NCBI RefSeq assembly: GCF_000378345.1
Contig: NZ_KB899546.1
Span: 437,523-501,522, forward strand
Reading direction: 5' to 3'
Origin: Hirschia maritima DSM 19733
GTDB lineage: Bacteria > Pseudomonadota > Alphaproteobacteria > Caulobacterales > Hyphomonadaceae
DNA length: 64,000 nt
Below, piece after piece: positions 1-64,000 of the stretch; positions within the stretch are counted from its first letter, which is position 1, and the number at the start of each line of letters is the position of its first letter. The position numbers were made by a program, and so were the translations under genes. The notes under the pieces are model-generated. The model did no database searches, was not told the origin of the DNA, and saw only the letters and a program-made list of their open reading frames with translations.

Positions 1-148
1 AATTTTTGAAATGCCAGTAAAAAGACCCTTTTGTTGTTTTTAGCTCTCGAGCAATAGCTTCAACCCTGATGGCCGCGCGCCCACCTTGCGCCAAAGCACG
101 AAAACCCGCTGCAATCCAATCTTCTGGGGTGAGTTTATTCTGCGTCAT
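1..148 (-). CDS. TetR/AcrR family regulator, N-terminal part (cut by window edge)
   Basis: The reverse strand encodes 49 residues from an ATG at 148 and runs off the window. The visible part is a TetR N-terminal DNA-binding domain: helix 1 (TPEDWIAAGFRALAQGG), then the helix-turn-helix ending in TTKGSFYWHFKN, the usual TetR signature around the recognition helix. The ligand domain is missing, so the inducer cannot be guessed. The gene is divergent from the membrane-protein gene that starts near 228. The space between them carries two dyads built on CATACG/CGTAT, which are the obvious operators. By family analogy it represses itself and the membrane protein. The family call is secure; the target is inference. 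Confidence 0.85.
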   Translation of the reverse strand, partial: MTQNKLTPEDWIAAGFRALAQGGRAAIRVEAIARELKTTKGSFYWHFKN

Positions 149-157
149 TTCGTTTCA

Positions 158-175
158 CCATACGGTAGCGTATTG
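158..175. promoter_or_regulatory. Candidate TetR operator, imperfect copy
   Basis: CCATACGGTAGCGTATTG is an imperfect dyad with the same CATACG/CGTAT half-sites as the perfect copy 42 bases downstream. It lies 10 bases upstream of the divergent tetR start codon. Two spaced copies between divergent genes are typical of TetR autoregulation. Binding is inferred, not shown. Confidence 0.55.
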
Positions 176-199
176 ACTCTTGTTAGGACTAAGCGCAAA

Positions 200-217
200 C
201 CATACGCAAGCGTATGG
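200..217. promoter_or_regulatory. Candidate TetR operator, near-perfect palindrome
   Basis: CCATACGCAAGCGTATGG has two perfect 8-base arms (CCATACGC/GCGTATGG) around a central AA. It ends 10 bases before the ATG at 228, so a bound repressor would block transcription of the membrane-protein gene. It also argues against the longer reading frame from 180, which would place the operator inside coding sequence. Confidence 0.65.
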
Positions 218-227
218 AGAGATGAAA

Positions 228-635
228 ATGTCTAAAACTTACTTTATTTTGTCATTGTTAATGGCAGCCACTGTTGGATTACATGTTTTTGGTGGAGGAC
301 CTGAGTATGCAGACCCTTTTAAAGAGGTGATGCCCAATGCAGATCTAAAAGCAATGAGTTTGGTGTTGTGGCATGCCGTAACGGTAGTTTTAATTGCTGT
401 CTCAATTGCTTACATGTGGTTGGCATATCGACCGAGTAGGGCCCTTTATGCGTTTACCACAGGTTTTCAACTCGCTTGGGCCGCATTATTTATATTCTAT
501 GGTGTAACTATTCTGGGCGAATTTTCTACCCAACCACAATGGGTGTTGTTTACAGCGTTCCCATTGATTGCAACTTTTGCTGAATTTTCCCGACCATCAA
601 GTCGTGGAGATAATTCAACCGCTTTTCTTGTTTAA
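228..635 (+). CDS. Small integral membrane protein, TetR-controlled (hypothetical)
   Basis: The product has about 135 residues and roughly four hydrophobic segments: near residues 4-20 (YFILSLLMAATVGLHVF), 46-66, 73-96 and 104-117. It ends in a short polar tail. No enzyme motif is visible and I do not recognise the family. The frame is open from 180, but ATG 228 is preferred because GGAGAG at 216-221 gives a normal ribosome-binding spacing and the upstream stretch is operator sequence (ATG 222 is the alternative). It is divergent from a TetR gene and is its likely target. Such pairs often handle small molecules or membrane stress, but nothing in this protein shows that. Confidence 0.7.
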   Translation: MSKTYFILSLLMAATVGLHVFGGGPEYADPFKEVMPNADLKAMSLVLWHAVTVVLIAVSIAYMWLAYRPSRALYAFTTGFQLAWAALFIFYGVTILGEFSTQPQWVLFTAFPLIATFAEFSRPSSRGDNSTAFLV

Positions 636-747
636 CCATGAGATGAGTTTTGTTTATTATGAAGCATGGGTGAATGACAATTTCTCAAAAATAGTGTTTA
701 AGCCAAAATCAAACAGGAAAAACCAAGGATAAGGGTAGGTTAAATTC

Positions 748-1221
748 ATGGCTATTACTGAGAAAGAGATTGCTGGCGCACGTAAAGCGTGGGGCGAAGC
801 GTTAATTGCCATCGCAAAAGCTTATGAAGCAGATGGAATTGATGGCGCGCGATCAGTTGCGAGCGATGTTTTGGACGCTGCATATGGCTACAACATGGGA
901 GATGTGTTGTTCAAGCCAACGCTAGCAAGCGGTGAGAAAACATTCCGCCCCAGCAAAAAGGGCGCGCTTTCCTATTTTGTCGGACATGATGATGATTACC
1001 CTTTAGATGGTGGATTTGGCATCAAAGGCTGGCGTGAATGTGAGTCTGAAACATCTGCTGTCTTCATCGAAGGCGATGTTGCCATGTGGATGGGGTGGGT
1101 CACTATGACCGACAAAGATGGAAATGTAACGAAAGTAGATAAAAGCTGGGGTTACAAAAAAGATGCTGAGGGCACACTTCGTATCGTGTTGCACCATTCA
1201 TCTTTGCCTTATCAACCTTAA
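748..1221 (+). CDS. Conserved hypothetical protein, possibly NTF2/SnoaL-like
   Basis: A cytosolic-looking protein of 157 residues without signal peptide or membrane segment. The N-terminal half is helical (residues 5-45). The second half alternates strands and turns, with FIEGDVAMWMGWVTMTDKDG followed by KVDKSWGYKKDAEGTLRIVL and an HHSSLPY end. A helical start followed by a curved sheet ending in a His-containing strand resembles small NTF2-like proteins, but this is a fold guess from pattern alone. The gene stands alone between a membrane-protein gene and a convergent minus-strand gene. A dyad follows the stop codon. Function unknown. Confidence 0.65.
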   Translation: MAITEKEIAGARKAWGEALIAIAKAYEADGIDGARSVASDVLDAAYGYNMGDVLFKPTLASGEKTFRPSKKGALSYFVGHDDDYPLDGGFGIKGWRECESETSAVFIEGDVAMWMGWVTMTDKDGNVTKVDKSWGYKKDAEGTLRIVLHHSSLPYQP

Positions 1222-1237
1222 TTGGTTTTGATCTCAC

Positions 1238-1270
1238 TGACTGCCCGGGTTTTTGAAATTGGGGCAGTCA
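1238..1270. terminator. Hairpin between convergent genes
   Basis: TGACTGCCC at 1238-1246 is fully complementary to GGGCAGTCA at 1262-1270, with a 15-base loop. It sits between the ends of the convergent genes at 748-1221 and 1284-1778. No strong T-run follows on either strand, so termination is plausible but not certain. Confidence 0.5.
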
Positions 1271-1283
1271 TTCGTGTTTGAAA

Positions 1284-1778
1284 TTATTTCTTTTTACGTG
1301 GCTTGGGCGGATCTTCAGGCGTTGGCATGCCTGGGTTTGGGAATAAATCAAACTGACGGGGATCAGCTTTGCGCACACGAGGTTTGCGTACACTTAGGCC
1401 GAAACGCTCACGGCGTTTATCTGGGCGAGTAAAATAAATATCGTCAGTATTTTCTTCTGCGCGGGCTGCTTTTTCTTCATTTATTTTTGCATCTTCTGCC
1501 TTAGCTTCTTCATTTGAGATAGCTTTCCAGAATGTGATTGCAAAAACAGTGTCGCCTTCTTTGTCTTCATATACGTGAACAAAGCCGTTCGCACGGGCAT
1601 TGTCTGCTTTGTCGAGTGCGGCTTCGATGTCTTCTTTCGGTGGTTTGAGCCACTCCGTGATAAGGCTTACCCTGGCATCTGCTGCGGCAAATGCTTGAGC
1701 TTGAGTCGCGCACAAGGTGTTCTCATCTGAGAAAAGTGCTGAATGTGCATCTTTGGCAAGTGGATAAGATAGTCCCAT
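1284..1778 (-). CDS. Hypothetical protein, charged, lysine/proline-rich C-terminus
   Basis: A soluble protein of 164 residues of unknown function. Residues 1-85 look folded (MGLSYPLAKDAHSALFSD, then a helix and a strand pair ending VFAITFWKAIS). Residues 88-110 are a Glu/Ala/Lys-rich helix, and the end is a disordered basic tail finishing PKPRKKK. An RPDKRRERFGLSVRKPRVRK segment could bind nucleic acid, which is inference from charge only. Start ATG 1778 is supported by AGGAG upstream. It lies downstream of mmcB on the same strand with a gap of about 60 bases and could be co-transcribed with it. Confidence 0.65.
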   Translation of the reverse strand: MGLSYPLAKDAHSALFSDENTLCATQAQAFAAADARVSLITEWLKPPKEDIEAALDKADNARANGFVHVYEDKEGDTVFAITFWKAISNEEAKAEDAKINEEKAARAEENTDDIYFTRPDKRRERFGLSVRKPRVRKADPRQFDLFPNPGMPTPEDPPKPRKKK

Positions 1779-1841
1779 TTTGAAAGGGAACTCCTGTAAA
1801 TCTTCGTTTTGGTCTAGTTATATCTAAGCGTTAGGCGAGAT

Positions 1842-2300
1842 TTATGCCATAGGAGTGGTCAAGTTCTGGTAAAGACGTGATGCCGCAATTCTTGCAAATT
1901 TCAGCGTCATTGCTTTTCGGCGAGGTCCAGACAATTTATGAAGAGCTGCTTCTCGAATTATAGCGCCCCCAAACTGATCTGCTATTGCGTATCCAGTTTC
2001 TGCCGGGAGGCGGTCAATCGGAAAATCTTGATCAACAGCGAAGATAAAATAGTCGCAAAAGTCTCTATATTCTGGCCATTTCTCGTCTGAGGAGAAATCT
2101 GCCAGACATGACTTCACCTCAATGATGAGAATTTCCCCTTTATGGTTAATGGCCAATATATCAGCGCGCCGATTATTGGCTAAACTCACCTCCATCAAGC
2201 TGTTCCAACCTAGATTGTGAAGCATGCGAGAAGCGCCAGCGAATACTGCATCTGCGCGTGATGTATCTCGCTTGACAATAGGGGTGTTTTCTTGGGGCAT
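1842..2300 (-). CDS. mmcB: MmcB family DNA repair protein
   Basis: The product resembles the MmcB family (DUF8-type PD-(D/E)XK nuclease fold) known from Caulobacter as an SOS-induced factor in mitomycin C damage repair. The core ADILAINHKGEILIIEVKS supplies the D...EVK nuclease signature, followed by WPEYRDFCDYFIFAVD, which is well conserved in the family. The open frame extends to 2354, but ATG 2300 gives a 152-residue product of normal length and leaves a perfect LexA box just upstream instead of inside the gene. Induction by DNA damage is therefore likely. The start has only a weak Shine-Dalgarno. Identity is confident; nuclease activity is from family knowledge. Confidence 0.85.
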   Translation of the reverse strand: MPQENTPIVKRDTSRADAVFAGASRMLHNLGWNSLMEVSLANNRRADILAINHKGEILIIEVKSCLADFSSDEKWPEYRDFCDYFIFAVDQDFPIDRLPAETGYAIADQFGGAIIREAALHKLSGPRRKAMTLKFARIAASRLYQNLTTPMA

Positions 2301-2315
2301 CGATGATTCTGATTC

Positions 2316-2330
2316 GTTCAGTTTTGGTTC
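2316..2330 (-). promoter_or_regulatory. LexA/SOS box of the alphaproteobacterial type
   Basis: GTTCAGTTTTGGTTC matches GTTC-N7-GTTC exactly, the LexA site of alphaproteobacteria. It ends 16 bases upstream of the chosen mmcB start, a position that would block transcription. In Caulobacter mmcB is a known LexA target, so site and gene agree. Confidence 0.8.
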
Positions 2331-2470
2331 TGAATTTAATAGAACATTAACCATAACAGTTTTTGCAATAGTTGCCAGAACGTTCCATAAACTTATTGCT
2401 TAATATATAAAGAAATTCTTCTTGAAATGCCTTTTGATATATAGGTTGAACGAAATCAGAATGAGGCAGA

Positions 2471-2905
2471 ATGACTATGTTGGTATCCGATGAAGCGTGG
2501 GGGTGTGCACCCGATAATCGATCAATCATTGAGCTCGCAAATAGGGCATTGGACCGATTGATCCCCCATATCTCGAGTATATCTAAAGACATAGAAATTG
2601 TTGTTGAAGATTTAGTCGATGAGGAATCGCTGGAGAAACTGTTTATCGAGGACCCTTACGAGGTTCTCGGTGTTAATTCCGGTATGCTAGATTCGCTGGA
2701 ACTACATCGGGTGGGGGTAAAACCTAAGTTCTGGCTTTATAGATTGCCCTTGCTGAAGTGTTGGATAGAAGCTGGAGATGTTGTTTTAGAAACGCTGATA
2801 GCAAATGCAGTTTTGCAGGAAATTAGATCCTATTATCGATTGGACGTAGATGAATGTGAAACGGCGCTGCTCAATGCAGGTTATGATATCAAACAGCTTG
2901 GTTAG
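2471..2905 (+). CDS. Zincin-like metallopeptidase family protein with lost active site
   Basis: The 144-residue product follows the layout of the small bacterial zincin family (DUF1025/Zincin_1): IEIVVEDLVDEESLEKLFIE (residues 37-56), a DPYEVLGV turn, WLYRLPLLKCWIEAG, then the helix that normally carries HExGHH. Here that helix reads QEIRSYYRL from residue 116. The first His is Gln, the second is Ser and the third is Tyr; only Glu117 remains. Metal binding should be abolished, so this is probably a pseudoenzyme or a decaying paralogue. The frame is intact and GAGG precedes the ATG. It is divergent from mmcB, and its stop overlaps the end of the TetR gene by four bases. Confidence 0.75.
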   Translation: MTMLVSDEAWGCAPDNRSIIELANRALDRLIPHISSISKDIEIVVEDLVDEESLEKLFIEDPYEVLGVNSGMLDSLELHRVGVKPKFWLYRLPLLKCWIEAGDVVLETLIANAVLQEIRSYYRLDVDECETALLNAGYDIKQLG

Positions 2906-3519
2906 GTGTCAGTTTTTCTTAGACTATCGGCAACTGTATCCACGAGAGCAGCTAAATAACTCTCAGGAATTGGAGCGCGCATTGCTACAATTCTGTGCCA
3001 CACAGGCCCAAGAAGACTTTCTACGATAAAATCGATATCCCAATCTCTGCGGATAAGGTTTTTGTTGGTGTTTTCAGCTAAAACAAAACGGATGGGCTTT
3101 TTATAAGTTTCAGTTATCCATTTTCGGAAGATTTCGTTGGCTTCATCAGTATCAGCGGCAGCTAGAAGAACTCCGCGCCATTTGTGTGCGCCATCTCCCA
3201 ACCTTATGTCCTGTATAAGAGGAGTGACGATGGCGAGAAGACGTTCTTTTAGACCAGTGTTGGGATCAGTTCCCTTGGGAATATCTTCGAGTGCTGCTTC
3301 AACGACGAGGCATGCAGGGGTAGGCCACCATCTATAAATAGTCTGTTTGGAAGCTTTTGCATTTTTGGCAACACGGTCGACGCTGAAATTGCGCCATCCA
3401 TTGCTTGTCAATTCTTCCAGCGCTGCTTTTTGCACGGCAAGACGAGATGCCTCGCTGCGTTTAGGGCCTGCACGACGCGTTGATGCTTTTGTCTTTGTCT
3501 TCTCTGTAGTTTCGGCCAT
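2902..3519 (-). CDS. TetR/AcrR family transcriptional regulator
   Basis: A 205-residue regulator. A basic N-terminal arm (KTKASTRRAGPKR) leads into the TetR helix-turn-helix, VDRVAKNAKASKQTIYRWWP, at residues 48-67. The rest is a helical ligand-binding and dimerisation domain similar to the TetR_C_11 type (RLGDGAHKWRGVLLAAADTDEANEIFRKWI). TIYRWW in place of TLYRHF is usual for this subgroup. The gene converges on the zincin-like gene with a four-base overlap. The nearest possible target on the other side is the LysE-type exporter gene, which has the same orientation and lies about 120 bases further on; no palindrome links them. Effector unknown. Confidence 0.88.
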   Translation of the reverse strand: MAETTEKTKTKASTRRAGPKRSEASRLAVQKAALEELTSNGWRNFSVDRVAKNAKASKQTIYRWWPTPACLVVEAALEDIPKGTDPNTGLKERLLAIVTPLIQDIRLGDGAHKWRGVLLAAADTDEANEIFRKWITETYKKPIRFVLAENTNKNLIRRDWDIDFIVESLLGPVWHRIVAMRAPIPESYLAALVDTVADSLRKTDT

Positions 3520-3635
3520 GCTTTGCCAACCTTAAGGTTTTGATTCGCTTGGTTCGGCCATATTCTAGGATTTTAACTATAAAGGGAAGGTTTGGTCGTC
3601 GTTATTTACAAGGTTAACCCCAAACTGTTGGGTGA

Positions 3636-4277
3636 TTAGTGCCCAGAACCATTGGCTGGCGGAAATAAAGTGACGTAAAGTGCGAACATCGCGGACCCAG
3701 CCATTAGAATTGCTGCGGAACGGGCAAACCATTTAGCAAACTTCGGGCTTTGGAAATTACGAGACAATTTTTCTGCAGCGACAGCATATACAGCAAGACC
3801 CACTAATTCGGTGACGGTAACAGTGGCAATGATGATCATGATTTGAGGAATTAGTTCTTTTTCAGTGCTGATATAAGCTGGGAGCAATCCACCAAAAAAT
3901 ACCAGCGCATTGGGGTTGGCCAGTTGCAATCCAATGCCTTTTCCAAAAAGAACGCGGCGTCTGGGAATTACTTTGGCATTGAGGGTCATTGCATCGCTGT
4001 TTTTTATCATTGACCAAGCTAGCCAGAAGATGAACGCCACCCCCGCCAGTTTTAAAAGCATAAAGAAATCTGGAAAGGCGGCAGCTAAAGCCGCTGCCCC
4101 CGAGACGGCAAGAGCTATCCATACAAGGTTTGCTGTAGATATGCCGATACCAGCAACCATGGCGGGCGCAACCCCATATTTTAAGGAAGATGATGTGACT
4201 AACATCACAGCAGGGCCGGGGGTTAATCCGCCTGAGAAAAAGAGAGCTACTAATGCAAGCCAAATAGAAAAATCCAT
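3636..4277 (-). CDS. LysE/RhtB family amino-acid exporter
   Basis: An inner-membrane exporter of about 213 residues with six predicted membrane segments. The family signature GLTPGPAVMLVTSSSLKYG lies near residues 17-35. LysE/RhtB proteins export amino acids or homoserine-lactone-like metabolites; the substrate here is unknown. The frame is open to a TTG at 4313, but ATG 4277 gives the standard N-terminus MDFSIWLALVALFFSGG. The start codon sits inside the right arm of an 11-base inverted repeat, which could restrict translation. A second LysE gene lies at 24.5 kb, so there are at least two paralogues here. Confidence 0.87.
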   Translation of the reverse strand: MDFSIWLALVALFFSGGLTPGPAVMLVTSSSLKYGVAPAMVAGIGISTANLVWIALAVSGAAALAAAFPDFFMLLKLAGVAFIFWLAWSMIKNSDAMTLNAKVIPRRRVLFGKGIGLQLANPNALVFFGGLLPAYISTEKELIPQIMIIIATVTVTELVGLAVYAVAAEKLSRNFQSPKFAKWFARSAAILMAGSAMFALYVTLFPPANGSGH

Positions 4278-4299
4278 GGCGACATAGCCGCCATGGATT
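4271..4299 (-). promoter_or_regulatory. Perfect 11-base inverted repeat over the lysE-type start codon
   Basis: AATCCATGGCG (4271-4281) and CGCCATGGATT (4289-4299) are perfect complements separated by seven bases. In the minus-strand transcript the hairpin buries the ATG at 4277 and is followed by a short U stretch (AUUUUUCU), so it could act as a translation lock or as an attenuator. It could also bind a dimeric regulator as DNA. Confidence 0.5.
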
Positions 4300-4355
4300 T
4301 GAAAAAGGATCAATGCCTTTAATAGAAAAATTTCAGCTATTTTCGCTGATAGTAT

Positions 4356-4883
4356 CTATTTTTTTGCGCGTTCTACTGCAGCAGAGATAAGTTCTTCTGC
4401 TTTTTCGCGATCGCCCCAGCCTTTAATCTTCACCCATTTACCTGGTTCGAGGTCTTTATAGTGCGTGAAAAAGTGCTCAATGCGTTGTGGCGTGATTTCT
4501 GGAAGATCAGTGTAGTTCTGCACATCATTGTAGAAGGCTGTCATTTTTTGGTGAGGCACAGCGAGAATTTTTTCATCCTCACCGCCATCATCTTCCATCA
4601 TCAACACGCCAACAGGGCGTACACGTAGTACACAACCAGGCACAAGAGCGCGCTGACCAATACACATGACATCGATTGGGTCGCCATCCAATGAAAGTGT
4701 GTGCGGTACGAATCCATAGTTACATGGGTAGCGCATGGGTGTGTAAAGATAGCGGTCAACGAACATCGCGCCAGAGTCTTTGTCGATTTCGTATTTGATC
4801 GGCTCACCGCCAAGAGGAACTTCGATCACGACGTTCAAATCATTTGGTGGGTTTTTACCAATGCTAACTTTGTTCAGGTCCAT
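4356..4883 (-). CDS. ppa: Inorganic pyrophosphatase
   Basis: A family I soluble pyrophosphatase that hydrolyses pyrophosphate to orthophosphate and so drives biosynthetic reactions. From ATG 4883 the product has 175 residues, the typical bacterial length. The signature [11 protein letters not shown] carries the metal-binding aspartates, preceded by [14 protein letters not shown]. Upstream, AGGGAC gives the ribosome-binding site and TATTAT a candidate -10 box. The longer open frame to 4931 adds sequence unlike the family and is rejected. It lies 133 bases downstream of argG on the same strand, with a hairpin between them, so it is probably transcribed separately. Confidence 0.96.
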
Positions 4884-4959
4884 GTCCCTAATCCCATATA
4901 ATATTGTTTTTTTCAGCTTAGCCGAGCACAACCATTTGTACCAGTAAGGCTATCGTCGT

Positions 4960-4992
4960 AGGGGAATGCAAGCAATGTGCTAAGATTCCCCT
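4960..4992 (-). terminator. Hairpin downstream of argG
   Basis: AGGGGAAT (4960-4967) pairs with ATTCCCCT (4985-4992), with an inner GCA/TGC stem. It starts 25 bases after the argG stop codon. No T-run follows, so it may be a weak or Rho-assisted terminator or an mRNA-stabilising hairpin. Confidence 0.4.
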
Positions 4993-5016
4993 TCGATATT
5001 GCGATAATTTATCGGC

Positions 5017-6261
5017 TTAGATGTTTCTGCCTGCTTTTTTGTCACGTGCAGCCAACAAACGCAAACGCAGAGCATTTAGTTTGATGAAGCCTTCAGCGTC
5101 TTTCTGGTCATATGCACCTGCATCATCTTCAAATGTTACGTGTGCTTCAGAGTAGAGAGAGTAAGGGCTTGTACGTGCCATTAGGTGTGTTGCACCTTTA
5201 TAGAGTTTCAAAGTGACTTCACCGGTTACCATTGTTTGTGAAGCATCAATAGCAGCTTGAAGCATTTCACGTTCAGGAGACCACCAGAAACCGTTGTAAA
5301 TAAGCTCGGCATAACGAGGCATTAGCTCGTCTTTAAGGTGTGCAGCGCCGCGGTCCATTGTGACTTGTTCAATGCCGCGGTGAGCAGCCAAAAGAATTGT
5401 ACCACCTGGTGTTTCGTAAATACCGCGAGATTTCATACCTACGAAGCGGTTTTCCAGAAGATCCAGACGACCAATACCGTGCTTGCGACCAAGCTCGTTT
5501 AGTTTTGTAAGTAGTTCTGCAGGAGAGAGCTTTTCACCATTGATTGAAACAGCATCACCACGTTCAAAGCCAACTGTGATTTCTTCCGGTGTGTCAGGTG
5601 CTTCTTCAGGAGAAACTGTACGTTGGAAAACAAACTCTGGCGCGGAGACACCTGGGTCTTCCAAAGCTTTACCTTCTGAAGAAGTGTGAAGCAGATTTGC
5701 GTCAACAGAGAATGGAGCCTCACCGCGTTTGTCCATAGGAACAGGAATTCCGTGCTTTTCGGCAAATTCTAAAAGGTGAGTACGAGATTTGAAATCCCAA
5801 TCGCGCCAAGGTGCAATCACGCGGATGTCAGGGTTGAGTGCATAATAACCTAGTTCAAAACGAACTTGGTCATTACCTTTACCAGTTGCGCCGTGACATA
5901 CAGCATCTGCACCAACTTGCTCAGCAATTTCGATTTGACGCTTGGAAATTAGTGGGCGGGCAATTGAAGTTCCAAGAAGGTAGACACCTTCATAGACTGT
6001 GTTTGCACGGAACATTGGGAAGACATAATCGCGTACGAAATCTTCGCGAAGATCATCGATGAAGATGTTTTCTTCTTTAATACCAAGTTGAAGAGCTTTA
6101 TCGCGAGCTGGACCAAGTTCTTCGCCTTGTCCGAGGTCGGCAGTAAATGTCACAACTTCACAACCAAATTCAGTCTGAAGCCATTTCAGAATGATAGATG
6201 TGTCTAGACCGCCTGAATAAGCAAGGACGACTTTTTTAGGTGGGTTGGTTGCAAGGGACAT
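5017..6261 (-). CDS. argG: Argininosuccinate synthase
   Basis: This enzyme joins citrulline and aspartate using ATP to form argininosuccinate, the penultimate step of arginine synthesis. The 414-residue product has the ATP pyrophosphatase P-loop [14 protein letters not shown] at residues 14-27 and the substrate-binding segment [16 protein letters not shown]. It is colinear with type I ArgG and normal in length. ATG 6261 is chosen over an in-frame TTG at 6270 because AGAAGG lies 10 bases before the ATG and almost touches the TTG. No ARG-type operator was recognised upstream. No other arginine gene is in the window. Confidence 0.97.
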
Positions 6262-6440
6262 GAACGTCAAACCTTCTACATGTTTGTGGATAACTTAATT
6301 GAGCTGCAACATAGCGATGCTTTCAGCTTCTGCAACACCGCTCTTATAATGAGTTTTGTACAGCGCAAGACCTAATTGCGAAATTCTTCTCAATTGCCTA
6401 TAGAAAGCGAACTATAAATCGCGGGGTGGGCTGCTGAAAT

Positions 6441-7454
6441 ATGATAAATTGGTTTAAGATTCTTGGTGTTAGCATGTTGTTGCTAATCTGCACCGCTTTT
6501 TCAGCAAATGCGCAGGATGCAGATGAAAAAGCTGAAGTGGATGTCGTGACTGTTGGTACTTACATCAATGATATTCAAATGATCGACATGCCAAGCCATT
6601 CATATGTGGTCGACATGTATGTTTGGTTCAGGTGGAATAATCCCGATATCAATCCGCTAGAAACCTTCGAATTCATGAACACTTTTGATCCTGAAGCGCA
6701 TGTCGAGGAGGCAGGGTATGATGAACCTCAGCCTCAACCTGATGGATCGCTCTATGGATATATTCGACACCAGGGCGCGTTTTCGACAAAGTTTCATATA
6801 GAGAAATACCCATTCGATTCTCACGAACTGAAAGTGTTCATTGAGGATGCTGAGTATTCTGTGGATGAAGTTGTTTATCGCGCAGATGAAAAGCCCCTTA
6901 CTCTGAACCCGGATATCGAATTGCCTGGCTACGATATCGTCAATCCCAGCTTTAAGATTGAAGGGAAGTTGTACAATACCAATTTTGGAGACCTGAATGA
7001 TGCGGGGGCATCATCGTACTCTCGTTTTACAGTGGTGTTGCCAATAGTGCGGCCAGCGTTTTCTGGAGGGGTGAAAACCTTCTTGCCTGTCTTTTTGATT
7101 ATTCTATGTGCTGCATTGTCATTGTTGCTGGATCCGGTGCATGTGGAAGCACGCGTTGGGCTGTCTATCACAGCTCTTCTGACACTGGTAGCAACACAAT
7201 TCACAGCTTCGAGTGACTTGCCTCAAGTTGCTTATTTAACGATGTTGGATCAGATTTATATTGCATCCTACATGTATATTCTTGTCGTTGTGAGCTTAGT
7301 TGTAAGAGGAACACGTATTGACGAACAAGGAGCAATTCAAGGCGTGGCAGGTGCAACAGCAGAACTCGCAAAAGGTGGACCTAGAGCCGCTATTATTGTG
7401 ACGGCTGCCTATATGGCAGTGGTCATACTTATTCTGATGTTTAGTCTCATATAA
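6441..7454 (+). CDS. Prokaryotic pentameric ligand-gated ion channel (Cys-loop family, GLIC/ELIC-like)
   Basis: A 337-residue membrane receptor. A signal peptide (residues 1-25, ending SANAQ) precedes a beta-sandwich extracellular domain: VGTYINDIQMIDMPSHSYVV, DMYVWFRW, and KYPFDSHELKVFIED, the conserved Y/F-P-F-D loop that lacks the eukaryotic disulphide cysteines, as in other bacterial members. Four membrane helices follow near 210-231, 237-258, 268-290 and 313-335. The pore helix begins VEARVGLSITALLTLVATQF; Glu at the -2' position, as in GLIC, suggests cation selectivity (inference). The agonist is unknown. It is followed by rhodanese and VWA genes in the same orientation after 93 bases. 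Confidence 0.88.
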   Translation: MINWFKILGVSMLLLICTAFSANAQDADEKAEVDVVTVGTYINDIQMIDMPSHSYVVDMYVWFRWNNPDINPLETFEFMNTFDPEAHVEEAGYDEPQPQPDGSLYGYIRHQGAFSTKFHIEKYPFDSHELKVFIEDAEYSVDEVVYRADEKPLTLNPDIELPGYDIVNPSFKIEGKLYNTNFGDLNDAGASSYSRFTVVLPIVRPAFSGGVKTFLPVFLIILCAALSLLLDPVHVEARVGLSITALLTLVATQFTASSDLPQVAYLTMLDQIYIASYMYILVVVSLVVRGTRIDEQGAIQGVAGATAELAKGGPRAAIIVTAAYMAVVILILMFSLI

Positions 7455-7513
7455 GGCAAAACAAACACAATCATAACCTGAACAGAGCCTTATTTAGTAT
7501 TCACTCTAAGTTC

Positions 7514-7530
7514 ATCGAGACGATCTCGAT
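7514..7530 (+). promoter_or_regulatory. Short dyad upstream of the rhodanese gene
   Basis: ATCGAGA and TCTCGAT are perfect 7-base arms separated by CGA, just upstream of a strong ribosome-binding site (GAGGAGGG, 7537-7543) and the ATG at 7548. It could be an operator or a small leader hairpin; no T-run supports termination. Confidence 0.4.
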
Positions 7531-7547
7531 AGGACGAGGAGGGACCA

Positions 7548-8114
7548 ATGATAAAGCTACAATATGTGTCGGCATTACGCGTATCCATTCTTGCAGCAAC
7601 ATGTTTGGCGGCGTCTGCATTAGTATTGACGAGTTCGGCAAATGAACCAGAGCAACAAGATTCCTTAGTTGATTTTCCATCTTTTGAAATCTTGTCTAGT
7701 GAAGCCGCTAAGCATCGGATGACGCGTTTGGTGAATTTGGACAAGTTCTGGGAAATTTCCAAACAGCCTGATGCCATTATCTTGGATACACGTTCAAAAG
7801 CAGCATATGATCTTGGGCATATAAAAGGTGCGATACACCTTAATTTTTCCGATTTCACGGATGATAAATTGGCGAAAGTTATCAAAGATGTTGACGCGCC
7901 TATACTGATTTATTGCAACAATAATTTCAGCGATAATATCGAGCCAGTTCCTGTCAAACGTATGCCATTGGCCCTCAATATCCCCACTTTTATCAATCTC
8001 TATGGGTATGGCTACAAAAATATCTACGAATTGAGCGATCTAGTCTCCATGCAAGAGCTAGGCGCGGATTGGGTGAGTTCTTCACCCCATGAACAGGAGG
8101 AGACTAGATTATGA
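7548..8114 (+). CDS. Exported rhodanese-like domain protein
   Basis: The 188-residue product begins with a Sec-type signal peptide (hydrophobic LAATCLAASALVLTSSANE). It carries one rhodanese domain, roughly residues 60-175: AIILDTRSKAAYDLGHIKGAIHL, then ILIYCNNNFSDN. Cys123 is the expected persulphide or phosphocysteine-type active residue, but the loop after it is not the classic CxxGxR, so sulphurtransferase activity is uncertain. It probably acts in the periplasm. The stop overlaps the start of the VWA gene by four bases (ATGA), showing translational coupling. The ion-channel gene lies 93 bases upstream. Single-domain exported rhodaneses are usually redox or sulphur-handling proteins; the specific role is unknown. 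Confidence 0.82.
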   Translation: MIKLQYVSALRVSILAATCLAASALVLTSSANEPEQQDSLVDFPSFEILSSEAAKHRMTRLVNLDKFWEISKQPDAIILDTRSKAAYDLGHIKGAIHLNFSDFTDDKLAKVIKDVDAPILIYCNNNFSDNIEPVPVKRMPLALNIPTFINLYGYGYKNIYELSDLVSMQELGADWVSSSPHEQEETRL

Positions 8115-8875
8115 TTAAGAAACTCACCGCCGGAATTGTAACTGCTTCAGTCATGGCTTTATCGGCATGTGCCGTAGCAGCTCCCAAATTATCGCCAACT
8201 GAACCAATCATAGAAGAGGACTCAAGAATGCACGCTTACATTTTGCTTGACCGCACAGGGTCTATGTCTTCTATCTGGGATGAAGCCCTCAATTCAGTAA
8301 ATACTTATGCTGTGTCTCTCGGCACAAAAGAAGAGGGCGAAGAAGGCGATGTCGATGCTGATGTTACACTAGCTGTATTTGATGCACAGGATGGACTTCA
8401 GTTTGATGTCTTGAGGAAAACTGCTTCGGCCAAAGAATGGAATGAAGTTACAAATGATGAAGCTTCGCCACGTGGAATGACACCGTTGTTTGATGCAATT
8501 GGAAGAATGGTTGGCATTGCAGAAGTTGATAAACCTGAAAAAGCTGTATTGGTGATCATGACCGACGGCCAAGAAAACTCCAGTCGAGAGATTACGAAAG
8601 AAGGCGCAAAAGCCGCTCTAGATCGCGCGCGTGAAAAAGGGTGGGAAGTTGTTTTCTTAGGAGCAGAGTTTGCCAACTTTGGAGATGCCCAAGCTGTTGG
8701 TCAAAGCCACAGCAAGAGCATGGCTGTATCTAAAGACAAACTTGGTATCACTATGAATCGTTTGGCGAAAAAATCCCGAAATTATGCAAAAGGCGAAGAG
8801 CCTAATGTGGAATTCAACGAAGAAGATCGCGCGATAGCTGATGAAGAAGAAGTAAAGCAACGCAAAGGCCAATAA
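8111..8875 (+). CDS. von Willebrand factor type A domain lipoprotein
   Basis: The 254-residue product has a lipoprotein signal ending LSAC (Cys about residue 20), so it should be membrane-anchored and face the periplasm. A VWA domain spans residues 39-200: HAYILLDRTGSMSSIWDEAL holds the MIDAS metal site (Asp47, Ser51, Ser53), the threonine part follows near RGMTPLFDAIG, and VLVIMTDGQENSS gives the second MIDAS loop. The tail is Glu/Lys-rich. The metal site looks intact, suggesting ligand or protein binding. It is translationally coupled to the rhodanese gene, and a strong terminator at 8962 ends the operon. Partner unknown. Confidence 0.85.
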   Translation: MIKKLTAGIVTASVMALSACAVAAPKLSPTEPIIEEDSRMHAYILLDRTGSMSSIWDEALNSVNTYAVSLGTKEEGEEGDVDADVTLAVFDAQDGLQFDVLRKTASAKEWNEVTNDEASPRGMTPLFDAIGRMVGIAEVDKPEKAVLVIMTDGQENSSREITKEGAKAALDRAREKGWEVVFLGAEFANFGDAQAVGQSHSKSMAVSKDKLGITMNRLAKKSRNYAKGEEPNVEFNEEDRAIADEEEVKQRKGQ

Positions 8876-8961
8876 AACCTTTATGAGATCAATCCCCGCA
8901 TGAGTCCTGGGTGGTAGGCCGATAGGCGATCAATGGGATGGGCAAAATTGCCGGGGTTGGG

Positions 8962-9003
8962 ACCCCACCTCTTAGTGCGAAGAGGTGGGGTATCTTTGTT
9001 TTT
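8962..9003 (+). terminator. Intrinsic terminator after the rhodanese-VWA operon
   Basis: ACCCCACCTCTT (8962-8973) pairs with AAGAGGTGGGGT (8980-8991) around a six-base loop, followed by ATCTTTGTTTTT. This is a 12-base perfect stem with a T-rich tail about 90 bases after the VWA stop codon. Confidence 0.88.
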
Positions 9004-9118
9004 AGTAAATTCACTTAAGAGTGATCACATATTATTTAGGCGAACGCCCCATTGCATTTTGTTTAGGTTTGGATAAATTTTTAATTAAATTAAAATTTGT
9101 CATCTCGGGGAGTTTTGG

Positions 9119-12100
9119 GTGAAAAAGTTTCAATCATCGACATTTTTGAAGACTGTAGTTCTATCATTTGCGATAATTGCAGGATCAGAAACCACAGCGT
9201 TTTCTCAAGAAAAAGCTGCAAATCCGTTGGCCTCTTTGCCATTGCGCGCGATTGGACCTGCATATCCATCTGGACGTATTTCAGATTTTGCTTTTTTTCC
9301 CGATGGCCACCACGATTACATCGTTGGTACATCTTCGGGTGGGCTGTGGCGCACAAAAGATGCAGGCACAACATGGGCACCGATTTTCGATAATGAAGGC
9401 ACATACGCTATCGGTGTTGTTGAGATCTCACCTTCAGATAAAAATACTATCTGGGTTGGTACTGGTGAAAACAACGCTCAGAGATCTGTGGCTTTTGGGG
9501 ACGGTGTTTACAAATCTACAGACGGTGGCAAAAGCTGGAAAAATGTAGGCTTAAAAAAATCAGGCCACATTAGTCAAATTTGGATTCATCCAGAAGACCC
9601 CCAAACTGTTATCGTCGCTTCGCAAGGCCCACTATGGTCCAAAGGGGGGGATCGTGGATTATACAAAACAACAGATGGTGGAGAGAATTGGGATCTAATT
9701 CTCGAGATTGATGAACACACTGGGATCAATGAGTTTGTTGTTGATCCAAGCAATCCGGACAATATCGTCGCTTCAAGTTATCAACGCAGACGTCACGTAT
9801 GGGTATTAATTAATGGTGGTCCTGGTTCAGGTATTCACCGTACTACGGATGGAGGTAAAACTTGGTCCGAAACTACTGCAGGCCTACCAAGTGATGATAT
9901 GGGGCGCATTGGTTTGACCATGGCTCCATCCAATCCAAAAACACTCTACGCGATCATTGAAGGACAACCAGACGAGCAGGGTGTTTATCGTTCTGTTGAT
10001 TTTGGGCAGAACTGGGAAAAGCGTTCAGGTCACATGACCTCAAGCCCTCAATATTACAATGAATTGGTTGTGGACCCAAAAGATGAGAATGTACTTTATT
10101 CATTGGATACGTTTTCTAAACGCTCAACAGATGGCGGTAAGACATTCAAAGACCTTGGCGTAGCACATCGCCATGTTGATGATCACGCACTTTGGATCGA
10201 CGAGAACAACACTAACCACCTTGTGATGGGTGGAGATGGTGGAATTTATGAGAGTTGGGACGCCGGTCAAAAATGGCGTCACATAGATAATTTGCCTATC
10301 GTTCAATTTTATCGCGTTCAACCTGATAATGCATCGCCATTCTATAATGTTTGTGGTGGAACGCAGGACAATAATTCTTTGTGTGGTCCATCACGTACAA
10401 GCACAAGACATGGTATCGCAAATTCAGATTGGCATATTGTGTTAGGAGGGGATGGATACAAACCACAAATCGATCCAACTGACCCAAATACCATATACGC
10501 ACAATACCAATATGGCGGATTGGTTCGGTATGATAAACGTACACAGGAACGTGTTTTCCTAACACCGCAACCGCCAAGTGGGCAGCCGGCTTATAAATGG
10601 AACTGGAATACTCCATTATTAATCAGTCCGCATAACCCAAATCGGATTTATTATGCAGCTGAATATCTATTTGCTTCGGATGATCGCGGCGATAACTGGG
10701 AAATAATTAGTCCTGATCTCACACGTCAGATAGATCGAAATAAACTAGAAGTGATGGATCGCGTTTGGAGTGTTGATGCGATCGCCAAGAATGATTCAAC
10801 ATCCATTTTTGGTGCTGCGATTTCAGTTAGTGAAAGCCCTGTATCTGAAGGTCTGATTTATGTCGGAACAGATGATGGTGTAATTTCGGTAACGCAAGAC
10901 AATGGTGCCAACTGGACGCGTAAGGATACTATTCGCGGTGTTCCAGAAATGACATTGGTTGAGGATATTGTTGCGTCAGTTCACAGTGTGGATGTTGCTT
11001 ATGCTGTCTTTGACAACCACAAACGCGACGATCACAAACCCTACCTCTATCGTACAAGCGATAAAGGAAAAACATGGCGCAGCATTTCTGGTGATCTGCC
11101 TGAATGGGGATCTGTTCACACAGTGGCGGAAGACCATGTAGATCCAGATCTACTTTTTGTGGGAACAGAATTTGGACTATTCTTTAGCCAGAATGGCGGC
11201 AAGAACTGGGTTCAGTTGAAGAATAACTTCCCGACAATTGATGTAAGAGACATTGAAATCCAACGTCGTGAAAATGACCTTGTTATAGGTACGTTTGGAC
11301 GCGGAGTTTATGTGCTGGACGATTATACTTCACTACGTGCCGACCAGAAACAAGTAGCCGATCAAGAAGCGACATTATTCCCTGTACGTGATTCATGGAT
11401 GTATGTTGAAGGAGATCTATGGGGAACTTATTCCGGAGCGAAAGCTTTCAATGGAGATGATTTCTGGCTAGCTGATAACCCACCTTACGGGGCAGTTTTC
11501 ACTTATGTCTTGCGCGATGGACTAAAATCTTTGTCCAAGACTCGCCGCGACGCAGAGAAGAAAATCGAAAAGGAAGGCGGAGATACACCTTATCCATCTT
11601 GGGAGGCATTGAGAGCTGAAGATCGTGAAGATCAGCCAGCAATTGTTTTCACCATCACGGACTCGGATGGAAAGATTGTACGCCGAATGACAGCGCCTCA
11701 CGGAAAAGGGATGCACAGGGTAGCTTGGGATATGCGTTATGCTGCTCCAGATCCGATAACAAAGACACAATCGGAATCTATTTTCTCATCTCCTCCTGTT
11801 GGGCCTATGGTTCTTCCAGGCGATTATACAGTAACAATGTCAAAACGGATAAATGGTGTCGCGACACAATTATCTGGACCTCAAACATTCACTGTCAAAC
11901 CATTGCATGACACGCCTGAGGCCACAAAAGACCGTCCAGCATTGTTAGCTTTTCAGAAAGAAACGGCGGAAATCTATCGCGCTGTATCCGGCGCAAATGC
12001 GGCGTCATCTGAATTGCGCGGTCGTTTGGATCACATCAAACTGGGTGTTGAAACTGTGACAGTGTCGAATAATGAGCTTCTGTCACGCATTCAGCAGATC

Positions 12101-12409
12101 GAGACTATTTTAGATAATGCGGATATGTCTTTAAAAGGTGACCGTACGATTAGTAGTCGCAATGAACCTGCCCCTTGGTCTATAGGGGCGCGTGTTTCTC
12201 AAATCCGGAGTTGGGGGTGGGCATCTCAATCTCCTGCTACAGGGTCGAGCCAAGCTGCGTTAGAAACGGCGAAAAGTGAGCTTGATGGTGTATTAAAGCA
12301 ATTGAGAAATGTTGAGACGCGTATCAATAATATTGAGGCCGATTTGGAACAGTTAGGCGTTGGGTACCTGCCAGGTAGCGGTGTTCCGGATTGGGCTTTG
12401 GAGAATTAA
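9119..12409 (+). CDS. Large exported Asp-box (BNR/sortilin-type) beta-propeller protein
   Basis: A 1096-residue protein with a signal peptide (cleavage probably after SETTAFS) and at least ten Asp-box motifs of the form S-x-D-x-G-x-x-W: STDGGKSW, TTDGGENW, TTDGGKTW, SVDFGQNW, STDGGKTF, SWDAGQKW, SDDRGDNW, TQDNGANW, TSDKGKTW, SQNGGKNW. These build beta-propeller blades as in the VPS10/sortilin and sialidase folds. After residue ~735 comes a beta-rich region, then helices with coiled-coil character (about 930-1080). Such proteins are often labelled glycosyl hydrolase, but no catalytic residues can be named here. The start is GTG 9119 with CGGGGAG upstream. It is monocistronic, with terminators on both sides. 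Confidence 0.85.
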   Translation: MKKFQSSTFLKTVVLSFAIIAGSETTAFSQEKAANPLASLPLRAIGPAYPSGRISDFAFFPDGHHDYIVGTSSGGLWRTKDAGTTWAPIFDNEGTYAIGVVEISPSDKNTIWVGTGENNAQRSVAFGDGVYKSTDGGKSWKNVGLKKSGHISQIWIHPEDPQTVIVASQGPLWSKGGDRGLYKTTDGGENWDLILEIDEHTGINEFVVDPSNPDNIVASSYQRRRHVWVLINGGPGSGIHRTTDGGKTWSETTAGLPSDDMGRIGLTMAPSNPKTLYAIIEGQPDEQGVYRSVDFGQNWEKRSGHMTSSPQYYNELVVDPKDENVLYSLDTFSKRSTDGGKTFKDLGVAHRHVDDHALWIDENNTNHLVMGGDGGIYESWDAGQKWRHIDNLPIVQFYRVQPDNASPFYNVCGGTQDNNSLCGPSRTSTRHGIANSDWHIVLGGDGYKPQIDPTDPNTIYAQYQYGGLVRYDKRTQERVFLTPQPPSGQPAYKWNWNTPLLISPHNPNRIYYAAEYLFASDDRGDNWEIISPDLTRQIDRNKLEVMDRVWSVDAIAKNDSTSIFGAAISVSESPVSEGLIYVGTDDGVISVTQDNGANWTRKDTIRGVPEMTLVEDIVASVHSVDVAYAVFDNHKRDDHKPYLYRTSDKGKTWRSISGDLPEWGSVHTVAEDHVDPDLLFVGTEFGLFFSQNGGKNWVQLKNNFPTIDVRDIEIQRRENDLVIGTFGRGVYVLDDYTSLRADQKQVADQEATLFPVRDSWMYVEGDLWGTYSGAKAFNGDDFWLADNPPYGAVFTYVLRDGLKSLSKTRRDAEKKIEKEGGDTPYPSWEALRAEDREDQPAIVFTITDSDGKIVRRMTAPHGKGMHRVAWDMRYAAPDPITKTQSESIFSSPPVGPMVLPGDYTVTMSKRINGVATQLSGPQTFTVKPLHDTPEATKDRPALLAFQKETAEIYRAVSGANAASSELRGRLDHIKLGVETVTVSNNELLSRIQQIETILDNADMSLKGDRTISSRNEPAPWSIGARVSQIRSWGWASQSPATGSSQAALETAKSELDGVLKQLRNVETRINNIEADLEQLGVGYLPGSGVPDWALEN

Positions 12410-12414
12410 ATAAA

Positions 12415-12447
12415 AAACCGGCTTCAATCCATGAAGCCGGTTTTCTT
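12415..12447 (+). terminator. Intrinsic terminator of the BNR gene
   Basis: AAACCGGCTTCA pairs with TGAAGCCGGTTT around a five-base loop and is followed by TCTTG. It begins six bases after the BNR stop codon. The A-rich left flank means it may also act on the minus strand. Confidence 0.85.
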
Positions 12448-12452
12448 GTTTG

Positions 12453-12490
12453 AAAAAGCGTTCTGGCAGATATCTGCCAGAACGCTTTTT
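12453..12490. terminator. 38-base perfect palindrome, bidirectional terminator next to purH
   Basis: AAAAAGCGTTCTGGCAGA, a central TA, then TCTGCCAGAACGCTTTTT form a perfect palindrome. With A-run and T-run at the two ends it can terminate transcription in both directions. It ends four bases before the purH stop codon, so it serves purH on the minus strand and backs up the BNR terminator on the plus strand. Confidence 0.85.
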
Positions 12491-12493
12491 GTT

Positions 12494-14086
12494 TTAGTGT
12501 TTAAAGTGGCGCATTCCTGTGAAGACCATTGCCACACCAGCTTCATCAGCTGCCGCAATTACTTCTTCATCACGGACTGAACCACCCGGTTGGATAAAGG
12601 CGGTTGCACCAGCTTCAATTGCTTGCAGGAGGCCATCTGCAAATGGAATGAATGCTTCTGAGGCTGCAGCACAGCCTTTTGTGCGCGGTTCGTCCCAACC
12701 AGCCGCATCCGCAGCGTCTTGGGCCTTAATCGACGCAAGGCGTGCAGAATCAACACGGCTAACTAACCCCATACCTAGGCCAGCTGTTGAATCTTCTTTG
12801 GCATAGACAATACAGTTTGATTTGACGTGTTTAGCCACGCGCCAAGCAAACAACATGTCTTTCATTTCTTGCTCAGTTGGTTCACGCTTAGTGACGACTT
12901 TTAAATCGCCCATTTCAATACGACCAGTGTCACGTTCTTGAACCAACATACCACCCGCTATGCTGCGATAGTTAAGTGATGGTGCTTTAGGGTCGGGCAG
13001 TGCATCTGTGATTAACAGGCGAAGGTTTTTCTTTTTGGCAAAAACTTCTTTAGCTTCGTCACTTGCTCCAGGGGCTATCACGACCTCAGTAAATACTTGG
13101 GTGATTGCTTCTGCGGTTTCTGCGTCTAATGCTGTGTTGAGTGCGACTATACCGCCAAACGCCGAGACAGGGTCACAAGCCAAAGCAGCTTTGTAGGCCT
13201 CTAATGCAGTTTCACCAACTGCAACTCCACAAGGGTTTGCATGTTTGATGATGGCAACAGCAGGTCGGTCTGCGGGATCAAATTCAGCAACCAATTCATA
13301 GGCTGAATCGGTGTCATTCAAATTATTGAATGAGAGCTCTTTTCCTTGAATTTGTTGAGCAGACAACACGCCTGGGCGATTTTCAGGTGTTGCGTACACA
13401 GCTGCTTTCTGGTGGGGGTTTTCACCATAACGCAATGTTTGTTTAATTGCGCCACCAAAGGCACGTATTTCAGGAGCGTTATTTTCGTTCTGGTCGGCAA
13501 ACCAATTTGAAATTGCTGCATCATAAGCTGCTGTACGAGCATAGGTTTTAGCGGACAAATTGCGGCGTGTTGAAAGCGTAGAATTCCCTTCATTCGCTTC
13601 CATATCAGCAATAACTTTGTCTACATCAGAACCATCTGTACACACAGCGACGAAATCAGCATTTTTGGCAGCTGCACGAAGCATGGCAGGACCACCGATA
13701 TCGATGTTTTCAATGCAATCCTCGAATTCTTTGCCTGCAGCAACTGTGGCTTCAAACGGATAGAGGTTAACATATAGAAGGTCGATTGCGCCTATATTGT
13801 GCTCTTCTGCAGCTTTAACATGGGTGTCTAAATCACGGCGGTAGAGCAACCCGCCATGCACGACAGGGTGCAGAGTTTTAACGCGTCCATCCATCATTTC
13901 TGGAAAGCCGGTTAGGTCGGACACATCTTTAACAGGGAGACCTGCGTCTGCAATCGCTTTGGAAGTTCCACCCGTTGATACGAGTTCCACACCCATATTG
14001 ACCAACTTGGTCGCGCGTTCAATTAAGCCGGATTTATCAGATACTGATATCAACGCGCGGCGTACAGGTGAAAGATTGGCAGTCAT
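12494..14086 (-). CDS. purH: Bifunctional AICAR transformylase / IMP cyclohydrolase
   Basis: PurH carries out the last two steps of IMP synthesis: formylation of AICAR with 10-formyl-THF, then ring closure. The product has 530 residues. The N-terminal IMP cyclohydrolase domain (MGS fold) starts [17 protein letters not shown] and includes STGGTSKAI and [13 protein letters not shown]. The C-terminal transformylase domain carries [12 protein letters not shown], with the catalytic Lys-His pair, and ends with [14 protein letters not shown]. It is intact and of standard length. It follows the minus-strand run rpe - heparinase-like - dehydratase after a 209-base gap, an order common in alphaproteobacteria. 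Confidence 0.97.
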
Positions 14087-14295
14087 TTAGGGCTCCAGAA
14101 CAAGATCCTGTCTGATTGAAAATAGATTGAAATCGAGAACCAATTTGTTTTGGTATTCGTATCTTTTTCAGAACGTGGATGAAATTATAACTTGAATGGC
14201 ATGCGCGATAGCATGTTGAGCCTAAACAGCCAACTCCTCAATTGGGATTGAAAATTTATTCAATCCGGATCGGATTTTAATCTGTAGGGTAGACC

Positions 14296-16293
14296 TTACC
14301 GATTTGCAGTTTTATTCCGAGGACGGATCTTTAAAACATTGCTGCCTGATGGATATTTAGATTGTGTTTGGATCAGGGGTTCGTTGGAAACTTCTGTTGG
14401 GTCGGAAATAGCAAGTTCCGGAGCCAGATTGGCTAAAAGATCTAATGAAAGGGTTCGTTCTCTATTGCGTGCAGCTTCAATCATAGCATCCAGAGTGGGC
14501 ATGAGTTTGTCGAGGTCTTTGTAAGTGGATTTCGCTGCCAAAACCCCATCAACACTCGTTTTAGAGACGTCTTCTTTAGGGTAGAAAACTGTTTCCGATA
14601 GCTTTTCGCCTGGTCGTAAACCTGTGAAGACAATATCGATATCTTTGCCGGGGCGATAGCCTTTTAGCCGTATCATTCTTTCGGCAAGTTCAACGATTGC
14701 AACAGGGTCACCCATATCTAAAACGTATAGAAATGCTTCGCTGTGTTCCGATGTACTGGACAATGCAGATGCTTGCAGCACGAGTGAAGAAGCTTCTTCA
14801 ACGCTCATAAAGTAGCGTGTCATGTCTTCATCGGTGACGGTTACTGGGCCGCCTTCTTTGATTTGACGTTCAAAAAGCGGTGCGACAGAACCTGCCGAGC
14901 CAAGAACATTTCCAAATCGGACAATGGCAAAATTTGTTTGCGGATTAGTTGGAGCTAGGGCTTGTATGTAAAGTTCGGCAGCGCGCTTGGACGCCCCCAT
15001 AACATTTGAAGGTTGTACAGCCTTATCTGTTGAAATGAAAACAAAATTCTTAACATTGAATTCTGCGGCATAACCAGCTGCCAGTCTTGCGCCTTCGACG
15101 TTTGTCAAAATAGCCTCATTGGGATTGGTTTCCATGAGGGGGACATGTTTTAGAGCAGCGGCGTGCAATATTATGTCCGGTTTCGCATGCCTAATAGCTG
15201 TTTTTAAACGGTTGGCTTCTCTTACATCACCTAACAGTGCTCGTCTTTGAACATTGGGGAAATGTCTACCCATATACATATCTATTTCATATAGATTGTA
15301 TTCCGAGTTGTCGTACAGAGTGATTTCGGCGGGCCCATAACTTGCGCATTGGCGAACGAGTTCAGAACCAATTGTGCCGCCCGCACCAGTTACAAATACT
15401 CTTGCTCCTGATATGAGTTTGCTTACATTTACACGGTCAAGATTGCGCTCCGGCCTAGTTAGTAGGTCGGTTGGTTCCACAGCGTCGTGATTGAATTCTC
15501 CATCAGCACGTATTCGCTGAACTGTGGCTTTGTATTTAGCAGCAATGTCTAGCACCGAATCCATGATCTCGCGATCTAGTGTCGAGCCTACCATAGCAAT
15601 CCAAGGTGGAGTGCTATAGCGAGTAGTCATAATGGACATGCTCTCTTGAAGTTTAGAGAGATCTCCCAAAACCTGAATACCACTAATTGCCCTTCCTGTG
15701 TAATCACCACTCGTCTCAATAATGGCTAAAGGTCTTACAGGAACACCTTCAGAAGAATTCTCTAACTCTCTGAGGGTAGAAGATATTTTTGAAGCTGAAC
15801 CTACTAAAATCGCGGGAGGTTTGTCTTCGTCGGGGGACCTAAATGCTGCAAGCAATTGCCCTGTGGCTCTAGCGCGAGATGCCAATCTACCTGCAATCAT
15901 AATAGTGATGAGGATTGGAACTTCGATGAAAATGCTAGATCTAAAAAAACCTTCCAATCGATTTGTTAAAAACATGATTGGTAAGAAAATGAGGTTTGCT
16001 AATAGAGCAGCTTGAATGATGCGACGTAAATCACCTGCGCTAGTGTGCCGCCACACTTGTCGGTATACACCTGTAATGACAAGTGACGCAGCCATGGCGA
16101 CGGCTAATTCTATCGCGTAAAGCGCAGTGATCATGGGAGGAGAAACGGCACCTTGAAGTGTGTTTCTTATATATATCGCAGTGGTCATTGCGATCATTGC
16201 AGCGATCACATCATATGCGATACAGACAGTGATTGCACGCCATGCTTGGCGTTGTCCGATACTAAAGGCCCGAATTAGATCTTTGCGGGTCAA
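14296..16293 (-). CDS. Membrane-bound nucleotide-sugar 4,6-dehydratase (WbpM/PglF/CapD family)
   Basis: The 665-residue product has four or five N-terminal membrane helices (about residues 20-135) and a Rossmann region. The cytosolic SDR domain starts VFVTGAGGTIGSELVRQ near residue 291, followed by STDKAVQPSNVMGASKRAAE, where Met replaces the usual Tyr, as in inverting UDP-GlcNAc dehydratases of the large WbpM type, then FGNVLGSAGSVAPLF. It probably makes a 4-keto-6-deoxy sugar nucleotide for surface polysaccharide. The frame opens with TTG at 16293, supported by GGGAG upstream; no ATG fits as well. It lies 31 bases after the heparinase-like gene, so they are likely co-transcribed. Confidence 0.88.
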   Translation of the reverse strand: MTRKDLIRAFSIGQRQAWRAITVCIAYDVIAAMIAMTTAIYIRNTLQGAVSPPMITALYAIELAVAMAASLVITGVYRQVWRHTSAGDLRRIIQAALLANLIFLPIMFLTNRLEGFFRSSIFIEVPILITIMIAGRLASRARATGQLLAAFRSPDEDKPPAILVGSASKISSTLRELENSSEGVPVRPLAIIETSGDYTGRAISGIQVLGDLSKLQESMSIMTTRYSTPPWIAMVGSTLDREIMDSVLDIAAKYKATVQRIRADGEFNHDAVEPTDLLTRPERNLDRVNVSKLISGARVFVTGAGGTIGSELVRQCASYGPAEITLYDNSEYNLYEIDMYMGRHFPNVQRRALLGDVREANRLKTAIRHAKPDIILHAAALKHVPLMETNPNEAILTNVEGARLAAGYAAEFNVKNFVFISTDKAVQPSNVMGASKRAAELYIQALAPTNPQTNFAIVRFGNVLGSAGSVAPLFERQIKEGGPVTVTDEDMTRYFMSVEEASSLVLQASALSSTSEHSEAFLYVLDMGDPVAIVELAERMIRLKGYRPGKDIDIVFTGLRPGEKLSETVFYPKEDVSKTSVDGVLAAKSTYKDLDKLMPTLDAMIEAARNRERTLSLDLLANLAPELAISDPTEVSNEPLIQTQSKYPSGSNVLKIRPRNKTANR

Positions 16294-16324
16294 AAACTAT
16301 ACTCCCAACTACAATACGTGCAGT

Positions 16325-18100
16325 TTACTCGCCTGATACGCGACTTAGCGCCCACCTTAACCTGTTTGGGGAAGTTGTGCCATCTCCAATTGGACTAACA
16401 CCGTAATTAATTAGAATTTGCGCGGCTGGTAGGCGTGTGCCGCTAGCTGTGTATACAGTTTGTTCAATATTTATGGGGTGTTCTGTGCGGAATTTCCAAG
16501 AAATATCGGTGTTTCGAACAAGTAAGAACACTGTTTTTTCGTCTTCGCCTTGCTCCACTCCAATGTACGGGTGCAATTGGAATCGTAGCGCACATGGGAT
16601 GTCATCTTCCTGGGCTTGAGATGTTTCTGCCAACGGTCGATAGATTGAATCCTCGCCAGTGATCCTTTGACCATTTTTGGCTAAATAAAGCCGCCGCCTG
16701 TGGACAAGTCCATGGCTATCTCGCCAGCCCGAATGTTGGCCTTCCAATAAAAATTGGTCGCCTTCCTCTAAGCGTCTGGCGGAAACGCCGGGTGGTCCAA
16801 TAATTTGATGGAGCCCAGATTCAGGGTTTTGTCTAAAAATTGCTGAGTTTTGATCGTCCAATACAAGGGTAGAAGATGCTGCAGTCTGTCGTGCAGCAAA
16901 TACCCAGGCCGGATCAAGATCGGGATATGCTCCCATAGAAGTGATCAAGCGATGTGGGCCGTCACAAACATGGATAGCAAGACAGGATGCACTTGCCAAT
17001 TCGGTGTTTTCGCCTGTCTCAGATGAGCCGGTGTCCATGTAGAGGGTCAGATTTCCGGCTTGTATGCGTTGAAATCCTGTTTGTTGAGCAAAAGAAAATT
17101 TACCCCCACCTTCACCAAATGGGGAAAGCGCCGTCTTTGCCAGACCATCCCAACTATCTGTTCCGCTATTCGCGACAAGCAATCCTCCATCGGTCAGTTG
17201 AAGAAACTTCAACATGTTCTGCATGCGCATCTGTGCTTTTGATAAAAATGGGGGAGCTTCGCGTCCCATTCTCAGCAAAAATTCTTCTGCGATATTCAGG
17301 TCAATTAAAGTTTCGGCAAGGCGAGAAGGAGAGCGTGTAACATGGCCGCCATCTTTCAAGATTTGCGTTTGTGTCTCATGTTCTAGAGCTTTTAATCCAA
17401 CTTTTAAATACTCGTCACCTTCAGGCAAACTTGTTCCTGCCAGTGTCAAGGCCAATGCACATCTGAAACGTCCACGAAGTGATTTAACATTTTCACAGCT
17501 CAACGAAATATGATGCACCTGTTTAACGAGGCAATCCAAGAGGTTTGCTCTTGTTTCGCTGGAAACCGGTTCTATGATTACAGGGGCGGCGGAGAGCCAA
17601 TTGATGACTCTATCTGCAGTGACATTTACACGCCATGCATTGTCATCCCATTTCCCGAATGCTCTCATCCAGCTCACAGTTAAGCTGCGCGCCAGTTTTT
17701 CACCTTGCTCGCCATTTGCGAGTAAATCTCGAAGCCAATGAAAGCGATGTATTCTATCTGCAAAATTCACACTCGGAAAAGGAGGTCCCCACGGAGCTCG
17801 AGCTTCAGGAACTTCAAGTTTTTCAGTTCCAAATTTCCATAAACCGCGGATAATGTTCTCGCCGCGTTTGGGGCGTGTTGGATGTCCATTTTTCGGACTT
17901 CCCAAAAGGGCGTCAATTGAAGGTGGATTCAGCCGCATTTTATACATGGTGGATGATTTCAAAGGTAGTCCATCACGACCCATGAATTCAGTCCACTCTT
18001 CTGCATCTCTCATTTTTGAATACTGGCTCGGTATCGGTTGAGGTGCAGTTGTTTCTTCTAATTGAGGCGCTTCTTCTGAGTTTTCATTTTCAGATGACAT
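16325..18100 (-). CDS. Heparinase II/III family protein
   Basis: A 591-residue protein of the heparinase II/III-like group found in alphaproteobacteria between rpe/rsmB and purH. The N-terminal half is an alpha/alpha toroid (HRFHWLRDLLANG, then WMRAFGKWDDNAWRVNVTADRVINWL, residues ~115-180). The C-terminal half is a beta-sandwich with GWRDSHGLVHRRRLYLAKNGQRI, the lyase-type substrate region. No signal peptide is visible, which is common in this subgroup. The substrate is unknown; anionic polysaccharide is inferred from the family. The gene lies 29 bases after rpe and 31 bases before the nucleotide-sugar dehydratase, suggesting an envelope-polysaccharide role. Confidence 0.85.
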   Translation of the reverse strand: MSSENENSEEAPQLEETTAPQPIPSQYSKMRDAEEWTEFMGRDGLPLKSSTMYKMRLNPPSIDALLGSPKNGHPTRPKRGENIIRGLWKFGTEKLEVPEARAPWGPPFPSVNFADRIHRFHWLRDLLANGEQGEKLARSLTVSWMRAFGKWDDNAWRVNVTADRVINWLSAAPVIIEPVSSETRANLLDCLVKQVHHISLSCENVKSLRGRFRCALALTLAGTSLPEGDEYLKVGLKALEHETQTQILKDGGHVTRSPSRLAETLIDLNIAEEFLLRMGREAPPFLSKAQMRMQNMLKFLQLTDGGLLVANSGTDSWDGLAKTALSPFGEGGGKFSFAQQTGFQRIQAGNLTLYMDTGSSETGENTELASASCLAIHVCDGPHRLITSMGAYPDLDPAWVFAARQTAASSTLVLDDQNSAIFRQNPESGLHQIIGPPGVSARRLEEGDQFLLEGQHSGWRDSHGLVHRRRLYLAKNGQRITGEDSIYRPLAETSQAQEDDIPCALRFQLHPYIGVEQGEDEKTVFLLVRNTDISWKFRTEHPINIEQTVYTASGTRLPAAQILINYGVSPIGDGTTSPNRLRWALSRVSGE

Positions 18101-18129
18101 GAGTTGCCATACTCCAATCGTAGTGGAAG

Positions 18130-18786
18130 TTAGCCTCTTAAAGCAGCAATTGCATTTGCGTAGTTTGCTGGTCCTTTTTTGAAGACCGCTGATCCTGCCA
18201 CCAATGCATTTGCTCCGGCATTAATAACGCGAGCACAATTGTCCGGCGTAACGCCACCATCGACTTCTAGAATTGTATTCGTTCCCAGTTTTTCAATGCG
18301 ATTGCGGATGTCTTCGATTTTTCTCAATTGATTGTCGATGAATGATTGACCGCCAAATCCAGGGTTCACACTCATGATCAAGACAAGGTCTAATTCTTCT
18401 AGCACATAATCGAGTACATCGGCTGATGTTGAAGGATTAAGTGCTGCTCCAGCTTTTTTACCGAGTTTTTTAATGGCCTGGATAGTTCTGTGAAAGTGCG
18501 GTCCAGCTTCTGGGTGTGCTGTAATCAGGTCGGCACCGGCATTTGCGAAAGCTTCGAGATATGCATCTACCGGAGATATCATCAGGTGCACATCGAATGG
18601 CTTGTCAGAGTGAGGGCGCAATGATTTTACAACATCAGGTCCGATTGTGATGTTTGGTACAAAGTGACCGTCCATCACATCGATGTGGATCATGTCGGCA
18701 CCAGCAGTATCTATGGCACGAACTTCTTCGCCGAGTTTAGAAAAATCAGCAGCTAGAATCGAGGGAGAGATGAGAATTTTAGACAT
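18130..18786 (-). CDS. rpe: Ribulose-phosphate 3-epimerase
   Basis: Rpe interconverts ribulose-5-phosphate and xylulose-5-phosphate in the pentose phosphate pathway. The 218-residue TIM barrel is complete: [17 protein letters not shown] at the start, [18 protein letters not shown] with metal-binding His and Asp, [17 protein letters not shown], and [11 protein letters not shown] near the C-terminus. ATG 18786 is the only sensible start. Its partner transketolase is at 52.9 kb. The neighbour downstream on this strand is the heparinase-like gene 29 bases away, so the two probably share a transcript, an arrangement frequent in this bacterial class. Confidence 0.97.
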
Positions 18787-18890
18787 ATTTCCGCCTACCA
18801 GTAGGGAACAAGGTGTGCAACCACCTTGCTCAAATTTGCTGGGTTATATGTCGCCATACTTGGAGAAAAAGTCTAGAGATTAATGGTAAA

Positions 18891-19409
18891 TCAGTAACCT
18901 ATATCAATATTTTGTGGAACGACGCGCGCGCGGTTGCCATATTCTATAAAGATTGGCGTCCCATTTGGTAGTGCGACATCACCGCCCTGAGCGATTGAAA
19001 TAATTTCATCATTTTTGTCGAGACGTATCTTATATTCATAGCCGCGCTGTTTGCCGCCAGCTTTACCGACTTGCTGGCCCGCTATCGCTCCACCAACAGC
19101 ACCGATGACACCAGCGATTGCTTTTTCATCGTCACCGCCGCCAACTTGGCTACCGGCTATACCGCCAATAACAGCACCGGTTGCAGCACCAAGAAGCCCA
19201 TTATTGCTTCCGTCAATCATAATGGCACGTGAGGCAACTATGACGCCTTCATCAACGCGGGAAATACGACCAACTTCATTGTGTGAATAGTCGTTTGCGC
19301 CTTGGCTAGACGCACAACCAGTTACGGCAAGAAGCGTACCTGCGGCGAATGCAAAGGCTGTCTTTCGAACAACGTTTTTTGTGTTGTTGCTTTTAGGTAG
19401 TGAAGACAT
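18891..19409 (-). CDS. Outer-membrane lipoprotein with glycine-zipper 2TM domain (SlyB/PcP-like)
   Basis: A 172-residue envelope protein. An N-terminal signal ends with the lipobox VTGC (Cys about residue 32). The centre (residues ~70-118) holds two Gly/Ala-rich helices, LLGAATGAVIGGIAGSQVGG and AIAGVIGAVGGAIAGQQVG, the glycine-zipper motif of SlyB and related outer-membrane lipoproteins. A short beta-rich end (YKIRLDKNDEIISI) follows. SlyB-like proteins stabilise the outer membrane and are often stress-responsive; the role here is inferred from the family. It lies between rsmB and rpe on the same strand, with gaps of 125 and 104 bases, so it probably has its own promoter. Confidence 0.87.
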   Translation of the reverse strand: MSSLPKSNNTKNVVRKTAFAFAAGTLLAVTGCASSQGANDYSHNEVGRISRVDEGVIVASRAIMIDGSNNGLLGAATGAVIGGIAGSQVGGGDDEKAIAGVIGAVGGAIAGQQVGKAGGKQRGYEYKIRLDKNDEIISIAQGGDVALPNGTPIFIEYGNRARVVPQNIDIGY

Positions 19410-19534
19410 GGGGTGGCTCCAGAAGAAATTTAATTTGCCTGATTTTCCGTCTTGTTTGAGGCGGATATGAGGCGATTTTGGTTAAATATCATCCAGAAAA
19501 CTGCCTTATTCTTTACAAAACCCCTTGAAAACAA

Positions 19535-21001
19535 TCACACTTTTTTGAGGCGAGCCATGTAGAAGATATCGGAGGTTATTATGTCTTCTGCATTTTCGAC
19601 AGCAAATTGCGGTAAACTGAGCAACCCACCAATATCGTCAATTGCGTGCTCATACCCTGGAACCTCTTCTGGTTTTATAGGTTCGATGGACCAGTTTTGA
19701 CTTTCGATTGCTGATTTTACGACCTCAATGCCTTCCGCCGGCATGGGAGTACACACACAGTAAAGCATCGTACCGCCTGACTTGAGCATATCATAAGCCG
19801 CATCAACTAGTTTCAATTGAAGTTTTGAGTAGCGATCTAATCCAGTGTCGTTCCGTCTCCAAGCTCCCTCAGGGTGGCGACGCAAAGTTCCAAGAGCTGA
19901 ACAAGGCGCATCGAGCAAAATACCATCAAACAATTCATCCGGCCGCCATTCTCTTGCATCTGCCACAAGAGATTTGGCTTTTAAACCTGTTCGTTCAAGA
20001 TTTTCACGAACTTTTTCGATACGTTGTTCGGAAAGATCTACTGCTGTAACTTGGGCGCCCATACTCGATAGTTGCATCGTTTTACCGCCAGGTGCAGCAC
20101 ACAGGTCTCCAATTGTTAGGCCTTTGACATCACCAAACAATTTCGCTGGTAAAGTTGCAGCAACATCCTGAATCCACCATTCGCCGTCCGCATATCCTTC
20201 CAGTTCAACTATACTGGCACCAGTAGGTAATCGAACAGAGCCTGAAGGTAGTGCTTGGCCTTCAAATTTCGTCGCCCACTGTTCTGGATCGGATTTAACC
20301 GTCACGTCGATACGGGGTTCTTGTAACTGAATACTGGCGATGTTTTGTGCTGTTTCTTCTCCAAGTGTGTCGATAAAGCGTGTCGCAAGCCAATCTGGCC
20401 AGATGTGACTTTGGGGAAGATTATCATAAGCAGTTGGTTCTCTTACTGCTCGGCGCAATATTGCATTGACCATACCGCCGCCGCGAGCTGCAGGTCGCCA
20501 TTGCCGCGCTGCCTCAACAGTTGCATCCACCGCGGCATAAGAGGGGGCCTTGAGTACCCAAAGCTGTGCGCATCCTACACGCAAGAGCGATAGAACGGGT
20601 GGATCTATCTTCTCAAGTGGGCGGTCTATGAATGTTTCTAGAGCGTCATCTATACGTCCGAATGCTCGAAGCGCTGCTGACGCTATTGCACGTGCAAAGC
20701 CGCGATCAGAACCTTCTAGGTCATCAAAGAATTTGGAAGCACTCAATGCTTCATCCATGTCCATGCCTTCATGGACGATGCGCATTAGAATATCAGCTGC
20801 TGCGCGCCGACTTTGCCAACCATTTTGTGGGAGCTTACCGCCACGACGTTTCGTCGTGTTGTCCTGAGGCGTGGAGCGCGGGTTCTTACCAGAACGAGAC
20901 CGTGAACGATTGTCGTCAGTGCTTTTGCGAGAATTTGGTCCAGAACGGCGATTAGGCCCGCGTGATGAGCGCGAGCCATTATTGTTTGTATTTTTGTTCA
21001 C
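19535..21001 (-). CDS. rsmB: 16S rRNA (cytosine-967 C5) methyltransferase
   Basis: RsmB/Sun methylates C967 of 16S rRNA using S-adenosylmethionine. The 488-residue product has a basic, Asn/Ser/Arg-rich leader (residues 1-60), longer than in most homologues, then a NusB-like RNA-binding domain (SRRAAADILMRIVHEG ... WVLKAPSYAAVDATVEAAR), and a C-terminal methyltransferase domain with GDLCAAPGGKTMQLS for SAM, LLDAPCSALGTLRRHPE carrying the motif IV Cys, and YCVCTPMPAEG carrying the catalytic motif VI Cys. The start is GTG 21001, directly after the htpX TAA with no spacer, so translation is probably coupled to htpX. Confidence 0.92.
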   Translation of the reverse strand: MNKNTNNNGSRSSRGPNRRSGPNSRKSTDDNRSRSRSGKNPRSTPQDNTTKRRGGKLPQNGWQSRRAAADILMRIVHEGMDMDEALSASKFFDDLEGSDRGFARAIASAALRAFGRIDDALETFIDRPLEKIDPPVLSLLRVGCAQLWVLKAPSYAAVDATVEAARQWRPAARGGGMVNAILRRAVREPTAYDNLPQSHIWPDWLATRFIDTLGEETAQNIASIQLQEPRIDVTVKSDPEQWATKFEGQALPSGSVRLPTGASIVELEGYADGEWWIQDVAATLPAKLFGDVKGLTIGDLCAAPGGKTMQLSSMGAQVTAVDLSEQRIEKVRENLERTGLKAKSLVADAREWRPDELFDGILLDAPCSALGTLRRHPEGAWRRNDTGLDRYSKLQLKLVDAAYDMLKSGGTMLYCVCTPMPAEGIEVVKSAIESQNWSIEPIKPEEVPGYEHAIDDIGGLLSLPQFAVENAEDIITSDIFYMARLKKV

Positions 21002-21931
21002 TTAGTAGCGCGATTCAGTTTTAGCATTGTCTTTGTTATCCAGATCTTCAGCTATTCGGCGCAGACGAGCAATGCGTTTTTCAGTCGCTGGGTGAGACGA
21101 GCGATGAGTGCGTTTTGATGCATGCAATGGGTCAACCACGTAGATATGAGCTGTTGCCGGGTTCTTCTCAGCAACTGGGTTGAGAAGAGATACCGTATTG
21201 CGCTCTATCTTTTCCAGAGCTGACGCAAGATCAAGTGGTTTTCCACATATTTTTGCACCATCACGGTCTGCGGCGTGTTCGCGGGCCTTTGAAGCGAAGA
21301 TTTGAGCAACTGTTCGTGAAATGAATCTAGATGAGATTGCTGAAAGTCCTAAAGGAGCAAAAAATATCCAAGTGAGGCGGTTCAATAAGCCTGAAACTGC
21401 AGATGCAATTCCCATTGATAAACTGTCACCGCGTTTAACATGAGCCAATTCATGCGCTATAACTGCGCGTGTCTCTGCGCGATTGAGTGTCATCAATAGT
21501 CCATTGGTTACGGCTATTGAAGCGTGCAAAGCATCTCGACCAACTGCAAAGGCATTTGGTTGATGGGCATCCATTATAAATAGACGAGGGCATATCATGC
21601 CGGCGCTACTTGAGAGGTCACGACATTCTTTGACGAAAGCTCGGACCATTGGTGATGGGTGATTTTCATCCACTTCCTGCGCTTTATTCGCGCGTAGAAC
21701 AAGAGTGTCTGCTTTCCAGAAGACTGCTATATGAAAAACAAGTGCAATTCCGGTTGCAACAACTGCACCTTGATTTCCGTAGATAGCCCAACCAATTCCC
21801 GCAAAGATTGCGTGGATGAAGAACATAAAGAGGGTTGCGCGCAAATAGCTCACGTGGAGGCTCCCAATTGGTTTGGTGTTTAAAAACACGTTTGGGTTTA
21901 ATTTTATGGGTCTTATTAAGTTGTCACTCAT
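21002..21931 (-). CDS. htpX: Membrane zinc metalloprotease HtpX
   Basis: HtpX is an M48-family inner-membrane protease that removes misfolded membrane proteins. The 309-residue product has two N-terminal membrane helices (around residues 30-70), the zinc site HELAHVKRGDSL (HExxH), two further hydrophobic segments just after it (IASAVSGLLNRLTWIFFAPL), and the third ligand region ASKAREHAADRDGA. The N-terminus is about 25 residues longer than in the E. coli protein. The stop codon abuts the GTG of rsmB. Divergent from the SDHAF4-like gene 66 bases away. Heat or membrane-stress control is usual for the family, but no promoter motif was identified. Confidence 0.93.
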   Translation of the reverse strand: MSDNLIRPIKLNPNVFLNTKPIGSLHVSYLRATLFMFFIHAIFAGIGWAIYGNQGAVVATGIALVFHIAVFWKADTLVLRANKAQEVDENHPSPMVRAFVKECRDLSSSAGMICPRLFIMDAHQPNAFAVGRDALHASIAVTNGLLMTLNRAETRAVIAHELAHVKRGDSLSMGIASAVSGLLNRLTWIFFAPLGLSAISSRFISRTVAQIFASKAREHAADRDGAKICGKPLDLASALEKIERNTVSLLNPVAEKNPATAHIYVVDPLHASKRTHRSSHPATEKRIARLRRIAEDLDNKDNAKTESRY

Positions 21932-21997
21932 GAAGGTTAATGAATTCCAACTTTAAAAAGGTCTGGACTAAAAAAAATTTGAATTTATCTAGAGAAA

Positions 21998-22261
21998 ATG
22001 ACCCAAAAGAACGAAAACTCCGAAAATTCATCATCTGCTCTGCAAAATGAGGCTGTTGATGGTTTCATTTCTGGTGCCGCTCCAGGAAAGGAATTGTCTC
22101 CTGCTGCGCAGCGTGCGCTCGAAGAAGCCGCTGAACGTCGTGTTGCGAGTGATGCAAAAAATGCTAGTGAACAGAAGCCAGAAGAGTGGAATGGCCCGCG
22201 CGGCGAAGAACCCACACGTTACGGAGACTGGGAACGCAAAGGCATAACTTATGATTTTTAA
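21998..22261 (+). CDS. DUF1674 protein, SDHAF4-like succinate dehydrogenase assembly factor
   Basis: An 87-residue soluble protein whose last 23 residues, NGPRGEEPTRYGDWERKGI and the YDF end, match the hallmark of DUF1674, the bacterial relatives of SDHAF4. That factor binds flavinated SdhA and protects it before assembly of complex II. The rest is a low-complexity, Ala/Glu-rich segment. Function in bacteria is inferred from the eukaryotic protein. No sdh genes are in the window. It is divergent from htpX, as often seen in alphaproteobacteria. GAGA precedes the ATG. Confidence 0.85.
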   Translation: MTQKNENSENSSSALQNEAVDGFISGAAPGKELSPAAQRALEEAAERRVASDAKNASEQKPEEWNGPRGEEPTRYGDWERKGITYDF

Positions 22262-22382
22262 AACCTAGCCACTGTGCTGGGGAACTAATGTCTTAATATT
22301 CCCGCCTAAGGCGCGAGCAATTGCTTCAATTGTAAAGATTGGGTTAAGCTTCCATTAAGTGTTTAAGGAAGCGAGTGCAGAT

Positions 22383-22994
22383 ATGAAGAAATTTCTTTTG
22401 AGCGTAGGTATTGTTGTCTCAACAATGTCGATGACAATGTTTCATAAAGCGCACGCTGACGGTATCAACAAACCACATATTTATACGTCTGCACCAGCTC
22501 CTTTGAATGTACGTAATTATGATTCTGCACCAACAGTGCACTATGTGAATCCCAGATCTAAAGGTATGAAAATCTACTCAACTGCCTGCGGCAGCGCAGA
22601 TACTGAGATCTGTTCTGGGCAATTTGTGTCTACTGGACGCGTCGTGTTGGCAGGTCAGGCACCTGCTTATGTAGAATCAGTTAAGCCGATAATCAGACGT
22701 GACTCTATGACTGCTATACATGCATCACCCGTCAAGAAGCATGTTGTGAAGAAAGCCCACGATTGTAACTGTCACTCAGATGGACATCACAAGCATCATG
22801 GGAAGCAGCAAATACAACTGGATGGAAATTTCACAGGCGGTGTTGGTGCGGGCGTTTCTAGCAATTGGAGCGGCGGACATGGTGGAGTATTTCACGTACA
22901 AAACCCGATGATACGTTCACGACAATCAGTCATGTATTTCCCACGTTCAACATACCACAAACGTAGAAACGTACATCGCAAAATCTATCGCTAG
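22383..22994 (+). CDS. Secreted histidine-rich protein of unknown function
   Basis: From ATG 22383 the product has 203 residues with a Sec signal peptide (KKFLLSVGIVVSTMSMTM ... KAHADG). The mature protein contains a Cys pair (TACGSADTEICSG), a His/Lys/Cys cluster near residues 125-145 (HVVKKAHDCNCHSDGHHKHH), a Gly/Ser-rich stretch and a basic C-terminus. The cluster suggests binding of transition metals; this is inference. The longer frame from 22359 only adds residues before a good signal peptide. It is monocistronic and converges on an SDR gene with a six-base gap. No family recognised. Confidence 0.68.
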   Translation: MKKFLLSVGIVVSTMSMTMFHKAHADGINKPHIYTSAPAPLNVRNYDSAPTVHYVNPRSKGMKIYSTACGSADTEICSGQFVSTGRVVLAGQAPAYVESVKPIIRRDSMTAIHASPVKKHVVKKAHDCNCHSDGHHKHHGKQQIQLDGNFTGGVGAGVSSNWSGGHGGVFHVQNPMIRSRQSVMYFPRSTYHKRRNVHRKIYR

Positions 22995-23000
22995 AACGTC

Positions 23001-23798
23001 TCAACGGTGTCTGGCTTTGAGTATTTGCGTAGAGACACGTTGCGGCAGAAGCTTATTGAGCGTGTAGAGTGCTTTGTTCACTAAGCCAGGAATGTGCACA
23101 GCGCGCTTTGAATTTCCCGCCTTAAAACAAGCCTGCGCAACTTGATCAGATGTTTGCCACAAAAACTTTGGTAAGTTTTGAAGTTTGTCGCGCTGTCCAT
23201 TCACATCATGAAATTCCGAATAGGTGAGACCTGGACATACCGCTACAATATTAAGGCCATACTTTTTGTTTTCTAAATACAGTGACTGCGTGAATTTGAT
23301 CAAAGCAGCTTTGCTGGCAGCGTATAAAGTATGACCCGGACCTGGGGGCGCATACCCAGCCAAAGAAGCGATGTTGATGATACTACCGTGCCCTTGTTTT
23401 CTCATTGCCGGAAGCAATGCGTGGCATAACTCGCAAGGTGTATTGAGCATTAATTGCAAGAAGGATGCTTGCTCAGCCCAACTGGTGTTTGTGAATTCAG
23501 GAGCAAGCCCAAACCCCGCATTATTGATGAGAACATCAACGTGTAATTTTCTATCTCTTAGTTGGTTTAGTAGCAGATTTGGTGATTCTGGTTTTGATAA
23601 ATCACATGCAAAATACATAGCGTTGATTGAATGCGTTTTGCTGAGCTGTTTTGAAAAAGATGCTAATTTTTCTTCTCGTCTAGCAACTAAAAAAACATCA
23701 TATTTTTTCGAGGCATACAGCTGTGCTAATGCCTCTCCAATGCCAGCAGATGCTCCTGTTATAAGCACGAGCGGACGAGTTTCTTCAGAGCCTGACAT
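23001..23798 (-). CDS. Short-chain dehydrogenase/reductase
   Basis: A classical SDR of 265 residues. The cofactor motif is VLITGASAGIGEALAQLY (TGxxxGIG, residues 12-29), followed by the ARR segment after beta-2 that favours NADP(H), the structural NNAG, the catalytic Ser (INIASLAG) and YAASKAAL (YxxxK). The C-terminus (LVNKALYTLNKLLPQRVSTQ) resembles the SDR group acting on lipid-like or ketone substrates. The actual substrate cannot be told. It stands alone, converging on the His-rich secreted protein gene. Catalytic residues are complete, so activity is likely. Confidence 0.9.
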   Translation of the reverse strand: MSGSEETRPLVLITGASAGIGEALAQLYASKKYDVFLVARREEKLASFSKQLSKTHSINAMYFACDLSKPESPNLLLNQLRDRKLHVDVLINNAGFGLAPEFTNTSWAEQASFLQLMLNTPCELCHALLPAMRKQGHGSIINIASLAGYAPPGPGHTLYAASKAALIKFTQSLYLENKKYGLNIVAVCPGLTYSEFHDVNGQRDKLQNLPKFLWQTSDQVAQACFKAGNSKRAVHIPGLVNKALYTLNKLLPQRVSTQILKARHR

Positions 23799-23872
23799 TC
23801 AATGTTTCCAACTATTGTTATAGTAATGGGCATTAGTGGCAATTTGCCAGTGATTTGGAAAGAGGCAGGGGT

Positions 23873-24022
23873 ATGAAACTGCTAAAGATTATTGGATTGA
23901 TCTTGGGAACAGTGTTGATCGCGTATTTGTCTGGTTGGGCGTTGCAGGAAGACAAAAGTAAGCCGCCAACCTTCAATACTTCCAAACCTGATCGTGATGG
24001 AAAGCCGCCTGGAAAACACTAA
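23873..24022 (+). CDS. Small single-pass membrane protein (49 residues)
   Basis: ATG 23873 is preceded by AGAGGCAGGGG, a strong ribosome-binding site, and the frame is open for 49 codons to TAA. The product has one N-terminal membrane helix or uncleaved signal (LLKIIGLILGTVLIAYLSGW) and a short polar, Pro/Lys-rich tail (KSKPPTFNTSKPDRDGKPPG). The topology is that of many small membrane proteins that regulate larger partners. No homologue is recognised. The translated pattern (hydrophobic then charged tail) and the good ribosome-binding site support it as real. It sits between the SDR gene and another small membrane protein. Confidence 0.6.
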   Translation: MKLLKIIGLILGTVLIAYLSGWALQEDKSKPPTFNTSKPDRDGKPPGKH

Positions 24023-24127
24023 TTTGGTGCATATCCAGCGTGCATTACAGTCCTACCGCTTAACGAATTGAATTAGTCAGGGTATGACGGTAGCGCTAGT
24101 GTTTAATATTGGGCGGAGAAAAGCGCT

Positions 24128-24532
24128 ATGGAACAGATTTTAGAGCTTCTAAATAGTATATTTGGTGAAGGTGGTGACTTGGCTGGTGTAGCTTCGGCTG
24201 CTGGTCTTGGAGGCGGTGTAACAAGTGCTGCTGCTGTTGTGGCCTTTCGTGGCATGGTTATGAAGTTTGTTGTGCGTGTTATTACGACAGCTGCATTTAC
24301 GGGAGCAGGCTTTCTTGGGCTATTGCACTATCTTGGCTTTGTGATTGTGCCGAAAGACGAACTCTCTCAAATGTCCTCAAATTCCAAAGCCGCTTCACCT
24401 CTTTATTCTGGTTGGGTAGGTGCAGAGGGAACGAGCACGAGACCTGAAACGCGTTTGGAAAGAGCAACGCGTGCTGGAAAGAGAGTTATCGTAGTTCATC
24501 GTCGTTCAAAAGAAGACAAAGATAACTCTTGA
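24128..24532 (+). CDS. Hypothetical membrane-anchored protein
   Basis: A 134-residue protein: a short helix (EQILELLNSIFGEGGD), a Gly/Ala-rich segment (VASAAGLGGGVTSAAAVVAF), then a hydrophobic helix at about residues 44-77 (VMKFVVRVITTAAFTGAGFL ... VIVP). The basic cytosolic or periplasmic tail has several Arg-Arg pairs (ERATRAGKRVIVVHRRSKED). GGCGGAG precedes the ATG. No family is recognised. It converges with the LysE-type gene with a 19-base gap. Confidence 0.62.
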   Translation: MEQILELLNSIFGEGGDLAGVASAAGLGGGVTSAAAVVAFRGMVMKFVVRVITTAAFTGAGFLGLLHYLGFVIVPKDELSQMSSNSKAASPLYSGWVGAEGTSTRPETRLERATRAGKRVIVVHRRSKEDKDNS

Positions 24533-24551
24533 TTAGCTTGGCTATCAGTCT

Positions 24552-25166
24552 CTAATGCCCAATCCACGCTGGATATAAAGTCATCGCCAATAAAATTGCG
24601 GCCGTGACGTTGAAAATACGTGTTTTTGCAGGTGTGTTGAGGAAGTGTTTTATTCTTGTGCCAGCAACCGCCCATGTTGTAACAGCTGGAAAATTCACAA
24701 CTAGAAACACACTACATATAATAAAAACACTTAGTAGTGGGCTGTCTTGTAATGAATATGTTGCGATAGCGGTTGTGCCCATCGACCAAGCTTTAGGGTT
24801 CACCCATTGGAATAGGGCGGCCTGAAGGAAAGTGAACGGCTTTGAGTTTGATGAAGCAGCATTTGAGTTGTCCTGAAGTGGCGCTGCGTTCGCAATTTTC
24901 CAAGCTAGATATAGCAGATATATTGAGCTGAGGATTTTTAGCGCGAGAAACGTTGCTGGAATTCTTTCAAAAACTTGCGCCAGGCCAATACCAACCAATG
25001 CGAGCATAAACACAAAGCCCAGAGATATTCCAAGCATATGCGGAATAGTTCGTTTCAATCCAAAGTTTGCACCCGAAGCCATTAGCATCAGGTTGTTCGG
25101 GCCTGGTGTTATCGAAGATACAAAGGCGAAGGCTAGTAAAGCTAAGAGAAGTTGGCTGGTCATCAT
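24552..25166 (-). CDS. LysE/RhtB family amino-acid exporter, paired with Lrp
   Basis: An exporter of about 204 residues with six membrane segments. The signature SITPGPNNLMLMASGANFG is near residues 18-36, followed by HMLGISLGFVFMLALVGIGL. The start is at one of two adjacent ATGs (25166 or 25163); neither has a clear ribosome-binding site, and the longer TTG-started frame is unlikely. It is divergent from an Lrp/AsnC regulator, a standard arrangement in which the regulator senses an amino acid and activates its exporter. A dyad lies between them. Substrate unknown, probably an amino acid. Confidence 0.88.
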   Translation of the reverse strand: MMTSQLLLALLAFAFVSSITPGPNNLMLMASGANFGLKRTIPHMLGISLGFVFMLALVGIGLAQVFERIPATFLALKILSSIYLLYLAWKIANAAPLQDNSNAASSNSKPFTFLQAALFQWVNPKAWSMGTTAIATYSLQDSPLLSVFIICSVFLVVNFPAVTTWAVAGTRIKHFLNTPAKTRIFNVTAAILLAMTLYPAWIGH

Positions 25167-25190
25167 ACTGTGTACGATAATTGCAAACTT

Positions 25191-25215
25191 ACACAATGTG
25201 CTTGCATAATTGTGT
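25191..25215. promoter_or_regulatory. Candidate Lrp/AsnC operator between divergent genes
   Basis: ACACAAT (25191-25197) and ATTGTGT (25209-25215) are perfect 7-base arms spaced by 11 bases, centred between the exporter and Lrp genes. TTGCAA-type elements flank it on both sides (25179 and 25234 regions). The position suits autoregulation and activation of the exporter. Binding is inferred. Confidence 0.55.
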
Positions 25216-25239
25216 GTGTTAGATCTATTTTTGCAATTA

Positions 25240-25692
25240 ATGATGAAAAATGATCAAATAAACCAAAGTATATTGCGTGAGCTTCGTCAGGATGGTCGGC
25301 TGACAAATATAGAGTTGGCCGAGAAAGTCGGATTGTCACCTTCTGCATGTCTGAGACGTGTTCAAGAGTTGGAGCGGTCGGGCGTCATTGCTGGCTATCG
25401 GGCTGTGCTTGATCGCAAAGCCATGGGAGCAGGGTTTGTTGTCTATGTAACCGTTGGTTTGGCTAGGCATCTGAAGAAAGATCAACAAGCATTTGAAAAT
25501 GCAATGAACCGTGCACGCCAAGTTGTGGAGTGTCACAATATAACAGGTACTGTTGAGTATTTATTGCGGGTGGAAACGGAAGACCTTGAAGCTTACAAAG
25601 TCTTCCATACTGATGTGCTTGGCACTGTAGAGCAGGTAGCCAGCATTACATCCTTCATTGTTATGGGAACTCCGAAGGATGAACGCGGATAG
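25240..25692 (+). CDS. Lrp/AsnC family transcriptional regulator
   Basis: A regulator of about 150 residues: an N-terminal winged helix-turn-helix (NQSILRELRQDGRLTNIELA then VGLSPSACLRRVQELERSGV) and a C-terminal RAM ligand-binding domain with the typical strands (VVYVTVGL; VVECHNITGTVEYLLRVETED). It should assemble into dimers or octamers and respond to an amino acid. ATG 25240 is preferred over a GTG at 25210 because the family starts close to the first helix. Divergent from the LysE-type gene, its probable target. The stop is two bases before the end of the next, convergent gene. Confidence 0.93.
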   Translation: MMKNDQINQSILRELRQDGRLTNIELAEKVGLSPSACLRRVQELERSGVIAGYRAVLDRKAMGAGFVVYVTVGLARHLKKDQQAFENAMNRARQVVECHNITGTVEYLLRVETEDLEAYKVFHTDVLGTVEQVASITSFIVMGTPKDERG

Positions 25693-25694
25693 TG

Positions 25695-27632
25695 CTATTC
25701 TGCTTCGGGTGGTGCTGTGTGGGATACACCAACCCCAATGAATTCTATTATTTGCTCTGGTTCCTGAATGCCATTTTCTTTGGCTTCATCAATGGATGCT
25801 TTGCTCAATGGTTTTTCGGGATTGATCATAAATTCGATGTCGCCACCTTTTTCGATGAAGTCAGCGAATGTGTTTGCAAACCCAATTGCTTGAGGAATTT
25901 CATCCTTTGCAGCCATGGCACCCATGCGCATCATACTTGATGCCATAAGCCTCAAATTTTCAGGTGTTTGACTTTGAAGCATAGCTAGCTCACCAGCTTC
26001 ATCCTCTGGAATCAGTTTGGCAAAATCAATTGCCATCCCAAACATACGGCCTAGACCAATATTGTCGTCGGTTAGTTTAACTCGGAAATTATTTAGAGCT
26101 CCTCGGTTTTCAAGGATGTCCTCGAGCAGCGCCTTTCTTGTGGAATCATCTTCTGATGAAAACGCTTCCGCAAAGGATACAAAATCTCCTGCTGCCCCAT
26201 CAAATTCTAACTCCAATCCGATTAGGTCTTTAAATTTGTAATCCAACTCAAAATTTAGATCACCATTGTCCGGATCCCATTCGTAATTAAGCTTGGAACC
26301 AACATCGAGGTTTTGAAGTTCATATTTGTTTATGATCTCCATTCCTTGAGCGGCATATTGGTCAAACGTTTCTCTATCAAAATCTTCGCTTTCTGCTTCA
26401 AAAACTGTCGAGAACATGTCTTCAAAAGCATCAAAGAAGGCTACCATATTGTAATTGCTAGACGGCACTGACATCGAAATTTTTGTTGGTATAAATGATC
26501 TGAACTCAGAGATGTCCATATCGAATGTATCTGTTTTACTAACTATAGAATCACCGATGGTGCTGGTCATTTCCTCAGCATGCCATTTCCCGAGGCTGAT
26601 GAGGTTTTCATCCTTCAGTGTTGGGATTTTTCGTTGTTGAAGAAGCGAGAGCAGGCCAGATAGGTTGAGATCTCTGACGCTTAGTAGGCCGGTTGTTCCA
26701 CCTTGTCCTATATTGAATGGGAAGTCGTCGTCTTCAACTAGGATGTTTTGGTCTAAAAACATATCCATGCCTTTATAGACAATCAGGCGTGTGTTTCCTT
26801 TGTCATAGCCGATGACACCACTGACAGGTACTTTATAGTCAACTTTGAGGCTTTGTGAGGATTCGCTGTCGATCGTTTGCTCCATAGCGAATTCACCATA
26901 GCTGTCTAGCATGCTCATAGCATCCACTTTGAAAGCATTAGACCAACGTGCATAGCTGGAAATGAAGTCCCACACCTCTTGAGACGAAGCTTTTTCATCT
27001 TCTTTTGGCAGAGTGGGAACAGCCAAACCATTCCAATAAAGGCCATCAAGAGTGATGCGCCCATATCCTAGATCATATTTGCTGACATTCACATTTTGCT
27101 GTTCTTTTATTACTTGCACAGCTTCGCCTGCTTCATCTTCAAGAACGTCTTCAAGAATACTGACCGTCGCTTCGTTAGACGCATTGGTGAGATCTTCAAA
27201 AATTTCTGTGAGGCCAAAATATGTGATGTTGGAGAGGTCTATTCTATCAGCAATTTTCGTCGGGTTATTCTCCGACAGTGCTTCAAGTGTAGAGGCATCA
27301 AATCCCCACATCTTAGCGTGTTCAACTTGTAGCCCAACATCGGGAAAGCTTGATAAAGCAATTTTTAAATTGTGTGCCGTGACATCATTTTCAGAAGTTT
27401 CGATGTTGTCGAAAGAAATCTTGAAAATGGAGTTTTCTGCAGATGAAATCGCATTCCACGTAGCTTCATCAGTCATTGATGATTTAGGGGACCACTCATT
27501 CATCGTCGTTAAATAGGTGAGGGCACCCGCATCCGTTTGAACGGCGGTGTCTAAAGATGGAATTTTGGATGTTGTCGAGCAACCTGCTATCGCAAATGAC
27601 AAAACCAATGCAGTTGATGTTAATACACGCAT
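25695..27632 (-). CDS. Large lipoprotein of unknown function
   Basis: From ATG 27632, with AAGGGGA upstream, the product has 645 residues. A lipoprotein signal ends IAGC (Cys about residue 17). The mature part is acidic, rich in Asp/Glu/Ser, and alternates short amphipathic strands with helices; phrases such as LSNITYFGLTEIFEDLTNAS, LSVRDLNLSGLLSLLQQRKI and LQNLDVGSKLNYEWDPDNGD suggest a long beta-repeat or lipid-binding shell, vaguely like AsmA/DUF945-type envelope proteins. No catalytic motif is visible and I do not recognise the family. The gene is monocistronic, and its end almost touches the Lrp gene. Confidence 0.7.
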   Translation of the reverse strand: MRVLTSTALVLSFAIAGCSTTSKIPSLDTAVQTDAGALTYLTTMNEWSPKSSMTDEATWNAISSAENSIFKISFDNIETSENDVTAHNLKIALSSFPDVGLQVEHAKMWGFDASTLEALSENNPTKIADRIDLSNITYFGLTEIFEDLTNASNEATVSILEDVLEDEAGEAVQVIKEQQNVNVSKYDLGYGRITLDGLYWNGLAVPTLPKEDEKASSQEVWDFISSYARWSNAFKVDAMSMLDSYGEFAMEQTIDSESSQSLKVDYKVPVSGVIGYDKGNTRLIVYKGMDMFLDQNILVEDDDFPFNIGQGGTTGLLSVRDLNLSGLLSLLQQRKIPTLKDENLISLGKWHAEEMTSTIGDSIVSKTDTFDMDISEFRSFIPTKISMSVPSSNYNMVAFFDAFEDMFSTVFEAESEDFDRETFDQYAAQGMEIINKYELQNLDVGSKLNYEWDPDNGDLNFELDYKFKDLIGLELEFDGAAGDFVSFAEAFSSEDDSTRKALLEDILENRGALNNFRVKLTDDNIGLGRMFGMAIDFAKLIPEDEAGELAMLQSQTPENLRLMASSMMRMGAMAAKDEIPQAIGFANTFADFIEKGGDIEFMINPEKPLSKASIDEAKENGIQEPEQIIEFIGVGVSHTAPPEAE

Positions 27633-27700
27633 GAACGTCCCCTTAATTTTGAAGTGGAATGATACCATCTTCTATTAAGGAGACAATGCGGCGTTAAATA

Positions 27701-28168
27701 TTAGTGTTTGTGACCGTGCAGCTCAAAATAGTGATCGCGATAAGCATTGATTGCTTTTTGCAATTCCTCAGCTTTTTCCATGTCAGCTGATTGCTTTGCT
27801 TTCATTGCAGCAACCAAGATTTGATGCGCCAATTTGAGTGATTTTGCGTAAGATTTTTTTTCTTTTGATTTTACAGGGGCTTTTACGCGTTGCGTCAGGA
27901 AATACACAGCAATTTCGTCTTGTATTTTTTGAGCGTGGTTTTCTTTATTGATAACCCAGCGCGTTGCATCATGTGTATTTTCAGCAGCTTGAATCCCTTC
28001 GATTGAGCGTTTGATCGTTTTGACATGCAGATCTAACTCATCAAACTTTGCTTCATCATCATAAATTCCACATGGAATTTCACAGTGTGCAAATGCGGGC
28101 GCTGTAAACCCGATACTGGCAGTAAAAAGCGCAATAGATAAAAAAATGGAACGACTAATCGTATTCAT
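27701..28168 (-). CDS. sodN: Nickel superoxide dismutase with Sec signal peptide
   Basis: The product has 155 residues. Residues 28-36, HCEIPCGIY, are the nickel-hook motif HCxxPCxxY of Ni-SOD (ligands His1, Cys2, Cys6 of the mature enzyme; Tyr9 in the active site). The hook is followed by the helical bundle (TIKRSIEGIQAAENTHDATRW etc.) and a His-rich end (YFELHGHKH). Residues 1-27 form a Sec signal peptide ending APAFA, so normal signal peptidase cleavage would leave His1 as the N-terminus, which nickel binding requires. The known cytosolic enzymes need a dedicated peptidase (SodX); none is adjacent. A periplasmic site is predicted. Mature length 128, close to the family norm. Confidence 0.9.
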   Translation of the reverse strand: MNTISRSIFLSIALFTASIGFTAPAFAHCEIPCGIYDDEAKFDELDLHVKTIKRSIEGIQAAENTHDATRWVINKENHAQKIQDEIAVYFLTQRVKAPVKSKEKKSYAKSLKLAHQILVAAMKAKQSADMEKAEELQKAINAYRDHYFELHGHKH

Positions 28169-28209
28169 GCTGGGCCTCTAATTTAGAAACTCTAAAAGTT
28201 ATCCTTCAT

Positions 28210-28230
28210 GTCTCATGATTGGGATGAGAC
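28210..28230 (-). promoter_or_regulatory. Dyad upstream of sodN
   Basis: GTCTCAT and ATGAGAC are perfect 7-base arms with a 7-base spacer, 42-62 bases upstream of the sodN start. A second short dyad, TCTAATTTAGA, lies at 28177-28187. Either could be an operator, for example for a nickel- or iron-responsive regulator, but the regulator is unknown. The first could also be a weak hairpin after the upstream DUF1287 gene. Confidence 0.35.
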
Positions 28231-28267
28231 CACAACTCTCTTTTGCGTGAACTGGTGTATTCGCACG

Positions 28268-28876
28268 CTATTGAAAAGAAGCGTCATCAGGACGGTATCG
28301 ACCAGAAATCGGCCAGGCAAATAATACGTTTTCAATCTGTGGCCCCGCGCCGATATTGTGCACGATTAAGGGGAGCCCATTGCTAGATTTTTCATTGGTG
28401 ACAATACCAATGTGGGGAAGCCATCCACCATCTTCGCCTTTTAAGTTCCAAGCAACTATGTCGCCCGCAAGATAGTCATTCGCTCTATTTGAGGGTGGCA
28501 AGCGCATATTGTGGCGAGTTAAATAGGTTTCGATATTTGGAACGCGGCGATGATCTATATTGCGATCTGTGCGCTTTAATCCCCAATGATTGGGGTAAGC
28601 ACTAAAATTAGCTTTCATGTCTTCGTGAATGAGTTGCTGAAGGTCAATTTCCAATGTCCGCAACGATCTTACAACAACGTCTGAACACACTCCGGTATCA
28701 GATGGTACATCGCCATTTGGATATGGAATGGAAACATAGGCTGGGTCATAATTGATTGCGTGTTGGGTGCGTTCAATTGCTGCCTGTGAAAGCCTTTGGT
28801 GAAAGGGCTCTGCGTGGACTTGAACAGACACGCAACTCGCAATCACTGAAAGTAGGGTGTTTCGATAAATGCTCAT
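28268..28876 (-). CDS. DUF1287 family exported protein (YijF-like, NlpC/P60-type fold)
   Basis: From ATG 28876 (CGGAGAA upstream) the product has 202 residues with a signal peptide ending VQVHAEP. The mature part matches DUF1287: YDPAYVSIPYPNGDVPSDTG, VCSDVVVRSLR with a likely catalytic Cys, GDIVAWNL, and WLPHIGIV with a likely catalytic His. This Cys/His layout is that of cysteine peptidases or amidases acting on cell wall, although DUF1287 has no proven activity. The ORF extends to 28990 but that would overlap the divergent GNAT gene and skip the signal peptide. The gap to sodN downstream is 99 bases. Confidence 0.85.
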   Translation of the reverse strand: MSIYRNTLLSVIASCVSVQVHAEPFHQRLSQAAIERTQHAINYDPAYVSIPYPNGDVPSDTGVCSDVVVRSLRTLEIDLQQLIHEDMKANFSAYPNHWGLKRTDRNIDHRRVPNIETYLTRHNMRLPPSNRANDYLAGDIVAWNLKGEDGGWLPHIGIVTNEKSSNGLPLIVHNIGAGPQIENVLFAWPISGRYRPDDASFQ

Positions 28877-28973
28877 TTCTCCGAAATAACTTCCAATATG
28901 GGCAAGTATTTGGCCGGACTGTGATGGTTTATTGCCACTTGAATTTGTAAAAAAGATTTGATACGCAAAGTTT

Positions 28974-29486
28974 ATGAAATTAGATAACACGTTATGTATT
29001 AGATCTGATAGACGCGAGAGTGATGATGAACTTATCGCGCAATTGCATCATGATGGATACAAAAAGCTTGGGCCGAGATTTGGTGCGCCCTTTGATGCTT
29101 ATGTTGTTCAAACACTTGAAGAAGCTAATTTGGCTCAACGATGGTTGGATGCTGATGATAGATCACGCGTTTGGTTTGCGGAGCTGAATGGAAAACCAAT
29201 TGGTTGTGCAGCGCTTGTCGATCGGGGAGAGCGAGCGCAATTGCGGTGGGTCGTTGTGCTCGATGAGGCCAGAGGATTGGGTGCCGGTCGCAAATTGCTT
29301 AATCAGGTTCTGAATTTTGCGTCTCAACATAACTTCAAAAGTATCTATCTCGAAACGATAGATGATCTTACCCCTTCAATGACGTTGTATGAAACGAGTG
29401 GCTTTGCGCTGGTCAGCAAAAAGCAGATGCAATTATGGTATGGTGAAGATGGTTGCGAAGTGGTGATGGAAAAGATGTTGAGCTAA
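28974..29486 (+). CDS. GNAT family N-acetyltransferase
   Basis: A GNAT protein of 170 residues. The N-terminal part (residues 1-60) leads to the core fold: VWFAELNGKPIGCAALVDRG, then LRWVVVLDEARGLGAGRKLL with the acetyl-CoA pyrophosphate loop (R/Q-x-x-G-x-G/A, here RGLGAG), and the C-terminal LYETSGFALVSKK. It could modify a small amine or a protein N-terminus; the substrate is unknown. It is divergent from the DUF1287 gene with about 100 bases between them. No strong Shine-Dalgarno is seen at this ATG. Confidence 0.86.
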   Translation: MKLDNTLCIRSDRRESDDELIAQLHHDGYKKLGPRFGAPFDAYVVQTLEEANLAQRWLDADDRSRVWFAELNGKPIGCAALVDRGERAQLRWVVVLDEARGLGAGRKLLNQVLNFASQHNFKSIYLETIDDLTPSMTLYETSGFALVSKKQMQLWYGEDGCEVVMEKMLS

Positions 29487-29581
29487 GCTGTACGGGATTG
29501 GAAACTCTCTTTCCATGGCATTCGAGAATGTGTTCATGCTGTGTATTTTTACTGATTTTTCTAGTTGCGTCACGACGTGTC

Positions 29582-29953
29582 GTGTTTGATGCCATTCCAA
29601 TGGTTTGTGATACTGGTGATGTTATTATTTCAAATCGTCAGATCGTACATGGTTCTTTTGCCAATACAGGATTTGAGCCGAGAATTACTGCCAATTTTGG
29701 ATTTCATAAACGTTCTTCAGTGTTGAATGTAAAGGGGGCAGGAATTCATAGTGAAGCAGCAGTTTATGATGATGATTTCATTAAATAACGATCTAAAGCG
29801 ATGGGCTTGGCTTTAGCGTCGAGGAAAAAACGTTTTCCCGAAGAAGAGTCATATAATTACAAGCCATTATTGGATGAGTTGGATTCTTTCTCAGGATGTA
29901 AAGGAAGCCATGAGCTGTTGAAAAATTACAATTTGAAAGATCTAAGTATTTAG
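29582..29953 (+). pseudogene. Remnant of a phytanoyl-CoA dioxygenase (PhyH) family gene
   Basis: One reading frame from about 29582 encodes FDAIPMVCDTGDVIISNRQ, then IVHGSFANTGFEPRITANFG and FHKRSSVLNVKGAGIHSEAA, which reads as the C-terminal half of a PhyH-type Fe(II)/2-oxoglutarate oxygenase. A TAA at 29786-29788 interrupts it, and the same frame then continues for 54 codons (RSKAMGLALASRKKRFPEEE ... LLKNYNLKDLSI) to TAG 29953, a plausible original C-terminus. The N-terminal half with the HxD iron site is absent. The 29487-30039 gap holds this remnant and, after 29954, only the promoter region of the TonB receptor gene. Confidence 0.72.
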
Positions 29954-30039
29954 ATTTCGGATACGTTCAATCGCTTTTAAGACTTTGCGCAGAAACACAT
30001 AAAACAAACGGTCAAAGTCTACTTTTCGGAAAAAAAATT

Positions 30040-32352
30040 ATGACATTTAAGCAAACAATTTTGGGAGCAACCAGTTTAGCAGCTGCGTTTGCGATAACGC
30101 CTATGACTGCTCGGGCTCAAGAAATCGATATAGTTGGCAATGCCCAAGAAGAAACAGCCGTCCAACGCTTGATGAACACGATAACTGTCACCGCTACGAA
30201 GCAAAAGGATCCTGAAGATGTCCAAGATGTAGCAATTGCGGTGACAGCATTTAACGAGGACACGCTTGATGTTCTTAATGTGAAAGATCTGCAGGATCTT
30301 TCATACAGTGTTCCAAATGTTTCGCTCACGGATAACGGAACATCCAAAGGTTATGCTAATTTTGCCATGCGGGGGCTGGGCTTAAATTCTTCTATTGGTT
30401 CAATTGATCCGTCTGTCGGGACAATTATTGATGGAGTTCCGCTTGGAATAAATGGTGGGCTTGTATTTGATACCTTTGATATTGGTAGTGTAGAAATTTT
30501 GCGCGGGCCGCAGGGGATCCTTCAAGGAAGAAATACAGTAGGAGGTGTAGTTGCGCTGAATACGGGAAATCCAACATCAGAATTGGCTTATGATTTCAAA
30601 ATTTCTTCTGAAACACCAGTCGATGATGGGCGAGGGGGATTAAATTCTTTCGCTCAGGGTGTCGTGTCGGGCCCGCTTATTGACGGAAAACTAAATGGAA
30701 AAATAGCTGCCTATTACAATTATGATGAAGGCTATTTTAAAAACCAATTTAACAATGATAATCATGGTGAAGGTGATGTAAAAATCATTCGTGGTGCTCT
30801 GGAATATTTTCCAACTGAAAACTTCACAATATTAGCTAAAGCTGAGTATGCAGAATTTACAGGAGATGGGCCTGCCACGCAAAACCGTTCTCTACATCAC
30901 CGAGGTAGTTTTGATATCTCAATCGACGAAACAGGTTTTTACGATAACTCTGTTGCATTCGGAATGCTTCGCATGGATTGGGATGTCGGATTTGGTGATG
31001 GAACAATTACCAATATCTCAGGCTATCGCAAATACAAAGCCGCATCTAATGGCGATATAGATGGATTGCCCTCTGCTTTGTTTAATGGCCCAGGTCATTC
31101 ATACACAAATCAGTTTTCAAATGAATTAAGGTACAATGGTTCATTCGGAGACCTAACTCTCACAAGTGGTTTCTTCTATTTTGATCAAACCATTAAATCT
31201 CATGAGTCTAGAGAGCTGGCATCCTTTCTAGTGAATCCTGCATTGCCTGCTGGTTTATTGAAATTCCCAGGTGGTGGTGTGATGGATCATAGCTCTCTGG
31301 GAGCCTTCACACAGTTGGAGTATCAATTTACAGAACGTTTTTCTGGGCAGGTGGGCTTGCGGTATTCGTATGAAGAAAAAGAGGCTGGTTTAACATATGT
31401 TATTCCTGCTCTTCTGAGGGGGATATCGGATTGCTCAGTCGTTGAGGGAACTTGTCCAGTAGACTTCACTGACAAGAATGATTGGAGTGGCTTTACGCCG
31501 AAAATAGCAGTTGAATATGAAGTGTCAGATGCTGCACTTCTCTATGCGTCCTATAATCGTGGGTTCCGGTCTGGTGGATACAATTTCCGTATCACTGATC
31601 CGACAACCTTTGCCATTCTGAATAATAGTATCAATAACAACAATCGATTCTTCGATGAAGAAACCATAGATGCTTTTGAAGTGGGGTATAAATATCAGTC
31701 TGAAAATGGTCGAGTGGTGTTGAACTCGGCTTTGTTCTTCAACAAAGCCAAAGATCTGCAACGTGAACTAATCGTGGCAAGCAATGCCGGTACTTCGCAA
31801 TTGATATACAACACTGCGGATGCAGACATCAAAGGTGTTGAGTTGGAAGGGCGTTTTTCAGTTACAGACAATCTGATAATTACAGGAAATCTGGGATACA
31901 TAGATGCCAAATATACAGATATTCGGTTTCCAATTTCTGCCGGAACTATCGCTGCGTTTGAAGCTGGGCAGGTTTCCGATTCTGACTATGATTTAAAATT
32001 GCCTAGAACTCCGGAAATGACATATGGAATCGGCTTTGTTTGGGAGCAAGATTTAAACAATGCTGGATCCTTGCTTCTGGCAGGTAATTTTCAACATCGT
32101 GATGAGGCCGCCCACACGGATAATAACATCGGCATATTAGACGCAGTAGATATGGTTACTGCAAATCTGACTTGGAATACCCCGAAAGATGGGATTTCGG
32201 TTTCGTTGTTCGGCAGAAATTTGCTTGATGAAGCGACCTCTGGAAATGATGCTCCTTTGCCATTTAACGCTGGAGTTACCGGTCAGTCAGGAACGTTTTC
32301 GCCTTTGATCAAGGGGCGCACCGTGGGTCTTGAATTATCGATTAAAGGGTAA
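30040..32352 (+). CDS. TonB-dependent outer-membrane receptor
   Basis: The 770-residue product has a signal peptide (TILGATSLAAAFAITPMTARA, cleavage after about residue 26) and a plug domain with ITVTATKQKDPEDVQDVAIA, PNVSLTDNG and VEILRGPQGILQGRNTVGG. A 22-strand beta-barrel continues to the C-terminal strand ending in a bulky residue group (VGLELSIKG). The style resembles receptors that import large organic ligands in Caulobacterales and sphingomonads rather than classic siderophore receptors, but the ligand is unknown. It is followed by a terminator and a 2-hydroxyacid dehydrogenase gene; a decayed PhyH gene lies just upstream. Together they may be the remains of a catabolic locus (inference). 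Confidence 0.93.
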   Translation: MTFKQTILGATSLAAAFAITPMTARAQEIDIVGNAQEETAVQRLMNTITVTATKQKDPEDVQDVAIAVTAFNEDTLDVLNVKDLQDLSYSVPNVSLTDNGTSKGYANFAMRGLGLNSSIGSIDPSVGTIIDGVPLGINGGLVFDTFDIGSVEILRGPQGILQGRNTVGGVVALNTGNPTSELAYDFKISSETPVDDGRGGLNSFAQGVVSGPLIDGKLNGKIAAYYNYDEGYFKNQFNNDNHGEGDVKIIRGALEYFPTENFTILAKAEYAEFTGDGPATQNRSLHHRGSFDISIDETGFYDNSVAFGMLRMDWDVGFGDGTITNISGYRKYKAASNGDIDGLPSALFNGPGHSYTNQFSNELRYNGSFGDLTLTSGFFYFDQTIKSHESRELASFLVNPALPAGLLKFPGGGVMDHSSLGAFTQLEYQFTERFSGQVGLRYSYEEKEAGLTYVIPALLRGISDCSVVEGTCPVDFTDKNDWSGFTPKIAVEYEVSDAALLYASYNRGFRSGGYNFRITDPTTFAILNNSINNNNRFFDEETIDAFEVGYKYQSENGRVVLNSALFFNKAKDLQRELIVASNAGTSQLIYNTADADIKGVELEGRFSVTDNLIITGNLGYIDAKYTDIRFPISAGTIAAFEAGQVSDSDYDLKLPRTPEMTYGIGFVWEQDLNNAGSLLLAGNFQHRDEAAHTDNNIGILDAVDMVTANLTWNTPKDGISVSLFGRNLLDEATSGNDAPLPFNAGVTGQSGTFSPLIKGRTVGLELSIKG

Positions 32353-32374
32353 CTAAGAACCCAAATGAACTTAG

Positions 32375-32407
32375 AGCGTGGTGATAGGTTTTGCCACGCT
32401 GTTTTTT
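32375..32407 (+). terminator. Intrinsic terminator after the TonB receptor gene
   Basis: AGCGTGG (32375-32381) pairs with CCACGCT (32394-32400), loop 12, followed by GTTTTTT. The ribosome-binding site of the next gene begins directly behind it, so read-through could still supply that gene. Confidence 0.75.
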
Positions 32408-32419
32408 AGGAAAAGAAAC

Positions 32420-33358
32420 ATGACCGATACTGTGAAAATACTTGCAATGCATGAAGGCATGCCAACCTTGTTTCCAAGTAAGCCAGATAGTTGGGAATTT
32501 ATGGATGTTTCCAGCGGCGTAGAGACGGTTATTGCTGATCGAGGTGGAGAAGTAGAAATTCTCTTGTCTGCAAGTATAGAAAAGCTTGATAAAGCGATGC
32601 TTGATAAATTTCCCAATCTCAAAATGATTGCTTCTGTGTCTGCGGGCTTTAGCAATGTAGACTTAGAAGAGTGCAGACAGCGCGGTATTGCCGTTACGAA
32701 TGCACCCGGGTTGAATTCAGGTGATGTCGCTGATGTGGCTGTCAGTATGATGACGTCATTGCTTCTCAATTTTCCACAAAGCCAAAATTACATCATGACA
32801 GATCAATGGGTTACGAAAGATGGACCTATTCGTCATTCGCTGAAAACATCAACTGTTGGAATTGTAGGGCTGGGGGCTATTGGTAAAGAGGCGGTCACAC
32901 GGCTTAAGCCTTTTGGTGTTGAATTATGTTGGTGGGGGCCTCGCGATAAGCAGGACGTGGACATCCCTTTCATTGCCTCCATTAAAGAATTGGCAAAAAA
33001 ATGCCGTGGTTTGATAGTGTGTTGTCGACCAGATGATTCAACTTTTCATTTGATTGATGATGAGATCATCAAACTACTTGGCCAAGACGGCGTCATCGTA
33101 AATGTCTCACGTGGCAATGTAGTGGATGAAAACGCTCTAATAGAGGCGTTGAAAACTGGTAAGCTTGGTGGGGCAGGGTTGGATGTTTTTGACCCAGAAC
33201 CAACCAATAGTAATCGGTGGGAAGGAGTTCCAAACGTCATTCTCACACCTCATCAAGGCGGCGCAACTTATCAGAGTCTATTTGCATCTGCTGGCTTAGC
33301 GCAACAAAACATCCAAAATTTCTTATCTGGTGCACCCTTGGTGACGAGTGTGTTGTGA
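32420..33358 (+). CDS. D-2-hydroxyacid dehydrogenase (glyoxylate/hydroxypyruvate reductase type)
   Basis: A 312-residue NAD(P)-dependent dehydrogenase starting at ATG 32420 with AGGAAAAG upstream. The Rossmann motif is TVGIVGLGAIGKEAVTRLKP (GxGxxG), the cofactor loop reads WGPRDKQ, and the catalytic Arg (NVSRGNVVDE), Glu (DPEP) and His (LTPHQGGAT) are present. By family it reduces 2-oxoacids such as glyoxylate or hydroxypyruvate, or oxidises D-hydroxyacids. It sits 67 bases after the TonB receptor gene, beyond a terminator. Substrate not determinable. Confidence 0.92.
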   Translation: MTDTVKILAMHEGMPTLFPSKPDSWEFMDVSSGVETVIADRGGEVEILLSASIEKLDKAMLDKFPNLKMIASVSAGFSNVDLEECRQRGIAVTNAPGLNSGDVADVAVSMMTSLLLNFPQSQNYIMTDQWVTKDGPIRHSLKTSTVGIVGLGAIGKEAVTRLKPFGVELCWWGPRDKQDVDIPFIASIKELAKKCRGLIVCCRPDDSTFHLIDDEIIKLLGQDGVIVNVSRGNVVDENALIEALKTGKLGGAGLDVFDPEPTNSNRWEGVPNVILTPHQGGATYQSLFASAGLAQQNIQNFLSGAPLVTSVL

Positions 33359-33397
33359 GCTAGTCCTCGCAGTTGCTTATAAATCGGATCCATTCCA

Positions 33398-33430
33398 ACA
33401 AAAAGCCCCGCCAGAATTCTAGCAGGGCTT
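33398..33430 (-). terminator. Intrinsic terminator of typA (minus strand)
   Basis: Read on the minus strand, AAGCCCTGC pairs with GCGGGGCTT around TAGAATTCTG (one T-G pair) and is followed by TTTTG. It lies 28 bases downstream of the typA stop codon and between convergent genes. Confidence 0.8.
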
Positions 33431-33457
33431 AATGGTAATGATAGTTTGCGTTGGCGA

Positions 33458-35293
33458 TTAGCCGTTAGCATTTGCCTTGGCTGCACGTTTTCTGTCGTTT
33501 GGATCAAGGTGAACCTTACGCAAACGGATGTTTTCTGGAGTTACTTCCACTAGTTCGTCATCTGCAATGTATGCAAGAGAGCGTTCTAGAGTCATTTGCA
33601 TAGGTGTCGTTAGGCGGATAGCTTCATCTGTACCTGATGCACGCACGTTAGAGAGTTTCTTTCCTTTCAGGACGTTCACTTCAAGGTCGTTGTCACGTGT
33701 GTGCTCACCAATGATCATGCCTTCATACACTTTCACACCAGCACCAATCATCATTGGGCCACGGTCCTCAAGGTTAAAGAGGGCAAACCCAACAGATTCA
33801 CCTGTTCCGTTTGAAATAAGAACCCCAGTGTGGCGGCCTTTGATAGGGCCTTTGTGAGGTGCGTATTCGTGGAAGATCCGGTTCATTGTGGCTGTACCAC
33901 GTGTATCAGACAGCAATTCACCCTGATAACCAATTAGACCTCGAGAAGGGGCGTGGAAAACAAGACGTGTGCGGCCACCACCAGATGGGCGCATTTCGAT
34001 CATGTCAGCTTTACGCTCTTGCATCTTCTGAACAACGATACCCGAGTGCTCATCATCCACATCGATAACAACTTCTTCGATAGGCTCTTGGCGGTTTCCT
34101 GCTTCGTCTTCTTTGTAAACCACCTTCGGACGAGACACACCCAGCTCGAAGCCTTCACGGCGCATTGTTTCAATAAGAACTGAAAGCAAAAGTTCACCGC
34201 GACCAGACACTTCGAATGCTTCTGCATCAGTTGCGCGCTCCACTTTTAGGGCAACATTACCTTCTGCTTCTTTTTCTAGGCGATCCCAGATCATGCGGGA
34301 GGTCACTTTAGAACCTTCAGTTCCGGCCAAAGGTGAGTCATTCACGCGGAATGTCATTGTAATGGTTGGCGGGTCGATTGGTTGGGCTTGGATAGGTTCT
34401 TCAACTGACGGCGCACATAGTGTGTCAGCCACTGTAGCTTTGGCCATACCCGTCAAAGATACGATATCTCCAGCCACACCTTCGTCAATTGGTGATTGTT
34501 CAAGACCACGGAAAGCTAGTACTTTAGATACACGGAATTGCTCAATAAGAGAGCCGTCTCGTGATAGAGCTTTAACCGTTTGGTTTGGTTTCACAGTTCC
34601 AGAAGCGATACGTCCGGTTAGGACGCGTCCAAGGAAGTTGTCAGCTGAAATTGTCGTCGCAAGAAGACGGAAGTCACCTTCTTCTGTTTTTGGCTCTGGC
34701 ACGTGGTCGATAACCATGTCGAAGAGGGCACCCATGTCCTCTGTCGGTTCGTTATAGTCCGTGCTCATCCAACCATTTTTGGCTGATCCATAGAGGATTT
34801 TGAAGTCGAGCTGTTCGTCAGTCGCATCAAGGCTGGCGAAAAGGTCGAATACTTCATCAATCACGCCATCAGGACGACGTTCTGGCTTGTCGATTTTGTT
34901 GATGGCAACGATTGGTTTCAAACCAACTTTAAGTGCTTTGGAAACCACAAATTTAGTTTGTGGCATTGGGCCTTCGGCGGCATCCACAAGAACGATACAA
35001 CCATCCACCATGTGAAGGATACGCTCAACCTCACCACCAAAATCTGCGTGTCCGGGTGTGTCAACGATATTGATGCGTGTGTTTTTCCAAACAACGGATG
35101 TGTTTTTAGCAAGGATGGTAATACCGCGTTCGCGCTCGAGGTCGTTCGAGTCCATCATTCGTTCAGAAGTGGCTTGGTTCTCACGGAAAACACCAGACTG
35201 CTTAAGAAGGCAGTCAACGAGTGTTGTCTTACCGTGGTCAACGTGAGCGATAATAGCGATGTTGCGCATCGAAGTAGTTTGGTCGGCGGTCAT
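33458..35293 (-). CDS. typA: Translational GTPase TypA/BipA
   Basis: A ribosome-binding GTPase of 611 residues from ATG 35293 (GGAAGACG upstream). The G domain shows [15 protein letters not shown] (P-loop, G1), [12 protein letters not shown] (G2 region), [15 protein letters not shown] (G3) and [11 protein letters not shown] (G4). Elongation-factor-like domains II, III and V follow, with the TypA-specific C-terminal domain ending [20 protein letters not shown]. TypA assists 50S assembly and translation under stress such as cold. The open frame to 35371 adds 26 residues unlike the family. It is monocistronic. Confidence 0.96.
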
Positions 35294-35477
35294 GTAACGT
35301 CTTCCGGGGAGAATAAAATACTTGGATGTGACGAAACATTTCGCACATCGTTTGCGCGCGACATACAGCAAAGAATCACTTTTGGCGACCCCTGATGTAA
35401 TTTGGAATATTTTTGATGCTTAAAAACACTCGTCTAAGTAGTGAGTGAGAAATTGAGGTGAGGTTATCAACTCAAGG

Positions 35478-35511
35478 AAGAAATTTGGTTAATGTTAAGG
35501 CCTTATTTATT
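35478..35511 (+). promoter_or_regulatory. Conserved upstream element of chemoreceptor 1
   Basis: This 34-base block (AAGAAATTTGGTTAATGTTA, then AGGCCTTATTTATT) is nearly the same as the block at 37355-37388 in front of the tandem paralogue, and both end about 50 bases before the ATG. The shared feature is GTTAA-N2-TTAA followed by CTTATTTATT, which could contain a promoter or regulator site duplicated together with the gene. Confidence 0.5.
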
Positions 35512-35560
35512 AGTAAAATTTAGTTTGGACGAAGTGTGTTGAAAAGAGGCAGCTTCTTCC

Positions 35561-37231
35561 ATGTCGTCGATTAAGTCCCGCATTAATAGTTTAGTTCTGT
35601 TATCAGTCTTTGGACTGTTGTCAGTGGTTGTAACTTTTTCCTGGCAATCTTTTAAGGATGTACAGAAGCAAACGCACGCTCAGCTCGAGTACATCGTTGA
35701 AGCTTCAATTAAAATCTTAGAAATGCAATACGGAAGGGTAATTGCAGGAGAAATTTCGGAGGTTCAGGCTAAGAAAGAGTCTTTGGATGTCCTAGCCGCA
35801 GTGCGTTACCGAAACTCAAATTATGTGTTTGTGTCGGATACAGAACACATTTTGCTGATGCATCCGATTGAAGTGCAATGGAATGGTGCTTTTGTTGGTG
35901 ATTTTCAGGACCCAGAAGGAAATCTTGTATCTCACCAATGGGTTGATGCTGCCCTATCAGGAGAACATGTATTTAAGTATGTGGCTACAGATACAATCAA
36001 TAATGAAGTAAACAATAAGGTAGGATACGCAACCTATTTTGAACCTTGGGATATGGTTGTCGTAACGAGCGCACTCGAGAAAGAGTTAAATGTTGCATTG
36101 GGAAAACTTGCCCTCGAAGCCGTTATCTTTTTAATCGTAATCGGTGGGGTTGTAGGCGGAATAGGGCTAAAAATAGCCTCATCCATAGTTTCGCCACTGA
36201 CTAGCTTAGCTCGCTCAATGGACAAATTGTCTGATGGGGATGTCAATGCTGAGGTTACTGGTATCGATCGGAAAGATGAAATCGGGCCTATGGCAAAAGC
36301 TGTTGTGGCATTTCAAAACAATTTGGTAGAGAGACAGCGTTTAGAAAACAAAACCACTGAAACCGAGCAGATTTTGACGCGGCGACAACGTCGAGTTGAT
36401 CAGCTGATTAGCGCATTCCAAAATGAAGCGAATAATGATTTTCAGGAAATGTCTAAACATGCAAATGAACTTAAGCATTCGTCAGAGAAATTGCTTAAAT
36501 CAGCAGCGGAAACAGACGATAAATCTACGCGCGCGTCTGAGGTTTCCAATGATACATCAACTAATGTTCAGACAGTAGCGGCTGCAGCTGAAGAATTGTC
36601 TGCATCGGTTGCAGAGATCCATGGCAATGTTCAAACTAACTATGATACAATTGTGCAGACTTCTGAAAAATCTAAAACCGCAAATGTACAGGTTCGCGAA
36701 CTAGCGGAAGCTGTTGCTCAGATTAGTGATGTAGTCGATCTAATTGCGGATATTGCCGAGCAGACGAATTTATTGGCGTTAAATGCCACGATTGAAGCGG
36801 CCCGAGCTGGTGACGCTGGTAAAGGGTTTGCTGTGGTTGCGACCGAAGTTAAACAATTGGCAGATCAAACAGCTCGTGCAACCAATCAGATTGGCGGTCA
36901 GATTAATTTGGTTCAAGGGTCGACCGAGCAAACTGTGACATCAATTGAGAACGTGACGAATTCTATGGAGAGGGTTCTTAGTGCGATGCAGGAGATATCT
37001 AGCGCAGTGGAAGAACAGGGGGCTGCCACAAATGAAATCAGCCGCAATGCTTCCTATGCTGCACAAGGAACCCAGGAAGTCGTTGAGAATTCGCGTTCCG
37101 TGACTGAAGTTGCGCAGAGTACAAATTCCTCCGCGATTTCAGTAGAAAGTGTTTCGGATGAGCTTTCTAGAAAAACAGAACAAATGCAAAATCGAGTCGA
37201 TGCGTTTTTAAAAGATGTCGCTGAGGCTTAA
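35561..37231 (+). CDS. Methyl-accepting chemotaxis protein with Cache sensor domain (copy 1)
   Basis: A 556-residue transmembrane chemoreceptor: first membrane helix at about 10-30, a periplasmic single-Cache domain at 31-185 ([40 protein letters not shown]), second helix at 187-208 ([20 protein letters not shown]), HAMP at 209-265 ending [17 protein letters not shown], and a signalling domain with the hairpin tip [20 protein letters not shown]. There is no C-terminal CheR-docking pentapeptide. By family it senses small organic acids. The next gene is a paralogue of identical length with an almost identical signalling domain but a divergent sensor. Confidence 0.94.
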
Positions 37232-37354
37232 ATTAAGGCTCATGTTTGACAAAGGTTATAGAAATAACTTTGGAAAGAGCTGTTCAAGATAAGCGCAAAT
37301 AAGAAATTTGTTCAAAATCAAACAATCAAAATTAGTTGAAAATGCAACCTAAAT

Positions 37355-37388
37355 AAGAAATTTAGTTAACCTTAAAGGCTTATTTATT
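37355..37388 (+). promoter_or_regulatory. Conserved upstream element of chemoreceptor 2
   Basis: Counterpart of the element at 35478-35511 (AAGAAATTTAGTTAACCTTA, then AAGGCTTATTTATT), 46 bases before the ATG at 37435. A further copy of its first 13 bases (AAATAAGAAATTT) lies at 37297-37309, so the intergenic region holds a direct repeat. Confidence 0.5.
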
Positions 37389-37434
37389 TATTTTTGAATA
37401 TCCTCAAGAAAAGTCATGTTTTGAGGTTAGTGCG

Positions 37435-39105
37435 ATGCTTTCAATAAAATCTAGAATTTTGTCTATCGTGTTATTATCACTTACGACTATTGCTGTGATT
37501 ATCGGGCTGTTATCCTGGCTGAATTACAAGAATGTTGAAAAGCAGACTTTTGATCGTGTGAGGAATGTTGTTGAAGCATCCGTGACGATTATCGATGGAT
37601 ATCACCAAAAATACTTGGCAGGTGAAATGACTGAGAACGCTGCTCGTTCGGCGGCGTTGGAAGTTTTATCCAACATGAAATATGAGAATGACAATTATAT
37701 TTTTGTTTTGGATACCAGCCATCACATAGTCATGCTTCCCATAAGACCTGATTACGTCGGGCAAGATCTTACTGACTTTAAAGATAAGAATGGTTTGTAC
37801 ACTGCAAGAGAGTGGGTTCGGATAGCCAAAGAGGGCGGTGGTATCCTGCGGTATATCTCCAAGACTGCAGTAGATACTCCTTATGTACCGAAAGTGGCGT
37901 ATTCAAAATTATATTCGAATTGGGACTTAGTTGTTCTTTCTTCCATGCATGCTGAGCATTTGAACAAGGAGTTGATTTCTTCTTTCGTCAGAGGTGGCGT
38001 TTTTTTAATTATCGCGGGAGGAGTAGTTGGATTTGTATCATTGAAAGTAGCTCGTTCAGTGATTGAACCTCTGAATAATTTGGCTGGAGAAATGACAAAA
38101 TTGGCATCAGGAAATACTTCCACAAGTATCAAAGGGATGGATCGCAAAGATGAGATAGGGCCCATGGCCAATGCAGTGTTGGCATTTCAAGATAGTATGA
38201 TTGAAAGAGAAAAATTAGAGAACAAAAACAAAGAGACTGAGCAGTTTCTTACAAACCGGCAACACGAAGTTGATCGCTTGATAGATAAATTTCAGGAAGA
38301 AACGCACAAAGATTTTCTGGATATTGCGACACATGCAAACGAGCTTAAAACTTCATCTCAAGAGCTTCGCAAATCTGCCGCTGAAACGGATGATAGATCT
38401 ACACGTGCATCTGAAGTTTCCAATGATACATCAACAAATGTTCAGACAGTAGCGGCGGCAGCTGAAGAATTGTCTGCGTCCGTTTCTGAGATACACGGCA
38501 ATGTACAAACGAACTATGATACAATTGTGCAGACTTCAGAAAAATCTAAAACCGCAAATGTACAGGTTCGTGAACTTGCGGAAGCTGTTGCGCAGATTAG
38601 TGATGTTGTCGATCTAATTGCTGATATCGCCGAGCAGACGAATTTATTGGCGTTAAATGCCACGATCGAAGCGGCCCGTGCTGGTGATGCGGGTAAAGGG
38701 TTTGCTGTAGTTGCAACTGAAGTTAAACAATTGGCCGATCAAACAGCTCGCGCGACCAATGAGATTGGTGGACAGATTAACTTGGTTCAAGGTTCGACCG
38801 AGCAAACTGTGACATCAATCGAGAGCGTAACAAGTTCGATGGACAGCGTGCTCAATGCAATGCATGCAATATCAAGTGCGGTAGAAGAGCAGGGGGCTGC
38901 AACAAATGAAATCAGCCGCAATGCTTCCTACGCTGCAAAAGGAACTCAGGAAGTCGTTGATAACTCTCGATCCGTAACCAAAGTGGCTCAAACTACGAAC
39001 TCATCTGCTATATCAGTTGAGAGTGTGTCAGATGAACTATCTCGTAAAACAGAACAGATGCAGGTTCGTATTGACGGGTTCTTGAAAGAAGTCGCGAATG
39101 CCTAA
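37435..39105 (+). CDS. Methyl-accepting chemotaxis protein with Cache sensor domain (copy 2)
   Basis: Tandem paralogue of the preceding chemoreceptor, also 556 residues and with the same domain order: helix 1 at 10-28, Cache domain at 30-185 ([40 protein letters not shown]), helix 2 near 187-208, HAMP and signalling domain. From about residue 314 to 460 only a few residues differ from copy 1, whereas the sensor domains share perhaps a third of positions. This indicates duplication with diverged ligand specificity and a signalling domain kept identical by conversion or by selection to form mixed arrays. The start has GAGG nine bases upstream. Confidence 0.94.
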
Positions 39106-39187
39106 ATTTGAAGGTTTAGCTTTTCAAATACATCAGAGTGAAAGACTGTCTTTCACACATAAAATATGAATGGAATTATGTACTCCA

Positions 39188-39222
39188 AAAAAAGTGCCCG
39201 GCATTCTATTCGAATACCGGGC
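39188..39222 (-). terminator. Intrinsic terminator of the PAS chemoreceptor gene
   Basis: GCCCGG (39196-39201) pairs with CCGGGC (39217-39222), with an inner ATTC/GAAT stem after one mismatch. On the minus strand it is followed by ACTTTTTTT, so it mainly terminates the gene at 39266-40756; on the plus strand it may also stop the tandem receptor transcript. Confidence 0.8.
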
Positions 39223-39265
39223 CCCTTCTATTTAATTTGAAACTTCTGTCTGATTCTTATCTAAA

Positions 39266-40756
39266 TTAAGATGCAATTCTTGAAGACGTTGCTCTTACGG
39301 TATTGGTTGCATCTTCGATTTCACGGCTTGTTGCTGCGATATCTTTGATTGAACCGTTGATTGATTCAATACTAGTTGCAACGCCGTGCATTGAATGCGT
39401 GATTTCTGATGTCACACTGGATTGCTCTTCAACTGCAGTTGATACGGCAGAAGCCACATCGTTGATTTCTGCAATCAGGCTACCAATGTTAGAAATTGCA
39501 TCTGCTGCTTGTCCAGATACCAGCTGAACATGAGAGATTTGTGCAGAAATCTCTTCAGTCGCTTTTGCTGATTGATCTGCTAGCCCTTTAACTTCAGATG
39601 CCACAACAGCAAACCCTTTACCAGCGTCACCGGCGCGTGCTGCTTCGATCGTTGCGTTCAATGCTAGAAGATTTGTTTGTTCGGCAATATCGTTGATTAA
39701 ACGGATAACTTCCGAAATCTTACGAGCAGATTCTGTTAGGCCGCCAACAACACTGTTTGTCGCCTCAGCTGTTGCCACGGCTTCTTGAGTAGCGTCAGTT
39801 GCTTTGGAAAGTTGAGAAGCGATTTCACCAGCTGATGCTGACAATTCTTCAGCTCCGGCAGCCATAGCTTGAACAGAAGCAGTTGCTTCTTCAGAAGCAG
39901 CTGCAACGCTAGTTGATTTGGCGGCAGATTCTGCAACATTTTGTGCAATGGTGTTCAAGTCTGTATCGATTTGTTGAGAAGTTGCTCTGCGCTCTAAGCG
40001 TGCAGCGTATTCTGCTGTAATATCAGATGCAAATTTCACAACGCCAGTAACGTTTCCATTTTGATCGAATATTGGATTATAGCTTGCTTGTATCCATATT
40101 TCGCGACCACCTTTGGCAATGCGGCGATACTCGGCTGTTTGGAATTGACCTTGGCGAAGCGTTTCCCAGAAACGTGCATATTCCGCACTGTTCTTTTCCT
40201 CTGGTGCCACGAACATTGAGTGGTGTTGGCCAACAATTTCACCAAGTTGATAGCCGACTGCGCCGGTAAAGTTTTCGTTGGCGGTTACGATTGTGCCATC
40301 TGGTTTGAATTCAATAACGGCTTGCACGCGATTAATAGCGTCAATTTGCGCTTTGGCTTTCGCTTCACTCATTTTGCGTTCAGTAATGTCTGTTGCAAAT
40401 TTGATGACTTTATAAACTTCACCACTGCCGTTTAAGAGTGGATTATATGTAGCTTGAATCCAAATATCTTTGCCGCTTGCGCCTATGCGTCTAAATTCGG
40501 CGGATTTGAATTCGCCTCTAGCAAGCTCATTCCAGAAAGATTTGTATTCAGCAGATTGTTGATCTTCGGGATAGACAAATAGTGAGTGATGCTTTCCTTT
40601 TATGTCGCCCAATCTATAACCGACAGTCTGAAGGAAATTTTCGTTCGCAGTGATGATTTTTCCATTTGGTTCAAACTCAATGACTGCTTGTGAGCGATTT
40701 AACGCATCCACTTTTGCTTGATTGTCTTTGTTTCCAGATTTAGATGCGCCTAGCAT
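39266..40756 (-). CDS. Cytosolic chemoreceptor with two PAS domains
   Basis: A 496-residue methyl-accepting protein without membrane segments. Two tandem PAS domains (about residues 17-130 and 139-252) are clear internal duplicates: [20 protein letters not shown] and [36 protein letters not shown] and [16 protein letters not shown], each ending [10 protein letters not shown] or [10 protein letters not shown] (PAC). The signalling domain follows, with [20 protein letters not shown] at the tip. This resembles Aer/BdlA-type soluble receptors that sense redox, heme or flavin state; the cofactor is not evident. It is convergent with the tandem membrane receptors, making a three-receptor cluster without adjacent che genes. 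Confidence 0.93.
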
Positions 40757-40947
40757 TATACGTTACCCTTCAAGCCCTCTAAAGATTGTTCAATTCCAAC
40801 AAAAGTTGAATAAAATTTCTTAAATAGTGATCCAATGTGATGAAGGACTCGTAAAAATTATTTGGTCTATTTCTAAATAAACATGCGTTAAGCTATTTAA
40901 TGTGTAAAAAAATAAGCCAGCTTCGTTAACAATTCCATTAATCTAAT

Positions 40948-42072
40948 TCAATTTTGTGAAGAGATCATATTGCTTAGAATTGTTTCAAGAGATTTTGATT
41001 GATTTTGAAGATTGAACATTTTCTTGGAGTTTGTTTCTCCGTTTTGTCCAAACTTGGTGATTGTTTCTGGCGAACACAAAAGATCTTTTAAGCGCCTAGC
41101 GAAAGCGATATGGTCGTTTTCTTCGACTAGGTAGCCGGTGTTTTTGTCTAGGATACATTCAGGGATGCCAGCATGACGCGTCGCGACAACTGCACATGCA
41201 GAAAGTTGAGCTTCTATACACACCATTGGCAATCCCTCTGCATCACCTGACACTGCTCGTTTTGAAGGGACACAGACAATTGAACTTTTTGCAAAATGCT
41301 CCGGCATGTCTTCAGAGTCTACCCAGCCGGGGAGGTTGGCTTCAATGCCTGCTTTGACGAGATGCTGCGACAGCTCAGGTTTGAGAGGGCCTTCCCCAAG
41401 GAGGCGGACTTCCCATCCTTCCAAATCATCTTTGAGTAAAGTCAGAGCGGATATAAGTGTATCAATTCCCTTTTTTTCCACCCATCGGCCAGCAAACAAA
41501 ATGATTTTCTTTTTCTCAGACTGAGAAAATTTTGTGGGATCCACGCCATTATAGTGCACACGCATTTTGGGTTGCGGGCAACCATGTATGCGTAATTCAT
41601 TCTCTATGAACTTTGATACAGGCAGGATTAGAGATGCTTCATTCCATAGTGATTGTCGGCGACGATTATAAACTCTGAAAAAGCTGTCCTTAGTATTTGA
41701 ATGCTTGGTTGCGTCACCACCATGATATGTGACGACCAAAGGAATGTTGAGGGCTTTTGCCAAGGGCAGGGCATATGCACCCGATTTTCCAAAATGAGCA
41801 TGAATTAGAGCAGGTTTTTTTTGTTCTAATCTGGTGAGAAGTCTTCTGGACACTCTGCCAAATTGTTTAAAGCCCATTTCTCCGAGAAGTCCGTGAGATT
41901 CTCCCAGTTTAATAAATTCACTTCCTTCAGGAGCAGGCCCTCGAATGTCATGGCCAATATATATCGGTTTGAGCCTAGTAAAATGACTGTAGCTTCTTTG
42001 GATAAAGCTTTCAGATGGTGAAAACAGTTTATCTGCGTAGACAAGAATATTGGTAGGCGATTCTGAATTCAC
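40948..42072 (-). CDS. Glycosyltransferase family 4 protein
   Basis: A GT-B fold glycosyltransferase of about 374 residues. The N-terminal acceptor domain includes KPALIHAHFGKSGAYALPLA and PLVVTYHGGDATKHS. The C-terminal GT4 donor domain has ILFAGRWVEKKGIDTLISAL, LLGEGPLKPEL and GDAEGLPMVCIEAQLSACAV, with the E-x7-E type motif (EGLPMVCIE). It probably transfers a hexose to a surface polysaccharide or lipid carrier. No ATG fits the N-terminus. GTG 42072 has AGGAA nine bases upstream and starts just before ILVYADKLFSPSESFI; the frame is open to a TTG at 42165, which lacks a ribosome-binding site. Divergent from the GST gene. Confidence 0.88.
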   Translation of the reverse strand: MNSESPTNILVYADKLFSPSESFIQRSYSHFTRLKPIYIGHDIRGPAPEGSEFIKLGESHGLLGEMGFKQFGRVSRRLLTRLEQKKPALIHAHFGKSGAYALPLAKALNIPLVVTYHGGDATKHSNTKDSFFRVYNRRRQSLWNEASLILPVSKFIENELRIHGCPQPKMRVHYNGVDPTKFSQSEKKKIILFAGRWVEKKGIDTLISALTLLKDDLEGWEVRLLGEGPLKPELSQHLVKAGIEANLPGWVDSEDMPEHFAKSSIVCVPSKRAVSGDAEGLPMVCIEAQLSACAVVATRHAGIPECILDKNTGYLVEENDHIAFARRLKDLLCSPETITKFGQNGETNSKKMFNLQNQSKSLETILSNMISSQN

Positions 42073-42285
42073 GTTTTCATATTCCTGCAGATCGAAATGG
42101 CTTGGATAGTGTGTTCTGTAGATAAAGCGCAATTTGAACAAGGCTGTCCAGCACACTGTTTTCAATATTCTAAGGTAGAAACTGTCGTTTTAAAGCTAAA
42201 ACCGAAGCCGAGACGAGTATAGCGGGTTGCTTTGATGTCCTTGAAAGCGTAGCTTCCGGCTCGATTTTTAGGAGATACATACAAT

Positions 42286-43581
42286 ATGAGCGCGTCCTAT
42301 CGTCTCTTTGGTGCGGAAACATCCGCTTTCTCAATCAAGCTTAGAAGTTACATGCGTTATAAAGGCCTGGAACATGAATGGCTTGTGCGCACGGCGGAGA
42401 ATGAAGAGACACTTCAGGAAGTGGCTCGGTTTTCGACTTTACCTGTTTTGGTGACATCAAATGGTTTTGCGGTGCATGATACAACACCCACCATTGATGC
42501 ATTGGAAGCTGACACACCTTCGCCTGAAGCAACGCCAGATGATGCGGCTTGTGCATTTCTAGCAGTGGTGTTGGAAGATTATGCTGATTTATGGCTGTCA
42601 AAATCCGTGATGCACTATCGTTGGGGCCGTAAAAAGGACCAAAAAGAAGCAGCTGCACGCGCAATTGATGAGTATTTCGTCGAAGAAAAGCCAGACAATC
42701 GTAAAGAATTGATCCAAGATTCAATTGCTAGAATGACTGATTTATTCCCCAGCATGGGTTTGAATAAAGAGGTCGGTAGTATCGTTGAAAAAAGCTTCAA
42801 ACGGTTTGTGAAACTTTTGAATGCACACCTTGAAAAGCACTTATGTATTTTCGGTGGTCGACCTTCCGTTGCTGATTTTGGACTGGCTGCTCAATTAAGC
42901 CAGTTGATGAAAGATCCAACACCGGCAAAGATCATCGAAAAAGAGGGCCCTTTTGTAAAAGCTTGGTGTGAATTCATGGATGACCCCAAAGCTAACGGGC
43001 CGTTTGAGTCTTTCGGAGACTTAAAAGATACTTTGACTCCGATTTTCAAAAAAGAATTGGGTGTCACGTTCTTGCCATGGGCTGCTGCAAACTTAGAAGC
43101 TTCTTTGGCGCGTCAAGACGAAGTCACCGTAACACTCGGCAAGGATGAATTGTCTCATACGCCACTGCGTTCTGCAGCCAGGTCTTTCAAAGATGTTCGT
43201 CGTAAATTTTCAAACCAGTCCGAAGAAGAAGCTTTGTTGGCATTCGTTGAGGAAGTTGGCATTGGTGAATTCTTGCGTCGCCCTGAACGACCCAAAAGGG
43301 ATGGCGATGAAGGTGGTCGTGGTCGTCGGCGTGGTCGCCGCAGACATAATCGACACAAGAAAAACCGTGATGGTGATGAAGTTGCTGTTGCGGCAGTGGG
43401 TGGTGAAATGGTGGCAGAAGCTACTGAGACTAGTGAAAACACTACATCTGCTGAAACTTCAGCGACGGATGTTGCAGAGGTTAAAGTTGAAGTTTCTTCA
43501 TCTAAAAGTGAAGAGCCTAAGGCTGAACCTTCTTCTGAAGTTGTTGAAGCGACACCAGCTAGCGAATCTAAAGAAAATTAG
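42286..43581 (+). CDS. Glutathione S-transferase-like protein with basic and acidic C-terminal tail
   Basis: The 431-residue product starts with a GST N-terminal thioredoxin fold (YRLFGAETSAFSIKLRSYMR at 5-24) and a helical GST C-domain to about 235 (LCIFGGRPSVADFGLAAQLS). After a further helical region to about 340 come an Arg/Gly/Lys-rich block (RPKRDGDEGGRGRRRGRRRH, then NRHKKNRDGDE) and an 85-residue Ala/Glu/Ser/Thr/Val tail without predicted fold. Such basic-then-acidic tails resemble those of RNase E or ribosome-associated proteins and suggest RNA or nucleoid binding (inference). The frame is continuous through both parts. It precedes the rhomboid gene by 25 bases and may share its transcript. 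Confidence 0.8.
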   Translation: MSASYRLFGAETSAFSIKLRSYMRYKGLEHEWLVRTAENEETLQEVARFSTLPVLVTSNGFAVHDTTPTIDALEADTPSPEATPDDAACAFLAVVLEDYADLWLSKSVMHYRWGRKKDQKEAAARAIDEYFVEEKPDNRKELIQDSIARMTDLFPSMGLNKEVGSIVEKSFKRFVKLLNAHLEKHLCIFGGRPSVADFGLAAQLSQLMKDPTPAKIIEKEGPFVKAWCEFMDDPKANGPFESFGDLKDTLTPIFKKELGVTFLPWAAANLEASLARQDEVTVTLGKDELSHTPLRSAARSFKDVRRKFSNQSEEEALLAFVEEVGIGEFLRRPERPKRDGDEGGRGRRRGRRRHNRHKKNRDGDEVAVAAVGGEMVAEATETSENTTSAETSATDVAEVKVEVSSSKSEEPKAEPSSEVVEATPASESKEN

Positions 43582-43606
43582 AAAGTAGCTTAGCTAGGGG
43601 GATGTC

Positions 43607-44236
43607 ATGTTCGAAATTTTGATGGCCGCACCCATTACATTTGCAATCATTATTGCAAATGTTGCGTATTCAATGATCGGTTTTTCAAACAGTAATTTTT
43701 TTGAAGCCAATTATTTGCGTGTGGATGAAATTGTAAATAAGAATCAATGGTATAGGCTTTTGACGTCAGGTTTTTTGCATGTCGGCCCGGGGCATCTGCT
43801 CCTCAACATGCTTACATTGTTCTTTTTCGGCCCCTACCTTGAGTTGAGGTTGTTGGGGCCCACAAATTATTTGCTTGTCTATTTTGCGGCTCTCATTGCT
43901 GGGGGAGCATGGGCGGTGTTGGAGAATTACAAGCGCTTAGACTATTCGGCCGTGGGTGCGTCGGGGGCGGTTTCAGGCATTTTGATTTCGTTTTGCCTGT
44001 TTGAACCATTCTCGATGATTTATTTGTTTATGATTTTGCCGATGCCTGCAATCGTATTTGGGATAGCGTTTATCTCTTATTCAGCGTTTGCATCTGGAAA
44101 TGAAGAATCTAGAATTGGACATGAGGCGCATTTAGGAGGCGCTGTAGCAGGTCTTTTAGTGACAATGCTTCTCTATCCAGGGATAATGACAAAATTGGTG
44201 TCCCAAATTACCGGAATTTTCGCCGGTCTTGGTTAA
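43607..44236 (+). CDS. Rhomboid family intramembrane serine protease
   Basis: A 209-residue, six-helix membrane protease. The conserved features are SGFLHVGPGHLLLNMLTLFF (His/Asn motif of helix 2), the GxSG motif AVGASGAVSGILIS with catalytic Ser119, and the C-terminal HLGGAVAGLLVTM with catalytic His175. It cleaves transmembrane substrates within the membrane; the substrate is unknown. AGGGGG precedes the ATG. It lies 25 bases after the GST-like gene, pointing to an operon. The downstream gap (44237-44379) has only a long-loop inverted repeat, AAGCGATA/TATCGCTT at 44245-44252 and 44287-44294. Confidence 0.92.
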   Translation: MFEILMAAPITFAIIIANVAYSMIGFSNSNFFEANYLRVDEIVNKNQWYRLLTSGFLHVGPGHLLLNMLTLFFFGPYLELRLLGPTNYLLVYFAALIAGGAWAVLENYKRLDYSAVGASGAVSGILISFCLFEPFSMIYLFMILPMPAIVFGIAFISYSAFASGNEESRIGHEAHLGGAVAGLLVTMLLYPGIMTKLVSQITGIFAGLG

Positions 44237-44379
44237 ACAACAAAAAGCGATACCGAGCTTACTCTAGGGAGGGGCAGAGCAGTCGATATCGCTTACCTGA
44301 AGCGGGGGAAATTCAGGGGCAGTTTAGAATGAACGAAATATCAAATTCATCTAACGCCTTGTTCTATTGAGAGCCTTCT

Positions 44380-44889
44380 TTAGGCTACATCAATCTCTGT
44401 AGTTTCAGACGTCGCTTCACCTTCAATGGTCTTTGGTGAATTTGCAGCAGCGTTGCTGTTTCCAATTGCGATCTTGCGAGGTTTCATTGCTTCTGGAAGT
44501 TCTCTAACAAGGTCAATCCGGAGCAAACCATTTTTCAAATTGGCCTGAGTAACGATAACGTGATCAGCGACTTGGAAACGGCGGACAAAACCGCGCTCAG
44601 CAATACCACGATGAAGGAAGTTTCGTTCACTCGAATCTGAAGAGGTATCTGGACCTGCTTTTTTTCCAACTACGGTCAATTGGCCTTCTTTGATTTCGAT
44701 CTCCAGATCATCCTCAGAGAAACCCGCAACTGCTATCTCTATAGCAAATGCATTTTCGTCTAATTGTTCAATGTTATAAGGGGGATAGCCCTGTGCACCA
44801 TCTAGTCTTTGCGCAGTGTTTATAAGGTTCGCCATCCGGTCAAAACCTACCATCGTGCGGTATAGTGGCGTTAAATCAATCGTGCTCAT
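44380..44889 (-). CDS. Small heat shock protein of the Hsp20/IbpA family
   Basis: From ATG 44889 (AGAAGGA upstream) the product has 169 residues. The N-terminus STIDLTPLYRTMVGFDRMAN is that of IbpA-like proteins. The alpha-crystallin domain (about 38-128) includes YPPYNIEQLDENAFAIEIAV, LTVVGKK and FLHRGIAERGFVRRFQVADH, and the C-terminal arm carries PRKIAI, an I-x-I-type tail motif that docks in oligomers. It holds unfolded proteins during heat stress. The open frame runs to 44988, but that part is the leader, which looks like a ROSE RNA thermometer, so it is untranslated. Confidence 0.93.
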   Translation of the reverse strand: MSTIDLTPLYRTMVGFDRMANLINTAQRLDGAQGYPPYNIEQLDENAFAIEIAVAGFSEDDLEIEIKEGQLTVVGKKAGPDTSSDSSERNFLHRGIAERGFVRRFQVADHVIVTQANLKNGLLRIDLVRELPEAMKPRKIAIGNSNAAANSPKTIEGEATSETTEIDVA

Positions 44890-44985
44890 AATCTGTCCTT
44901 CTCTAAGCAACAGGTGCGATCCGGGTGTCGATTGTATCCGGCGTCGCGAATTTAAAACATCAAGCGTTGTGCAACATTTGTTCAT
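44890..44985 (-). promoter_or_regulatory. ROSE-like RNA thermometer in the hsp20 leader
   Basis: In the minus-strand transcript the last hairpin (44893-44913) pairs CUG with CAG and places UUGCU opposite the Shine-Dalgarno AGGA, with a G-G opposition, exactly the layout of the last ROSE hairpin in alpha- and gammaproteobacterial small heat-shock leaders. An upstream GC-rich stem (GCGA...UCGC, CCGG/CCGG) adds the usual scaffold. Heating would melt the final hairpin and free the ribosome-binding site. The 5' end of the leader is not defined by sequence. Confidence 0.7.
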
Positions 44986-45108
44986 CACTTCGCTCGAGAG
45001 ACCCGTAATCGGCGTCTCTGGATAACATGTAGGAGTGATTTTAGGGTGTTCAAGAGGTATAAAATGGTTAATGTCCGAATTATTGCATTTTGGTGGAGGG
45101 AAACACCC

Positions 45109-45999
45109 ATGAAACTTAGTAAAATTATGTTGGCTAGCGTAGCAGGTCTTGCAGTAATGGCGTGTGAGCCGGCTGAAGAGAGTACTGTGAAAACTGAAGA
45201 GGCTGCTACATCGGTTGAAGCGGCTCCTGTTGCGGAAGTTAGCCCGCTGGACGCTGCTCTAGCAGGAGACTGGAGAGTAGCCAAAGAACGTGACGCTTGG
45301 CGTAACCCAAAAGAAACGCTTGAGTTCTTTGGTGTTAAGAGCTCCGATACAGTTGTAGAGATTTGGCCAGGTGGTGGTTGGTATACGTCAGTTTTGGGGC
45401 CATATCTGAAATCAGGAAATGGTAAGTTGATTGCAGCTTCTTTTGACCCTGCAGGTTCTGACTACGCTAAGCGCGGAGTTGAAAAATACACATCTGCATT
45501 TTTAGAAAAGCCTGAAATTTATGGTGACATTGAGCTGACTGTTGCATCAAAAGACTCTGACGGATTGGGTGTTGAGGGAACTGCTGATGTTGTTTTGACA
45601 TTCCGCAATGTTCATAACTGGATGAAGGGGCAGTATGTTGAAAAAATGCTATCTGACTCATTCCGCGCTCTAAAACCGGGTGGAGTTTTGGGTGTAGTTG
45701 AACATCGCCTGCCATCCGGGGCAGAGCAAGATCCCGAAGGTAAGAGCGGATACGTACATGAGTCACTTGTTATTCAAATGGCTCAAGAAGCAGGATTTGT
45801 TTTTGACGGCAGTTCAGAAATAAACGCCAACTCTGCAGATACTGCAGATCACCCATATGGTGTTTGGACGCTTCCGCCAGTTAGCCGTTCTCCTAAAGAA
45901 GGAGAAGATGGTGCAGCTGATTTTGATGCAGCCAAATATGTTGCGATTGGTGAATCAGATCGGATGACCCTGAAATTTGTAAAACCTGCTTCCGAGTAA
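45109..45999 (+). CDS. Exported class I SAM-dependent methyltransferase-like lipoprotein (COG4798 type)
   Basis: From ATG 45109 (TGGAGGG upstream) the product has 296 residues. A lipoprotein signal ends VMAC (Cys about residue 19), followed by an acidic linker (EPAEESTVKTEEAATSVEAA). The methyltransferase domain begins near residue 60: LEFFGVKSSDTVVEIWPGGG forms motif I for SAM, DVVLTFRNVHNWM motif IV, and ALKPGGVLGVVEHR motif V/VI. Exported relatives (COG4798, 'predicted methyltransferase') are known in Caulobacterales-like bacteria. The paradox is that SAM is not known to be available outside the cytosol, so it may bind another ligand. It is monocistronic with a terminator. Confidence 0.85.
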   Translation: MKLSKIMLASVAGLAVMACEPAEESTVKTEEAATSVEAAPVAEVSPLDAALAGDWRVAKERDAWRNPKETLEFFGVKSSDTVVEIWPGGGWYTSVLGPYLKSGNGKLIAASFDPAGSDYAKRGVEKYTSAFLEKPEIYGDIELTVASKDSDGLGVEGTADVVLTFRNVHNWMKGQYVEKMLSDSFRALKPGGVLGVVEHRLPSGAEQDPEGKSGYVHESLVIQMAQEAGFVFDGSSEINANSADTADHPYGVWTLPPVSRSPKEGEDGAADFDAAKYVAIGESDRMTLKFVKPASE

Positions 46000-46007
46000 A
46001 ATTTAAA

Positions 46008-46048
46008 ACCTGCTTGCTTCTTTGGGAGGCGAGCAGGTATATATTTAA
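46008..46048 (+). terminator. Terminator after the exported methyltransferase gene
   Basis: ACCTGCTTGC (46008-46017) pairs with GCGAGCAGGT (46029-46038) with one T-G pair and an 11-base loop; ATATATTTAA follows. It lies nine bases after the stop codon. Confidence 0.7.
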
Positions 46049-46197
46049 TCAAATTGTAAAATTTCTTTGCGGTTTGGGGTTTCCCTTTACCCAAGGAAAT
46101 AAAGTAACAACAAATTATAGAGTTGCAATTTCTATCTTTAAGTAGAGATTGTATATAAAACACAACCCTTATTTGGCCTGTGGAAGGAATTTACGAT

Positions 46198-46500
46198 ATG
46201 GATTTGAACGAAATTACTGCAAAGATTTCTGATGTTATATCTTCAGGTGCTGATTTTGATAACACAGTAAAATTTGACTTTGGTGATATCGGAAAATTGT
46301 TCATTGATGGTGCGAATAGTGCTGTTTCCAATGACGATGGCGACGCTGACGCAACTATTTCTGTTGATTTTGACGATTTCAAAAAGCTTGCTCAGGGGCA
46401 AATGGACCCAATGATGGCATTCATGCAAGGCAAGCTAAAAGTTTCAGGTGACATGAGTGTCGCAATGAAGCTTCAAGGATTATTCTCAAGCATGAGCTAG
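46198..46500 (+). CDS. SCP2 sterol-binding domain protein
   Basis: A 100-residue protein consisting only of an SCP2-like lipid-binding fold: DNTVKFDFGDIGKLFIDG, ADATISVDFDDFKKLAQGQM, DPMMAFMQGKLKVSGDMSVA and the C-terminal MKLQGLFSS helix. The phrase PMMAFMQGKLKVSGDM is typical of bacterial SCP2 proteins, which bind fatty acyl chains or hopanoid-like lipids in a hydrophobic tunnel. ATG 46198 is chosen (AAGGAA upstream) over a GTG-like start 18 bases earlier. A dyad (TCATGCCCG/CGGGCATGA, 46525-46556) follows. The alpha/beta-hydrolase gene comes 123 bases later and could belong to the same lipid theme. Confidence 0.9.
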   Translation: MDLNEITAKISDVISSGADFDNTVKFDFGDIGKLFIDGANSAVSNDDGDADATISVDFDDFKKLAQGQMDPMMAFMQGKLKVSGDMSVAMKLQGLFSSMS

Positions 46501-46524
46501 TCAGCTTAACTAATCCAGCAGCAT

Positions 46525-46556
46525 TCATGCCCGGGATATTATTTCTACGGGCATGA
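46525..46556 (+). terminator. Hairpin after the SCP2 gene
   Basis: TCATGCCCG (46525-46533) and CGGGCATGA (46548-46556) are perfect complements with a 14-base loop. There is no T-run, so it may be a weak terminator or a 3' stabilising hairpin. Confidence 0.45.
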
Positions 46557-46623
46557 TTGTGTAGAAATTTAATTTCTTTGAGTTATATCTCGAAGATATT
46601 GAACTGGAGGCGAGCGGTTACTT

Positions 46624-47556
46624 ATGAATGAATTTGTATTGATACCGAATAACCCAGTTCCTGAGTTTGCTGAGACTTTCTATTTTCACGATGATGAAAA
46701 TAACAAAATGCGAGGTTTGTTTGCGCGAGCAAGTTCGAAATTTTCCTCTCCACGCGGCACAGCTATCGTTTGTCCTGGTAGAACAGAACCTATTGAAAAA
46801 CATTTTGAGGTGATACGTGATCTGCAAGATCGCGGTTTTTGTGTTGTGGCCTTTGATTGGCCGGGGCAGGGTTTGTCTTTTCGCTTACTGGATGACCCTC
46901 TGGCGGGGTATGTTGATAGTTTTGATCGATACATAGAGGCCTTGCAAAGAGGTTTAAATGTGATCGAAGAAAAACTAGAGGAGGGGCCCAGAGTTGTTCT
47001 GGCTCATTCTATGGGAGGCGCAATTGCGCTAGAGGCAATACGTCGGCAAGTATTAGATGTGGATGCAGCCGCATTTTGCGCGCCAATGTGGGGTTTGAAA
47101 ATTGCCAAAGTTCTACACCCATTGGTTCCGATTATGTGTAAACTTGGTTTCTCTCAAAAAATCGTGCGCGGGCACACTCATAACGAGACTTTTAAAAACA
47201 ACATAATTTCAAATTATGAACCAAGGTGGCGCATTCAGCAGGACTTGAATGCAAAGAATCCCGAAATTGCATTGGGAGAAGTGACTTGGGGGTGGGTCAG
47301 AGAAGCACTCAGTGTTTCAAAAGGATTTGCGAAAGCTAAATCTCTGGAACATCTACACATTCCAATGATGGTTGCGTCAGCGCAAGAAGAAGCACTGGTA
47401 GACAATAATACTCATAATTCCATTTCAAAACGCATTAAATCAATGGAACACATCAATGTGGCGGGGGCCAAACATGAAATTTTGATGGAAACTGATGCAA
47501 GACGAGAGCGGTTTTTTGTAGCATTTGATAAAATGCTAGATAGGGCGGGCGTTTAA
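46624..47556 (+). CDS. Alpha/beta-hydrolase, lysophospholipase-like (PldB group)
   Basis: A 310-residue alpha/beta-hydrolase. The fold is marked by TAIVCPGRTEPIEKHFEVIR, CVVAFDWPGQGLSF, the nucleophile elbow VVLAHSMGGAIAL (Ser in HSMGG), a lid region (VPIMCKLGFSQKIVRGHTHN), the catalytic Asp region (IPMMVASAQEEALVD) and the His near VAGAKHEILME. The order GRTEP...DWPGQG is that of the lysophospholipase/monoglyceride lipase group. It has no signal peptide, so it probably acts on cytosolic or inner-leaflet lipids. It converges with hisN, with 15 bases between. The upstream gene encodes a lipid-binding SCP2 protein. Confidence 0.88.
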   Translation: MNEFVLIPNNPVPEFAETFYFHDDENNKMRGLFARASSKFSSPRGTAIVCPGRTEPIEKHFEVIRDLQDRGFCVVAFDWPGQGLSFRLLDDPLAGYVDSFDRYIEALQRGLNVIEEKLEEGPRVVLAHSMGGAIALEAIRRQVLDVDAAAFCAPMWGLKIAKVLHPLVPIMCKLGFSQKIVRGHTHNETFKNNIISNYEPRWRIQQDLNAKNPEIALGEVTWGWVREALSVSKGFAKAKSLEHLHIPMMVASAQEEALVDNNTHNSISKRIKSMEHINVAGAKHEILMETDARRERFFVAFDKMLDRAGV

Positions 47557-47571
47557 CGAAATAGAGGGTCT

Positions 47572-48390
47572 TTATGTATTGAAGGCCCGCGCAGAACGGC
47601 GAAGGGAAATCAATGCTTCGTCTAATATTTCTTGGTTTGCAGCGGCCACTATTTGTCCGCCTAATGTGGCTGGGTTACCTGCCCAGTCGGTCACAACACC
47701 TCCGGCATTTTCAATAACTGGTATAAGCGCCGCAACATCATAAGATTGTAAGCCCGCCTCTGCGACCATGTCCATCGTTCCGGCAGCTACGCGGGCATAT
47801 GCGTATGCGTCTAATCCATATCGAGTAAGTTTGGCCGTTGCGCGCAAATGTTCAAATGCACCGCGTTCTGGTGGCGTAAAGATAAAGTAGTCGGTCGTCG
47901 CAAGAATTGCATCAGTAAGTTTCGAGCAATCACGCGTTTTTAGAAGAGTCTTTTCTCCACCTTTTTTGATCATGTATGACCCAGAAGGTGTGCCGACATA
48001 CCGCTCTTCAAGATAGGCTTGATCTATCACACCAATGATCGACTTATTATCTTTAACAAGACCGATCAGTGTGGTCCAGACTGGGAGACCAGACATGAAG
48101 GCGCGAGTGCCATCAATTGGGTCTAGATACCAAGTCCATCCGCTAGTGCCGTCTTTATAGCCGTATTCTTCACCCATAATGGCATCATCTGGGCGCTCTT
48201 CATCGATTACCGCACGAATTGCACGTTCTGCAGCTTTATCTGCTTCTGTAACCGGGTCAAAGCCAGAGCTAGCCTTGTTGTCAGCTATTGATCCTTCACC
48301 TCTAAAATAAGGTAAGATAGCTTTTCCAGCTTCATCGGCTAGTTTTTCAGCGAAAGTGGTGAGTTCAAGAAGTGTGCTTGCATCAGTCAT
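47572..48390 (-). CDS. hisN: Histidinol-phosphatase, inositol monophosphatase-type
   Basis: A 272-residue phosphatase of the inositol monophosphatase superfamily. It shows SGFDPVTEADKAAERAIRAV, MGEEYG, the metal site WYLDPIDGTRAFMSGLPVWT, and the C-terminal GLQSYDVAALIPVIENAGGV with the third metal Asp. The RAFxSGxPxWTxLIGL stretch distinguishes HisN-type enzymes, which remove phosphate from histidinol phosphate in histidine biosynthesis, from SuhB (a paralogue at 61 kb has TNFLHGIPHF). No other his gene is nearby. It is convergent with the alpha/beta-hydrolase gene. Confidence 0.9.
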   Translation of the reverse strand: MTDASTLLELTTFAEKLADEAGKAILPYFRGEGSIADNKASSGFDPVTEADKAAERAIRAVIDEERPDDAIMGEEYGYKDGTSGWTWYLDPIDGTRAFMSGLPVWTTLIGLVKDNKSIIGVIDQAYLEERYVGTPSGSYMIKKGGEKTLLKTRDCSKLTDAILATTDYFIFTPPERGAFEHLRATAKLTRYGLDAYAYARVAAGTMDMVAEAGLQSYDVAALIPVIENAGGVVTDWAGNPATLGGQIVAAANQEILDEALISLRRSARAFNT

Positions 48391-48548
48391 GCAATTGAAA
48401 ATGCCGATACCTGCCTAAGTTTGCAAGTTGAATTTCATGCATTTGAAGAAATATAATGCCCACACTGTAGGTAATCATTTATTCGCACAACTATAGGCAG
48501 CGCAAAGAAGCTGCCCATAGTGATGAGTGCTAAATTTAGTCAAAGCCT

Positions 48549-48947
48549 TTAGGCAACGCCTTGGCCTTTGTTGTCTTCTTCAAGTGCTTTTGCAAGATCC
48601 AATAGACGACGACGTGGACGTTCACTCAAACGGTAGTAAGCACGCACAAGTTCTAGTGTTTCTTTCTGGGAAAGAATGTCACCTGAAAGTGTGTCATTGC
48701 CATCATTTGCAGGAGCTTGCTGACCATCTGGAGCTAGACCGTCGAAGAAATAGCTGACATTCACTGTCAAAGCATTTGCCAAATCAAATAGGCGGCTAGC
48801 AGTAATGCGGTTGGCACCACATTCATACTTTTGTATCTGTTGGAAACGCACACCAATTTCTGAAGCGAGATCTTGTTGGGTCATTCCAAGAAGACGACGT
48901 CTACGACGAAGGCGTTTTCCTACATAAATATCTACATCTGTTGCCAT
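48549..48947 (-). CDS. XRE-family helix-turn-helix regulator (PraR/SinR-like)
   Basis: A 132-residue DNA-binding protein. The Cro/CI-type helix-turn-helix fills residues 10-68: VGKRLRRRRRLLGMTQQDLA, then VRFQQIQKYECGANRITASR. A flexible linker and a C-terminal helical region follow (TLELVRAYYRLSERPRRRLL). This layout is common in alphaproteobacteria (PraR-like regulators controlling biofilm or quorum traits), but the target here is unknown. ATG 48947 has GGAG nine bases upstream and is preferred over the frame start at 48965. A candidate small RNA is divergently encoded 250 bases upstream. The 48948-49190 stretch shows no gene. Confidence 0.9.
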   Translation of the reverse strand: MATDVDIYVGKRLRRRRRLLGMTQQDLASEIGVRFQQIQKYECGANRITASRLFDLANALTVNVSYFFDGLAPDGQQAPANDGNDTLSGDILSQKETLELVRAYYRLSERPRRRLLDLAKALEEDNKGQGVA

Positions 48948-49197
48948 TTTTAACACTCCGACCATGCGGATACGCTGGATAACGTATCATTTAAAACCTG
49001 TCGGAGTTGACTGAGCAATCTACGGGCCAAGTGCAGGAAAAGCTCAAAAATATTTGATATCATGGTAAATTTAACCATGGAGACAGGGCTTGTACGAAAT
49101 AACTGGTCAATGGAAAGGCAGGGTTGTCGGAACTGCAAAAAATTTGAGCGCTTAATCAGAAAATCTAATTTCAGATGTGAATCTTATTGAGATTACC

Positions 49198-49314
49198 TAG
49201 GGATAGAAGGCATAAGGATTGGGCTGGCGTTCGCGCCGCAGACGTTCTGATTTGCTAGAACGTTTCCTCCCTATTGAAACTTTAAGGCCACGCTTTTGCG
49301 TGGCCGTTTTTTTT
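49198..49314 (+). ncRNA. Candidate structured small RNA with CCUCCC motif and own terminator
   Basis: There is no plus-strand gene upstream, yet a strong plus-oriented terminator ends here (49286-49314). Before it lie a GGCG-UUCG-CGCC tetraloop hairpin (49226-49237), a perfect 7-base stem ACGTTCT/AGAACGT with an 8-base loop (49242-49263), and UAGGGA at 49198-49203 that can close a multibranch by pairing with UCCCUA at 49268-49273. The same region exposes CCUCCC, an anti-Shine-Dalgarno motif typical of alphaproteobacterial small RNAs. The neighbours on both sides are minus-strand genes. The 5' end is a guess; a weak TTGAGC/TAATTT promoter pair lies upstream. It does not match 6S, SRP or RNase P RNA by eye. 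Confidence 0.6.
49286..49314 (+). terminator. Intrinsic terminator of the candidate small RNA
   Basis: GGCCACGC, TTTT loop, GCGTGGCC, then GTTTTTTTT: an 8-base perfect stem with eight T residues on the plus strand. On the minus strand no T-run follows the stem, so it does not primarily serve the convergent gene at 49324. Confidence 0.9.
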
Positions 49315-49323
49315 GGAGGAGCG

Positions 49324-50268
49324 TTACATGTTTGCAGGGGTTTTGGGAGCTATCATGGTTGCCCAAGTGTTAAGTTTTGCAAAAATTGAATTGATGTCAG
49401 ACTTCAACTTGTCTGCATTTTCAGTGAGAAGCACTTTGTCTTCATCTAGATAAAGCTTCCGATTTATTTCGATTTGCAGAGCGTGGCGCTGTTTTTCTGG
49501 CTTCCCTTGAGACTGGGTAACGTAACCACCTGCATAAGGGCGGTTTCTAGCAACAGAATACCCATGTGCTGAGAAGGCGTCTTCAATTTTTTGGGTTAAT
49601 TCAGCAGAACAAGATCCCCCAAACCTATCGCCCAATATGATGTCTGGATATTCAGAGCCGAGCTCACTTTGAGACGGCATGGAATGACAATCGATCAGAA
49701 ATGAAACACCAAAACGCACTCTCGTCTCATCGATCAGCTCGTTCATCGTTGTGTGGTAGGGCAAATAAATCGTTTGCAGACGCTTATTGATTTCTTCAGG
49801 TGTGAGTTTGCGTCCATAAATCTGTTTGCCTGAATATGCGATACGAGGAATACAACCCAACCCTGCCTGAACACGAGGTGTGCGATTGGGGCGCGGGGTT
49901 TTGATTGGCGGATCAATAATATGGGCGTCTAATTCGTTTGAAGCCCGATTTAGGTCTAAACAAGCTCGTCCCACTAAGGCGCGAATGAAGATTGAGCCAA
50001 GTTTTGGTGTCTGGTCAAATAAGAAGTCGACATATGCATCTTCGACTCGGCGCAAATCCATGTGGTCAGCAATGCAGGCACTGAAAAAGGATCGTGGGTA
50101 GCATCTTCCAGAGTGAGGAGAGGCAAATACCACGGGACTCGTTTGATGGTCGGGACGAGAAACAACATAACTATCTTCTGAATCATCGAGTATCTGCCGA
50201 CAGTTTAGGTCGGTCATTTGTTTTGATAGATGTTTGGATGAAGTGAGATTACTATGCATTCTTCCCAT
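49324..50268 (-). CDS. N-formylglutamate amidohydrolase family protein
   Basis: A protein of about 314 residues of the N-formylglutamate deformylase family (zinc-dependent; HutG-like or peptidoglycan-related). Motifs: VVFASPHSGRCYP near the start, LVGRACLDLNRASNELDAHI with the DxNR metal-site motif, FLIDCHSMPS with the second His, NRPYAGGYVTQ and ALQIEINRKLYLDED. It is adjacent to cpdR and divergent, a frequent alphaproteobacterial pairing; no hut genes are near, so histidine breakdown is not implied. Possible starts are ATG 50268 and ATG 50259 (GGGAAG close upstream); an ATG at 50217 would remove a non-conserved leader. Confidence 0.9.
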   Translation of the reverse strand: MGRMHSNLTSSKHLSKQMTDLNCRQILDDSEDSYVVSRPDHQTSPVVFASPHSGRCYPRSFFSACIADHMDLRRVEDAYVDFLFDQTPKLGSIFIRALVGRACLDLNRASNELDAHIIDPPIKTPRPNRTPRVQAGLGCIPRIAYSGKQIYGRKLTPEEINKRLQTIYLPYHTTMNELIDETRVRFGVSFLIDCHSMPSQSELGSEYPDIILGDRFGGSCSAELTQKIEDAFSAHGYSVARNRPYAGGYVTQSQGKPEKQRHALQIEINRKLYLDEDKVLLTENADKLKSDINSIFAKLNTWATMIAPKTPANM

Positions 50269-50399
50269 ATAATCCGTGACGTAGCGACATTGCAATCGGT
50301 GATGTTAAGGAAGTTGTATTAGAATCTTCATAGGAACTTTACTCAATTATGAGAAGTTTGTTACACTAAGAGTCAAACGGTGTGGTGAGATAGGACATT

Positions 50400-50759
50400 A
50401 TGGCCAAAATTATTCTTGCAGAAGACGATAATAGCTTGCGCGGTTTTCTTGTGAATGCGCTGAAAAAAGCCGGACACACAGTTCGTGACTATGATGATGG
50501 TGAAACTGCGCTGGGAGCGCTTCAAGAAGAAGTGTTTGATTTGCTTCTGACTGATATTGTGATGCCAGGGTTAGACGGTATTGAGTTGGCGCGTAAGGGT
50601 GCAGAACTAGATCCTGCAATGAAGATTGTATTTATCACAGGCTTTGCAGCTGTTGCATTGTCTAACGGTAGCCCCACACCAGCCGGTGCAAAAGTGTTGT
50701 CAAAGCCTTTCCACTTGCGCGAGCTTGTGGATGAAGTAGAGCGCGTAATGGCTGCTTAA
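50400..50759 (+). CDS. cpdR: Single-domain response regulator CpdR
   Basis: A 119-residue receiver-only protein matching CpdR almost throughout: KIILAEDDNSLRGFLVNALK, LLLTDIVMPGLDGIELARKG with phospho-acceptor Asp52, MKIVFITGFAAVAL and KVLSKPFHLRELVDEVER. In Caulobacter, unphosphorylated CpdR primes the ClpXP protease at the cell pole to degrade cell-cycle regulators, and CckA/ChpT phosphorylation turns it off. The C-terminus ends in Ala-Ala, as in Caulobacter CpdR. It is divergent from the amidohydrolase gene and followed by a strong terminator. Highly conserved, so the function is confidently transferred. Confidence 0.95.
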   Translation: MAKIILAEDDNSLRGFLVNALKKAGHTVRDYDDGETALGALQEEVFDLLLTDIVMPGLDGIELARKGAELDPAMKIVFITGFAAVALSNGSPTPAGAKVLSKPFHLRELVDEVERVMAA

Positions 50760-50783
50760 GGGTATCTTATAATCTTACCAAAG

Positions 50784-50813
50784 GCCGCTAAGTTCTGCTT
50801 GGCGGCTTTTTTT
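50784..50813 (+). terminator. Intrinsic terminator of cpdR
   Basis: GCCGCTAAG (50784-50792) pairs with CTTGGCGGC (50798-50806) with one T-G pair, followed by seven T residues. It is 24 bases after the cpdR stop codon. Confidence 0.88.
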
Positions 50814-50855
50814 ATTTGGCTTAGCGGTGTTTCTGAATTGTGTTCCAAGGTAGTT

Positions 50856-52040
50856 ATGTCTTCTGAAAATTATGATGTTATTGTTCTTGGTGCTGGGGCA
50901 GCGGGATTATTTAGTGCGATTGAGGCTGGAAAGCGTGGGCGATCCGTGTGCGTGATCGATCACTCGAAAAAACCTGCAGAGAAAATTCGTATTTCGGGTG
51001 GAGGGCGCTGTAACTTCACCAATGTAAATGTGCATCCTTCTCGATTTATTTCTCAAAACCCGCATTTTTGTAAATCTGCTCTCAAACAGTATACGCAGCA
51101 TGACTTCATTGCTCGTGTGGAAGAGCGAGGAATTGAATATCACGAAAAAACATTAGGGCAGCTATTCTGCGATAAATCTGCGAAAGAGATTATCGATATG
51201 TTGCTAGATGATTGTGAGACGAATAAAGTTGATATCAAGTTGAACACTCAAGTGTTGGACGTGTCCAAACGTGATACGGAATTTTATATCAAAACCAATT
51301 CCGGCGGAATGCACTGTGAATCGCTGATTGTTGCAACAGGTGGATTGTCGATCCCTAAAATGGGAGCCACACCATTTGCATATGAACTTGCAAAGCAATT
51401 TGGATTGAAAATTATCGATCCGCGTCCCGGATTAGTGCCCTTCACATTCGGTGGTGAGTTACTTGAGCAAATGTCTGAATTATCAGGTGTATCTGTAAAC
51501 TCTCGTATGGATACTGGGCAGGTTGCGTTTGAAGAAGCTCTTTTGTTCACACATAGAGGTTTGTCAGGGCCTGTGTCTTTGCAGGCTTCATCTTATTGGC
51601 AACTCGGCAATGAAATCGAAGTTGATCTTGCACTAGGTGTAGATGTTCTTGAGCTGTTGAAAGAAGGTCGAAAATCTGCTCCCAAAAGACAGCTATCGAG
51701 CATTTTAGAAGGCTTTCTTCCTTCAAGACTTGCACAAATGATAGCTGATCAAACTTTTGGTGAAGTCCGGATGGCCGATCTTTCAAATGCAAAATTGGAA
51801 GATATTGCCAAGCGTGTGTCCAATTGGAGATTAAAGCCTGTCGGGACAGAAGGGTATCGAACTGCTGAGGTAACTATCGGTGGTATCGATACAAATGATT
51901 TATCCTCAAAAACCATGGAAGCCAAAGAAGTCCCGGGTCTTTTCTTCATAGGAGAGGCGGTGGATGTGACCGGTTGGTTAGGGGGGTATAATTTTCAGTG
52001 GGCTTGGTCTTCGGGTTATGTTGCTGGATTGAACGCCTAA
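50856..52040 (+). CDS. FAD-dependent oxidoreductase, HI0933/BaiN-like
   Basis: A 394-residue flavoprotein from ATG 50856 (AAGG upstream). The N-terminus YDVIVLGAGAAGLFSAIEAG is an FAD Rossmann motif, followed by KKPAEKIRISGGGRCNFTNV, the diagnostic stretch of the HI0933 (YhiN/BaiN-like) family, then a substrate domain (LPSRLAQMIADQTFGEVRM) and the C-terminal GLFFIGEAVDVTGWLGGYNF, which closes the FAD site. Members are common but poorly characterised; some act on steroids or other ring systems. The frame runs upstream to 50799 through the cpdR terminator, which shows the early start is false. It converges with zapA (9-base gap). Confidence 0.9.
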   Translation: MSSENYDVIVLGAGAAGLFSAIEAGKRGRSVCVIDHSKKPAEKIRISGGGRCNFTNVNVHPSRFISQNPHFCKSALKQYTQHDFIARVEERGIEYHEKTLGQLFCDKSAKEIIDMLLDDCETNKVDIKLNTQVLDVSKRDTEFYIKTNSGGMHCESLIVATGGLSIPKMGATPFAYELAKQFGLKIIDPRPGLVPFTFGGELLEQMSELSGVSVNSRMDTGQVAFEEALLFTHRGLSGPVSLQASSYWQLGNEIEVDLALGVDVLELLKEGRKSAPKRQLSSILEGFLPSRLAQMIADQTFGEVRMADLSNAKLEDIAKRVSNWRLKPVGTEGYRTAEVTIGGIDTNDLSSKTMEAKEVPGLFFIGEAVDVTGWLGGYNFQWAWSSGYVAGLNA

Positions 52041-52049
52041 ACTTGAGAT

Positions 52050-52376
52050 TTAATGCGCTCTGTCGAGATGAGCTGACAGCGATTCAATGCGTCCTGCAGC
52101 ATCAGATAATGCTTTAGCAGCGCGTTGTTCTATGGCTTCAATGCGCTCATCAAGAGAATTTACACCGGCACTTTGTTCTGCTTCTTCCAATTCGTCCAGC
52201 AACGACAAAGATGCCGCGAGGAAAAGCTGCTCAACACCGATATCACCCATAACTTGTGCGAGTTCAACAACACGCTCATTTAAACGCGCGCCCAATTCTT
52301 GAAGACGTTTTTCTTGGCCTTGTTCGCACGATATTATGTAACGTTTCTTATTTATGTTTAGTTCGGCTTTGCTCAT
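52050..52376 (-). CDS. zapA: Cell division protein ZapA
   Basis: A 108-residue protein from ATG 52376 (AGGGGTG upstream). ZapA binds FtsZ and bundles protofilaments at the division site. It shows the N-terminal globular part, AELNINKKRYIISCEQGQEK and LQELGARLNERVVELAQVMG, and a C-terminal coiled coil (LSLLDELEEAEQSAGVNSLD ... ALSDAAGRIESLSAHLD). It follows the DUF4164 gene by 49 bases on the same strand, a conserved pair in alphaproteobacteria. The frame open to 52424 would overlap that spacer and is not needed. Confidence 0.92.
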   Translation of the reverse strand: MSKAELNINKKRYIISCEQGQEKRLQELGARLNERVVELAQVMGDIGVEQLFLAASLSLLDELEEAEQSAGVNSLDERIEAIEQRAAKALSDAAGRIESLSAHLDRAH

Positions 52377-52425
52377 GCTATCACCCCTGAAGCTTGGATA
52401 TTTATCAAATCTGAATTCCCACAAA

Positions 52426-52737
52426 TCAGACTTTACCCAAGGCCTCCCTAACTTCCTTAATCGCTGCGCCTAAAGCTGTTGAAGCTTCATCGGCCAGCTG
52501 TTGTAATTCTTTTTCTCTAGCTTTAGCACTGTCTAGATCCATCGCCAGTTTTGCGCGATCTCGTCTCAGTGCTTCGGCTTCTCTTTCTGCAGGACGAGAA
52601 GCATCTAGCCTTTCCATTACGCGATCAATGCCACCTGTAAGATTGGTAATTGCATTGTTTAATCGACGTTCAGCTTGAGCCAGAATATCGTGTTCTTGCA
52701 CTTTTGCGCCTTTTTTATTCTGATAATACTCATCCAT
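52426..52737 (-). CDS. DUF4164 coiled-coil protein upstream of zapA
   Basis: A 103-residue protein, almost entirely helical: heptad-like runs from residue 17 to 100 (ILAQAERRLNNAITNLTGGI, EREAEALRRDRAKLAMDLDS, KAREKELQQLADEASTALGA). It matches DUF4164, a short coiled-coil family encoded next to zapA in alphaproteobacteria. The position suggests it helps organise the divisome with ZapA, analogous to the ZapB-type coiled coils; this is inference from context. Divergent from tkt, with about 140 bases between the start codons. Confidence 0.88.
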   Translation of the reverse strand: MDEYYQNKKGAKVQEHDILAQAERRLNNAITNLTGGIDRVMERLDASRPAEREAEALRRDRAKLAMDLDSAKAREKELQQLADEASTALGAAIKEVREALGKV

Positions 52738-52875
52738 GTTAACTATTTTGCTTCACTAAGCTGTTGGATGCAATCAATTTTTGCAATAGCAGACGATGAA
52801 AGCTTTACGACTTGGGTCTTGACGTAATTTGTAATGCGTTTAACTCACCTAAAAAAACATCACAGGGAAGCCATT

Positions 52876-54861
52876 ATGAGTTCATCAGCGGTCGCTAATC
52901 GCGATATGGCAAATGCCATTCGTGCACTTTCTACAGATGCCATTGAAAAGGCTGGAATCGGGCATTTAGGTTTGCCTTTGGGGATGGCGGATGCGGCGAC
53001 AGTGCTGTTTACTCAGTTTTTGAAATACGATCCCACTTCACCAAAATGGCATGACCGAGACCGTTTTGTTCTATCGGCTGGTCATGGGTCGATGTTGATC
53101 TATTCATTGCTTCACCTGACAGGTTATCCATCTGTATCGATGGAAGACATTAAACAATTTCGTCAATTGGGATCAAAAACACCGGGTCACCCTGAGAATT
53201 TTGTCACCGAAGGTGTGGAGACAACAACAGGTCCACTGGGACAAGGTATTGCAACGGCGGTTGGAATGGCAATCGCAGAACGCAGCATGAATGCGCGTTA
53301 TGGCGATGAACTGGTAGATCACTATACATATGTAATCGCTGGTGATGGGTGCCTTATGGAAGGTATCTCGCAAGAAGCTATTACCCTAGCTGGGCACTTA
53401 AAGCTTGGTAAGTTGATTGTTCTTTTTGATGATAATGCCGTGACGATTGATGGTGGAACTGACGTTGCAGATTCCACAAAACAAACTGCACGATTTGCAG
53501 CATCCGGCTGGGATGTTGAGGCGATTGATGGTCACGATCCTGAAGCAGTAGCAGCGGCGATCAAAAAGGCACAATCCAAAACAGATCAACCGAGTATGAT
53601 TGCTTGTAAAACTACGATTGGTTTTGGTGCACCTACTTTTGCTGGTCAGGGTAAGGCGCATGGTGGTCCATACCCAGCGGATGAAACAGCGGCTTTGCGC
53701 GAGAATCTTGGTTTACCAACTGAGCGTTTCTTTGTTGAATCCGATGTGCTTTCTGCTTGGCGTGAAGCTGGTATCCGTTCGGTTGACACCAGAAAAGCTT
53801 GGGAAGCTCGTTTGGAAACTTCAGCAAACGGCGCTGAATTCACTCGCGCTATGGAAGGTAAACTGCCTGCTGGCGTAGAAGATGCGATTAACGCGCACAA
53901 AAAAGAAGTTGTTGAAGGACAATCAACTAAAGCAACTCGTCAATGGTCCGGTGCAGCGCTTGAAGTGTTGACGGGAGCTGTTCCAGAAATGGTTGGTGGA
54001 TCAGCCGATTTGACTGGTTCCAACAACACAAAAACATCACACACAACTGCTCTAAACAATGATGATTGGGCAGGGCGCTATATGCACTATGGTGTGCGTG
54101 AGCATGCAATGGCTGCTGCTATGAATGGAATGGCGCAGCACGGGGGCGTTATTCCTTATTCTGGAACCTTCCTAGCATTTGCTGATTATTCTCGTGGTGC
54201 AATCCGTTTGGGAGCTCTGATGGGGGAACGTGTCATTCACGTGATGACTCACGACTCAATCGGACTGGGTGAAGATGGTCCAACGCACCAACCTGTAGAG
54301 CATGTGGCTTCATTGCGCGCCATGCCAAACATTTATGTTTTCCGTCCATGCGATGGTGTGGAAACAATGGAAGCTTGGCAAGTTGCACTGAGCAAGGAAG
54401 AAAGCCCGTCAGTGCTGGCTTTGACACGTCAAGGAGTTCCTGCCGCTAGAACAGTGCACACAGAAGAAAACCTAGTCTCAAAAGGTGGGTATATTCTGAA
54501 GGACGCAGAAGATGGCATGGCACAAATTGTGCTAATCGCTTCAGGGTCTGAAGTGGGACTCGCTTTGGATGCACAGGCCAAGCTTGCTGAGCAAGACATT
54601 AGCGCACGCGTTGTATCAATGCCATGCATGGAATTGTTCTTTGAACAATCTGACGCATATCAAGCTGAGGTATTGGGCGGTAATGTTCCAAAAGTTGGTG
54701 TAGAAGCCGGTGTTAGATTTGGGTGGGATTCAATTATTGGGTCAGACGGTGAATTTGTTGGTATGACAGGTTTTGGTGCTTCTGCGCCAGCTAAGGATTT
54801 GTTTAACCACTTCAATATTACGTCTGACGCTGTAGTAGATGCTGCATTAAAGCAAATCTAA
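52876..54861 (+). CDS. tkt: Transketolase
   Basis: A thiamine-diphosphate enzyme that moves two-carbon ketol units between sugar phosphates in the pentose phosphate and Calvin-type pathways. The 661-residue product from ATG 52876 (AGGGAAG upstream) has [38 protein letters not shown], the ThDP motif [14 protein letters not shown], the middle domain [20 protein letters not shown] and the C-terminal domain to the end. The usual KANSGHPGxPxGMA segment here reads [14 protein letters not shown], an uncommon variant in a cofactor-proximal loop. It opens the run tkt-gap-orf-pgk-fba, with 85 bases to gap. Confidence 0.96.
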
Positions 54862-54946
54862 TTGGGTCGTAAATATTGATAAAAGTGTGCTACGGGGCCA
54901 TGTATCACGTAGCGTAACTCACAGGGACTATATAAGGAATTTAAAG

Positions 54947-55954
54947 ATGGCTGTACGTATAGCAATCAATGGCTTTGGCCGCATCGGACGTTTGGTATTG
55001 CGTTCAATTATTGAAAACAACCGTACTGATGTTGAGGTTGTGTCAATCAACGACCTTGGACCAGTGGAAACAAACGCTCACTTGCTAAAGTATGACTCTG
55101 TACATGGTACACTTCAGGCAGATGTTTCTGTTGAAGGTGATAGCATCGTAGTCAACGGTAAAGCTATCAAAGTTACAGCTATCCGTGATCCTAAAGAACT
55201 TCCACACGCTGAAAACAATGTTGACATTGCGATGGAATGTACAGGTTTCTTCGCATCAAAAGAAAAAGCATCTGCTCACCTTGACGCTGGTGCAAAGCGT
55301 GTGATCGTTTCTGCTCCTGCAGGCGGTGCTGACAAAACTATCGTTTATGGTGTGAACCACGACACATTGACTGCTGATGACACTGTTATCTCAAACGCAT
55401 CATGTACAACAAACTGTTTGTCACCTGTTGCTAAAGTATTGAACGACACAATTGGTATCGAAAAAGGTATCATGACAACTGTGCACTCATACACTGGTGA
55501 CCAGCCGACTCTAGACCGTATGCACAACGACCTTTACCGTGCACGTGGTGCAGCATTGTCTATGATCCCAACATCAACTGGTGCTGCTAAAGCTGTTGGT
55601 TTGGTTCTTCCAGAGCTAAACGGAAAATTGGACGGTTTCTCTCTTCGTGTGCCAACACCAAACGTATCTGTTGTTGATTTGAAGTTTGTTGCAAAGCGCG
55701 ACACATCAATCGAAGAAATCAACGCAGCAGTTAAAGAAGCATCTGAAGGTTCTTTGAAAGGCGTTCTTGGTTACACTGAAGTGAAGCACGTGTCTTCAGA
55801 CTTCAACCACGACCCACACTCATCAATTTTTCACGCTGACCAAACAAAGGTTATGGATGGAAACTTTGTATCTGTGTTGGCTTGGTATGATAACGAGTGG
55901 GGTTTCTCAACTCGCATGTCTGACACAGCGGTCGCTCTGGCGAAATTTATCTAA
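54947..55954 (+). CDS. gap: Glyceraldehyde-3-phosphate dehydrogenase
   Basis: A 335-residue NAD-linked GAPDH from ATG 54947 (AAGGAA upstream). The N-terminus [20 protein letters not shown] binds the dinucleotide; [19 protein letters not shown] holds the catalytic Cys, the partner His lies in [10 protein letters not shown], and the C-terminal half has [16 protein letters not shown] and [19 protein letters not shown]. It converts glyceraldehyde-3-phosphate to 1,3-bisphosphoglycerate. The codon choice is visibly biased (many ACA/GCA/GTT), consistent with high expression. It follows tkt and precedes a small gene and pgk in what looks like one operon. Confidence 0.97.
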
Positions 55955-55972
55955 GAATGAAAGTTCGCTCTC

Positions 55973-56296
55973 TTGGCTGTTTTCCGTTGCTTTATCAAAG
56001 GAATTGATTTCCCAGGATCAGTTATTGGAAAAAATGAGAGCGTTCTGTACGGATTCTATACTACAAGATTGGTTACGGCTTCCTCATATGAGGAAGCCGA
56101 ACTTTTAGCTGTAGACATGATTTGGGATCAAAATATCCTCGACTGTCTATGGGAAAAAAAATTTAAACCAACTCCAAGGCTTGTAGTAGAGAAAATTGAT
56201 GAAGTGCGAGCTGTTGTAAAGGTTGGGCCGAATAGTGGTGCGACTTGGTTTGAACAAGAATATGATGGTTCGGAGCCATTCCACAAAGAGGATTGA
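55973..56296 (+). CDS. Small hypothetical protein between gap and pgk
   Basis: An open frame of 107 codons in the gap-pgk interval, ending in TGA one base before the pgk start. The encoded protein ([20 protein letters not shown], then [30 protein letters not shown] and a final [19 protein letters not shown]) is soluble, mixed alpha/beta and not recognised. The likely start is TTG 55973; there is no ATG in this frame near the beginning and the ribosome-binding site is weak, so translational coupling to gap is possible. The tight fit against pgk argues that it is a real member of the operon. Function unknown. Confidence 0.6.
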
Positions 56297-56297
56297 G

Positions 56298-57497
56298 ATG
56301 AGTACTGGTTTTAAAACCCTGAATGACGCTGAGCTCGACGGTAAGACTGCTCTTGTCCGCGTTGATTTTAACGTTCCTATGAATGAAGCAGGTGAAGTGA
56401 CGGATGACACGCGTTTACGTGCGGCACTTCCAACGATCAAATACCTTACTGACAATGGCGCAAAAGTAGCGTTGCTTGCTCACTTTGGTCGTCCAAAAGG
56501 TAAAGTGGTTCCAGAGATGAGCCTTGGTCCGGTAGTACCTGCAATCGAAGCTGTTTTGGGCAAGCCTGTTACATTTGCAACTGCATGTGTAGGGCCGGTT
56601 GCTCAACAAGCGATTGATTTGGCTGGTAAGGGCGATGTGATCCTTTTGGAAAACACACGTTTTGAAGCCGGTGAAGAGAAAAACGACACTGAGCTTGCTG
56701 AAGAAATGTCCAAGCTAGGTGATGTCTATGTGAATGATGCTTTCTCCGCTGCTCACCGTGCGCACGTGTCTACAGAAGGTTTGGCTAAATTTCTTCCTGC
56801 TTACGCGGGACGTTCAATGGAAGCCGAATTGAAATCATTAGATGCAGCACTTGGCACACCTGTTCGTCCTGTTGTGGCTGTTGTCGGTGGGGCAAAAGTT
56901 TCTTCCAAAATCGATCTATTGAAAAACCTTGTTTCCAAAGTCGATACGTTGGCGATCGGTGGTGGAATGGCAAACACATTCCTGTTTGCAGATGGTGTTA
57001 GTGTTGGAAAGTCACTTTGTGAGTCAGAATTGACAGGCACAGTGAAAGAAATTCAGGACGCAGCTGAAAAGTCTGGTTGTAAGATCTTGCTACCAACAGA
57101 CGTCGTATGTGCAAAAGAGTTTAAAGCACGTGCGCCATCTCGTATTTGTAATGCAAATGATGTTGCTGAAGAAGAAATGATTTTGGATGCAGGTCCAATT
57201 TCGGCTGCGACATTGGTTGATGAAATGTCCAAATCTAAGACAGTTGTATGGAACGGACCGCTAGGGGCGTTTGAACTTGAGCCATTTGATGAGGCGACGG
57301 TAGCTGCTGCCAAAGGTGCGGGTGATCTAGCTAAATCAGGTAAGATCACTGCAGTTGCTGGTGGCGGAGACACCGTTGCTGCGTTAAACCACGCGAAAGC
57401 TGCAGACGATTTCACCTTTATCTCGACTGCTGGAGGGGCATTCCTCGAGTGGATGGAAGGAAAAGTGCTTCCAGGTGTAGAGGCGTTGCGCGCTTAA
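56298..57497 (+). CDS. pgk: Phosphoglycerate kinase
   Basis: Pgk transfers phosphate from 1,3-bisphosphoglycerate to ADP in glycolysis, reversible in gluconeogenesis. The 399-residue product from ATG 56298 (GAGG upstream) has the N-domain signature [20 protein letters not shown] and [11 protein letters not shown], then [20 protein letters not shown], and the C-domain nucleotide loops [12 protein letters not shown] and [13 protein letters not shown]. The frame from 56223 adds 25 residues from the preceding gene and is rejected. Directly follows the small ORF. A hairpin at 57553 separates it from fba. Confidence 0.97.
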
Positions 57498-57552
57498 ACC
57501 AGAGTAATAAAACTGACGTTTTGTTAGTTTAAAACTAAATTTGAAGATGGCG

Positions 57553-57579
57553 GCACGGAATCTGCTAGGGGTTCCGTGC
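57553..57579 (+). terminator. Hairpin between pgk and fba
   Basis: GCACGGAA (57553-57560) and TTCCGTGC (57572-57579) form a perfect stem with an 11-base loop. There is no T-run, so this is more likely an mRNA-processing or partial termination site than a full terminator; it could set different levels of pgk and fba. Confidence 0.45.
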
Positions 57580-57629
57580 TACTGTAAAAGCAATAATCGC
57601 GAAAACGCGAATGCATATGGGACAAAAAC

Positions 57630-58523
57630 ATGACTAACACGGAAATGGCGCAACAAGCGGCAACTAAAGACGGATTCGTAGCTGCTCTGGACCAATCAGG
57701 TGGTTCAACTCCAAAAGCTCTTAAAGCTTACGGCGTAGAAGAAAGCGCGTATTCAAACGATGATGAAATGTTTGCGTTGGTACACGAAATGCGTACACGT
57801 ATCATTAAATCACCAGCTTTTAACGGCGACAAAGTTATCGGTGCAATCTTGTTTGAACGTACAATGGATGGCGAAATTGACGGAATGCCAACGGCCAAAT
57901 ACCTTTGGGAAAAGCGCGGTGTCGTGCCTTTCTTGAAAGTTGATAAAGGTTTGGCAGACGAAGAAAACGGCGTTCAGGTGATGAAGCCGATGCCTGGACT
58001 TGATTGTTTGCTTGAGCGTGCTGTTGAAAACGGTGTGTATGGAACAAAAATGCGTTCAGTTGTGAATGCTGCAAACCAAGAAGGTATTGCTGCTGTTGTT
58101 GCTCAACAATTTGAAGTTGGCATGCAGATTATCTCACACGGTCTTATGCCTATTATTGAACCAGAAGTGACAATCACAATTTCTGACAAGGCTGAAGCTG
58201 AAGAAATTCTTCGTTCTGAAATCACAAAGCAACTTGATGCGCTTCCAGAAGACAAACAAGTGATGTTGAAGCTTTCACTTCCAACTGAAGCGAACTTCTA
58301 TCAGTCTTTGATTGATCACCCACGTGTGCAGCGTGTTGTGGCTCTGTCTGGTGGTTACGCTCGTGAAGAAGCAAATGCAAAACTTGCTTCCAACACTGGC
58401 ATGATCGCCAGTTTCTCCCGTGCGACTTTGGAAGGCTTGTCAGCTCAACAATCTGACGCAGACTTTGATGGTACTTTGTCATCAACAATTGATGAAATTT
58501 ATACCGCTTCTAAAGCTGGTTAA
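57630..58523 (+). CDS. fba: Fructose-bisphosphate aldolase class I
   Basis: A Schiff-base aldolase of 297 residues of the bacterial class I type. Its N-terminus, [20 protein letters not shown], resembles that of eukaryotic-like enzymes. The catalytic lysines are expected in [10 protein letters not shown] and in [30 protein letters not shown] supplies the phosphate-binding loop, and [12 protein letters not shown] lies near the C-terminus. It cleaves fructose-1,6-bisphosphate to triose phosphates and closes the tkt-gap-pgk-fba block. Use of class I instead of the more common zinc class II enzyme is notable but known in alphaproteobacteria. A clear terminator follows. Confidence 0.94.
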
Positions 58524-58552
58524 GATAGCTTTCAATTGAATTGAAAATGAAG

Positions 58553-58579
58553 CCCGCTCTTAAACGGGAGCGGGTTTTT
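58553..58579 (+). terminator. Intrinsic terminator after fba
   Basis: CCCGCTC (58553-58559) pairs with GAGCGGG (58568-58574), loop 8, followed by TTTTT. It lies about 30 bases after the fba stop codon and closes the carbon-metabolism run. Confidence 0.88.
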
Positions 58580-58666
58580 ATTTGCTTTACACAAAAATGT
58601 GAGCTCTAACTGATTTGCCGCCAGCACAGATAATTACCATATCGCTTTGATAGCGGGAGATTTAGT

Positions 58667-58885
58667 GTGTTTAAGCGTAGACTGATTTTTACTGGGCTTA
58701 TGTCTTTGGGGATGAGCGGTTTAGTTGGGTTGTTCATAACGATTGTGAATACCGGAATTGACGAAGACCTTGCGATGCGATGGTTAAAAGCATGGGGATT
58801 GGCTGCGCCAATTGCATGGTTTGTTGCATTTAGTTTAGCTCCATTTGCAGAGAAAATAACAAATTTTCTGATGAAAAAGATCTAA
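58667..58885 (+). CDS. DUF2798 family small membrane protein
   Basis: A 72-residue protein with two membrane helices: LIFTGLMSLGMSGLVGLFIT and WGLAAPIAWFVAFSLAPFAE, joined by a short loop (NTGIDEDLAMRWLKA). This is the DUF2798 layout, a family of tiny inner-membrane proteins of unknown function. The start is GTG 58667 with GGGAG upstream. It stands between the fba terminator and thiE. Confidence 0.83.
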   Translation: MFKRRLIFTGLMSLGMSGLVGLFITIVNTGIDEDLAMRWLKAWGLAAPIAWFVAFSLAPFAEKITNFLMKKI

Positions 58886-58943
58886 AACGCTGACATATAG
58901 GTCTGATGTACAATTCCTGCCAGCAAACGCATCAGAACTTATT

Positions 58944-59594
58944 ATGAATCAAGAATGTCGATTATATCTCATCACACCGCCCATTATTGATGACATTGAA
59001 GCTTTCACACATGCACTCAAAGAGGCGCTTGATGGTGGAGACGTGGCTTGTCTGCAGATACGTTTGAAATCTAGAGAAGGTGTATCCGCGCCGGATGATC
59101 ACATTGTGGAAATTGGTCGCCGGATAATTCCGATAGCGCAGGAAAAAGGTGTTGCAGTTCTAATCAATGACCGCCCAGATCTTGCAAAGAAGCTAAAAGC
59201 AGACGGTGTGCATATAGGTCAAGAAGACGCTAGCATACAGGAAGCACGTCAAATTCTTGGTGAAGATGCTATCGTTGGCGTGACATGTCATGATAGCCGT
59301 CATCTTGCTTTAGAGGCGGGGGAAGGTGGTGCAGATTATGTCGCTTTCGGTGCTTTTTATCCAACGCAGACTAAAGATCCTAAATCAAAAGCTGAGATAG
59401 ACACTCTCACTTGGTGGCAACAGTTCATCGAATTACCTTGTGTGGCTATTGGTGGTATCACCGTGGAAAATGCAAATCCCATAATAGAGGCTGGTGCCGA
59501 CTTTATTGCGGTATCATCTGGTGTATGGAATTATGAGGGTGGGCCAAAGAAGGCAGTGAGTGAATTAAATAAGTTAATGCATTCAAGGGGTTGA
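58944..59594 (+). CDS. thiE: Thiamine-phosphate synthase
   Basis: ThiE joins the thiazole and pyrimidine halves of thiamine to give thiamine phosphate. The 216-residue TIM barrel shows GGDVACLQIRLKSREG, VLINDRPDLAKKLKADGVHI (phosphate and pyrimidine sites), GVTCHDSRHLALEAGEGGAD, YVAFGAFYPTQTK and the final phosphate loop PCVAIGGITVENANPIIEAG. All hallmarks are present. It is the only thiamine gene in the window; transketolase, a thiamine-diphosphate enzyme, is 4 kb upstream but in another transcript. No TPP riboswitch pattern was seen in the 58886-58943 leader. Confidence 0.93.
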   Translation: MNQECRLYLITPPIIDDIEAFTHALKEALDGGDVACLQIRLKSREGVSAPDDHIVEIGRRIIPIAQEKGVAVLINDRPDLAKKLKADGVHIGQEDASIQEARQILGEDAIVGVTCHDSRHLALEAGEGGADYVAFGAFYPTQTKDPKSKAEIDTLTWWQQFIELPCVAIGGITVENANPIIEAGADFIAVSSGVWNYEGGPKKAVSELNKLMHSRG

Positions 59595-59672
59595 AGAAAA
59601 CCACTTTTTGCTTCATTTGTCTCCATCATAGATTGATATTGAGAAATGAAAATTGCGTGAGGGGTAAGCGTC

Positions 59673-60857
59673 GTGGTTGATATAAATGCTCGTGAACGAC
59701 TGAAGCTCATGCTTGGCGGTGTGAGTTTGCTTGCATTGGGTAATTGCAGTGGTGGTGGAGGGGGCTCTAATAGTACGCCTACTCCAACTCCTACACCGAC
59801 GCCAACACCCACACCTACTGGATATCAGCCTAGTTCTGGATTGCTGAGAAACACTTACAGAAACAATTTTAAAGTTGGCTCCTCTGTTCAGACGCCGCGC
59901 ATAGACGCAGCTGACACGAGTATCGATCTGTTGAAATCGCAATTCAATTCCATGATGGCCGAATACGAAATGAAGCCAAATGCACTGGCTCCTCGAGAGG
60001 GGGAGTTTGATTTTTCAGCTGCAGATCGGCTCGTCGATTTTGCTGAAGAGAATGGCCTGGAAATGCATGGGCACACGCTTTTGTGGAATGATTCAACTCC
60101 TGACTATTTCTTTGAAGGAACACGCGCTGAAATTAAGGCCAGACTTGAAAACTACATTACCCAAGTCGTGTCGCGTTATCGTGGTCGGATTAAGTCATGG
60201 CATGTTGTCAATGAAGTAATAGCCAATAGCGATTCTGAGCCGAATGCGCCCTATTCTGACACCACATGGTATCGAGTAGTGGGCAATGCTGACTTTATTG
60301 ATTGGGCGTTTGTGGCTGCACGTGCAGCCGATCCGGATGCACTATTGCTGATCAATGAATATACAACTGAATTCCCAGACAAGCGCGCGAGATTATTGCA
60401 AGTTGTTCAAGATTTGCTCGACCGAAACATTCCAATTGATGGTGTTGGGCATCAATGTCATCTTGATTACAGGGATACTGCTCAATCCGTTCTTGATGCA
60501 ATTGATGCAGTTGATGATCTATTCGCCGGGCTGGTAAATCATATCACTGAACTGGATGTTTCTGTATATGGTGATCCAGGTTCATGTTGGGAAAACCAAA
60601 CTGGTTGTGATCCGGATTTCGGGGCAAATTTGCCTGATAGTATGCAAGCCACTCAAGCTCAATTATTGAGAGATATTTTCGATGGACTTATTCTAAGGCC
60701 AAGTGTTGAAAACGTATCTTTTTGGGGAATTACAGATAAGTATTCTTGGCTGAACACTTCGCCAACTACGCGTTCAAATTATCCATTGTTGTTTGATCGT
60801 AATTATGAAGCGAAACCTATGTTTCGAGCTATTACCGATAGAAATTATGAGATTTAG
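59673..60857 (+). CDS. Exported endo-1,4-beta-xylanase, GH10 family
   Basis: A 394-residue glycoside hydrolase. The N-terminus is a signal or lipoprotein leader (ERLKLMLGGVSLLALGNC; Cys near residue 26, although Asn before it is unusual), then a Gly-rich stretch and a Thr-Pro repeat linker (residues 36-49). The GH10 barrel follows: NALAPREGEFDFSAADRLVD, MHGHTLLWNDSTPDYF, WHVVNEVIANS with acid/base Glu181, GVGHQCHLDY, ITELDVSVYG with nucleophile Glu293, and WGITDKYSWL. It should cut xylan backbones outside the cytosol. The start is GTG 59673 with GAGGGG upstream. No other xylan gene is close, so it is a stand-alone enzyme. Confidence 0.93.
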   Translation: MVDINARERLKLMLGGVSLLALGNCSGGGGGSNSTPTPTPTPTPTPTPTGYQPSSGLLRNTYRNNFKVGSSVQTPRIDAADTSIDLLKSQFNSMMAEYEMKPNALAPREGEFDFSAADRLVDFAEENGLEMHGHTLLWNDSTPDYFFEGTRAEIKARLENYITQVVSRYRGRIKSWHVVNEVIANSDSEPNAPYSDTTWYRVVGNADFIDWAFVAARAADPDALLLINEYTTEFPDKRARLLQVVQDLLDRNIPIDGVGHQCHLDYRDTAQSVLDAIDAVDDLFAGLVNHITELDVSVYGDPGSCWENQTGCDPDFGANLPDSMQATQAQLLRDIFDGLILRPSVENVSFWGITDKYSWLNTSPTTRSNYPLLFDRNYEAKPMFRAITDRNYEI

Positions 60858-61000
60858 CAAGTTCATTTGAAGTTTGGTAGAAAAGCCAGATTTGTAGACA
60901 AGCTTGATAAATTGCTCTGACTAGGATAGACGCGCCGTCTGGTATTTTACTTTGCGTCCATCCACACAAATGCAAAGACTGCTCTTAGGAAATCAAAACA

Positions 61001-61816
61001 ATGTCTCGCCCATCACCGACCGTTACCATTATGATTGAAGCTGCTCAGGTGGCTGGCCGCAAATTATTGCGTGACTTTGGTGAGGTTGAACAATTGCAGG
61101 TGTCTAAAAAAGGACCTGCTGATTTTGTTACTATGGCAGATAAAAAAGCAGAAGAGATTTGTTTTGATCGTCTTTCAAAGAAGAGACCGGGTTATGGTTT
61201 CTTGATGGAAGAAGGTGGAGTTGTTGAAGGATCAGATAAGTCGCACAGGTTTATTGTAGATCCATTGGATGGAACGACAAACTTCTTACATGGCATTCCC
61301 CACTTTGCTGTATCAATTGGCCTTGAACGTGATGGAGAACTTCGCGCGGGTGTCATTCATGATGTGGTTCGCAACGAGATTTTTTGGGCTGAGACGGGAG
61401 AAGGTGCTTGGTTGGAAAACCGTCGTTTGCGAGTCTCCAATCGACGCAAATTAGGTGAATCAGTCCTCGCAACGGGTATTCCGTTTATGGGACGTGGAGA
61501 TCATCCGGAATTTCTGAAAGAGCTAAACATACTGATGGGCGAAGTGGCTGGGATCCGTCGTTTTGGATCTGCTGCGCTTGATTTGGCGTATGTAGCAGCC
61601 GGTCGCTATGACGGCTTCTGGGAGCGCGGATTAGCTCCATGGGATGTTGCTGCGGGTATTGTTCTTGTAAAAGAAGCCCATGGCGAAGTTCATGGACTAA
61701 GTGGAAACGATCCATTCAATGATGGTGATCTTGTTTGTGCAAACTCCACAATAGCGGCCAAAATGATTGACCGCATTGAAGGGCGCGTAAAACCAAAATC
61801 TTCTGATACATTCTAA
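61001..61816 (+). CDS. suhB: Inositol-1-monophosphatase family protein (SuhB-like)
   Basis: A 271-residue phosphatase. The metal sites are DFVTMADKKAEE, GFLMEEGG, IVDPLDGTTNFLHGIPHFAV and GLAPWDVAAGIVLVKEAHGE, the standard set of Mg-dependent inositol monophosphatases. TNFLHGIPHF fits SuhB, which dephosphorylates inositol-1-phosphate and, in E. coli, also joins rRNA antitermination complexes. FGSAALDLAYVAAGRYDGFW is another hallmark. It is distinct from hisN at 47.6 kb. Monocistronic: 143 bases after the xylanase gene and ended by a strong bidirectional terminator. Confidence 0.93.
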   Translation: MSRPSPTVTIMIEAAQVAGRKLLRDFGEVEQLQVSKKGPADFVTMADKKAEEICFDRLSKKRPGYGFLMEEGGVVEGSDKSHRFIVDPLDGTTNFLHGIPHFAVSIGLERDGELRAGVIHDVVRNEIFWAETGEGAWLENRRLRVSNRRKLGESVLATGIPFMGRGDHPEFLKELNILMGEVAGIRRFGSAALDLAYVAAGRYDGFWERGLAPWDVAAGIVLVKEAHGEVHGLSGNDPFNDGDLVCANSTIAAKMIDRIEGRVKPKSSDTF

Positions 61817-61824
61817 TAGATTAT

Positions 61825-61852
61825 AAAAAGGCCAGTGTTTTCTGGCCTTTTT
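61825..61852. terminator. Bidirectional terminator between suhB and the DinB gene
   Basis: AAAAAGGCCAG (61825-61835), six-base loop, CTGGCCTTTTT (61842-61852): an 11-base perfect stem with A and T runs at the ends, lying between convergent genes. Confidence 0.9.
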
Positions 61853-61863
61853 GATATCCAAAG

Positions 61864-62361
61864 TTATGGCATTAGCGGCAAATCGGTGTCGCCTATGTTA
61901 ATTCCCATAGGGTGCAACATTTGTGTAACCTGACCGCGGTGGTGTGTTTGGTGATTGAACATGTGACTCATACCCACATAATATGGGGTGGCGATAGGGT
62001 CACCGCCCCAAATAGGCACCCAACTAATTTCTTGATTGAAGAACTCATCGTTCAACGTCCCGACCCAATTTTCAATGTATTCGGCCATTTTGAAATGCTC
62101 GGCTTTTAATTCTTCAAAATTTTCGAATAAATCCACGCCCATTTGTCCCACTTCAATTGGGTACACAGATTGTGAGAGCCTGTTTGTCCAGCGAATGTCG
62201 GCCCATAAAATATGGTTCATTGTGGAATGAATGGATTTCCAAAAAGCTTTACGGTCAGCTTTGCGTTCTTCATCACCCATTTTGTCTAATGCATCATAGA
62301 TTTTCTGTGTCATCCAAAGATTGTATTGCGCCATCTGTTGGTAATTTTTCGACAAACTCAT
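61864..62361 (-). CDS. DinB family protein (four-helix metal-binding)
   Basis: A 165-residue DinB/YfiT-like protein from ATG 62361 (GGGGATAGAG upstream). The three metal-binding His positions are visible: STMNHILWADIRW (first), and MFNHQTHHRGQVTQML (second and third). YNLWMTQKIYDAL opens the bundle. DinB proteins are often thiol-dependent S-transferases or of unknown role, and despite the name are not SOS polymerases; no SOS box was seen. Convergent with suhB. Confidence 0.9.
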   Translation of the reverse strand: MSLSKNYQQMAQYNLWMTQKIYDALDKMGDEERKADRKAFWKSIHSTMNHILWADIRWTNRLSQSVYPIEVGQMGVDLFENFEELKAEHFKMAEYIENWVGTLNDEFFNQEISWVPIWGGDPIATPYYVGMSHMFNHQTHHRGQVTQMLHPMGINIGDTDLPLMP

Positions 62362-62564
62362 CTCTATCCCCATAACTATTTGGTTTTGTACTTCATTAGA
62401 AGCACATGAAGTTAATCTCGCATTCAGAATGTGAGTTCAGGATATCAAGAATTTGATGAAAACCACGTAATATGACGCATTCACCATAATTATGACTCGA
62501 TTGGTTGCAGTGTATGTGGTTACAAATGTAACACTAGATATGTCAAAAGCTTGGGAAGTCGATT

Positions 62565-63818
62565 GTGCGCATGAAATTTCAATCTCTCTTGGTTAGTGGA
62601 ATTACGCTTTTAGGTTTATTGGGGCAGGGGGCTGTGCTCGCTCAAACTGAAATAGAAGAGGTGGAAATATCTGCCCCTTCGCTGGCACCAGAACCTGCAA
62701 ATCTGATCGACACTTCCTATATCGATCAACGCGCTGAGAAGATGATGAAAGAAGCCCATATGGTCGGGTTTGCGTTAGCAATTGTCGATCGCGGTGAAAT
62801 TTCTTTTCTTAAAGGATATGGGAAAACCTATCCGGGTGGTCCCGCTGTAGATAAAGACACAGTGTTTCGTTGGGCTTCTCTATCAAAAGGTGTCGCGGGA
62901 ACTCTAGCAGGCATTTTGGAAGATAAAGGTGAGCTTGATCTCAGCAAGCCACTCTCCGATTTTGAAACAACACTACGCTTGCCAAAGGCAGGCTTATCCA
63001 AGCTAGATGTAGAAGATTTGTTGTCTCACCAATTAGGTATAGTTCCTAATGCTTATGATACACGTCTTGAAGATGGTGTTGACCCTAAGAAAATACGAAA
63101 AGACCTAGGGAAGCTAAATTACATTTGCACGCCAGGTGACTGCCATTCTTATCAGAATGTAGCATTTGACACGATCAGTGAAATTGTGACTGAGGTAACT
63201 GGTAAGAAATATCGGGATTTGGTTACTGAGCACATATTTTCACCACTAGGCATGAAGTCAGCTAGTCTAACTAGACAGGACTTGAAACGCACTGGAAATT
63301 GGGCACGTCCATTTGGGTATTCACGCGGATTATCAATGCTGCGCCCAGTAGAATTGAATGATAATTATTACAAAGTACCGGCAGCGGGCGGTATGAATTC
63401 TTCGATCGAGGATCTTGCTAAATACATGCAGGCTCAGATGGGGGTAAAACCTGACGTCATCTCAGAAACTGTTCTCGAAGACATCCATGCGCCGCGTACA
63501 GCGACTTGGAAAGAGCGCAATAGAATGAAGCGTCGGTCAAGCCATGTTACGCATGCGGACTATGCGCTGGGTTGGCGGGTGTATGATTATGCGGGCCGCA
63601 AGCTTGTTGGCCACCGAGGTGCGGTTAAGGGGTATCGCGCAATGATATTGTTCGATCCTGAGTTAGATACTGGTATTGCTGCGCTTTGGAACTCGTCTTC
63701 AGGTAAGCCTGTCGGGCTTCAATTTGAAGCTATGGATATGGCCTATGGCTTAGAACGTAACAATTGGATGAAACTTACATCAGATGAAAGCGATACCATT
63801 CGCGCTGGTGGGAATTAG
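62565..63818 (+). CDS. Exported serine hydrolase, class C beta-lactamase-like
   Basis: A 417-residue penicillin-binding-protein-like hydrolase. A signal peptide (SLLVSGITLLGLLGQGAVLA) precedes the domain. The active-site motifs are FRWASLSKGVAGTLAG (S-x-x-K, nucleophile Ser in SLSK), CHSYQNVAFDTISEIV (Y-x-N) and HRGAVKGYRA, where HRG replaces KTG, as in esterase or D-aminopeptidase members. It may hydrolyse esters, peptides or beta-lactams; which cannot be told. GTG 62565 is six bases behind GGGAAG; ATG 62571 is the alternative. The next gene starts 33 bases later and may be co-transcribed. Confidence 0.88.
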   Translation: MRMKFQSLLVSGITLLGLLGQGAVLAQTEIEEVEISAPSLAPEPANLIDTSYIDQRAEKMMKEAHMVGFALAIVDRGEISFLKGYGKTYPGGPAVDKDTVFRWASLSKGVAGTLAGILEDKGELDLSKPLSDFETTLRLPKAGLSKLDVEDLLSHQLGIVPNAYDTRLEDGVDPKKIRKDLGKLNYICTPGDCHSYQNVAFDTISEIVTEVTGKKYRDLVTEHIFSPLGMKSASLTRQDLKRTGNWARPFGYSRGLSMLRPVELNDNYYKVPAAGGMNSSIEDLAKYMQAQMGVKPDVISETVLEDIHAPRTATWKERNRMKRRSSHVTHADYALGWRVYDYAGRKLVGHRGAVKGYRAMILFDPELDTGIAALWNSSSGKPVGLQFEAMDMAYGLERNNWMKLTSDESDTIRAGGN

Positions 63819-63851
63819 AATAATGCTTAGCAACAGTAAAAGGCGCAATTT

Positions 63852-64000
63852 ATGAATTTGCAAATTGTAAAAGTAATTGCGCTTATCGCTTTGTTTGTGT
63901 CGCTGTGTTTCCCGGCATGCGCTAAATCGCCTGAAACGTTAGTATCAAAAGAGGAATGGAAAGAAGATCTTTTGGTCTTTGAGCAGAAATTGCGAGAAAA
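63852..64000 (+). CDS. Exported protein, N-terminal part (cut by window edge)
   Basis: ATG 63852 opens a frame that runs off the window after 49 codons. The visible part is a signal peptide with a lipobox-like end (ALIALFVSLCFPACAKSPE) followed by VSKEEWKEDLLVFEQKLRE. The helix EEWxxDLxxFxxxLRE resembles the region just after the signal peptide in exported S41-family peptidases, but 49 residues cannot decide it. It sits 33 bases after the beta-lactamase-like gene on the same strand and is probably co-transcribed. Confidence 0.6.
   Translation, partial: MNLQIVKVIALIALFVSLCFPACAKSPETLVSKEEWKEDLLVFEQKLRE

Follow-up and report, generated by a model that had tools for sequence, protein, structure and literature searches.

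The window analysed here is a stretch of 64,000 nucleotides from the alphaproteobacterium Hirschia maritima DSM 19733. At positions 49286–49314 it carries a Rho-independent terminator that faces the plus strand, and the genes on both sides of it lie on the minus strand, as a first-pass annotation made from the sequence had pointed out. That annotation concluded that the terminator must end a transcript with no protein gene, and the reading frames agree: the largest plus-strand open reading frame ending before the terminator has 42 amino acids, and another of 56 amino acids crosses it. The features of the locus are as follows, in coordinates of the window.

47572–48390: inositol monophosphatase family protein gene (Pfam), farther out on the XRE side
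48549–48965, minus strand: XRE/HTH_3 protein gene (Pfam HTH_3), divergent from the sRNA gene
49187–49216, plus strand: putative promoter, with TTGAGA at 49187–49192, 18 bases, and CATAAG at 49211–49216; no PhaR-type box between them; placed by eye against relatives
49223–49314, plus strand: predicted alpha-R8 sRNA gene, ∼92 nt; RF00519 match, terminator-defined 3′ end
49223–49239, plus strand: 5′ hairpin with UUCG loop, stem 49226–49229/49234–49237, loop 49230–49233; seen in the predicted folds
49242–49263, plus strand: second hairpin, 7 bp (49242–49248/49257–49263), immediately 5′ of the 10-mer
49263–49272, plus strand: alpha-R8 10-mer UUUCCUCCCU, containing the anti-Shine-Dalgarno motif CCUCCC at 49266–49271
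49286–49314, plus strand: Rho-independent terminator, stem 49286–49305 (8 bp, 7 GC), T tract 49307–49314
49324–50295, minus strand: N-formylglutamate amidohydrolase (FGase) gene (PF05013, 226.5 bits), convergent with the sRNA gene
50400–50759: receiver-domain protein gene (Pfam), farther out on the FGase side

The two outer genes are taken here to be HisN-like (inositol monophosphatase family) and CpdR-like (receiver domain). The GGCG-UUCG-CGCC hairpin, the 7-bp ACGUUCU/AGAACGU hairpin and the CCUCCC motif, all named in the first-pass annotation, are present in the sequence, and the final pair of the second hairpin takes the first U of the 10-mer. The 5′ end of the sRNA, placed by a sequence resembling a −10 element and by the covarying 5′ hairpin, is uncertain within 49220–49231; a start near 49230 is an alternative, judged by the position of the 10-mer in SisA, where residues 33–45 are protected. 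A sigma-70 scan found no promoter at the sRNA, and the promoter at 49187–49216 is therefore an inference.

Family assignment and gene order

When scanned with Rfam at the families' own thresholds, the window gives a single match. This is RF00519 (suhB, described as mmgR) at 49237–49321 on the plus strand, covering the full model (1–77) and scoring 41.2 bits where the cut-off is 41. The pass is a bare one, but it does provide the named family that the first-pass annotation could not find. The locus is the only one in its genome above the RF00519 cut-off. Among 81 genomes (the window's own and 80 relatives), 70 have a match above the cut-off, and relatives reach up to 67.6 bits at the same locus. 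Weak RF00519 matches carry little meaning, as matches with E ≤ 10 occur in 14 of 14 control genomes, one of them above the cut-off.

The alpha-R8 family, in the available extracts of PMC12559287, has three hallmarks: a weak hairpin followed by the 10-mer UUUCCUCCCU in unpaired form, a terminator and, in most species, an adjoining FGase gene. The locus has the exact 10-mer after the 7-bp hairpin, the terminator and the FGase neighbour. The lone terminator thus very probably ends the gene of an alpha-R8/RF00519 sRNA, a relative of MmgR of Sinorhizobium and SisA of Caulobacter. With SisA of Caulobacter crescentus, as far as it is described in PMC12559287, the predicted RNA shares the 10-mer after a hairpin, the terminator, the FGase neighbour and sibling copies elsewhere in the genome. 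With MmgR of Sinorhizobium meliloti it shares RF00519. In the portions available of PMC8401924, PMC12542648 and PMC7143759, MmgR is described with three stem-loops, an anti-Shine-Dalgarno motif and Hfq association in Sinorhizobium, and it is 77 nt long, whereas ∼92 nt are predicted here.

Gene order was followed in a host-family set of 48 loci, one per genome (the window's own and 47 relatives), chosen by the best RF00519 match; one genome (G003) was left out, being a fragmented assembly whose top RF00519 match has E 0.48. The order HisN-like gene/XRE gene/sRNA/FGase gene/CpdR-like gene is kept in all 48 loci, and all 48 have the exact 10-mer. At 15 loci from other families of the order, the FGase gene and the CpdR-like gene are found in 13, and the XRE and HisN-like genes in none.

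A different CCUCC-type sRNA, such as AbcR (alpha-R15), NfeR1 (alpha-R14) or one like SorX/SorY, might merely resemble alpha-R8. The borderline RF00519 score leaves some room for this, and with relaxed Rfam thresholds the same stretch weakly matches SorY (26.8 bits, cut-off 111), SorX (25.3, cut-off 46.6) and ncS54 (26.3, cut-off 43); these and the other relaxed matches are all below their cut-offs, the three named ones far below. Neither AbcR nor NfeR1 appears among the window's Rfam matches at own or relaxed thresholds, although Rfam may hold no models for them. The AbcR RNAs are said to be partly homologous to RF00519 in the text available of PMC7143759, and AbcR1/2 resemble the RNA predicted here in having CU-rich anti-Shine-Dalgarno motifs and in the control of nutrient uptake. 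However, as described there, AbcR1/2 are 114–120 nt long, have two motifs and lie in tandem beside lsrB; the locus studied here carries a single motif next to an FGase gene. Both that setting and the exact 10-mer are characteristic of alpha-R8, and the scores of up to 67.6 bits in same-locus relatives also argue against this alternative, which is quite improbable.

Covarying hairpins and the upstream helix

The segment 49219–49314 folds better than expected from dinucleotide shuffles (z −3.94, with 0 of 200 shuffles equally good). For the longer span 49198–49314, z is −2.47 and five of 200 shuffles are equally good. Conservation of the stems in related genomes, which the first-pass annotation had held to be decisive for its proposal, was assessed by covariation on an alignment of 48 rows (46 distinct). 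The counted structure, taken from G009, has 5 bp in the 5′ hairpin, 4 bp in the hairpin that precedes the 10-mer and 10 bp in the terminator. In this alignment 94.6% of cells pair, and changes on both sides are found in 14 of 19 pairs; on five measures none of 500 shuffles is as high, although the shuffles leave relatedness in. When the partners are slid by 1–3 columns as a control, pairing falls to 30–47%. The both-side changes occur in four of five pairs of the 5′ hairpin, which is poorly aligned in the window's own genus, in nine of ten terminator pairs and in one of four pairs of the middle hairpin. The hairpins and terminator, together with the family match, the 10-mer and the synteny, are what the analysis shows for this locus. 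In the predicted 92-nt RNA, CCUCCC is unpaired with a probability of 0.95–1.0, and the first three U residues of the 10-mer with 0.01–0.33. These three are thus predicted to be mostly paired, a point against the alpha-R8 reading, in which the whole 10-mer should be single-stranded.

The first-pass annotation also included a closing helix, UAGGGA/UCCCUA, as part of the RNA. If transcription started at 49198 or earlier, this helix would close the molecule and hide CCUCCC, which would make a switchable anti-Shine-Dalgarno element. The complement is indeed present and the minimum-energy fold of 49198–49314 uses it; over these 117 nt the probability of being unpaired is 0–0.1 for four of the CCUCCC bases and 0.63 for the other two. 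But a 6-bp upstream partner is found in only six of the 48 host-family loci, the window included, compared with a mean of 5.1 in shuffled upstream sequence, and it is absent in the two other genus members examined, G001 and G002. Moreover, the 5′ arm (49198–49203) is upstream of the putative −10 element, so the helix would need an earlier start, and the arm probably sits in the promoter rather than in the RNA. The closing helix was rejected as part of the RNA, and a switchable element of this kind is very unlikely.

Least likely of all, and hardly credible, is a bare terminator that stops plus-strand read-through near the convergent FGase gene and belongs to no stable sRNA: the T tract does end 9 bases short of the end of that gene, but the covarying 5′ hairpin and the exact 10-mer in 48 of 48 loci would have no role there, and in Caulobacter relatives linked to FGase have been proven to be sRNAs, according to the extracts of PMC12559287. 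The earlier proposal of a trans-acting, CCUCC-type sRNA that regulates translation stands as a prediction, supported by the family match, the covariation and the synteny; its closing helix and its unnamed status do not.

The putative promoter and the PhaR-type box

At mmgR, a conserved dyad between the −35 and −10 elements mediates control, with repression by AniA (PhaR) and activation by NtrC, as given in the available part of PMC8401924, and PhaR binds the mmgR promoter in gel shifts (PMC12542648, also in part). The box is therefore already known in Sinorhizobium. A comparable palindrome, TGCRNYGCA, starts 36–62 bases before the 10-mer in 42 of the 48 host-family loci. In shuffled upstream sequence it has a mean of 0.07 per 48 loci and a maximum of 2 over 500 rounds. 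Its flanks have the consensus cTtGcntTTTt before and ncaTAa after the palindrome. These counts concern related sequences and not independent events. Among the other families of the order, where two loci without an exact 10-mer (L021 and L029) were excluded from the promoter count, the box is at the equivalent place in seven of 13 loci and within 110 bases in 11. A further group of 80 publicly titled loci, overlapping the first set, has a usable 10-mer in 71, of which 63 have the box; of the eight without it, four carry a CGCA-form in its position.

The palindrome was not found at the sRNA promoter in any of the three genomes examined from the window's genus (G000, the window's own, and G001 and G002), nor in G010. 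G006 and G030 also lack it, but have CGCACTGCA at the same place. In G000 and G001 the UUCG hairpin contains CGCGCCGCA, which matches only a looser motif, at −30/−31, and was excluded from the count. The window's promoter thus differs from that of mmgR, where the PhaR(AniA)-bound dyad is described in the sources cited. What is added here is that the box is widespread in the host family and missing in three members of the window's genus.

Loss of the box through loss of the PHB genes was considered and rejected. Of 81 genomes, 74 have PhaR (PF07879) and 79 have PhaC, the PHB synthase (PF07167); the three genus members have both. In all three, TGCRNYGCA is also kept in the stretch that separates phaR from a divergently oriented short-chain reductase gene (L258:3764 in G000, L260:3620 in G001, and L262:3257 and 3309 in G002). 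The reductase gene, judging by its look, is presumably phaB. Two genomes go against a simple story: G005 keeps the box at the sRNA, yet has no intergenic box around phaR, and G012 has the box at the sRNA, but no PF07879 match in a genome that is 86% complete. A genome-wide search for the PhaR-type motif with one mismatch was uninformative, with 25 sites compared with 21 for the reversed control; the motif is palindromic, so each site appears on both strands.

In most of the host family, PhaR probably represses the sRNA gene by way of the box that separates −35 from −10. The window's genus appears to have lost this box, and expression of the sRNA there is therefore probably tied to another signal. 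A single sRNA promoter can be followed in this way across the host family: most loci retain the PhaR-type operator, one genus seems to have lost it, and comparing genera could therefore test whether PHB storage and the sRNA are linked. At the level of titles, the literature search found nothing on PhaR/AniA with this FGase-linked sRNA. The wider conservation of the box may already be in print, because a 2016 phylogeny paper and a 2018 promoter paper deal with mmgR. The genus-specific promoter change is the sole part that may be new.

Sibling genes and predicted targets

The window's genome has two further alpha-R8-like genes, at C1:501206–501289 (minus strand, 31.7 bits) and C1:502600–502685 (minus strand, 23.2 bits), both below the cut-off. 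The sibling genes of this genome (L002 and L008) are unannotated; each has a terminator and the core GGGCGUUUCCUCCCCC. In G001 two siblings lie close together in tandem (C1:1171234–1171319 and 1171499–1171582, minus strand; L040), and G002 has at least one (C5:183348–183448, minus strand; L041). Siblings in all three genomes show the variant core GGGCGUUUCCUCCCC with a terminator. In the five sibling copies GCCUC before the core can pair with GAGGC after it, which would close the molecule, and the predicted fold uses this pairing in four of the five; a second CCUCCC is near the 5′ end in three of the five. No PhaR-type box occurs within 130 bases before the core in the five copies. Nine loci that include the siblings (L002–L008, L040 and L041) gave no Rfam match at cut-off. 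Exact GGCGTTTCCTCCC is found in 72 of 81 genomes, in one to five copies each; the window's own sRNA is not among the carriers, as AACG precedes its core. Two siblings in the window's genome have the variant core UUUCCUCCCC, a difference from SisA as it appears in the available extracts of PMC12559287. It is possible, if somewhat doubtful, that Hirschia has uncoupled its alpha-R8 sRNA from PhaR and that this, with the variant-core siblings, represents a rewired circuit of carbon storage and nutrient uptake.

SisA and its siblings are alpha-R8 RNAs, mostly FGase-linked, and the 10-mer pairs with a TonB-receptor mRNA, as established with compensatory mutants (PMC12559287, as available in part). 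The segment at 49223–49314 on the plus strand very probably encodes the FGase-linked copy of this family. By the SisA mechanism, Hfq would help UUUCCUCCCU to pair with Shine-Dalgarno regions via CCUCCC, and translation of the paired mRNAs would be blocked; the main targets would be genes for nutrient uptake at the outer membrane, those of TonB-dependent receptors among them. The mechanism appears well grounded by homology, and the sRNA joins an already known family. A seemingly orphan intergenic stretch would thereby gain a named regulator, with a mechanism proven in a related bacterium.

The window's genome has five copies of AGGGAGGAAA, one being the sRNA itself. A perfect complement of the 10-mer with ATG within ten bases is found once in this genome, at C1:996854, before a TonB-dependent receptor gene. 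The best predicted target is thus of the same kind as that of SisA in the PMC12559287 extracts, but for Caulobacter there is proof of both the targets and the CrfA sponge, whereas the targets named here are predictions. In G001, of the same genus, a search for the perfect complement site gave no matches. The complement is found before an ATG in 64 of 81 genomes, compared with a reversed control that is not matched for Shine-Dalgarno character. Among 30 listed complement loci, 29 are outside the window's genome; seven of these were scanned and four are TonB receptors, which gives no rate because the loci were chosen partly by look.

The motif GGGAGGAA followed by ATG occurs at 24 sites in the window's genome, and 13 of these open reading frames of at least 100 amino acids. 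All 13 were scanned. They encode three TonB receptors, two DcaP porins, one MFS transporter and seven others, namely regulators, NuoD-like, MaoC-like, DUF885 and ATPase proteins and one without a family. Enrichment for TonB receptors was not significant against a Shine-Dalgarno-like control (GGAGGAA 5 of 65, AAGGAGA 1 of 57, one-sided p = 0.14), and enrichment was rejected as proof of the targets. In addition, the effect of MmgR in Sinorhizobium concerns PHB and phasins, with direct targets unproven in the portions of the mmgR papers available, which counts against the TonB-receptor reading. Taken with the SisA homology, blocked translation of nutrient-uptake genes is the most likely action of the predicted sRNA.

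Two DcaP-type porin genes in the window's genome are each near a regulator gene, one for a LuxR-type response regulator and one of the GntR/FCD type. At all four genes (C1:654012 and 654180; C1:1135840 and 1136812; L096, L097, L103 and L104), the Shine-Dalgarno sequence is GGGAGGAA, complementary to the sRNA seed.
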